DNA of 33,601 bases from Saccharofermentans sp. (GTDB taxonomy: Bacteria; Bacillota; Clostridia; Saccharofermentanales; Saccharofermentanaceae), in contig JAIKWL010000062.1 of assembly GCA_024684815.1 (NCBI GenBank), forward strand, positions 1-33,601, given 5' to 3'. This document shows, one piece after another, positions 1-33,601 of this stretch (position 1 is the first letter of the stretch; the number at the start of each line of letters is the position of its first letter). Under the pieces are notes generated by a model that saw only the letters and a list, made by a program, of their open reading frames with translations, was not told where the DNA came from and searched no databases. The position numbers and the translations under genes were made by a program.

Positions 1-159
1 ACCAGAAGAAATGCTGTCCTTGCCATTTTCTTTTATCTTGCAGTTATCGCGTTTGACGTTGTTGTAATCGTATGGCTGTTTACAACCGGAAGCAGTCATT
101 TGTCCTTTATAACAGACTTTTATGATTCTGTAGCTTTTAACAACACGCATCTTACGTAA
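1..159 (+). CDS. C-terminal end of a membrane protein (partial)
   Basis: The first frame is open from the window edge to a TAA at 157-159, giving 52 residues. Residues about 5-28 form a strongly hydrophobic segment (AVLAIFFYLAVIAFDVVVIV) that reads as one transmembrane helix. It is followed by a short polar tail ending in NNTHLT. The 3' end overlaps the 3' end of the convergent phosphodiesterase gene by 8 bases, which is common in compact genomes. The bulk of the protein lies outside the window, so no family can be named; only a membrane location is supported. The reading could be chance in so short a stretch, but the helix and the tail-to-tail fit favour a real gene. Confidence 0.55.
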   Translation, partial: TRRNAVLAIFFYLAVIAFDVVVIVWLFTTGSSHLSFITDFYDSVAFNNTHLT

Positions 160-685
160 ACGCTACAATATCCGCAATTCCGTTCTCTATCAGTATGTAT
201 GACGGCTTGGAATCCTCCTTGGGGAGTGAAGGTGAACCGGGATTAAGGTAGCGGTAATGCTTTCCGTCTTCTGATGTAAGTTCCTCGTTCTCTGCGACAT
301 GTGAATGTCCCATAAGAAGTGTTGCACCTTCAGGCATTGCTTCCGGGAGTTTATAAGGATTATATAAATGACCGTGTGTTATGAAGAAAACTTTGCCGTC
401 TTCAACAAGGTAGATATAGTCTGCCATGATTGGAAACTTTAATACCATCTGATCTACTTCTGTATCGCAGTTGCCTCTTACAGCAAGAATCCTGTCAGCA
501 TATTTATTCAGTAATTCAATTACTTTCTTAGGTTCGTAGTGAGCGGGCAGATCGTTCCTGGGACCATGGTATAGTATGTCTCCTAAAAGGATAAGTTTAT
601 CTGCTTTGCTCTCAATGAAGGCATTGATTATTCGTTCAGCCCAATAAGAATCTCCGTGTATATCTGATGCAACAAAATACTTCAT
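152..685 (-). CDS. YfcE/MJ0936-type metallophosphodiesterase
   Basis: The product is 177 residues, close to the usual 160-185 of the YfcE/MJ0936 calcineurin-like phosphodiesterases, which hydrolyse phosphodiester bonds with two metal ions in the cytoplasm. The metal-binding motifs run in family order: DIHGD near the N-terminus, GDILYHGP, GNCD, a histidine in THGH, and GHSH near residue 125. I chose the start at 685 because MKYFVASDIHG is where the family begins; the open frame extends 24 codons further upstream to 757 without family-like sequence. GAGAG lies about 8 bases before the chosen ATG. The natural substrate is not known from sequence. The gene stands alone on the minus strand, divergent from the GGDEF gene at 905. 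Confidence 0.88.
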   Translation of the reverse strand: MKYFVASDIHGDSYWAERIINAFIESKADKLILLGDILYHGPRNDLPAHYEPKKVIELLNKYADRILAVRGNCDTEVDQMVLKFPIMADYIYLVEDGKVFFITHGHLYNPYKLPEAMPEGATLLMGHSHVAENEELTSEDGKHYRYLNPGSPSLPKEDSKPSYILIENGIADIVAFT

Positions 686-853
686 ATCTATATCTCTCTC
701 GTATATTTTTACGGTATATATATATTGGCAGGATATTTCTTTTCCTGTCGTAATCACCGCGCTTATAAGGATATCATTGCGAAAAGGCTATAGGTAGATT
801 TTATTCATAAAAGTTAATTTACATTTGCTTAACCACAAAAGGCATAAAACAGA

Positions 854-859
854 TATAAT
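854..859 (+). promoter_or_regulatory. Candidate -10 box for the GGDEF gene
   Basis: A perfect TATAAT lies about 45 bases before the start codon at 905. No good -35 hexamer is found at 16-18 bases; the nearest TTGCTT (825-830) is 23 bases away. The whole 686-904 gap is AT-rich and divergent between two genes, so a promoter is expected here, but this one is only partly supported. Confidence 0.4.
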
Positions 860-904
860 CTAAATAGAAGCTTTGTTCATCAAACCAGTTGATCCTGAGG
901 TTGT

Positions 905-2827
905 ATGAAGAAAATAGCGGTATTTACATCTCATGTATATGAGCAGATGTCCGGACAGATGCAGAAGGGCATTATTGATGCTGCATTGAAATACGGCATA
1001 AAGGTCATATTTTTCTGCAGCTTCGGAGATTCATACAGCAGCAAGCAATATGGCGAGTTCTCAGGCTATGATGAAGGCGACACAGTCTCATTCGATATTC
1101 CCGATCTTAATGAGTTTGACGGTGTCATAAAGATATCCACCTATTTCAGTAAAGTGACCAAGGAACATCTGGATCAGATCCTAAGGGATGTTGATATGCC
1201 GGTGATAAGTATCGGCGGATTAGATGACATGGCATTAAATATCAGTTGTGATAATGTAAGCACGTTTAAAGAACTTGTTGAACATGTTATCAAGCACCAT
1301 AAATGTAAAGATATATATCATTTAACCGGAGATACTGACCATTTCTTCGTTAAGGAAAGACTTGAAGCATATAAAGAAGTCTTACAAAAGCATAAGATCC
1401 CTTTTGATGAGAAGAAGATCATATACGGCAACCTATGGTATAACAGCGGAGAACCGGCTCTTGAGTATATCCTCGAACACAGCCTTGAAGAAGGAAAGAT
1501 GCTTCCTGATGCCGTTGTATGCGCGAATGATTACTCTGCTATCGGTCTTGTAAATGCCTGCAAAGCCAGAGGTATCCGGGTGCCTGAAGATCTTATCGTT
1601 ACAGGATTTGATGCCGTTACTGAAGCACTTAACGGATATCCGACCGTAACAACGGCAAGGCAGCCTTTCTATGATTTTGGATTTCAGGCTGTTGTTACAA
1701 TGAAGAAGATATTCGAGGGCGAAGAATTCAAGGAAGATATCCGTCTGAAGGGCAATATTATACGCAACCAGTCCTGTGGCTGTGTATTGAAGTCTGTTGA
1801 TACCATTGAGGATTTCAGAAACTCGTATCTTAAGAGGATCGATAATACGGTAGGCATTGCCCAATCAACGACCAATCTTATGTTAAGTGTTGCAAATGCA
1901 AAATCACTTGAAGACTGTTTCAGGGAAGTGAGCAAGAATGCCAAGACCGATACCGGATTCAAGGATATGCTGATCTGTCTTGCACCTGATTGGGACAAGA
2001 AGAGAATTGTCGGAGATGATTTCCGTACTACTGATGAGGAGATGACTGTAGTTGACGGATTCCGTGGTGATGAGGATGTTCCTTATCAGGTTTTCAGGAA
2101 GAAAGATGTTCTTCCTCCGGATATGCTCGAAGATCCAAATCCGTATTATATCTTTACGATACATCACCTGCAGTATTATATGGGATATCTAATAGTATCT
2201 CCTGATATAGATCTCCGCGAGCAGAAAGCCTTACAGTCCTGGTTTGTTGATCTTGGAACGATACTTGATAACAGACGTATCCAAAGAGATCTGGAGTACT
2301 CCATAGCAAGACTGGAATTCCTTTACAACAGGGATATGTTAACTGAGATATATAACCGCCGCGGATTAGAGGAATTCTTCGGTGAATACTTTGAAGAATG
2401 TATCAGCAACAAAACGGGTCTTGCCGTGATCGCTTTTGATATGGATGATCTTAAGTTGATCAATGATAAATACGGACATAATGAAGGCGACTATGGTCTG
2501 AAGACTATCGCATACGCTATGAAGAGACTCACATATGATGATGAGGTCTGCGCCAGATCCGGCGGTGATGAGTTCATAGTCCTCGCCAAGAATTACACGG
2601 AAGAAAAGGCAAAAGAATTTGTAGAAAAAGCCAGAGCGATAATTAACCAGAAAGTCACTCTGGATGATAAGCCTTTTAAGGTGGAAATAAGTGTCGGCAT
2701 TCATCTTGAATATCCGGATGATACTGCTGAAGGAGATGCTCTCAAGATCTTTGAGAAATGCCTTAAGATCGCAGATGAGGCGATGTACGAAGAGAAGAGA
2801 AGCCATAAAGTCGGCAGAGGCGACTGA
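905..2827 (+). CDS. LacI-type periplasmic-binding-like sensor fused to GGDEF diguanylate cyclase
   Basis: The 640-residue product has a periplasmic-binding-protein/LacI effector domain (about 1-300), an intermediate region (about 300-460) and a C-terminal GGDEF domain (about 465-640). The first domain shows KKIAVF at the start, DMPVISIGG, VVCANDYSAIGLVNAC and ITGFDAVTEA-like elements seen in LacI/GalR sugar-binding cores. There is no helix-turn-helix in front of it, no signal peptide and no membrane segment, so it is probably cytoplasmic. The GGDEF motif is intact at residues 553-557 (SGGDEF), with FDMDDLKLINDKYGHNEGD upstream, so c-di-GMP synthesis from two GTP is plausible. The RxxD inhibitory site reads YDDE, so product inhibition at this site is likely lost. 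TGAGG precedes the ATG. The gene lies just upstream of the glycogen operon but that operon has its own promoter, so a functional link is only inferred. Confidence 0.85.
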   Translation: MKKIAVFTSHVYEQMSGQMQKGIIDAALKYGIKVIFFCSFGDSYSSKQYGEFSGYDEGDTVSFDIPDLNEFDGVIKISTYFSKVTKEHLDQILRDVDMPVISIGGLDDMALNISCDNVSTFKELVEHVIKHHKCKDIYHLTGDTDHFFVKERLEAYKEVLQKHKIPFDEKKIIYGNLWYNSGEPALEYILEHSLEEGKMLPDAVVCANDYSAIGLVNACKARGIRVPEDLIVTGFDAVTEALNGYPTVTTARQPFYDFGFQAVVTMKKIFEGEEFKEDIRLKGNIIRNQSCGCVLKSVDTIEDFRNSYLKRIDNTVGIAQSTTNLMLSVANAKSLEDCFREVSKNAKTDTGFKDMLICLAPDWDKKRIVGDDFRTTDEEMTVVDGFRGDEDVPYQVFRKKDVLPPDMLEDPNPYYIFTIHHLQYYMGYLIVSPDIDLREQKALQSWFVDLGTILDNRRIQRDLEYSIARLEFLYNRDMLTEIYNRRGLEEFFGEYFEECISNKTGLAVIAFDMDDLKLINDKYGHNEGDYGLKTIAYAMKRLTYDDEVCARSGGDEFIVLAKNYTEEKAKEFVEKARAIINQKVTLDDKPFKVEISVGIHLEYPDDTAEGDALKIFEKCLKIADEAMYEEKRSHKVGRGD

Positions 2828-2916
2828 TATCTGCTTAAACGAGCATAAAAGTCTCCGGTTTTATGTAATTATGCACAAAACTGACGGCAAAAACTCATGC
2901 TTTTTTGTATTTTCGG

Positions 2917-2945
2917 TTGGTAAAATCTCTAATTTAGTTTATAAT
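2917..2945 (+). promoter_or_regulatory. Promoter of the glycogen operon
   Basis: TTGGTA (2917-2922) and a perfect TATAAT (2940-2945) are separated by 17 bases, matching a housekeeping sigma-A promoter. Transcription would begin near 2952, leaving a leader of about 85 bases before glgB. The promoter makes the glycogen operon independent of the upstream GGDEF gene. Confidence 0.7.
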
Positions 2946-3035
2946 ATCTGTTATTAAGGGCAATTGTCCTTGGTTTTTGACGTGCTTTTTTCCGGACGTC
3001 TATACAATCGGATTACAGGAGGCAGTGCTACATTA

Positions 3036-5111
3036 ATGGATGCCGCTTATTTGTTTAATAAAGGCGAGAATTACATGAGCTATAAATTTCTCGGAGCTCA
3101 TCCTTATGAGGACGAGAACGGGAAGGGCTTTATATTCCGCGTATGGGCCCCTAATGCGAGGATGGTCAGCGTTATGGGAGATTTCAATGACTGGGATCCC
3201 TATGACTGTCAGATGTTCATGCTCGGTAAGACAGGAATATGGGAACAGAAAGTTCCTGATGCTCAGCAGTGGGACAGATATAAATACAGGGTCATAGGCG
3301 CTGATAACAGGATATATGAGAAGGGCGATCCCTACGCAAGACATTTCGAGACTAGACCGAATAATGCTTCGATAATCTACGATCCTGATGATTATATCTG
3401 GAATGATGATGAATTCGTAAAGAACAGAACGGATGCGCTGGCTCCCAAGCCTATCAATATCTATGAGATACATTTAGGATCGTGGAGAAGACATCCCGAC
3501 GGCAACTTCTTCACATACAGGGAACTTGCGATCGACCTTGCAGATTACTGCAGGAAGATGCACTACACACACGTGGAACTCATGCCGATCTTAGAGCATC
3601 CTTTGGATGATTCATGGGGCTATCAGGTAACCGGTTATTATGCCGTTACTTCAAGATTCGGAACTCCTTCTGACTTTAAGTTCATGATAGATGTCCTTCA
3701 CCAGAACGGCATCTCCGTCATCCTTGACTGGGTTCCGGCGCACTTCCCGAAGAATATGGAAGGACTTGTCAGATTTGACGGAACACCATGCTATGAATAT
3801 GCGGATCCGAGGATCGGAGAGCACAGGGAATGGGGTACTTATGTTTTCGACTATTCAAAGAATGAAGTCATCTCATTCCTGATCTCTAACGCAGTATACT
3901 GGATCGATGAATATCACCTTGACGGCATACGTGTGGATGCTGTTTCCTCAATGCTTTACAGGGATTACGGAAGACAGCAGTATATCCCGAACAGCTTCGG
4001 CGGCAACGAGAATCTTGAAGCTATAGATTTCTTCAAAAAGCTCAATTCCACGATAAGAAAGAATTATCCCCATGCGATGCTGATCGCCGAGGAATCTACG
4101 GCCTGGCCGAAAGTATCACATCCCGTTGAATACGGCGGCCTGGGCTTTACCCACAAGTGGAACATGGGCTGGATGCACGATACTCTGGATTATTTCTCGA
4201 CGGATTCCTATGCGAGAGCATGGCATCACGATGAGTTCTGTTTCTCGATGATGTATGCATTCTCTGAGAATTACATCCTGAGCCTTTCACATGATGAAGT
4301 GGTTCACGGAAAGCATTCGCTTATTGATAAGATGCCGGGTGATATATGGAGAAAGTTTGCGTCCTTAAGGACCATGATGCTCTACCAGATAAGCCATCCG
4401 GGCGGAAAGCTCAACTTCATGGGAGCAGAGTTCGGCCAGTTCATTGAATGGCGTTTCTATGAGCAGCTCGAGTGGTTCCTGCTGGATTATGAATCACACC
4501 GTTTGCTCCAGAATTTCAACAGCGAGCTCAACAGGTTCTATGTCGAAAATCCGCAGCTTTGGGAAGACGATCATACATGGGCCGGCTTTGAATGGATCGC
4601 TGCAGATGATACAAAGAATAACGTGTTTATCTACAAGAGATCATGTCCCGATCCCAAGCGCAATGATATCTATGTCGCACTCAACATGGTGCCTCAGCCG
4701 CTCGAAGGATATGAGATGCCTGTATACGAGCTCGGAACATATAAGATCGTATTCAACACGGATGATATGTTCCACGGTGGTTCAGGATATCCTACGGCTA
4801 CTGATGCCAACGGATGCTTTGAAGCAATCGATGAATCTCTTAACGGCAAGCCTTATAAGGTTAAGATCAATCTTCCGCCTCTTGCGGGAATCTACTTCAT
4901 GAAGGTAAAGGATCCCGTAAAGAAGAAGGCGAAAGCTGCCAAGGCAAAATCAGCTCCCAAATCAGCAGGGAAGACTGATGCAAAGAAGACAACTAAGACA
5001 GCAGCAAAGAAAGATGTTAAATCTGCTGCTAAAAAGCCTGCCAAGAAGACAGAGGCAAAGAAGCCCGCTGCTTCAAAGAAGGCTGTTAAAAAAGATAATA
5101 AAACGAAATAA
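3036..5111 (+). CDS. glgB: 1,4-alpha-glucan branching enzyme with Lys/Ala-rich tail
   Basis: This GH13 enzyme cuts alpha-1,4-glucan chains and re-attaches them by alpha-1,6 bonds. The 691-residue product has an N-terminal CBM48 region (FRVWAPNA, MGDFNDWDP), then the catalytic barrel. The four GH13 regions are present: DWVPAHFP, DGIRVDAV with the nucleophile near D301, LIAEEST with the acid/base near E352, and LSHDEVVHGK with H419-D420. The start at 3036 is chosen because DAAYLFNKGENYMSYKFLGAH matches the usual N-terminal motif and AGGAGG lies upstream at 3017-3022, though 13 bases away; an in-frame TTG at 2964 would add unlikely sequence. The last 63 residues are a low-complexity tail with 26 Lys and 16 Ala and no aromatic residue, absent from most GlgB proteins. 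It is first in the operon, 24 bases before glgC. Confidence 0.95.
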   Translation: MDAAYLFNKGENYMSYKFLGAHPYEDENGKGFIFRVWAPNARMVSVMGDFNDWDPYDCQMFMLGKTGIWEQKVPDAQQWDRYKYRVIGADNRIYEKGDPYARHFETRPNNASIIYDPDDYIWNDDEFVKNRTDALAPKPINIYEIHLGSWRRHPDGNFFTYRELAIDLADYCRKMHYTHVELMPILEHPLDDSWGYQVTGYYAVTSRFGTPSDFKFMIDVLHQNGISVILDWVPAHFPKNMEGLVRFDGTPCYEYADPRIGEHREWGTYVFDYSKNEVISFLISNAVYWIDEYHLDGIRVDAVSSMLYRDYGRQQYIPNSFGGNENLEAIDFFKKLNSTIRKNYPHAMLIAEESTAWPKVSHPVEYGGLGFTHKWNMGWMHDTLDYFSTDSYARAWHHDEFCFSMMYAFSENYILSLSHDEVVHGKHSLIDKMPGDIWRKFASLRTMMLYQISHPGGKLNFMGAEFGQFIEWRFYEQLEWFLLDYESHRLLQNFNSELNRFYVENPQLWEDDHTWAGFEWIAADDTKNNVFIYKRSCPDPKRNDIYVALNMVPQPLEGYEMPVYELGTYKIVFNTDDMFHGGSGYPTATDANGCFEAIDESLNGKPYKVKINLPPLAGIYFMKVKDPVKKKAKAAKAKSAPKSAGKTDAKKTTKTAAKKDVKSAAKKPAKKTEAKKPAASKKAVKKDNKTK

Positions 5112-5135
5112 GCTCATATACGGAGGTATCTAATT

Positions 5136-6395
5136 ATGGCAAGAACTGAAGTCGTTGCTATGATACTCGCAGGAGGACAGGGAAGCAGACTCGGAGTACT
5201 GACCAAGACAGTGGCTAAACCGGCTGTTCCGTTCGGAAGCCGTTACAGGATCATCGATTTCCCTCTCTCGAATTGCGTTAACTCGGGAATCGAGATCGTT
5301 GGTGTACTTACCCAGTATCAGCCGCTGGCACTTAATACTTATGTAGGTAACGGTCACCCCTGGGATCTCGACAGAAACAATGCGGGCGCTTATATCCTTC
5401 CGCCTTTCCAGAGCAATGCAGGTTCTGACTGGTATAAGGGAACGGCAAATGCCATCTATCAGAATATGAGTTTTATCGATGATAACGATCCTGAATATGT
5501 CGTTATATTGTCGGGCGACCACATCTACAAGATGGATTATGCCGCAATGCTCAAAGCTCATATCGAAAAGAGCGCTGATGCTACTATTGCCGTATATGAA
5601 GTACCGTGGGAGGAAGCTCCGAGATTCGGTATCCTGAATACCAAGGAAGAGGATGTTATCGAAGAGTTCGAAGAAAAGCCTGCAAAGCCGAAGAGCAATC
5701 TTGCTTCGATGGGCGTTTATATCTTCACATGGAGCGTTTTAAGACAGGCCCTGATCGAAGATGAGGCAGATCCTAATTCAAATAATGACTTTGGTAAGAA
5801 TATCGTTCCTAATCTCTTGGCTCAAGGCAAGAAGCTCTGTGCTTACAGATTCTCCGGTTACTGGAAGGACGTCGGTACTATCTCATCTTTGTGGGAGACC
5901 AACATGGATATCCTCGATAAGCCGGAAGAGATCAATCTTGTCGACAGATCCTGGAAGATCTTCTCAAGGAACCCGGTTAAGCCTTCGCACTTCATCGGTG
6001 CAGGCGCCAAGGTAAAGAATTCAGCTCTTACAGACGGATGCAGGATCTTCGGTGATGTCGAGCATTCAGTTCTTTCAGAATCCGTTATCGTTGAGAAGGG
6101 GGCGTTCGTTAAGGACTGTGTCCTTATGCCGGGCGTAGTCGTTAAGGAAGGTGCGCATATCGAGCGCTGCGTTATCGATCAGGGAACCGTAATCGGAAAA
6201 GGTGTTCAGGCCGGAAGCTTCGTTGAGGGTGAAGGTCCTTATACCAACCATAAGATCTGTTCAGAAGGTATCTGCGTTTTCGAGCGCGGACTTACGATAA
6301 AGGAAGGCGCGGTCATTCCCGCCAACAGCATGATCGATTCCGATCTGGAAGTGTCCGAGGATCAGAACATCATCGAAAAAGCTTCAAGAGCATGA
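5136..6395 (+). CDS. glgC: Glucose-1-phosphate adenylyltransferase, catalytic subunit
   Basis: GlgC makes ADP-glucose from glucose-1-phosphate and ATP, the committed and usually allosterically controlled step of bacterial glycogen synthesis. The 419-residue length is typical. The nucleotidyltransferase signature is intact near the N-terminus ([14 protein letters not shown], then KPAVPFG and [11 protein letters not shown]). [10 protein letters not shown] carries the expected metal-binding Asp, and EEKPAKP and the substrate-binding [10 protein letters not shown] follow. The C-terminal third (from about residue 290) has hexapeptide-like repeats of a left-handed beta helix. GGAGG lies 9 bases before the ATG. 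It is followed 20 bases later by its paralogue glgD, with which it probably forms a mixed tetramer as known for Bacillus and Clostridia. Confidence 0.97.
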
Positions 6396-6415
6396 GGTAA
6401 AGGAGATTAAGACAT

Positions 6416-7525
6416 ATGTTTAATAATGCGATGGGGCTTATCTTAGCCGACAACAAAAAGATATCTCTCGGAGAGCTTTCCAATCCCCGTGCTCTTTCCG
6501 CAATGCCTTTCGGCGGAAGATACAGGATCATTGACTTCATGTTATCCAACATGGTCAATTCAGGCGTAAAGAACGTCGGACTTCTTACATACAACAAGTA
6601 TAAGTCTTTGATGGACCATACCGGAACTGGTGGCGCATGGTCTTTGGACAGAAAGAATGACGGTCTTCATATCCTGCCGCCTTATGTAAATTCAGAGGCA
6701 ACAAATATCAGTTCGGATGAAGAGCTCACTGGTGTAATCGATTTCTTAAGACAGTCCAGGACTCCTTATGTCATCGTATCAGGCGCCAACGTTATCCTTA
6801 ATACGACATTTGATTCCTTCATCAAGTCACATGAGGAATCAGGAGCAGATATCTCGGTTATGTATAACCGTGACGGCACGAAGTACGGCAATCCTTCCTA
6901 TATCCTTGATATCGACGATGACGGATTTGTAAGAGACATGCTCTATAATCCGCCCAAAGCCACATCACAGAGGAGCTCACTCGGTATCCTCGTATTAAGA
7001 AGAGATCTTCTTATCGATATCCTTGCCCGTCAGATGGCACATGGTCAGAGCCACTTCGGTATCCATTCGATCGTTAAGCTGTTTGATGAGTTCAAGGTGC
7101 ACGGCTTTGAATATTCCGGAGTAGCTTTAAGGATCAACAATGTACAGTGCTATTTCAATGCATCGATGTCGCTTCTTACGGATTCAGTCAGAAATGACCT
7201 TTTCTGGAGCGGAAAGCCGATATATACAAAGGTCAAGGATGAGGCACCCACACTTTATTTCGACAACGCGGAGATGAGCGATTCGATCGTATCCGACGGT
7301 TGCAGAATTTACGGAAAGGTTGAGACTTCCGTTATCTTCAGAAGTGTCACCATTGCCAAGAACACCACGATCAAGAACTGCGTTATCATGCAGGACGTTC
7401 ACATCTCCGAGAACTGCCATCTCGAGAACGTTATCCTTGACAAGAACGCATTCGTAAGACCGGGCGTAAGACTTGTCGGACATCCCGACTATCCTATTGT
7501 CATAGGAAAAGGAGCAGGTATCTGA
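6416..7525 (+). CDS. glgD: GlgD, regulatory-type subunit of ADP-glucose pyrophosphorylase
   Basis: The 369-residue product is a GlgC paralogue: FGGRYRIIDFMLSNMVNSG and SLDRKNDGLHILPP match GlgC closely, and hexapeptide-like repeats form the C-terminus. It lacks the GGxGxRL nucleotide-binding signature (the N-terminus reads MGLILADNKKISLGEL) and the SGDH motif is SGAN, so it cannot be catalytic on its own. In Firmicutes GlgD is known to pair with GlgC and raise its activity or change its regulation. AGGAG lies 10 bases before the ATG, and glgA begins 2 bases after its stop, indicating tight translational coupling. Confidence 0.93.
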   Translation: MFNNAMGLILADNKKISLGELSNPRALSAMPFGGRYRIIDFMLSNMVNSGVKNVGLLTYNKYKSLMDHTGTGGAWSLDRKNDGLHILPPYVNSEATNISSDEELTGVIDFLRQSRTPYVIVSGANVILNTTFDSFIKSHEESGADISVMYNRDGTKYGNPSYILDIDDDGFVRDMLYNPPKATSQRSSLGILVLRRDLLIDILARQMAHGQSHFGIHSIVKLFDEFKVHGFEYSGVALRINNVQCYFNASMSLLTDSVRNDLFWSGKPIYTKVKDEAPTLYFDNAEMSDSIVSDGCRIYGKVETSVIFRSVTIAKNTTIKNCVIMQDVHISENCHLENVILDKNAFVRPGVRLVGHPDYPIVIGKGAGI

Positions 7526-7527
7526 TT

Positions 7528-9237
7528 ATGGAAAAGAACATTAAAGTATTATTCGCATCGTCCGAGTGCAGTCCGTTCGTTAAAGTCGGCGGTCTTGCTG
7601 ACGTTGTAGGAAGCCTGCCGGTAGAGCTCAATAAGCAGGGGGTGGATGCCCGTGTTATCATTCCGCTCTACAAGAAGATCAAGGTCAAGTACAGCGACAA
7701 ACTTCATTTCCTCGGATGGAAGATGGTTCATATGGGATGGCGTTCTCTTTATGCCGGCCTTTTTGAACTCGAATTAAACGGCGTTGTCTTCTATTTCATC
7801 GATAACGAATACTACTTCAACTTCGACCAGATCTATGTTGATTATGTTTTCGATATCGAGCGCTATTGCTTCTATCAGAGAGCGGTACTGGACTTCATGG
7901 GTGACTTCATGAACTTCGAACCCAATGTCCTTCACTGCAATGACTGGCAGACCGGCATGATGCCGATGCTTCTTGATTGTCATTTCAAGAAGAACGGATA
8001 TCACACAAATGTCCAGACAGTCTATACGATCCATAACCTTAAGTATCAGGGTGTTCATTCGATCGATGTTGTAAGGGAAATGCTCGATCTTCCCGATGAT
8101 TATCTGAGAGAGGATTTCTGTATCAAGGATAAGGCGATCAACTTCATGAAGGCCGGTATCGTATTCAGCAATTCCGTAACGACCGTTTCACCGACTTATG
8201 CTTATGAGATCATGACCGACTACTATGGCGAGGGTCTCAATTACACATTGCAGAAGTACGCATACAAGGTATCCGGAATAATCAACGGCATGAATGATCT
8301 GGAGTACGATCCTTCCAATGACGATAAGATCCCGATGAAGTATTCGATCAGGAATTACAAGGCAGGAAAAGCTGCCTGCAAGAAGTCATTGCAGGAGCAG
8401 TTAGGCCTTGAAGTGAATCCCGGTGCGCCTCTGTGCGCCATGATCTCAAGACTTGTGGACCAGAAGGGTTTGGATCTTCTTCTTTATGTATTAGAAGAGA
8501 TGCTCTACGACGGCATGCAGGTCGTCATTCTCGGTACGGGTGATCCTTACTATGAGAGAGCTCTTGTTGATATCGCCAACCGTAATCCGGGCAAGATGTG
8601 TGCCTGCATCGATTTCGACAGCGGGCTTGCGCACACGATCTATGCAGCATCAGATATCTTCCTTATGCCGAGTATATTTGAGCCCTGCGGACTCTCACAG
8701 CTCTGCTCGATGGCTTACGGCTCAGTTCCTGTCGTAAGAGAGACGGGCGGCCTTAAGGATACGGTAACCCCATATAACGAATATACAGGCGAAGGCAACG
8801 GCTTCTCGTTTGCTAACATCAATGCTCACGAGTTCCTGTTCGTTACAAAGTATGCGGCAGATATCTACCGTCATAAGCCTGAGGTATGGGACAAGCTCAT
8901 CGAAGCAGGCATGAAGGGCGATTATTCATGGAAGAAGAGTGCAGGCGAGTATGCAGGTCTCTATTCACTGATAACCGGTATTGCCAGACCTGAACCCGAG
9001 CCCGAAAAGATTTCTGCCAAGGAAGAGAAAAAAGAAGCTCCCGAAAAGAAAGCAGAGCCTTCTGTGAAGGCAGAAAAGAAACCTGCTTTAAAGAAGCAGC
9101 CGGCAAAGAAAGCTCCTGCAAAAAAGCCCGCAGCAAAAAAGCCTGCCGAAAAGAAACCGGCAAAGCAGGCTGCAGCTAAGAACGAAGAGAAGAAGCCGGA
9201 AGACAAGAAACCGGATGACAAGGAGAAAAAGGACTGA
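7528..9237 (+). CDS. glgA: Glycogen synthase (GT5) with Lys/Ala/Pro/Glu-rich tail
   Basis: GlgA transfers glucose from ADP-glucose to the growing alpha-1,4-glucan. The GT5 markers are clear: KVGGLADVVGSLP near the N-terminus, with K19 the expected ADP-glucose-binding Lys; HCNDWQTG; TIHNLKYQG; SRLVDQKGLDLL; and the C-terminal FEPCGLSQL followed by GGLKDTV. The enzyme proper ends near residue 487, the usual length of about 480. Residues 488-569 are an extra low-complexity tail, starting with PEPEPE and continuing with AKKPA/EKKPA-type repeats and an acidic end. The tail is mixed-charge, unlike the purely basic one on GlgB. The ribosome binding site (AAAGGAG) lies inside the end of glgD. The stop overlaps the next start by one base. 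Confidence 0.96.
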   Translation: MEKNIKVLFASSECSPFVKVGGLADVVGSLPVELNKQGVDARVIIPLYKKIKVKYSDKLHFLGWKMVHMGWRSLYAGLFELELNGVVFYFIDNEYYFNFDQIYVDYVFDIERYCFYQRAVLDFMGDFMNFEPNVLHCNDWQTGMMPMLLDCHFKKNGYHTNVQTVYTIHNLKYQGVHSIDVVREMLDLPDDYLREDFCIKDKAINFMKAGIVFSNSVTTVSPTYAYEIMTDYYGEGLNYTLQKYAYKVSGIINGMNDLEYDPSNDDKIPMKYSIRNYKAGKAACKKSLQEQLGLEVNPGAPLCAMISRLVDQKGLDLLLYVLEEMLYDGMQVVILGTGDPYYERALVDIANRNPGKMCACIDFDSGLAHTIYAASDIFLMPSIFEPCGLSQLCSMAYGSVPVVRETGGLKDTVTPYNEYTGEGNGFSFANINAHEFLFVTKYAADIYRHKPEVWDKLIEAGMKGDYSWKKSAGEYAGLYSLITGIARPEPEPEKISAKEEKKEAPEKKAEPSVKAEKKPALKKQPAKKAPAKKPAAKKPAEKKPAKQAAAKNEEKKPEDKKPDDKEKKD

Positions 9238-11378
9238 TGCCTTCAATGAAGACACAGCATGATCCTGATTATTCAAACAACAGGGCGCGGTGCATTCATG
9301 CATCGCGCCTTCCTGAGTACAGGCAGCCTTTTGGTGCTAGACCTGTATCTTCTTATGTCGACATCTTTTTCGACTGCTTTAAGGAAGCATCGAACGTAAC
9401 TTTCTGCTATACATACGGTCTTTACGGATTCTCATACCATGAAGAGCCGATGTATTCCGTATCGGGACTGGGAAGATATCACGTTAACCTCATGCTTCCG
9501 AATGAACCTTCGATCCTGTTCTACTGGTTCAGGTTCAATGTCCCGGGAGATCTCGAAGATCTGCCGGAGTGTTTCAGAACAGATACTGACGGAGAAATTG
9601 AAAACACCGCTCCTGTCATAACGCTCTATTACGGTGCGGGCATGGATACTCCTGACGGGGAGGGTGTGCTTTACAGAGAGCCACCGAGAGTAGGGGCTGA
9701 TGAGGATAAATATCCTTTTGCGTTTCAGATCACTGTTTACAACAAAGACTTCAAGACACCCGAATTCCTTAAGGGTGCGATGATATATCAGATATTTCCT
9801 GACAGGTTCTCAAGGGACACTTCTTTCGATTATGAGAAGATGATCTCCATCGATGACCGGTCTGAAAGGATCTACCATAAGGACTGGAATGAGGACGTTG
9901 ATACCAAAGGCAAGCCCGAGACAGGTTATCTTGCCTGTGATTTCTACGGCGGAAGCCTCAAGGGAATAGAGGAAAAACTGGATTACATAAAAGAACTCGG
10001 GATAAATGTCCTTTACCTTAATCCGATCTTTGAGGCCAGGTCATCTCACAGATATGACACGGCAGATTATCTGAATGTCGATCCTGTCCTCGGAGGGACA
10101 TCCGCATTCATGAGTCTTCAGAGCGCTTGTAAAGAACGCGGAATCAGGATAATCCTTGACGGTGTATTCAGCCACACAGGAGCTGATTCGAAGTATTTCA
10201 ACAGGTTTGACAGATATGAGGGCGTCGGGGCTTACAAGGCCTTTAACGAGGGCGAGGAGAGCCGCTACCGCTCCTGGTATAACTTCTACCGTAATCCCGA
10301 CGGCTCGGTAGGATACGATTCGTGGTGGGGATTTCCGGATCTTCCGAATATCAATGAGGATGATCTGTCTTACCGCAATTTCATATTCGGCAAAGACGGC
10401 GTGGTCGATACATGGACTTCAAGGGGTGCGGCGGGCTTCAGGCTTGATGTCTCCGACGAGCTTCCGGACAGCTTTATAAGGCAGATGAGATCTTCCGTAA
10501 AAGAAAAGCTTGGAAGTGAAGGCGCTGTCATAGGCGAAGTCTGGGAAGATGCCTCAAATAAGTGCAGTTACGGTTCCTACCGTGACTTTATGCTCGGAAA
10601 TACTCACGATTCCGTTATGGGATATACATTCAGGCATATCATCCTGGATTTCCTGTGCGGATATATCGATGCGGACATAGCTGATACAAGGCTTGAAGGA
10701 TTCCGCGAACGCTATCCTAAGGAAGCTTACTATTCCATGATGAACCTTGTGTCATCGCATGACGTTCCCAGGATAATGACGATGTTATCCAGGCCCGAAG
10801 ATACCGATGACAGAGACGTTCAGCGCGGTTTTAAGGTAGATCCGATGTATTACGATGTCATCTCGTCCTTATCGAAAATGGCTTTTGCATTCCAGACGAG
10901 TTATATAGGTGCTTCCTCTATCTACTATGGAGACGAAGTCCTTATGGAGGGATACAAGGATCCTTTCAACAGAAGGACATATCCCTGGAACAGGCTTGAT
11001 CAAAGGCAGCAGGAAGCTTTGGCTTACTTTAAGCGTGTGGCGAGGATCAGGACAGAGAACGACTGTCTGCGCACCGGATATTACAAAACTCTGATGGCGG
11101 AAAAAGGGACATTCGCTTTTGTCAGGTATCTCAAAGAAGGCCGGGACGCATTCGGAAATGAAAAGAGCGGTTCCAGAGCAATTGTTTTCGTGATGAACAG
11201 ATCCGATAAGCCTGTGTTTGTGGATGTGTCAGAGCATTATGGCAGTTATTCCTGCTGTAATTCCGAAGATGACGGAATAATCCATCCTCTGTCGGACCAG
11301 TTTATCCTGGGCGGCATACTGGGCGGCACAAGGAAGATCGGCATCAAGCCGTTCGGAACGGCATTCATGATTTACTGA
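9237..11378 (+). CDS. GH13 alpha-glucan hydrolase (neopullulanase/alpha-amylase-like)
   Basis: The 713-residue product has an N-terminal beta-rich region (about 1-175), a GH13 barrel beginning at AMIYQIFPDRFSRD, and a C-terminal beta domain. The conserved GH13 regions are present: ILDGVFSHTG, GFRLDVSD with nucleophile D404, VIGEVWED with acid/base E434, and VSSHDVPR with H508-D509. MIYQIFPDRF is typical of neopullulanase, cyclomaltodextrinase and maltogenic amylase relatives, but subfamily and exact bond preference cannot be fixed by eye. There is no signal peptide, so it acts on intracellular glucan, presumably trimming or degrading glycogen or maltodextrin. Its ATG overlaps the glgA stop (TGATG), with AGGAG 11 bases upstream, so it is translationally coupled as the last gene of the glycogen operon. 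Confidence 0.9.
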   Translation: MPSMKTQHDPDYSNNRARCIHASRLPEYRQPFGARPVSSYVDIFFDCFKEASNVTFCYTYGLYGFSYHEEPMYSVSGLGRYHVNLMLPNEPSILFYWFRFNVPGDLEDLPECFRTDTDGEIENTAPVITLYYGAGMDTPDGEGVLYREPPRVGADEDKYPFAFQITVYNKDFKTPEFLKGAMIYQIFPDRFSRDTSFDYEKMISIDDRSERIYHKDWNEDVDTKGKPETGYLACDFYGGSLKGIEEKLDYIKELGINVLYLNPIFEARSSHRYDTADYLNVDPVLGGTSAFMSLQSACKERGIRIILDGVFSHTGADSKYFNRFDRYEGVGAYKAFNEGEESRYRSWYNFYRNPDGSVGYDSWWGFPDLPNINEDDLSYRNFIFGKDGVVDTWTSRGAAGFRLDVSDELPDSFIRQMRSSVKEKLGSEGAVIGEVWEDASNKCSYGSYRDFMLGNTHDSVMGYTFRHIILDFLCGYIDADIADTRLEGFRERYPKEAYYSMMNLVSSHDVPRIMTMLSRPEDTDDRDVQRGFKVDPMYYDVISSLSKMAFAFQTSYIGASSIYYGDEVLMEGYKDPFNRRTYPWNRLDQRQQEALAYFKRVARIRTENDCLRTGYYKTLMAEKGTFAFVRYLKEGRDAFGNEKSGSRAIVFVMNRSDKPVFVDVSEHYGSYSCCNSEDDGIIHPLSDQFILGGILGGTRKIGIKPFGTAFMIY

Positions 11379-11396
11379 TAGATTAGGAGAGGTATC

Positions 11397-12440
11397 ATGC
11401 CGCATTCGTCAGGAGGTAGTTCTCACAGCGGAGGAAGCCATCACAGCAGTTTGAGCAGCAGTTCGAGCAGAAGTTCAGGCAGCAGCGGCGGAGGAAGCTC
11501 AAGAAGATCATCTTCAAAGCCGTTCGAGGGTTCGAAGAGATAACTCTACTACAAAGACAGCAAACCCTATTTTGTTTATTCCAATTACGATATCCGCAAA
11601 AAGGACATGAGTATGATCGCATGTTGGATCATGACTTTTGTTATGTTCTTCCTGCCGTTTCTTGCAGGTACCGTCTTTTGTACTTATGATGCGGTAAATT
11701 TCCCGAAGAAAATACAGTTTTTTAAAAACAAAAGTGTCGAGTTCATTATCGAGGACAATCTCGGGATCTTTGAAAATGAGAAGGATCTGAAACGGTCAAT
11801 GAAGGATTTCTATAAGGAAACAGGTATCGTTCCCGTGGTCATTACCGTCAGTAACGAGACATGGAATAATGATTATTCAAGTCTTGAAGCTTACGCATAT
11901 GATGTCTCTGTCAACAGATTCCCGGATGAAGCACACTGGCTTATCATCTACTCCGAATCAATTAAGGACAACGGGTTTAATGACTGGTATTGTGAGGGTA
12001 TGCAGGGTGACAGAACGGATCCTGTTATTACAGGACCGCGAGGCGATGAATTCACTGATTCTCTCTATAAGCGCCTTCTGCAGCGGGATAAGTATTCCGT
12101 TGATGAAGCAATAGCTGAGACTTTTGATCAGTTAACTCCCAAGATGATGAAGGTCGGCTTGAAAAACACATTACAGTTCTATGTTTTCCTGATCATGACC
12201 GTATTACTGTTAGCCGGTTCTGCTCTTACTTTGGTATGGTCGATCAATAAGACAAAGGTTCCTGAAATATATAAGAATGCTAAGCCTTGTGAGCTCACGG
12301 CTGTCTACCAGGAGCCATGTAATTTCTGCGGAGGCGTCTTTATCATCGGCATTCATACCGAGTGTCCGCATTGCGGAGCTGCTATCCCGGCACATCATTA
12401 TATGAAGGATGCGAACGGGAATGTGGTTCAGATAATGTGA
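11397..12440 (+). pseudogene. Ser-rich membrane protein with zinc ribbon, interrupted by an in-frame TAA
   Basis: An ATG at 11397 with AGGAGAGG just upstream opens a Ser/Gly/His-rich start (MPHSSGGSSHSGGSHH...) that runs 48 codons to TAA at 11541-11543. The same frame then continues without a break (LYYKDSKPYFVYSNYD) into a long open frame ending at 12440. That part has a membrane helix (about IACWIMTFVMFFLPFLAG), a soluble region with IVIYSES/NDWYCEGMQG-like elements resembling hypothetical proteins of Clostridia, a second helix (YVFLIMTVLLLAGSALTLVW) and a C-terminal zinc ribbon (CNFC ... CPHC). Both halves clearly belong to one gene. An ATG at 11613 has AAGG 8 bases before it, so the second part might still be made by re-initiation. 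The function is unknown. The stop could be a recent mutation, a sequence error or a read-through site. Confidence 0.8.
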
Positions 12441-12460
12441 CCGTTTCCTGAACAACGATA

Positions 12461-12489
12461 TTTGGATTTTCCAAAAGATTGATATAATT
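12461..12489 (+). promoter_or_regulatory. Promoter of the capA-like/purine gene cluster
   Basis: TTTGGA (12461-12466; or TTGGAT one base on) and a perfect TATAAT (12484-12489) are spaced 17 (or 16) bases. Transcription would begin near 12496, exactly where a small hairpin (GCCGGC-AGATT-GTCGGC, 12496-12512) starts; a 5'-terminal hairpin of this kind could protect the mRNA. No further promoter is evident before the short gaps of the purine genes. Confidence 0.6.
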
Positions 12490-12543
12490 ATTTTGGCCGG
12501 CAGATTGTCGGCATTTCTACTTTAATTGAGAGGCAGACCATTT

Positions 12544-13701
12544 GTGAGACGATCCGGTGACACAGGCAGGATAAAAAGGCTTCTGGCGGTGGCCATGACA
12601 GCTGCACTGTCTGTTACTGCGATAGCCTGTTCGCCGGTCACCGAACCCGTAGGGACGGCCGGTTCAGACATTTCCCCGGCCAATACCGAAGTTGAGCAGT
12701 CCGCAGCAACCACGATGATGCTTGAGACTGTTTCCACCGAGATTACGCCCACAAATACTCCGACGCCTTCGCCGAGTCCCACGCCGACACTCGCGCCTGA
12801 AGAACGTATAGTTACCGTATCTTTTACAGGTGACTGCACTCTGACACAGGATTACAGGTCGAGCAACCGCCAGTTTGATTCTGTCGTAAACGGCGATATG
12901 GAATACTGCTTCAGGAACTGCGCAGAGCTTTTCAAAAGTGATGACCTTACACTCGTAAATCTCGAGAATGCCGTTACAACACAGACAAAACACAAGGATA
13001 ACCAGTACATCTTCCAGATGAAGCCCGAAAACCTTGAGATGCTTACTGTATCCGGCATTGAGGCAGTCAATATAGCAAACAATCACATAAGGGATTTTTT
13101 AGACGACGGTCTTACTGATACAAGGAATAATCTTGATGAATACGGCATTGTGTGGAGCGACAATCATTACGGTGCGATATACACTACTGACAAAGGCTTC
13201 AAGATCGGAATGGTGGGTCTTGATAATGATACGAGCGCTTCACAGGTGACGGGGATCATAGACGACCTGAGAAAAGACGGCGCAGTGATTATAATCGCAT
13301 CCTGTCATTTCGGGCAGGAGGGAGTATATGAGCCGACCGACAGACAAAAGAAGGTTGCTCACGCACTTATCGATTACGGTGTGGATATTGTTGTCGGAAC
13401 GCATCCGCACCGCCTTCAGCCGATCGAAAAATATAACGGTCATTATATCTTCTACTCGCTCTCGAACTTTTGTTTTGGTGGAAATTACTCATTATCAGAC
13501 CCCGATTCTGTAATAATTCAATGCGAATTTGTTATGGACGTGGAAGGCTCAAAATGCGTAGACTATAGACTGAGGATTTATCCTTATTCTCAGACTTCAA
13601 CAAGACCCGGAAACGACTTCTGTCCAAAGCCATATGAGTGGGAATCAGAAGATTATTTCAGGGTCCTATCGCGCCTTGAGTGGGCGCAGGGCGATGAGTA
13701 A
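12544..13701 (+). CDS. CapA-like (PGA_cap) metallophosphatase-fold lipoprotein
   Basis: The 385-residue product starts with a basic stretch, a hydrophobic segment (LLAVAMTAALSVTAIAC) and a Cys that fits a lipobox, so it is likely a surface lipoprotein. A Thr/Pro/Ser-rich linker (to about residue 85, including TPTPSPSPTPT) leads to a CapA/PGA_cap domain. Its motifs are present: SFTGDCTL, NLENAVTT, IANNHIRDF, SCHFGQEG, GTHPHRLQP and YSLSNFCFG. Family members take part in poly-gamma-glutamate or other cell-surface polymer handling, but many have no known substrate and no capB/capC lies here. The GTG at 12544 is chosen because GAGAGG ends 10 bases before it; a TTG six codons upstream is also in frame. 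It precedes purE by 32 bases, so it shares the transcript, though a link to purine synthesis is not evident. Confidence 0.85.
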   Translation: MRRSGDTGRIKRLLAVAMTAALSVTAIACSPVTEPVGTAGSDISPANTEVEQSAATTMMLETVSTEITPTNTPTPSPSPTPTLAPEERIVTVSFTGDCTLTQDYRSSNRQFDSVVNGDMEYCFRNCAELFKSDDLTLVNLENAVTTQTKHKDNQYIFQMKPENLEMLTVSGIEAVNIANNHIRDFLDDGLTDTRNNLDEYGIVWSDNHYGAIYTTDKGFKIGMVGLDNDTSASQVTGIIDDLRKDGAVIIIASCHFGQEGVYEPTDRQKKVAHALIDYGVDIVVGTHPHRLQPIEKYNGHYIFYSLSNFCFGGNYSLSDPDSVIIQCEFVMDVEGSKCVDYRLRIYPYSQTSTRPGNDFCPKPYEWESEDYFRVLSRLEWAQGDE

Positions 13702-13733
13702 CGCCCGTAAATCTTTTAAGGCAGGTATTTGTT

Positions 13734-14240
13734 ATGGCTGATTGCAAAGTTCTGGTGGTGATGGGTTCCGATTCCGATTTTCCCGTAATGGAGGGGTGCT
13801 TCAAGATGCTGAATAAGTTCGGTGTCGGATTCAAAGCTACTGTGGCATCAGCTCACAGGACTCCCGACAAGGCCATGTCTCTTGCCAGAAGTGCTGAAGC
13901 TGAAGGCTTCAAGGTCATTATCGCAGCTGCAGGTCTGGCAGCACATTTAGGCGGTGTTCTGGCTGCCAATACCGCTCTTCCCGTAATCGGCGTTCCCTGT
14001 AAGGGAGGAGCTCTTGCCGGCGTGGATGCTCTTTATGCTACAGTTCAGATGCCTACCGGCATTCCGGTGGCAACGGTAGCCATAGACGGCGGATCCAATG
14101 CAGCGATCCTCGCATGCCAGATGCTCGCTATCAGTGATCCTGAACTTATGCAGAAGATCAAGGATTACAAGGCAGGCCTTGCAGATTCAGTTGAGGAGAG
14201 AGATCAGAGACTTCAGCAGAAGATCGCTGAGATGAATTGA
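13734..14240 (+). CDS. purE: N5-carboxyaminoimidazole ribonucleotide mutase
   Basis: PurE class I converts N5-CAIR to CAIR in de novo purine synthesis. The 168-residue length is typical. The signatures are near the N-terminus (MGSDSDFPVMEGC) and at ASAHRTPDKA, which carries the conserved active-site His. AAAGLAAHLGGVLAANT and GVPCKGGALAGVDALYATVQMP match the substrate-binding loops. No purK is present beside it, so N5-CAIR must be supplied from elsewhere. AAGGCAGG lies upstream of the ATG. A 60-base gap separates it from purF. Confidence 0.96.
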   Translation: MADCKVLVVMGSDSDFPVMEGCFKMLNKFGVGFKATVASAHRTPDKAMSLARSAEAEGFKVIIAAAGLAAHLGGVLAANTALPVIGVPCKGGALAGVDALYATVQMPTGIPVATVAIDGGSNAAILACQMLAISDPELMQKIKDYKAGLADSVEERDQRLQQKIAEMN

Positions 14241-14300
14241 GAGTTATTGGATTTGATCCACTGACATAAACAAACACAAGTAAAGGATGGCACCAGGTAA

Positions 14301-15707
14301 ATGAGCGGAGTATTCGGATGTTATGACATCAAGGGAAGCAAACAGGATGTAACAAGAGATACTTATTACGGTATTTTCTCTTTGCAGCACAGAGGACAGG
14401 AATCCTGCGGTATAGCAGTTAATGACGACGGTTCTTTCCTGGTGCACAAGGCAGCAGGTCTTGTCACCGATGTTTTCGATGAGGTTACTTTATCTGCACT
14501 GACCGGCACATGCGCCATCGGACATGCGAGAGGCGGATCTCCCAGAGAAAACGGTACTGATGCCATTCAGCCTATTTCTATCAAGTCCCGTGTGGGCAAT
14601 ATCGCTCTTACTTCCGATTCGGTCATCATGAATGCGAACAGGATAAGAGACGAGCTCAAGGATCAGGGCGCTATCTTCCAGACGAATACAGATTCTGAGA
14701 TCATCCTTTCATTATTCTCACGCAACAGGATCAGGACAGAGGACTGCGAGCATGCCATTCTTGAGACAATGAAGGAGATCCATGGCGTTTATGCAATGAT
14801 CTTCATGACAGAAGACAAGCTCATCGGTGTAAGGGATCCCTATGGATTAAGACCTTTGATCCTCGGGAAACTGGGTGACAAGTATTATATCTCCTCCGAA
14901 TCCTGCGCTCTCGACGCTATCGGATGCGAGACTGTAAGGGATTTCCTGCCGGGTGAGATCATCACGATCTCCAGAGACGGAATGAGTTCTCTCCGGTATG
15001 ATCCTTCTGTTGAGAAGAAAGACGGAAAGGTATGCGTTTTCGAGTATGTATATGTTGCAAGACCCGACTCCGTCATCGATAAGATGTCCATATTCGATTC
15101 AAGATACAGAGTAGGTATGGCTCTTGCAAAAGAAAGCCCTGCTGATGTCGATCTCGTTATCGGCGCACCTGACTCCGGTAATGCTGCCGCTGAGGGATTT
15201 GCAGCCGGTCTCGGCGCACCTTACGGTTCCGGACTTTTGAAGAACAGATATGTCGGAAGAACATTCATCAAGAGCACACAGCAGCAGAGAGAGCTTGCAG
15301 TCAGAATGAAGTTTGCGGCATTGAGGACTGCGATCAAGGATAAGAAGATCGCCATAGTCGATGACTCACTTGTAAGAGGTACAACGACAAAGCACATCAT
15401 CTCATTCCTGCGTGAAAACGGTGCCAAGGAAGTTCATGTAAGACTGGCTTCCCCGCCGGTCAAGTTCGGCTGCTGCTACGGAGTCAACGCTTCTTCAGAG
15501 ACAGAGCTTCCTGCAAGTTCCAAGAGCATTGAAGAGATCAGAGACATGATCGATGCTGATTCTCTCGCATATATCAGTCTTGAATCACTCAGAGCTTCTC
15601 TCAACACGATCGACTGCGGCGTATGCTCAGCATGCTTCGACGGCAACTTTATTGCAGGCAAGCCTGAGGATGATGAGGAATCGATCCACAAAATAAAGTA
15701 CAATTGA
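14301..15707 (+). CDS. purF: Amidophosphoribosyltransferase with degenerate glutaminase site
   Basis: PurF makes phosphoribosylamine from PRPP and glutamine. The 468-residue product has the class II glutamine amidotransferase (Ntn) domain (about 1-230) followed by the phosphoribosyltransferase domain with PDSGNAAAEGF, KNRYVGRTFI and the PRPP loop VDDSLVRGTT. The four Fe-S cysteines of the Bacillus-type enzyme have counterparts: KVCVFEYVY, FGCCYG and CGVCSAC. The glutaminase part is abnormal: the Cys that should follow Met is Ser (MSGVFG rather than MCGVFG); HVRYxT reads HARGGS; and the oxyanion-hole motif HNGN reads SDSV (LTSDSVIMNA). The Arg of HxR and the Asp of TNTDSE are kept. A TAA directly precedes the ATG, so no longer propeptide form exists. 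It may use free ammonia or a partner glutaminase, or Ser may act as nucleophile. Confidence 0.92.
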   Translation: MSGVFGCYDIKGSKQDVTRDTYYGIFSLQHRGQESCGIAVNDDGSFLVHKAAGLVTDVFDEVTLSALTGTCAIGHARGGSPRENGTDAIQPISIKSRVGNIALTSDSVIMNANRIRDELKDQGAIFQTNTDSEIILSLFSRNRIRTEDCEHAILETMKEIHGVYAMIFMTEDKLIGVRDPYGLRPLILGKLGDKYYISSESCALDAIGCETVRDFLPGEIITISRDGMSSLRYDPSVEKKDGKVCVFEYVYVARPDSVIDKMSIFDSRYRVGMALAKESPADVDLVIGAPDSGNAAAEGFAAGLGAPYGSGLLKNRYVGRTFIKSTQQQRELAVRMKFAALRTAIKDKKIAIVDDSLVRGTTTKHIISFLRENGAKEVHVRLASPPVKFGCCYGVNASSETELPASSKSIEEIRDMIDADSLAYISLESLRASLNTIDCGVCSACFDGNFIAGKPEDDEESIHKIKYN

Positions 15708-15779
15708 TATTGTTCCGCTCGTCAGGTCCTCCGCGCGAACTGCGTTCGCTTGTGCGGAATCACTCGCGGAATCAATATC
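15706..15779 (+). repeat. Nested inverted-repeat (REP-like) hairpin element
   Basis: A three-level hairpin fills most of the purF-purN gap and overlaps the last bases of purF. The outer arms are GATATTGTTCCGC (15706-15718) and GCGGAATCAATATC (15766-15779), pairing with one bulged base. Inside, TCCGC (15730-15734) pairs with GCGGA (15754-15758), and GCGAAC (15735-15740) pairs with GTTCGC (15744-15749) over a TGC loop. It is more GC-rich than its surroundings. No T-run follows, so it is not a simple terminator. It resembles extragenic palindromic repeats; copies elsewhere cannot be seen from this window. Confidence 0.7.
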
Positions 15780-15817
15780 AGCTGTTGAGAAATCATAAAT
15801 TACAGGAGAATACTTAG

Positions 15818-16438
15818 ATGAAGATTGCAGTATTTGTGTCAGGTGGCGGAACAAATCTTCAGGCCATCATAGACAATACTAGGGATGGTATCTTAAAGGA
15901 TATAGAGATCGTGCTAGTACTTTCTTCATCAAAAGATGCATATGCGCTTGAGAGAGCCGCAAACAACGGTATAAAGTCTGTCGTGGTATCGAAGAAAGAC
16001 TTTGATTCCGTTGAAGCATGGGACGATGCCGTTGTTTCAGCGGTCGATGAGTCCGGTGCTGAACTTATCGTCCTTGCCGGATACCTGTCTTTGATGGGAC
16101 CCAAGGTCGTATCCAAGTATTCCAACCGCATTATCAATATCCATCCGGCGCTTATTCCTTCATTCTGCGGAGCAGGCATGTACGGAATAAGGCCTCATCA
16201 GGCTGCGCTTGCAAAGGGCGTAAAGGTATCGGGTGCCACGGTCCACTTCGTAAATGAGAATTATGATGAGGGCCCGATCCTTCTGCAAAAGGCAGTGGAC
16301 GTCTTAGCTGACGATACTCCTGAAACGTTGCAGAGAAGGATAATGGAGCAGTGTGAGTGGAAGATCTTGCCGCAGGCTATAAGACTTATCGCTGACGGCA
16401 AAGTCGAGATAAAGGACAACATCTGCTACATCAAATAA
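15818..16438 (+). CDS. purN: Phosphoribosylglycinamide formyltransferase
   Basis: PurN transfers a formyl group from 10-formyl-tetrahydrofolate to GAR. The 206-residue product has the N-terminal VSGGGTNLQAIID loop. The catalytic Asn and His are in INIHPALIPSF and the catalytic Asp in NENYDEGPIL. The insertion CGAGMYGIRPHQAAL corresponds to the substrate loop, slightly longer than in E. coli as in many Clostridia. AGGAG lies 9 bases before the ATG. It follows purF after the 110-base gap that contains the nested hairpin. Confidence 0.96.
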   Translation: MKIAVFVSGGGTNLQAIIDNTRDGILKDIEIVLVLSSSKDAYALERAANNGIKSVVVSKKDFDSVEAWDDAVVSAVDESGAELIVLAGYLSLMGPKVVSKYSNRIINIHPALIPSFCGAGMYGIRPHQAALAKGVKVSGATVHFVNENYDEGPILLQKAVDVLADDTPETLQRRIMEQCEWKILPQAIRLIADGKVEIKDNICYIK

Positions 16439-16466
16439 ATCAGTTATTAAATTTTGGAGGTGCTAT

Positions 16467-17183
16467 ATGATCACACAGAACCTTAGCAAGATCTTGACAG
16501 AGAATGCTTATCCCGGAAGAGGAATCGTAATCGGTAAGTCCGATGACGGCAAGTATGCAGTTACTGCTTACTTCATCATGGGAAGAAGCGTTAACTCAAG
16601 GAACAGAGTTTTCACGGCTACTGAAGACGGAATCAAGACAGAGGCTTTTGATCCTTCGCTTCTTACTGATCCGCACCTTATCATCTATTCGCCGGTAAGA
16701 GTTCTTGGCAACAAGACCATCGTTACAAACGGTGATCAGACTGATACTATCTATGAGCTCATGGACAAGCAGATGACTTTCGAGCAGTCATTAAGAGGCA
16801 GAGAGTTTGAAGACGATGCTCCGAATTACACTCCGAGGATCTCAGGCATTATGCACGTTGAGAACGGCACATATAACTTTGCTATGTCTATCCTTAAGAG
16901 TGATGACGGTGATCCTGATTCCTGCGAGCGCCACACATTCACATACACAAATCCCAAGGCCGGTATCGGCAGATTCATCCATACTTATATGGGTGACGGC
17001 AGTCCTTTGCCGTCTTTCGAAGGCGAGCCTGAGAAGGTTGAGCTCTCGGGTGATATTGATACTTTCACAAACGAAGTTTGGACCAGCCTTAACGAGGACA
17101 ACAAGGTGTCTCTTTTCGTGCGCTACATCGACATAGCTACAGGCACTTATGAGACCAGGATTGTAAACAAGAACGTCAAATAA
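16467..17183 (+). CDS. purO: PurO-type IMP cyclohydrolase
   Basis: The 238-residue product matches the PurO-like IMP cyclohydrolase family, which closes FAICAR to IMP, the last step of the pathway. In most bacteria this activity is the N-terminal half of bifunctional PurH; here it is separate and unrelated in fold, as in archaea and many Clostridia. Family-like segments are NAYPGRGIVIG, YFIMGRSVNSRNRVF, YSPVRVLGN and PNYTPRISGI. A strong GGAGG site lies upstream of the ATG. It sits 29 bases before the AICAR transformylase gene, so the two together replace bifunctional PurH. The call rests on motif memory and context. Confidence 0.85.
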   Translation: MITQNLSKILTENAYPGRGIVIGKSDDGKYAVTAYFIMGRSVNSRNRVFTATEDGIKTEAFDPSLLTDPHLIIYSPVRVLGNKTIVTNGDQTDTIYELMDKQMTFEQSLRGREFEDDAPNYTPRISGIMHVENGTYNFAMSILKSDDGDPDSCERHTFTYTNPKAGIGRFIHTYMGDGSPLPSFEGEPEKVELSGDIDTFTNEVWTSLNEDNKVSLFVRYIDIATGTYETRIVNKNVK

Positions 17184-17212
17184 TTTTCGAGAAAATATAA
17201 AGGAGAACGACA

Positions 17213-18394
17213 ATGTCTAACGAGATGCAACTCAAGTACGGATGCAACCCTAATCAGAAGCCTTCCAGGATCTTCATGAAGGACGGATCAGAGCTTCCCA
17301 TCGAGGTTTTGAACGGCAAACCCGGTTATATTAACCTTCTGGACGCTTTTAACGGCTGGCAGCTTGTTAAGGAATTGAAGGAGGCAACAGGACTTCCTGC
17401 AGCTACATCCTTCAAGCACGTTTCACCTGCAGGCGCTGCAGTAGGCAAGCCCCTCTCTGAGACAGAAGCAAAGATCTACTTCGTTGACGATTTGGGCGAC
17501 CTTTCTCCCATCGCATGTGCTTACGCAAGAGCAAGAGGTGCAGACAGAATGTCTTCATACGGTGACTTCACGGCTCTTTCCGATACATGCGACGCCATCA
17601 CGGCTACAATGCTCGCAAGGGAAGTATCTGACGGCATCATCGCTCCCGACTATACACCTGAAGCTCTTGAGATCCTTAAGACAAAGAGAAAGGGAACATA
17701 TAACGTTATCAAGATCGACGCATCCTATAAGCCTGCTCCGATCGAGACAAAGGAAGTATACGGCGTTACTTTCGAGCAGGGAAGAAACGAGTTCGAGATC
17801 AATCACGCTCTCCTGGATAATATCGTTACCGACAATAAGGACATCCCTGAGGATAAGAAGATCGACCTCTTGATCTCTCTTATCACATTGAAGTACACAC
17901 AGTCCAACTCCGTCTGCTATGTTAAGGATGGTCAGGCTATCGGTATCGGCGCAGGCCAGCAGTCCAGGATCCACTGCACAAGACTTGCAGGCAACAAGGC
18001 TGATAACTGGTGGCTCAGACAGAGTCCTCAGGTATTGGGTCTCCAGTTCGTTGACGATATCCGCCGTCCCGACAGAGACAACGCTATCGACGTTTATATC
18101 TCTGACGAGTATGAGGATGTTCTTGCTGAAGGCACATGGCAGAATATCTTCAAGGTTAAGCCTGAGGTATTCACAAGAGAAGAGAAGAAGGCATGGCTTG
18201 CCAAGAACGACAACGTTGCTCTCGGTTCAGACGCATTCTTCCCCTTCGGCGACAATATCGAGCGTGCTCATAAGAGCGGCGTCAAGTACATCGCTGAACC
18301 CGGCGGATCTATCCGTGACGACCATGTCATCATGACATGCAACAAGTACGGCATTGCTATGGCATTCACCGGAATGAGACTGTTCCACCATTAA
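17213..18394 (+). CDS. purH: AICAR transformylase (stand-alone)
   Basis: The 393-residue product corresponds to the C-terminal AICAR formyltransferase domain of PurH, with no IMP cyclohydrolase domain. It adds the formyl group from 10-formyl-tetrahydrofolate to AICAR, giving FAICAR for the neighbouring cyclohydrolase. Visible marks are LKYGCNPNQKPSR at the start, the catalytic Lys68-His69 pair in FKHVSPAGAA, YTQSNSVCYVKDGQ and GAGQQSRIHCTRLAG, and SDAFFPFGDNIE near the end. A bifunctional PurH would be about 510-530 residues. AAGGAG precedes the ATG. A strong terminator follows, making this the last gene of the purine transcript. Confidence 0.93.
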   Translation: MSNEMQLKYGCNPNQKPSRIFMKDGSELPIEVLNGKPGYINLLDAFNGWQLVKELKEATGLPAATSFKHVSPAGAAVGKPLSETEAKIYFVDDLGDLSPIACAYARARGADRMSSYGDFTALSDTCDAITATMLAREVSDGIIAPDYTPEALEILKTKRKGTYNVIKIDASYKPAPIETKEVYGVTFEQGRNEFEINHALLDNIVTDNKDIPEDKKIDLLISLITLKYTQSNSVCYVKDGQAIGIGAGQQSRIHCTRLAGNKADNWWLRQSPQVLGLQFVDDIRRPDRDNAIDVYISDEYEDVLAEGTWQNIFKVKPEVFTREEKKAWLAKNDNVALGSDAFFPFGDNIERAHKSGVKYIAEPGGSIRDDHVIMTCNKYGIAMAFTGMRLFHH

Positions 18395-18408
18395 TACAGT
18401 TTTTTCAG

Positions 18409-18455
18409 GCTGTCTCATAAGCGCTTATAACCGCTTGTGAGGCAGCTTTATTATT
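18409..18455 (+). terminator. Rho-independent terminator after purH
   Basis: GCTGTCTCATAAGCG (18409-18423) pairs with CGCTTGTGAGGCAGC (18432-18446) in a 15-base stem with two G-U pairs and an 8-base loop. The T-rich TTTATTATT follows. This ends the purine transcript 14 bases after the purH stop. Confidence 0.9.
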
Positions 18456-18544
18456 GCTTATATAACTTTGATCCGGTGCCGGACTCACCGACTTTTTAAT
18501 TTCTGAAGGCTTGAAATCCGGTACCGTTTTTGCAGGAGGACATT

Positions 18545-19123
18545 ATGGAAAACGAGAATAAGATCAATGAAACAACTGAAGTAAATACTGCGGCAACTGC
18601 ACCTGAGGAAACTGCTGCGGCAGCTCCTGAGGCAGCACCTGCTGCACTGGCACCTGCACCCGCTCCTGCTGAGCCTGTGAAGAACAAGATAACAAAGGGC
18701 AAATTCGCCGATTATTCCGATCATGACCTTCAGAGTGAGATACTCAAGTATGAGAAGAAATCCGCAAAGAGGACTTCCGTTATTGCATTTGCCATGATGG
18801 GTATCGCATTGATCTTCCTGGTGTCTGCAGTGCTGATCGTCCCCAAGGTCCTCCAGACATTAGATCAGATACAGACCACACTTTCGGAAGCTACAACTCT
18901 TGTCGGCAAGGCAGAAGATACATTAGAGAACCTTAACACATCTCTTGACGGCATGAATGATATGATGGCTGATGTTGATACTGTTCTCGCAGATAACACC
19001 GGTGCCATGGAGGATGCTATCAACAAGATCGGCAGTATCGATGTCGATGGGCTGAATGAATCAATTGACGGACTCCGTGATACCGTTAATTCCATGGGCA
19101 AGCTTTTCGGAAGAGGCATGTGA
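18545..19123 (+). CDS. Uncharacterised single-pass membrane protein with helical outer domain
   Basis: The 192-residue product has a disordered N-terminus rich in Ala, Pro, Glu and Thr (about 1-45), a short charged stretch, one membrane helix (about 78-100, IAFAMMGIALIFLVSAVLIV) and a C-terminal region of likely long helices or coiled coil (about 105-185). That region has spaced pairs such as LSEAT/LVGKAEDTLENL/LNTSLDGMNDMM. It resembles DUF948-like or chemoreceptor-like helical segments, but I recognise no family. The start at 18545 is chosen because AGGAGG lies 5 bases upstream; an in-frame TTG at 18530 overlaps that site. It lies between the purine terminator and the two-component system, 52 bases before the response regulator, and may share its transcript. 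Confidence 0.8.
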   Translation: MENENKINETTEVNTAATAPEETAAAAPEAAPAALAPAPAPAEPVKNKITKGKFADYSDHDLQSEILKYEKKSAKRTSVIAFAMMGIALIFLVSAVLIVPKVLQTLDQIQTTLSEATTLVGKAEDTLENLNTSLDGMNDMMADVDTVLADNTGAMEDAINKIGSIDVDGLNESIDGLRDTVNSMGKLFGRGM

Positions 19124-19124
19124 T

Positions 19125-19162
19125 CTGATACGTTACAAGATCTTTTTATAAGGAAGTATCAG
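19125..19162 (+). promoter_or_regulatory. Inverted repeat in the response-regulator leader
   Basis: CTGATAC (19125-19131) and GTATCAG (19156-19162) are perfect inverted copies 24 bases apart, and the second arm overlaps the start of the AGGAG ribosome binding site at 19161. It could be an operator or an RNA stem affecting translation. Seven-base arms of this spacing can also occur by chance. Confidence 0.3.
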
Positions 19163-19175
19163 GAGCAAACAGGTA

Positions 19176-19880
19176 ATGCACTATAGTGTTCTGATAATCG
19201 ATGACGAGAAGGAACTATCGGAATATACCGCCAAGTATTTCAATATGAGCGGTGTAACGGCTCATTTCGTTCTTGATGCAAAATCAGCTTTGGAGTTCAT
19301 GCAGAGCAACACATGTTCTCTGATACTTCTGGATATCAATCTCGGAAATGATTCAGGTTTTGAGTTATGCCAGAAGATCAGACAGACAACGGATATCCCG
19401 ATCTTTTTTATCAGTGCGAGATCAGCTGAAGACGACATGCTGCTTGCTCTGAGCATCGGCGGCGATGATTACATATGCAAACCGTATTCTCTAAGTGTTC
19501 TGCTTGCCAAGGTAAAGGCTGAACTTAAGCGTTACGAGTCATCGCATAAGAACGCGGAGGATAATAAAGAACATATATCAAGGCTTGGAGATGCCGTGAT
19601 CGATCTTAAGAGAGCAACGATCACAAGGAACGGCAAAGAAACGCAACTTAAAGCGATGGAATACAAGATCCTTGTTTATCTTCTGCGTAACAGTGACCGT
19701 GTCATTCCCAAAGAAGAGATCTTTGAGAAGGTATGGGATACGAGTTTTGTCGGCGATGTGACTTTAAATGTCCATATCAGGCATTTAAGGGAGAAGATAG
19801 AAGAGGATGCAGGTTCGCCGCGCTTTATCAAGACGGTATGGGGTGTCGGCTTTATGCTGGATTCCAAGGGAACGGCTTAA
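19176..19880 (+). CDS. OmpR/PhoB-family response regulator
   Basis: The 234-residue product has a receiver domain (about 1-120) with the acidic pair D9-D10, phospho-acceptor D53 (LILLDINLG), the conserved Thr/Ser position in FFISARS, and KPYS with the conserved Lys. A C-terminal winged-helix DNA-binding domain follows (about 135-232: LTLNVHIRHLREKIE-like helix, KTVWGVGFML). Its partner is the histidine kinase directly downstream, whose ATG follows the TAA with no gap. The neighbouring FtsX/MacB-type exporter genes are the likely targets, as in cell-envelope stress or peptide-resistance systems. AGGAG lies 10 bases before the ATG. Confidence 0.93.
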   Translation: MHYSVLIIDDEKELSEYTAKYFNMSGVTAHFVLDAKSALEFMQSNTCSLILLDINLGNDSGFELCQKIRQTTDIPIFFISARSAEDDMLLALSIGGDDYICKPYSLSVLLAKVKAELKRYESSHKNAEDNKEHISRLGDAVIDLKRATITRNGKETQLKAMEYKILVYLLRNSDRVIPKEEIFEKVWDTSFVGDVTLNVHIRHLREKIEEDAGSPRFIKTVWGVGFMLDSKGTA

Positions 19881-21164
19881 ATGAAGTTAAGATTTCTTCT
19901 TATCTATTTATTTATCCTGATCGCCGCCGGGATCACCGGATGCTATATCATCCTGAACGGCAGTCTTGCTGAAGATATTCCCGTGCATACTACAGGGATC
20001 AACAGGCTTCTTGTGCGGCTGGGAAATGAATGGAATGAGGTCAGTTCATATAATGACAGGCTGACTGTTACAGGAGAAGACTTCGATTACTGCATTATCG
20101 ATAACGACGGAAATGTGCTTTTATATACCCGTGATGACATCGCGAAAAACATTTCAAAAGCTACCTCTGATTACGACATTATAAGAGATATTGAATCAGA
20201 CGGTGATATAGTCGGAAAGCTCATCGTTCATAATCCGAAGAATGAGATACAAAAGCAGACGAATATGAAGATCGCTGTCTTTGTATCCGTTCTTCTGCTC
20301 GTGACTGTCATTGTCTTTATCAGTTACTATTTCTACTTGAAAAGGAACATTGTCGATCCGTTCAGAAAACTTAACAGCTTCGCGGTAAAGATTGCCGGAG
20401 GTAATCTTGATACTCCTTTGGAAATGGATAAGGGAAATGTTTTCGGTGCTTTTACAGAGAGCTTTGACATAATGAGGGAAGAGCTTAAGGCATCTCGCGA
20501 GCGTGAAGAAAAAGCAGTAAAGAGCCGGAAGGAATTAGTTGCGCAGTTATCGCACGACATCAAGACACCTGTCGCATCCATTAAGGCAATGACTGATGTC
20601 ATGAGTCTTACTGCCAAAGATGAAGAAGAGAAGAAGACCATAACTGCCATCAGCAATAAAGCAGATCAGATAGATGCACTCATATCGAATCTGTTCCATG
20701 CAACGCTTGAGGAATTGGAGCAGCTTGAAGTAAAACCCGGGGATATCGATTCCACAGAGATCGTTCAGATGATCAGGGAAGCCGATTATCTAAACAAAGT
20801 GAGTGAACTTAAGATCAGGGATGTGGTCGTTTCAGCTGACAGATTAAGGCTCAACCAGGTCATCAGCAATATCATCTTCAATTCATATAAATATGCAGGA
20901 ACCGATATCAGTGTTAACGGAAGGTTTGATCCGGACGGAAAGTTCCTATTGATCGAGATCGCCGATAAAGGTCCAGGTGTTCCTGAAGACGAACTGGAAT
21001 TGATAACCCAAAAGTTCAAGCGCGGAAGCAATGCCGCTGGCAAGGACGGCTCAGGTCTCGGTCTTTATATCTCGGATTATCTGATGAGGAAGATGGAAGG
21101 CAGCCTTACTCCGAAGAATACTTCAGACGGTTTTGCCGTTGTTATCGGGATAAAGATCGCGTGA
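19881..21164 (+). CDS. Membrane sensor histidine kinase
   Basis: The 427-residue product has a first membrane helix (about 4-24), an outer sensor region of about 100 residues, a second helix (about 130-152), a HAMP linker (about 153-205), a HisKA domain with phospho-acceptor H225 (QLSHDIKTPVAS) and an HATPase domain with NIIFNSYKYAG (N box), IADKGPGVPEDE (G1) and GSGLGLYISDYL (G2). All catalytic motifs are intact. Because it has a sizeable outer domain it is not a BceS-type kinase, which lacks one. It is translationally coupled to the response regulator. The signal is unknown. Confidence 0.93.
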   Translation: MKLRFLLIYLFILIAAGITGCYIILNGSLAEDIPVHTTGINRLLVRLGNEWNEVSSYNDRLTVTGEDFDYCIIDNDGNVLLYTRDDIAKNISKATSDYDIIRDIESDGDIVGKLIVHNPKNEIQKQTNMKIAVFVSVLLLVTVIVFISYYFYLKRNIVDPFRKLNSFAVKIAGGNLDTPLEMDKGNVFGAFTESFDIMREELKASREREEKAVKSRKELVAQLSHDIKTPVASIKAMTDVMSLTAKDEEEKKTITAISNKADQIDALISNLFHATLEELEQLEVKPGDIDSTEIVQMIREADYLNKVSELKIRDVVVSADRLRLNQVISNIIFNSYKYAGTDISVNGRFDPDGKFLLIEIADKGPGVPEDELELITQKFKRGSNAAGKDGSGLGLYISDYLMRKMEGSLTPKNTSDGFAVVIGIKIA

Positions 21165-21257
21165 AAGCTGCAAGTTTTATCTCATTTTTCAAAAACAATT
21201 AAAAAACAGACAAAGGTTTTGGTCAAAGCAAAGAATATACTCTGACTCATAAGGAGC

Positions 21258-23648
21258 ATGTATTCTCAAGAAAGGCAGTATGACAGACCGATGTTAAAAC
21301 TTGTTAAGGCACATTTCCATAAAGACAGGGCAGTGCTGTCGGCATTTCTTATGATCCTGACTGTGGCAGCAATGATGCTCCAGATGAGCTTAATGGTTGC
21401 ACGCTTTGATCCTATGTATGAGGAGAACTTTATCAAAAGAGATGTCGTTGATGCGATGTTCTTTTTTGCGGGTGACAAAGATGCGGCAGAAAATACGATC
21501 GATGATCTGGATTATGTGGAGGATTATTATTTCGTCGATATCGTAAGTCCTGATGTGGTAAGTGTATCGATCAATGATGTCAAGAAAAAAGATATCGAGG
21601 GAATATTCTTTATAGATGAAGAAGATGAGGCTTTATATCAGGACCTTTATTATGTCGAAAAGGATGACAGTATAACAGGTCCGAAGATAAGCGTTAACGT
21701 TTATACGGCTTATGCCGAAGGAATGCGGATCGGTGACAGGGTAAAGTTTACACATCCTGATCTCGGAGAATATGAGTTTACCGTAGCAGGTATCTACGAA
21801 GACCTTTTCTGCGGGCAGAGATATTCTTATTTTTCAAGCGTGATCGACCATAAAAGTTATGAGAAAGTCAGCGGGAAGGCGGCCTCTTATACAACAGACC
21901 TTACAAAAATGTTTTCTTTAAGCTTTCTTTGCACACATATAAGGGATTGTGAAGATCTGGGTGCGGCTGCGACTGAGATACAGGATGAGCTTATCCGGTC
22001 AGGCATGTACTGCAACGGATATAACCGTGATCTTGCCAAAGCCGGATATGTCGGCATCACAAATATCATTGCGGCATTTATGGCGTCTTTTTCTGCGGTA
22101 TTGATGGTTATCAGCTTTATCATGATAATCTTCACGGTCAATACCAATATAAACCGCGATATCAGCAATATAGGAGCACTGCGTGCTGTCGGATTTACCA
22201 TCTCACAGGTCAGGCTGTCCCTCATGATCGAGTATTCGTTTATTGCTGCGTGCGGAAGTGCATTAGGGATCGCACTTGCATATATGGGATTTCCTTTGCT
22301 CGAAAAATACGCGACCAGACAATTATCGGGACTTGTCTGGGAAGGCGGGTTTCATCCCGGACTCTCTTTGCCGGTATTTACGGGAGTTATCCTGGTAATG
22401 CTTGCAGTCACATTTGCAGCTACTCATCTTATAAGGAATATCCATCCGGCAACTGCATTAAGATTCGGTCTTGAGTCACACAGTTTCAGGAAGAACCACC
22501 TGCCGCTTGATAAGACAAACGGAAACCTTAATGTTCTTCTTGCGTTGAAAAACACTCTGCAGAACAGAAGCCAGAACCTTATTATCACCGGAGTCATCCT
22601 CGCTGTGTCTTTCATGACGGCTTTTTCTTCGATACTTTTCTATAACACCCGGATCGACATAACGAATTTCCAGACACTGCTTCAGGGTGATGCACCGGAC
22701 GCATATGTGAACATCACATATGATTCATCTGAAAAGATGTATGAGATCATAGATACCCTTCAGGGTATGGATGGCGTTACACAGTCATACGGATTATCAA
22801 GTGCCGATGCTTATGCCGGTGACTATAAATGTTATCTGCTCTATTCGACCACGCCTGAATATCTGCGCTGCGGAGTTTATGAAGGACAGATCGCGGTAGA
22901 AGCTAACGAAGCCGTTGTCGGAGGCGTTCTTGCAGAGAGGCTCGGCCTCGGAATAGGCGATGAGATCACGCTCAAATACATGGATAATGAGGAGAGATTC
23001 CTTATAACCGGACTTCAGCAGGCGGTCTACGGCTTCGGAGAGAGAGTATATATATCTGATGAGGGTTTCAGAAGGCTTAAGGGCGACCCCATATACACTT
23101 ATGTCAGAGTAAGACTGAATGATCCGGATGAAGCCAAAGTTGATGCTTTTCTTGATGAAGCGAAAACAGTTCTTTCCGGTAATTGCACGAGCACCGAGAA
23201 TTACTATCACACTCAGAGAAGCAATGAGAACATACCGGTATATGCAGTCTCGCTGGTCATTCTTGCTCTGATCGTCCTTAATTTCTTTACCGTGGCTATA
23301 GTCATCAGACTGCTTCTTAAAACGGTGTTTATAAAGCGTGAGAAGGAGTTCGGGATCAAGAAAGCGGTCGGATTTACGAGCAGTCAGTTAAGGCTCCAGC
23401 TTTCTTTATCACTTATGCCGGTCAGCCTTATCGGAACAATATTGGGATCGGTAACGGCATGTCTTATAACAAACAGGCTTTTCAACCTGATTTTCAGCAG
23501 TTACGGAATAAAGAATTCCGATCTTCTGATCGATCCGGTTGTAATACCGGTAACTCTGCTGATAGTAACAGTTATGGTGTTCGGCATATCTTTCATCATG
23601 TCAGGAAAGATGAAAAAAGTATCTGCCTATAAACTTATATCGGAATAA
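21258..23648 (+). CDS. FtsX/MacB-type ABC transporter permease
   Basis: The 796-residue product has about eight membrane helices in two FtsX-like sets. A helix near residues 28-50 is followed by a large outer domain (to about 265). Three helices with NINRDISNIGALRAVGF between them follow, then a second unit with an outer domain (about 460-660) and three final helices with REKEFGIKKAVGFTSSQLR. The repeated 'K/R-E-I-A-L-K-A-hG' element is typical of FtsX permeases that move peptides, lipoproteins or envelope compounds or drive mechanotransmission. The start is uncertain: the ATG at 21258 has AAGGAG only one base before it, while the in-frame ATG at 21291 (MLKLVKAHFHKDR) would be better placed for the protein but has only AAAGG at long spacing. 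It is 19 bases from its ATPase gene. Confidence 0.88.
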   Translation: MYSQERQYDRPMLKLVKAHFHKDRAVLSAFLMILTVAAMMLQMSLMVARFDPMYEENFIKRDVVDAMFFFAGDKDAAENTIDDLDYVEDYYFVDIVSPDVVSVSINDVKKKDIEGIFFIDEEDEALYQDLYYVEKDDSITGPKISVNVYTAYAEGMRIGDRVKFTHPDLGEYEFTVAGIYEDLFCGQRYSYFSSVIDHKSYEKVSGKAASYTTDLTKMFSLSFLCTHIRDCEDLGAAATEIQDELIRSGMYCNGYNRDLAKAGYVGITNIIAAFMASFSAVLMVISFIMIIFTVNTNINRDISNIGALRAVGFTISQVRLSLMIEYSFIAACGSALGIALAYMGFPLLEKYATRQLSGLVWEGGFHPGLSLPVFTGVILVMLAVTFAATHLIRNIHPATALRFGLESHSFRKNHLPLDKTNGNLNVLLALKNTLQNRSQNLIITGVILAVSFMTAFSSILFYNTRIDITNFQTLLQGDAPDAYVNITYDSSEKMYEIIDTLQGMDGVTQSYGLSSADAYAGDYKCYLLYSTTPEYLRCGVYEGQIAVEANEAVVGGVLAERLGLGIGDEITLKYMDNEERFLITGLQQAVYGFGERVYISDEGFRRLKGDPIYTYVRVRLNDPDEAKVDAFLDEAKTVLSGNCTSTENYYHTQRSNENIPVYAVSLVILALIVLNFFTVAIVIRLLLKTVFIKREKEFGIKKAVGFTSSQLRLQLSLSLMPVSLIGTILGSVTACLITNRLFNLIFSSYGIKNSDLLIDPVVIPVTLLIVTVMVFGISFIMSGKMKKVSAYKLISE

Positions 23649-23667
23649 AGAATGGAGAATCAAGAAA

Positions 23668-24429
23668 ATGAACAAGGACGTAATTATAAAGACTGAGAAA
23701 TTATCAAAGAGTTTTTCCGTCGGAGGAAAACAGCAGCATGTCATCAAGAACCTCGACATGGAGATATATAAGGGTGACTTTACTGTGATCATGGGATCTT
23801 CCGGTGCCGGCAAGTCTACGCTCCTTTATGCCTTGTCAGGTATGGATAAGCCGACACTCGGAAGCATCTCATACAGCGGCAGGGAGATCACATCCATGAA
23901 TGACGACCAGCTTGCGGTATTCCGCCGCAAGCACTGCGGTTTTGTTTTCCAGCAGGTTCATCTTGTTGACAGCATGAGCATCATGGATAACGCGATATCG
24001 ACCGGAATGCTTACGGGTCAGAAACAGAAGGCTCTTAAGGATAAGGCAAGCAGATTGTTTGAACGTGTCGGTCTTGAAAAAGATCTTTTGGGCAAATTCC
24101 CCGCCCAGTTATCAGGCGGTGAAGCTCAGCGTGCCGCAATGGTAAGGGCAGTGATCAATGATCCTGACGTTGTCTTTGCAGATGAACCGACCGGAGCACT
24201 TAATTCTGCAGGAGTAAAGGCTGTTTTAGACGTTCTCACTGACATAAACAGATCAGGACAGTCAGTCGTTATGGTCACTCACGATATAACATCTGCCAGA
24301 AGAGCCAACAGGATCATATATCTCCGCGACGGCGGTATCATAGGCGAGTGCGATCTCGGACAATATGTGTCAGGCGATAAGGAAAGACATAAGAAGATAA
24401 AGGCTTTCCTGGAAGACATGGGATGGTAA
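23668..24429 (+). CDS. ABC transporter ATPase (MacB/LolD family)
   Basis: The 253-residue product powers the FtsX-type permease encoded just upstream. It has Walker A GSSGAGKST near residue 45, a Q-loop in FVFQQVHLVDSMSIMDN (typical of the MacB/LolD/FtsE group), the signature LSGGEAQR, Walker B VVFADEPTGAL and the switch His in VTHD. All catalytic motifs are intact. GGAG lies before the ATG. With the two-component genes it forms a regulator-kinase-permease-ATPase block; the exported substrate cannot be told from sequence. Confidence 0.94.
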   Translation: MNKDVIIKTEKLSKSFSVGGKQQHVIKNLDMEIYKGDFTVIMGSSGAGKSTLLYALSGMDKPTLGSISYSGREITSMNDDQLAVFRRKHCGFVFQQVHLVDSMSIMDNAISTGMLTGQKQKALKDKASRLFERVGLEKDLLGKFPAQLSGGEAQRAAMVRAVINDPDVVFADEPTGALNSAGVKAVLDVLTDINRSGQSVVMVTHDITSARRANRIIYLRDGGIIGECDLGQYVSGDKERHKKIKAFLEDMGW

Positions 24430-24520
24430 GTGTCTAAGTCCAACCGTTTCTATTCGGTCAGAAATTGTGTTATGCTACTTTCTGTAGATTTGAAATCATT
24501 TTGAGGAACGACTGATTAGT

Positions 24521-26176
24521 ATGACACTTTATCTGATCGGTAAGATCAAAGCATTAAAGTTCAAAGATTATCTGGCAAATCTTGGCGGCAACTGGTTTAT
24601 CCCTTTATCTGCTGTGTTTTTTATGCTCACCAATTTAGGGATGTGGAATGTTAATCTCATGCCGTTTGAATTTGACAGTTCGATAATTCCCTCGTGTGTA
24701 TTGATACTTGTGCTTTCAGCCGTATGTCCTTCATTTATTTCATTTATGTCACATTCGAAGATCAAGCTTCGAGTCATTTCGTTGCTTAGCTCGGCAGGTA
24801 TCTGTTACGGTATATATAGTGCCTTAGGTGACGTTCCGTATACATGGGGAGGAGATACTTTTGTGCAGAGGATCGCTTTCCTTATACTCGGGTACCCTTT
24901 TGTCTTTGCAGTCAATCTGCTGTTCTGGACAAAGTTCGATGAAATCTTAAATGACATACTTGATGAGAGCGGAGTAAAAAAGGCCGAATGGATCATATAT
25001 TCGGTTTTGTTCCTGATACTTTGTGCTTATGCTGCATTTTGTTTTTTATCCAGCCAGGCATTCTACGGAACTAGCCATGATATAGATATTATCTATTCGA
25101 GTGATTCTCCAGGTCTTGTAAAACACAATGCCTTTGTATGTCTTGATAATGTCGAAAACGATGTGCGTCAACCGCTCTTTGCGGCAGCTTCAGCTCCTTT
25201 GATGGGAATTTCCTGTCTTATAGGCTATCTGATCCCTGTTGTTCCGGCAGCGCTTATAATCGACTTCGCACAGATCTTTTTGCTGCTTTTCTCAGCATTG
25301 ATCCTTTCTTTTGAACTTAAGTTGAGTTCATTGCAAAGAATATGCTTCGTTCTGACCGCATCTGCAACATTCACGTTCCTGTTGTTCTCAATAATGATGG
25401 AGCAGTATATTATTGCATTCTTCTGGCTGGTGCTCACTTTCCGTTATATGAACCGTGACAGGAAAGAAGCCGTGCTCTTAACTTTCGCTTCGAGCGGAAC
25501 TCTGCTTATAAGCGGTATACTCGTGCCTTTCGTTATGAAACCTGAAAAGAAAGGGATAGATCTTGTTTTTGAATGGATAAAGAGCCTTCTGATCTATTGT
25601 CTGGACTTTCTTTTGATCCTGATCCTGGCAGGCAGGACCAATATCATCTTAAATACCATTGATAATCTTGCCGTTCTGTCCTTGTTCACCGGGAAATCAA
25701 TCGGGTATTCCGAACGTTTCCTTCAATACCTGAATTTTGTCGGAGGATGTTTCATTGCACCTGCTTCCGAAGAAATCATGGTAGAAGGCTTATATTTCGG
25801 ATGGCATCTTTCTGAAGTGACTTCTGTCAATTATATAGGTGTTGCTGTTATTGCACTGTCTGTTTTAGCTTTTATCATCACCAGAAAATCTAAAATATCA
25901 CGGATCGCCCTGGGCTGGATATGTTTATCAATGTTTGTTCTGATCGTAATAGGGTGGGGCATATATGAGAATGGGCTTATTCTTTATGCGCTGTATTTCG
26001 GCTGGCCGTTCTATGTTCTGATCTTCAATCTCCTGAAATCAGCAGAGGACAGGCTGAAGACAAAGATTATAATTCCCTTGACGTCAGCTGTAATGGTGAT
26101 CGTATTTCTTATATTCAATATTCCGGAGCTCGCACGGCTTATATCGTTTGCAATAAGCAGATATCCTTTCGGGTAA
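24521..26176 (+). CDS. Polytopic membrane protein, possible GT-C-type glycosyltransferase
   Basis: The 551-residue product has a dozen or more hydrophobic helices. Between about residues 190 and 220 a hydrophilic loop reads IIYSSDSPGLVKHN and VENDVRQPLFA, resembling the outer-loop motif (E-N-D-x-R-hydrophobic-P-L-F) of uncharacterised GT-C-like membrane proteins. Later, GCFIAPASEEIMVEGLYFGW forms another conserved-looking loop. GT-C enzymes use lipid-linked sugars on the outer face of the membrane; the convergent gene encodes a polyprenyl-phosphate phosphoribosyltransferase-like protein that could make such a donor. Both points are inference. GAGGAA lies about 12 bases before the ATG. No clear promoter or terminator is seen in the 91 bases that separate it from the ABC ATPase gene. 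Confidence 0.75.
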   Translation: MTLYLIGKIKALKFKDYLANLGGNWFIPLSAVFFMLTNLGMWNVNLMPFEFDSSIIPSCVLILVLSAVCPSFISFMSHSKIKLRVISLLSSAGICYGIYSALGDVPYTWGGDTFVQRIAFLILGYPFVFAVNLLFWTKFDEILNDILDESGVKKAEWIIYSVLFLILCAYAAFCFLSSQAFYGTSHDIDIIYSSDSPGLVKHNAFVCLDNVENDVRQPLFAAASAPLMGISCLIGYLIPVVPAALIIDFAQIFLLLFSALILSFELKLSSLQRICFVLTASATFTFLLFSIMMEQYIIAFFWLVLTFRYMNRDRKEAVLLTFASSGTLLISGILVPFVMKPEKKGIDLVFEWIKSLLIYCLDFLLILILAGRTNIILNTIDNLAVLSLFTGKSIGYSERFLQYLNFVGGCFIAPASEEIMVEGLYFGWHLSEVTSVNYIGVAVIALSVLAFIITRKSKISRIALGWICLSMFVLIVIGWGIYENGLILYALYFGWPFYVLIFNLLKSAEDRLKTKIIIPLTSAVMVIVFLIFNIPELARLISFAISRYPFG

Positions 26177-26186
26177 TGATCTGATA

Positions 26187-27077
26187 TCAGAATCCGAATA
26201 ACGTCATTATCTTTCCGGAGTACAGAAGGAACATCATAAGGACAGCATAAAGCAGGCATAAAGCCAGCAATGCTTTATCGTGAAATAACACTTCTGTAGG
26301 ATCACCGTCAGAAGTCCCCTTTTCTATGTTAAGGCAGTATTTTAACGTGATGAGCAGAACTACCGGAACAGTGAATAAGATCTTGTTGTTGCCGTAATGC
26401 TCAACAGTAACGCTGTCCATAGTCCACAGCGCATAGAATGTGTTTGCCATAGCAAGACAAAGATACATGCTCTTATCGAGGAAATTAAGGTTGTAACCCT
26501 TAAGTGCTTTTCTGGTATCTCCGGAGCTTTCTGAGATAAGTTCGTTGCGGCGCTTGCCGAAAGCCATGAAGAAAGAAAGCGTGATTACCGTAAGATAAAG
26601 CCAGCCTGAAACTTCGATGCCGGTAATCGCAGCACCGAAAATAACTCTTATAAGAAATCCGGATACAAGGATAGTTACATCCAACAAAGGGATGTTCTTG
26701 AGTCCTGCACTGTACAGGAAGTTGACTGCAATATAGATCAGCAGAAGTGCTAAGGCTGTAAGGTTGAAGATAAAGGCAAAACATATTCCTGAAAGGATGA
26801 GGCACGCTATAGCTGTTATGATCGAAGCCTTAACTGAGATCTTCCCGCTAGCGATAGGTCTGTTCTTCTTTTTAGGATGAAGAGCATCCCTGTCCTTGTC
26901 CTTGATGTCATTAAAAATATAAACAGCAGAAGTGGCCAGACAGAAAGCAACAAAGCCGATAAAGCAGTTTATCAGTTTATCTGCTTTAAGCAGTTGGCCG
27001 CTGAATAATAAAGCAGCAAAGATCAACAGATTCTTAATATAGTGTTTGATCCTTATCAACTTCAGATAATCTTTCAT
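26187..27077 (-). CDS. UbiA-family decaprenyl-phosphate phosphoribosyltransferase-like protein
   Basis: The 296-residue product is a UbiA-superfamily prenyltransferase with about eight to nine membrane helices. The first Asp-rich motif, NDIKDKDRDALHP followed by KKKNRPIASG, closely follows the pattern of DPPR synthase (mycobacterial Rv3806c), which attaches phosphoribose from PRPP to decaprenyl phosphate. LLDVTILVSGFLIRVIFG and the cytoplasmic loop with FGKRRNE are also family-like. GGAGG lies just before the ATG (read on the minus strand). The gene runs convergent to the GT-C-like gene with a 10-base gap. If correct, the cell may make a ribose- or arabinose-containing surface glycan, though the substrate could differ. 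Confidence 0.82.
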   Translation of the reverse strand: MKDYLKLIRIKHYIKNLLIFAALLFSGQLLKADKLINCFIGFVAFCLATSAVYIFNDIKDKDRDALHPKKKNRPIASGKISVKASIITAIACLILSGICFAFIFNLTALALLLIYIAVNFLYSAGLKNIPLLDVTILVSGFLIRVIFGAAITGIEVSGWLYLTVITLSFFMAFGKRRNELISESSGDTRKALKGYNLNFLDKSMYLCLAMANTFYALWTMDSVTVEHYGNNKILFTVPVVLLITLKYCLNIEKGTSDGDPTEVLFHDKALLALCLLYAVLMMFLLYSGKIMTLFGF

Positions 27078-27128
27078 TGTTTCCTCCGCAGGTTCTCTAT
27101 CCGGAAATATTTTAATAGGAAAACGTGA

Positions 27129-27175
27129 ATATATAAAGGGCTGTCCGGAAAGTTCGATACTTTCAAGACAGCCCT
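27129..27175 (-). terminator. Rho-independent terminator of tRNA-Thr
   Basis: AGGGCTGTC (27137-27145) pairs with GACAGCCCT (27167-27175), with an inner GAAAGT/ACTTTC pairing. Read on the minus strand the stem is followed by TTTATATATT, fitting a terminator 10 bases downstream of the tRNA. Confidence 0.87.
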
Positions 27176-27184
27176 GATCGTTAA

Positions 27185-27259
27185 TGGAGCCAAAGGCGGG
27201 AATCGAACCCGCGACCTATTCATTACGAGTGAATTGCTCTACCCCTGAGCCACTTTGGC
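27185..27259 (-). tRNA. tRNA-Thr (anticodon CGU)
   Basis: The minus strand folds as a 75-base tRNA: acceptor GCCAAAG paired with CTTTGGC, discriminator T and an encoded CCA; a D-arm with GGGGTAGAGC; an anticodon stem ATTCA/TGAAT around the seven-base loop CTCGTAA with anticodon CGT; and a T-arm GCGGGTTCGAATCCCGC. Anticodon CGU reads ACG codons, so it is tRNA-Thr. It is a lone gene with its own promoter and terminator. Confidence 0.97.
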
Positions 27260-27269
27260 GTGCCATAAA

Positions 27270-27298
27270 AATATACCCATTTGGGAGATAAGTGTCAA
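27270..27298 (-). promoter_or_regulatory. Promoter of tRNA-Thr
   Basis: On the minus strand a perfect TTGACA (27293-27298) and TATATT (27270-27275) are 17 bases apart. Transcription would begin about 5 bases before the mature tRNA. A strong promoter is expected for a stable RNA. Confidence 0.88.
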
Positions 27299-27326
27299 GT
27301 GAGAAGGGAAACGGGAATAAGAATGA

Positions 27327-27332
27327 TATAAT
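27327..27332 (+). promoter_or_regulatory. Candidate -10 box for the solute-binding lipoprotein gene
   Basis: A perfect TATAAT lies 25 bases before the ATG at 27357, on the strand opposite to the tRNA promoter. No good -35 hexamer is found at 16-18 bases, so support is partial. Confidence 0.4.
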
Positions 27333-27356
27333 TGCTTTATCGGAGGACTGATACTG

Positions 27357-28739
27357 ATGAAGCCTGTTTGTTTTACAAGAAGATCGATAAGTCTTTTGTT
27401 GTGTGCGTCTTTGACCGGCGCGGTCCTGACAGGCTGTAAAAAGGGCGATGATATGTTTCCTTCGATAGGCGTTCCTGATGTTCAGACTAGCCAGACTGAT
27501 GAATCTGACGGGACTGTCCAGACCACACCTGAAAATGAGATACGTCATTTGAGTGTTGCTCTGCCTTATTCGGATCTTACGGTTCAGTGTCTGGCATCAA
27601 TGCTTTACTGCAAGAATAACGGGCTTTGGGACAGTGCGGAGAGCGGTCTTACTATAGATACAGATTATCTTTCTTCTGTTGCGACCAATTATGTGATAAC
27701 TAATATCGGATGCGGAAGCACCGGTGCGAGCCTGGGCGCGGTCAAGGCATGGCAGGATGAGGGCAACACTCCGGATCTTTTCCTGGCACAGGACAGTGAA
27801 GCGATGTGGAAGGGCGGATATGTGGAAGACCTTAACGGATATCTTTCTGACAGCACATATCTGAACGCACAGCAGATCTTTACCGGCGCTCTCACCAACG
27901 ATTCATACGACGGCATCTTCTTTGCGGTTCCGCATTTCTGTTCAGCAGAGCTCATAATGGGCAACTCAGGTTTTATTCCGTCGGAGAGCGGCAAACTTCA
28001 GACGAAGAGCACGACTGAGGATATGGCGGAATATCTGCTTGAGATCAGTGAGGAATATTCCTGTGTGCCTTTTGCATCTGCTTATGAGCTCATACCGTAT
28101 CTCGGTTCTGCTTTTAACGGCGATGAGCCGACTTCTTATATGGTGTTTGACGAATATATAAAAGACAAGGATTCTGCAGGGGAGATCATTGAGGGCGCAT
28201 CTTCATATATCAGAGGCCTTTATACAGATGAACTTGCATCTGACAGTTCGGAAGGATCTGATCCTGTGTATTCAAGACAGGCAGCTTTGTGGGCTGATTC
28301 CTCAGCTAATGTCAGAGCCTGGGCGGATTATTATCCCGGAAGGCTATATCTTTTGCATCTGCCTTGTGATGATGCGACGAATACAGGCGTTCCTTATATC
28401 AGCACTTATTCGCTGTGTGTCACTAAAGATTCCGCAAACAGCGGCTTTGCTGCCGAGTTTGCAGCATTCATTTCTTTCGATCCTGATGCGCAGATGCTCA
28501 TATACAGACTTGAAGATATGACAGGTCTCATGCCTCTTACAAGAAACGATTCTGTATGGGATCTGATATCTGAGGATGAGCTTTTCGGACACATGGCATC
28601 TGATATAAGGCAGACAATGGATAACGCTGTTTACTGTCCTTCGTCTTATGACAGTAAGGTCTTCACTAATACCAATGAATATACGGCAGAGTTTGTAAAA
28701 GACGACGATGAATTTGACGCGGAGAAATGTTATGGCTGA
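27357..28739 (+). CDS. Extracellular solute-binding lipoprotein (family 1-like)
   Basis: The 460-residue product has a signal peptide with basic start, hydrophobic core (ISLLLCASLTGAVLTGC) and a clear lipobox LTGC near residue 26, followed by an acidic Thr/Ser-rich linker. The mature part resembles family 1 ABC sugar-binding proteins: NTPDLFLAQDSEAMWKGGYV, EDLNGYLSD and a C-terminal MTGLMPLTRND-type segment. No permease or ATPase gene lies nearby, so it is either an orphan binding protein or a sensor. CGGAGG lies 10 bases before the ATG. Its last 8 bases overlap the next gene. Confidence 0.85.
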   Translation: MKPVCFTRRSISLLLCASLTGAVLTGCKKGDDMFPSIGVPDVQTSQTDESDGTVQTTPENEIRHLSVALPYSDLTVQCLASMLYCKNNGLWDSAESGLTIDTDYLSSVATNYVITNIGCGSTGASLGAVKAWQDEGNTPDLFLAQDSEAMWKGGYVEDLNGYLSDSTYLNAQQIFTGALTNDSYDGIFFAVPHFCSAELIMGNSGFIPSESGKLQTKSTTEDMAEYLLEISEEYSCVPFASAYELIPYLGSAFNGDEPTSYMVFDEYIKDKDSAGEIIEGASSYIRGLYTDELASDSSEGSDPVYSRQAALWADSSANVRAWADYYPGRLYLLHLPCDDATNTGVPYISTYSLCVTKDSANSGFAAEFAAFISFDPDAQMLIYRLEDMTGLMPLTRNDSVWDLISEDELFGHMASDIRQTMDNAVYCPSSYDSKVFTNTNEYTAEFVKDDDEFDAEKCYG

Positions 28740-29814
28740 CAAGATCGATCTGAAAAAGATTCATATAGCTGACAGCTCCGAGCTTCGCAGACGGGGCTTG
28801 ATGGAAGGAACCCTGAAACTCATAGAAGATGACATCAGGTCATTCGGTACAGGAAGCCAGGGTGAGGCTCTCCTTGCATGCAAAGCCGGTGTGATCTATG
28901 CGCTGGTAAAGCTTTTCAGACCTGACAGGAAGAAGTGCAGGGCACACATTGAATTTGTCTTTACTCCTGATGCAAATGCCGATACACAGAGCGGTGTTGT
29001 CGATGAAGTCTTGAGATATTGTTTCCGCGAGGAATACTATCACAAAGTGACGGTCATATGTAATCACGGAAATGAAGGACTTGAGAGGATCCTCACAGGT
29101 GCCGGTTTTATCCAGGAGGCTGTGCTGAGGGATGAGGTCAGACTTAAGAACGGCTTTGAAGATGCAGGGCTTTTTGCCATGATGTCTTATGAGTATCCCA
29201 GATATAATATCTGCTTTGTCCCTTTTGAACGCGGTGTGGCTATGGTGTGCGGCGGAGCTGATTTTGTGGATTCGGTCAGCCTTTTCCATTACGGCCAGAA
29301 GATAGATGACCCGTTTGCCTTTAATATTGCGGCAGGTCTCGGCCTGCTTGACGGTAACGGCTGTATCGCAAGAAATGATGACGGCAGATACAATCTAGGC
29401 AAGAAACAGCTTGCTTACCTTCCTGAAGAGCTCGCAAAAGCTTATACGGAACTTCGTGAGTATTTTGATTCTATGAGAGCCGGATTTGACATACGTGTAA
29501 GGTTTTCCACGGGAACAACGTTCCAGAAAAAAGTCTGGAATGCGCTCGGTACGATCCCATACGGCGGTACTGCCAGTTATGAGGATATAGCGCTTAAGCT
29601 GACTGACGGTAATCTCAAAGATGCAAGGAAGATCACGAGAGCGGTAGGCGCTGCCTGTTCTGACAATCCAGTTGCCGTTATCGTTCCGTGCCACCGTGTA
29701 ATCGGTAAGGACGGAAGCATCGTGGGTTATGCAGCGGGAATCGATATAAAAGACTATCTGCTCCTGCATGAGAGCTTTACGGCGGTGACACCGCTGATAT
29801 CCAAGGAGGGGTAA
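28732..29814 (+). CDS. GNAT acetyltransferase-like domain fused to O6-alkylguanine-DNA alkyltransferase
   Basis: The 360-residue product has an N-terminal GNAT-like domain (about 1-165), whose end reads like RimJ/RimL relatives (NEGLERILTGAGFIQEAVLRD, then AMMSYEY), a middle segment (about 165-250), and a C-terminal methylguanine methyltransferase domain (about 255-350). The latter has FQKKVWNALGTIPYGGTASYEDIA and the active-site Cys in VPCHRVIGKDGSIVGYAAG, so suicidal removal of alkyl groups from DNA guanine is expected. The acetyl-CoA loop of the GNAT part is not the canonical R/QxxGxG, so its activity is uncertain. I chose the ATG at 28732 (MADKIDLKK) because GGAGA is 7 bases upstream; the gene overlaps the preceding one by 8 bases. 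A flavin reductase gene follows after 2 bases. Confidence 0.88.
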   Translation: MADKIDLKKIHIADSSELRRRGLMEGTLKLIEDDIRSFGTGSQGEALLACKAGVIYALVKLFRPDRKKCRAHIEFVFTPDANADTQSGVVDEVLRYCFREEYYHKVTVICNHGNEGLERILTGAGFIQEAVLRDEVRLKNGFEDAGLFAMMSYEYPRYNICFVPFERGVAMVCGGADFVDSVSLFHYGQKIDDPFAFNIAAGLGLLDGNGCIARNDDGRYNLGKKQLAYLPEELAKAYTELREYFDSMRAGFDIRVRFSTGTTFQKKVWNALGTIPYGGTASYEDIALKLTDGNLKDARKITRAVGAACSDNPVAVIVPCHRVIGKDGSIVGYAAGIDIKDYLLLHESFTAVTPLISKEG

Positions 29815-29816
29815 AC

Positions 29817-30443
29817 ATGGCAAAACACGATAAGATCGAAGTGGGAGTGTCTACGATACTTAATCCCGTTCCTGTTGTTATGGTCTCTTCGGCAGGCAAA
29901 GATCCCGGTACTGCTGAAGGTCGTCCGAACATCATGACTGCAGCCTGGGCCGGGACGGTCAATTCAGAACCTCCCATGATTTCAGTCAGCATCAGGAAAT
30001 CAAGACACACACATAAGCTGATAACTGAAACCGGTGAATTCGTGGTGAACCTCGTTTCAAAGTCTTTATGCAAAGCCTGTGACTATTGCGGTGTAAGGGG
30101 CGGCGAAAAGGAAGACAAGTTCAAATCCTGCTCACTGACACCTGTTAAGGCCGAAGGACTTGAATATGCATATGCGGTCAAGGAAGCGCCCGTATCGATC
30201 TCCTGTGTTGTAAAGAGCGTTTCGGAACTTGGATCACACGATATGTTCATCGGTGAGATAAAAGCCGTTACGGCTGATTCCTATCTGCTCGATGAGAACG
30301 GCAAACTTTGCCTGGAGAATGCAAGGCTTGTCGCCTATAACCACGGAGAGTATTATCTCCTGGGCGAGAAACTCGGCTTTTTCGGCTATTCGGTGGCAAG
30401 TGAAGATATTATCAGAAAGAGAATGGGAAAGAATAAAAAATGA
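29817..30443 (+). CDS. Flavin reductase-like FMN-binding protein
   Basis: The 208-residue product matches the flavin reductase-like split-barrel family that binds FMN: ILNPVPVVMVSS at the start, NIMTAAWAGTVNSEPPMISVSI, the SRHTHKLITETGEFVVNLVS segment, and a Cys-containing CKACDYCGVRGGEKEDKF stretch, common in Clostridia and archaeal members. Roles include electron transfer or flavin reduction, with substrate unknown. AGGAGG at the end of the previous gene serves as ribosome binding site. The stop overlaps the next ATG (ATGA), so translation is coupled to the NUDIX gene. Confidence 0.9.
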   Translation: MAKHDKIEVGVSTILNPVPVVMVSSAGKDPGTAEGRPNIMTAAWAGTVNSEPPMISVSIRKSRHTHKLITETGEFVVNLVSKSLCKACDYCGVRGGEKEDKFKSCSLTPVKAEGLEYAYAVKEAPVSISCVVKSVSELGSHDMFIGEIKAVTADSYLLDENGKLCLENARLVAYNHGEYYLLGEKLGFFGYSVASEDIIRKRMGKNKK

Positions 30444-31003
30444 AGTTCATAGGTATCAAAAAAGTCCATGAAGGACGTTTTATAACTGCTTACAACGCTG
30501 AATATGAGACAGAAATCGGCAACCGCAAGATATATGAGATGAGTTCGAGAGATAAGAACATCACGAGCCTTGAAGACCTGAAGCGCGAGAAATGTGATGC
30601 GGTAGTTCTGATAATCATGACGCCGGACGGGCAGAAGATACTGCTCAACAGGGAGTTCAGAATGGCTGTCGGTGAGTTCGCATATAATTTTCCGGCAGGA
30701 CTCATAGACGAAGGCGAGAATCCGGAAGAAGCCGCAGCAAGAGAATTATGGGAAGAGACCGGGCTGAAGCTCGTATCAATTGATGAGGTCCTTCCGATGA
30801 GTTACTCCGGTGTCGGTCTTACCAATGAGAGGAGCTGCTGTGTCCTTGGCACGGCCGAAGGGGATTTTGCTCCGAGCACTTCCGATGAGGAAGAGATAGA
30901 AGCCTGCTGGTATTCCAAGGAGGAGGTCAGGGAGCTTCTTAAGACCTCAACTCATTTTGCTGCAAGGACCCAGGCATTCTGTTACTGGTGGGCCAGAACT
31001 TAA
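30440..31003 (+). CDS. NUDIX hydrolase (ADP-ribose pyrophosphatase-like)
   Basis: The 187-residue product carries a perfect NUDIX box spanning about residues 91-113: G followed by five residues, then E, seven residues and RELWEETGL. This binds the catalytic metal. The preceding VVLIIMTPDGQKILLNREFR and NFPAG elements and total length suggest the ADP-ribose/nucleoside-diphosphate sugar group, which cleaves X-linked nucleoside diphosphates in the cytoplasm. The substrate cannot be fixed by eye. The gene overlaps the flavin reductase gene by 4 bases and is the last in its operon; the next gene has its own promoter. Confidence 0.92.
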   Translation: MKFIGIKKVHEGRFITAYNAEYETEIGNRKIYEMSSRDKNITSLEDLKREKCDAVVLIIMTPDGQKILLNREFRMAVGEFAYNFPAGLIDEGENPEEAAARELWEETGLKLVSIDEVLPMSYSGVGLTNERSCCVLGTAEGDFAPSTSDEEEIEACWYSKEEVRELLKTSTHFAARTQAFCYWWART

Positions 31004-31020
31004 CTGACAAGTAAAAATAC

Positions 31021-31049
31021 TTGACACACCCTCATTCCTTTGTTATTAT
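31021..31049 (+). promoter_or_regulatory. Promoter of the ylxM-ffh operon
   Basis: A perfect TTGACA (31021-31026) and TATTAT (31044-31049) are 17 bases apart. Transcription would start near 31056, about 28 bases before ylxM. A short palindrome (CAAGTA-AAAA-TACTTG, 31008-31023) overlaps the -35 box. Confidence 0.88.
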
Positions 31050-31083
31050 GTGCAGGCTTATTACTTGGGAGGCCTGCCTTTAA

Positions 31084-31410
31084 ATGCGCGAAAAATCAGT
31101 AAGAACAGATCTTTTGCTCGATTTCTACGGCAATCTCCTTACGCCCAAGATGAGGCGCACATGCGAAAGCTACTACAACGATGACCTTTCTCTGGCTGAG
31201 ATCGCCGAAGCGGAAGGAATCTCAAGACAGGGTGTCCACGACACGGTCAAGAGAGCGGAGAAGCAGCTTGAAGAGTATGAAGAGAAATTAGGCCTTCTTT
31301 CTCTTTTCGAGAAACAGCAGGCAAAAGCAAAGAGAGCTTTGGCACATCTTAAGGACGGCGATGCCGGCAAGGCTGCCAAAGAGCTCGAAGAATTGATAGA
31401 GGAAATGTAA
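31084..31410 (+). CDS. ylxM: YlxM (UPF0122) helix-turn-helix SRP-associated protein
   Basis: The 108-residue length and sequence fit the YlxM family: LLLDFYGNLLTPKMRRTCESYYNDDLSLAEIAE followed by the helix-turn-helix GISRQGVHDTVKRAEKQLEEYE. In Firmicutes this gene regularly lies before ffh, and the protein is linked with the signal recognition particle pathway, where it modulates SRP GTPase activity in studied species. GGGAGG lies 11 bases before the ATG. It is separated from ffh by 4 bases. Confidence 0.93.
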   Translation: MREKSVRTDLLLDFYGNLLTPKMRRTCESYYNDDLSLAEIAEAEGISRQGVHDTVKRAEKQLEEYEEKLGLLSLFEKQQAKAKRALAHLKDGDAGKAAKELEELIEEM

Positions 31411-31414
31411 CAAA

Positions 31415-32953
31415 GTGTTTGAGAGCTTATCTGAAAAGCTTCAGAATATAACTTCAAAGATGCGCGGCAAGGCACGCGTAAGCGAGAGCGACATCAAAGA
31501 AATGATGCGTGAGATCCGCATGGCTCTTTTGGAGGCTGATGTTAACTACAGCGTCGTAAAAGAATTCGTTGCGGACATGACTGAGCAGTGCAAGGGCGCT
31601 GATGTTCAGGAGTCATTTACTCCCGGCCAGCAGATAGTAAAGATCGTAAGAGACTCTCTTACCGAACTCCTTGGCGGAGAAGACGGTGAAGAGAAACTCA
31701 ATGTCTCCGATACCGGATTTAATATCATTATCCTTTACGGTCTCCAGGGTGCAGGTAAGACCACCACGGCCGCTAAATTGGCCAGACTGTTAAAAGAGAA
31801 CGGCAAGAAGCCTATGCTCGTATCAGTCGACGTTCACAGACCTGCAGCTGCCCAGCAGCTCAAGGTACTGGCTGATTCAGTCGGTGTTGAGTGCTATATC
31901 GATCCTGAAGAGAAGGATGCGGTCAAGATCGCTAAAGACGGTGAAGGCAGAGCCAGATATATGCTCTGCAATTACCTTATCGTGGATACGGCAGGACGTA
32001 CTGTCGCAGACGAGGAGCTGATGGAGGAACTGCGCGATATCGCCTCTGCAGTCAATCCCACAGAGAAGCTGCTTGTAGTTGATGCAATGATCGGTCAGGA
32101 AGCCGTGAATGTTGCCCAGCTCTTTGAGCAGAACATCGGCATGGACGGCTTCATCATGACAAAGCTTGACGGTGATGCCAGAGGCGGTGCTGCTTTATCT
32201 ATCAGGAAACTTACTAATAAGCCTATCAAATACATCTGTACCGGTGAGAAGGTAGATGCCATCGAGAGATTCTATCCTCAGCGTATGGCCGACAGGATCC
32301 TCGGTATGGGCGACGTTGTAAGCCTTATCGAGAAAGCCCAGCAGAACATAGACGAGGAAGAAGCCCGCAAGACCATGGAACGCATGATGGGCAGCAGTTA
32401 TAACCTCGATGACCTTTACGACCAGTTCAAGCAGATGAAGAAGATGGGCTCTCTTAAAGATCTTGTCGGTATGATGCCCGGTGCTGCCGGTAAGGTAAAT
32501 GAAGAGGATCTTGATGATAAGATCGTCGACAGACAGATGGCTATCATCAGTTCCATGACAAAGAAGGAGAGAAGAGCTCCTTCCATCCTTAATGCGAGCA
32601 GAAGAAAGAGGATCGCGGCAGGTGCCGGAGTCCAGGTCTCTGATGTCAATAAGCTTATTACCCAGTATGAGCAGACCGCAAAGCTCATGAAGCAGTTCTC
32701 TAACGGCAAGGGCGGCTTTAAGATGCCTAAAGGCATGGCAAGGCAGGCAGCAAAGATGGGTCTTAAAGGCGGAATGGGTAACATGGGAGGCCTGGGAGGT
32801 TTTGGCAATATGGGAGGCATGGGAGGTCTTGGAACCGGAATGCCTCAGGGCCTCGGAAGCTTCTCAGCTCCTAAGGAAGATTACGATGACGGCTCACCGT
32901 TCGTTCCTTCGGGCAGACGTGACCGTAAAAAGAAGCGTAAGGGCAGAAGATAA
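31415..32953 (+). CDS. ffh: Signal recognition particle protein Ffh
   Basis: Ffh is the SRP GTPase that binds signal peptides and 4.5S/6S RNA and delivers ribosomes to the membrane via FtsY. The 512-residue product has the N domain (about 1-90), the G domain with [31 protein letters not shown] and [14 protein letters not shown], and the M domain with [16 protein letters not shown] and a long Met/Gly-rich C-terminus (repeats of GGMG/GGLG, about 450-490) ending in a basic tail. The usual length is about 450, so the tail is extended, as in many Clostridia. The start is GTG at 31415, with GAGGAA about 11 bases upstream. Confidence 0.97.
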
Positions 32954-33023
32954 TGTCGATCCCGTCATAGACATGACGCAGATTATAAAACAAAAAACAA
33001 AATATTTTTTGGAGGAAAACAAA

Positions 33024-33266
33024 ATGGCAGTAAAGATTCGTTTGAGAAGAATGGGTAAGAAAAAGGCCCCTTTCTATCGTGTAGTAGTTGCTGATGCAAG
33101 ATACCCCAGAGACGGTCGTTTCATCGAGGAGATCGGATATTATGATCCCATGAAGGAAACAGACAGCGTAAAGATCGACAGCGATGCAGCAAAGAAGTGG
33201 ATCGCAAACGGCGCACAGCCCACAGATACAGTAAAGTCTCTTCTTAAGAAGCAGGGCATCATCTGA
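33024..33266 (+). CDS. rpsP: 30S ribosomal protein S16
   Basis: The 80-residue product begins [20 protein letters not shown], the conserved S16 start, and has [21 protein letters not shown]. Length is as usual. GGAGG lies 8 bases before the ATG at 33024; the frame is open upstream inside the end of ffh but that part has no S16 sequence. It lies in the standard Firmicutes order between ffh and khpA. Confidence 0.97.
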
Positions 33267-33315
33267 TAGTCTTCAGCTGAAGTCACTACAAGAATAATAG
33301 GAAGGAGATCTTTAC

Positions 33316-33546
33316 ATGGACGATTTATTGGTTTATATCGCCAGGGAATTAGTTAGCAATCCCGATGAGGTAAACGTAAAGAAGACGGAGCGCGGAAACA
33401 CCGTTGTTTTCGAGCTGTCCGTTGCTCCCGAAGATACAGGAAAGATTATCGGCAAGAACGGTAAGAGAGCCCAGGCTATCCGTTCTATCATGAAGGCAAA
33501 GTACCTCAAGGAAGGTAAGCGCGTTATAGTCGATATAGTAGGCTGA
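33316..33546 (+). CDS. khpA: KH-domain RNA-binding protein KhpA
   Basis: The 76-residue product is a single KH domain with the GxxG loop in IIGKNGKRAQAIRSIMKA. It matches KhpA (YlqC), which binds RNA together with KhpB in Firmicutes. The location between rpsP and rimM is the conserved one. AGGAAGGAG lies before the ATG. Confidence 0.95.
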   Translation: MDDLLVYIARELVSNPDEVNVKKTERGNTVVFELSVAPEDTGKIIGKNGKRAQAIRSIMKAKYLKEGKRVIVDIVG

Positions 33547-33551
33547 TTCTT

Positions 33552-33601
33552 TTGGAAAATCTCATCATTATAGGAAAGATTACCGGCGCGCACGGCGTCC
33601 G
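33552..33601 (+). CDS. rimM: Ribosome maturation factor RimM, N-terminal start (partial)
   Basis: A TTG at 33552 opens a frame reading (M)ENLIIIGKITGAHGV up to the window end, which matches the RimM N-terminus (IGKI.G.HG). No ATG is available in this frame after the khpA stop at 33546, so TTG is the likely start; a ribosome binding site is weak. RimM helps 16S rRNA processing near S19. The position after khpA is the standard one. Confidence 0.85.
   Translation, partial: MENLIIIGKITGAHGV

Follow-up and report, generated by a model that had tools for sequence, protein, structure and literature searches.

The canonical PurF enzymes of Bacillus subtilis (1gph, 1ao0) and Escherichia coli (1ecf) share with the protein described here the fold, most of the PRPP half and a place in a purine operon. 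Tyr74 and Ile335 of PurF form part of the ammonia-channel wall, according to the available text of PMC7953260. Cys-less forms have been described in archaea, where the available portion of PMC3261824 reports, for Crenarchaeota, a Cys-less paralogue (PurF′) that accompanies a normal PurF and, for Methanocorpusculum, a protein with Ser (Mlab_0150), and suggests that PurF′ depends on ammonia. The same source, citing Mei and Zalkin (1989), states that replacing Cys1 of E. coli PurF by Ala or Ser leaves no detectable activity with glutamine, the use of ammonia being preserved; unlike the protein studied here, these are laboratory-made mutants whose oxyanion hole and channel are intact. PMC3261824, which concerns archaea, was the sole match in our search of the open PMC literature, which found no bacterial glutaminase-dead PurF in the text available.

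The window analyzed here (33,601 nucleotides, contig JAIKWL010000062.1 of Saccharofermentans sp.) contains a purine operon in the order purE-F-N-O-H, the purF product of which differs from canonical PurF in that the Cys, the Asn-Gly pair and the channel Tyr are replaced and there is no propeptide. Its features are the following:

13734..14240, + strand: purE (TIGR01162).
14298..14300, + strand: in-frame TAA abutting the ATG of purF, from reading the upstream frame; no propeptide or hidden Cys.
14301..15707, + strand: predicted glutaminase-dead PurF, 468 aa (ORF list; 441.3 bits with the curated PurF equivalog model TIGR01134, cut-off 350).
14304..14306, + strand: Ser2 (AGC), replacing the nucleophile Cys1 of E. 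coli numbering (alignment).
14520..14540, + strand: glutamine-loop motif G-H75-A-R77-G-G-S, Arg retained, channel-wall Tyr74 replaced by Gly.
14613..14624, + strand: S105-D106-S107-V108 instead of HNGN, which holds the oxyanion-hole residues Asn101-Gly102 (alignment).
14691..14693, + strand: D131, equivalent to E. coli Asp127, the Asp of TNTDSE; present in 35/35 dead copies.
15033..15635, + strand: four conserved Cys (C245, C391, C442 and C445), putative Fe-S ligands.
15240..15311, + strand: PRTase flexible loop K314-K337; tested positions match E. coli except K344 (Leu).
15351..15386, + strand: PRPP loop AIVDDSLVRGTT, intact in the alignment.
15818..16438, + strand: purN (TIGR00639).
16467..17183, + strand: PurO-like IMP cyclohydrolase (TIGR01922 and NF003167, both below cut-off).
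17213..18394, + strand: AICAR formyltransferase of the PRK07106 type (NF005492).

The matches of the PurO-like product to the PurO models were weak, with 45–51 bits against cut-offs of 150–158.

Alignment of the window PurF identified the changes C1→S, Y74→G, H100→S, N101→D, G102→S and N103→V, in E. coli numbering, with retention of R26, H71, R73 and D127. It also bore out what the sequence-only reading had claimed for this protein, namely that Met is followed by Ser, that HNGN has become SDSV and HVRYxT has become HARGGS, and that the Asp of TNTDSE, the PRPP loop and four Cys persist; these are putative Fe-S ligands, by analogy with PurF of B. subtilis. Of the features expected in class II (Ntn) amidotransferases, the N-terminal Cys and the oxyanion Asn-Gly are replaced by Ser and Asp-Ser, respectively, and the glutamine-binding Arg and Asp (R73, D127) are present. 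The best solved relative was B. subtilis PurF 1ao0, matched over its full length (phmmer E 2.3e-117). An AlphaFold2 model built with 31 aligned sequences (mean pLDDT 83.7, pTM 0.84; low confidence in residues 313–336, in the flexible loop, and 459–468) has an N-terminal domain with the predicted Ntn fold, and Foldseek placed it on 1gph with a TM-score of 0.88 by query length as well as on the glutaminase domain of GlmS (1xff). A hidden Cys or an alternative start was discarded: TAA immediately precedes the ATG, which leaves no room for an N-terminal extension bearing a Cys, and among 69 dead copies a short upstream open frame with a Cys appeared in three, none of which had the motif after the Cys. 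The sequence thus predicts no glutamine-dependent synthesis of 5-phosphoribosylamine (PRA; EC 2.4.2.14) by the window PurF.

We searched 59 genomes, including that of the window (G000), of which 35 belong to its genus, mostly gut bins, and 24 are relatives from the same order. The dead PurF was found in 34 of the 35 genus genomes, in 35 copies, being absent only from G013. Ser2 is present in all 35 copies, always encoded by AGC or AGT, codons that differ by one base from the TGC/TGT used in the sister group described below; Arg31 and Asp131 are likewise invariant, Asp106 occurs in 34 and Ser107 in 34 (Thr once). Sharing of Ser2 (35/35) and of the xDSx motif (34/35) by relatives speaks against a local error, as does the presence of the same replacements in AB4001 and YAD3003, records whose titles lack "MAG" or "uncultured"; this genus-wide recurrence rules out sequencing or assembly error. 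The claim that the Arg of HxR is kept holds for the window protein and fails for the genus, with 28 Arg and 7 Lys at position 77. Position 78, equivalent to Tyr74, is Gly in 34 copies and Thr in one, although a second alignment places a gap there in six, and the channel residue Ile335 is present in all 35. On the PRTase side, 19 of 24 examined positions are as in E. coli in the 35 copies; the departures are at 303, 305, 307, 344 and 369, of which 305 and 344, but not 303 and 369, also differ from E. coli in the canonical copies of the genus. Three Cys-bearing rows appear as gaps in the alignment because their starts were chosen too late; ECG lies upstream in all three. Loss of the Cys and of the oxyanion pair is a fixed trait of the genus. 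Among the 80 PurF loci listed in a wider scan for the dead form outside the order, 34 are of the dead form and 11 of the sister type, and each of the 35 others has Cys.

The pattern of change was examined by comparing 60 Cys-bearing PurFs, as live reference, with 56 distinct dead copies (69 before deduplication). Of 120 sites at which a single residue occurs in ≥95 % of the live set, only four were refixed, at the same threshold, in the dead set: Cys1 to Ser, Asn101 to Asp, Gly102 to Ser and Ala136 to Ser, so that three of the four are the glutaminase nucleophile and the oxyanion pair. At five more sites (76, 115, 264, 345 and 390, in window numbering) the majority residue of the dead copies differs without being fixed. 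In 11 genomes with both genes, dN/dS for the glutaminase domain was 0.035 in dead and 0.037 in canonical copies, and for the PRTase domain 0.041 and 0.029, respectively; these are ratios of sums over 55 pairs (54 for the canonical PRTase), and the median dS of 0.8–1.4 makes them rough. Additionally, seven pocket residues of our own choosing had a conservation of 0.96, against a domain mean of 0.82, a value reached by 1.3 % of random sets. By these sequence measures, the glutaminase domain of the dead PurF is under strong purifying selection. Since the glutamine anchors are kept and the pocket set is conserved above the domain mean, the pocket may still bind something.

Gene decay, or an error in the sequence, is accordingly a most improbable account of these replacements. 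It could draw on the copy of G021, which has changed further (H75→T, D106→C), and on the disappearance of the gene from G013, but the replacements are identical across 34 genomes, the frames are open with a dN/dS of about 0.035, and the switch is concentrated on catalytic sites. Decay can therefore be discarded for the genus as a whole, even if the G021 copy has altered further. This agrees with the judgement of the sequence-only reading that an operon-borne gene whose remainder is intact is not simply decaying.

The dead purF is flanked by purE, purN and purO at all 69 loci, and by the AICAR formyltransferase gene at the 34 named loci (34/34). PurFs of the sister type, and related ones from the order, also lie between purE and purN wherever the stretch covers both, and the same placement occurs in several more distant Clostridia (e.g., L122–L125, L127 and L129), for which reason the dead form probably occupies the ancestral operon slot. 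No stand-alone glutaminase gene was recognized by eye among the ORFs beside the operon, and a riboswitch search of the window and of six stretches surrounding purF genes gave no hit above the Rfam gathering cut-offs.

A second full PurF, which the sequence-only reading had proposed to look for, does exist in the genome of the window, which is 76 % complete: it is a canonical copy (C80:11396-12724, - strand) with the motifs MAIHEEC^GIFG, HVRYST and HNGN. The GlmS of this genome starts normally, with MCGIVG, so that GlmS at least has kept its nucleophile. A series of paralogs (L073:294-11377, in G000:C80) adjoins this canonical purF; judged by eye, they are transglutaminase-like proteins and probably secreted. 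Canonical PurF was found in 33 of the 35 genus genomes, whole in 32 and cut by a contig end in G034, and the dead form is therefore not a replacement for it in the genus. Of the 19 canonical genes of the genus for which we read some 3 kb of flank or more, as far as contig ends permitted, none neighbors purE, purN or purO (copies with short flanks, such as that of G010, were excluded from this count), and dead and canonical genes were not adjacent in the loci read.

In a tree of 135 PurFs, built by a quick method with SH-aLRT support, the 56 rows of dead copies group in a single clade (support 100), which joins (support 99) a sister group of 8 rows (support 91) from Scatonaster and other gut Clostridia. 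This sister group retains Cys1, Arg73, Asn101, Gly102 and Asp127 in 9/9 proteins but has lost the channel-wall Tyr74 (8 Thr, 1 Phe) as well as His100; L116, cut by a contig end, and L128, with a split frame, are excluded from these counts. L003 was dropped, being GlmS. The next branches are PurFs from the order with Cys, Tyr74 and Asn-Gly, His100 being replaced in 4/7. The order thus holds a graded series, from Cys with the channel Tyr, through Cys without this Tyr, to Ser with new oxyanion residues. The canonical copies form a separate lineage common to the genus and the sister group, present in 9 of 10 genomes of the latter. The sister-type PurF L128 (G068:C102:15851-17207) is split in two frames, in a genome that also has a canonical PurF, so that either the operonic copy has been lost or the assembly is at fault.

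Five genomes (G002, G009, G018, G026 and G029) keep the dead copy, but the only canonical PurF found in them groups with those of Lachnospiraceae, and they have no purF within 1.5 kb of its usual neighbor. In G006 the canonical purF has been relocated from its usual place. G013 retains purE-purN-purO-purH′, from which the dead purF is cleanly absent, with a canonical PurF beside carA; the dead gene can thus be lost. The canonical purF of G013 (L066, G013:C13), situated directly before carA, is Lachnospiraceae-like. Conversely, we searched for members of the genus with dead PurF as their sole PurF and could establish none. No canonical PurF was found in G021 and G016. G021 (94 % complete) has purD, purE, purN, purO, purH′, purL and purM, and the dead PurF is the only one found, although its contig C124 stops 53 bases past the match to the radical-SAM gene, which is the neighbor of canonical purF in relatives. 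In G016 the canonical purF is absent from its usual site, where the next gene abuts the radical-SAM gene, but this genome is 64 % complete, with no match to purM or purL and no purD above the cut-off. As a separate observation, of 10 genus genomes, three (G000, G020 and G021) have a purM above the family cut-off, and six genomes at least 97 % complete (G005, G001, G017, G013, G007 and G012), with purD and purL present, yielded only weaker purM-like matches; either purM is divergent in the genus or the step is done by another enzyme.

Among the 24 relatives from the order, outside the genus, 11 have a Cys form, six lack a PurF match and seven have only Cys-less forms: G043 and G052 (genus g9), G044, G047 and G050 (g5), and G039 and G048 (g6). 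All seven are 92–96 % complete and have a single PurF match and purD. The g9 protein has Ser at the nucleophile, HCHY and MNG, retaining Asn-Gly, Tyr74 and Asp127, whereas that of g5 has Ser, HVKY and LDG, lacks the Asp127 segment and carries Lys in the PRPP loop at the position of E. coli R371. Like the window PurF, these proteins (L220 and L224 from g9; L221–L223 from g5) combine Ser at the nucleophile position with a purine operon, and in g5 the oxyanion Asn is likewise replaced by Asp; they differ in being the sole PurF found and in belonging to other branches. The operons are purE-purF-purM-purN/purD fusion-purL in G052 and purC (below cut-off)-purE-purF-purM-purN-purD in G047; by eye, the operons of G044, G050 and G043 are similar, and model scans there covered purF in G044 and G050 as well as purL in G044. 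Like the window PurF, the G052 protein exceeds the TIGR01134 cut-off. In the tree, the g9 form falls among Oscillospiraceae-like PurFs (support 95), apart from the window clade, and the g5 form is a long branch whose place is unsure. Ser thus arose in place of Cys at least twice, and probably three times, in the order. We found no canonical PurF in G043, G052, G044, G047 and G050 that could regulate the Ser form or supply it with ammonia, and the g9 and g5 forms therefore probably make PRA on their own. They are nevertheless different proteins from the window PurF, that of g9 having kept Asn-Gly, Tyr74 and Asp127 and that of g5 departing at the Asp127 segment and at R371.

The remaining Cys-less homologs are of another kind, sharing with the window PurF the absence of the nucleophile Cys. 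These MGG-type proteins (L048–L052, from G051, G048, G039, G013 and G024) start with MGG, once MSG, form a distant clade and lack R73 and D127 as well; the two that were scanned scored below the purF cut-off, and we found no purE, purN or purO near the five loci. Of 299 genomes sampled from the phylum, 16 contain a match of this type at E ≤ 1e-100, and an MGG/MSG-type protein is the sole PurF found in G039 and G048, both with purD. Three further observations were made: G038 (genus g5, 93 % complete) has purD and no PurF match, owing either to an assembly gap or to another source of PRA; L138 has the Cys with eroded glutamine motifs (HVNYTR, ANNG); and L219, from G041, has the Cys with HVRYAG, CSNG, and NCE instead of DSE.

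We infer the retained activity of the dead PurF and its nitrogen source from these sequence comparisons, and the reading we hold to be fairly likely is that it is an ammonia-dependent PRPP aminotransferase producing PRA. Its N-terminal domain would no longer hydrolyze glutamine, and the phosphoribosyltransferase half would form PRA from PRPP and free ammonia (NH3/NH4+). This is favored because the PRPP half is largely intact and because Ser forms were found alone in sister genera; it was the finding of genomes in the order in which a Cys-less form is the only PurF found that raised our assessment from barely better than even. The operon copy would work on ammonia and the standalone canonical copy on glutamine. 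Operonic and standalone PurF would have first coexisted, the operonic copy losing the channel-wall Tyr first, as in the sister lineage, and the nucleophile and oxyanion hole later, while Cys would have been replaced by Ser separately at least once more, and probably twice, in genera of the order where the Ser form is the sole PurF found. Ammonia is abundant in the rumen. It is also mentioned in the available text of papers that deal with rumen Saccharofermentans.

The retention of R26 and D127 in all 35 copies, and of R73 or a Lys, is a counterpoint to ammonia dependence, as are the canonical PurF in most genomes of the genus, the clean loss of the dead gene from G013, the five PRTase-side departures from E. 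coli and the differences between the window PurF and the g9 and g5 forms. We consider it possible, albeit doubtful, that the glutaminase pocket has been repurposed. With Ser2, Asp106 and Ser107 fixed, and with Arg31, Arg/Lys77 and Asp131 still in place, it would be a non-hydrolyzing site that either responds to glutamine or glutamate as signals of nitrogen status or captures ammonium, which would reach the PRPP site by a channel opened by Tyr74→Gly. A regulatory or structural role, in which the dead PurF would form hetero-oligomers with canonical PurF and tune its activity or feedback, is a serious rival because of the canonical paralog, which accompanies it in 33/35 genomes of the genus and is also there in 9/10 of the sister lineage, and it would suit a glutaminase domain under strong selection throughout, with persistent pocket conservation. 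We nevertheless judge this role unlikely: such a subunit would not need the 19 PRTase positions kept as in E. coli, the two genes are not neighbors in the loci read and, for other Ser forms of the order, we found no canonical PurF in the same genome. A tightly co-evolved heteromer is further disfavored because the canonical PurF is Lachnospiraceae-like, and so of a different lineage, in five genomes with the dead copy.

The sequence-only reading had left three options, ammonia, a separate glutaminase or Ser chemistry, and the genomes with only Cys-less forms bring support to the first. A supply of ammonia by a separate glutaminase, for which the simplest candidate is canonical PurF within a mixed oligomer, would be consistent with the co-occurrence of both proteins and with the invariant Ile335 of the channel, but appears quite improbable given the loss of the channel-wall Tyr74, the failure to recognize, by eye, a stand-alone glutaminase gene next to the operon, the change of lineage of the canonical partner and the five genomes in which a Ser form occurs with no canonical PurF found. 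Ser-type Ntn hydrolases exist, and Ser2 might act as the nucleophile of a slow glutaminase or of an amidase on another substrate. That Ser, and not Ala or Gly, is fixed in the genus and recurs in g9 and g5 would fit such chemistry, as would the retention of R26, R73 or Lys, and D127 in the genus and of the oxyanion Asn-Gly in g9. We still regard it as very improbable, somewhat more so than a borrowed supply, because both oxyanion residues of the window protein are replaced, one by an acidic Asp, and the E. coli Cys1→Ser enzyme is without detectable glutamine activity in the available account (PMC3261824).

As with the archaeal proteins, a Cys-less paralog exists beside canonical PurF in the window's genus, and Mlab_0150 also has Ser. 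However, many archaeal PurF′ have Ala or Val, the available text of PMC3261824 does not mention oxyanion changes, and our comparison with them is by description only; unlike what is described there, the dead copy here lies in the operon with the canonical gene outside it, and related genera have Ser forms with no canonical PurF found. The tree places the dead clade within the Clostridial PurFs, making an origin independent of archaeal PurF′ likely. Cys-less PurF is thus already known in archaea, and the form described here is a new, recurrent bacterial variant.

The curated TIGR01134 model labels the dead PurF as glutamine-using, and standard annotation therefore misses the change. If the pocket has been repurposed, the recurrence in g5 of Cys→Ser together with Asn→Asp would represent convergence on an ammonium-using PurF, which would then be a recurrent bacterial solution for ammonia-rich habitats. 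If the dead PurF runs on ammonia, metabolic reconstructions of gut Clostridia would be assigning the wrong nitrogen donor to this enzyme. The graded series and the repeated losses in the order show how an amidotransferase sheds its glutaminase, and the ammonia-dependent synthesis of PRA proposed for archaeal PurF′ becomes testable in bacterial enzymes.
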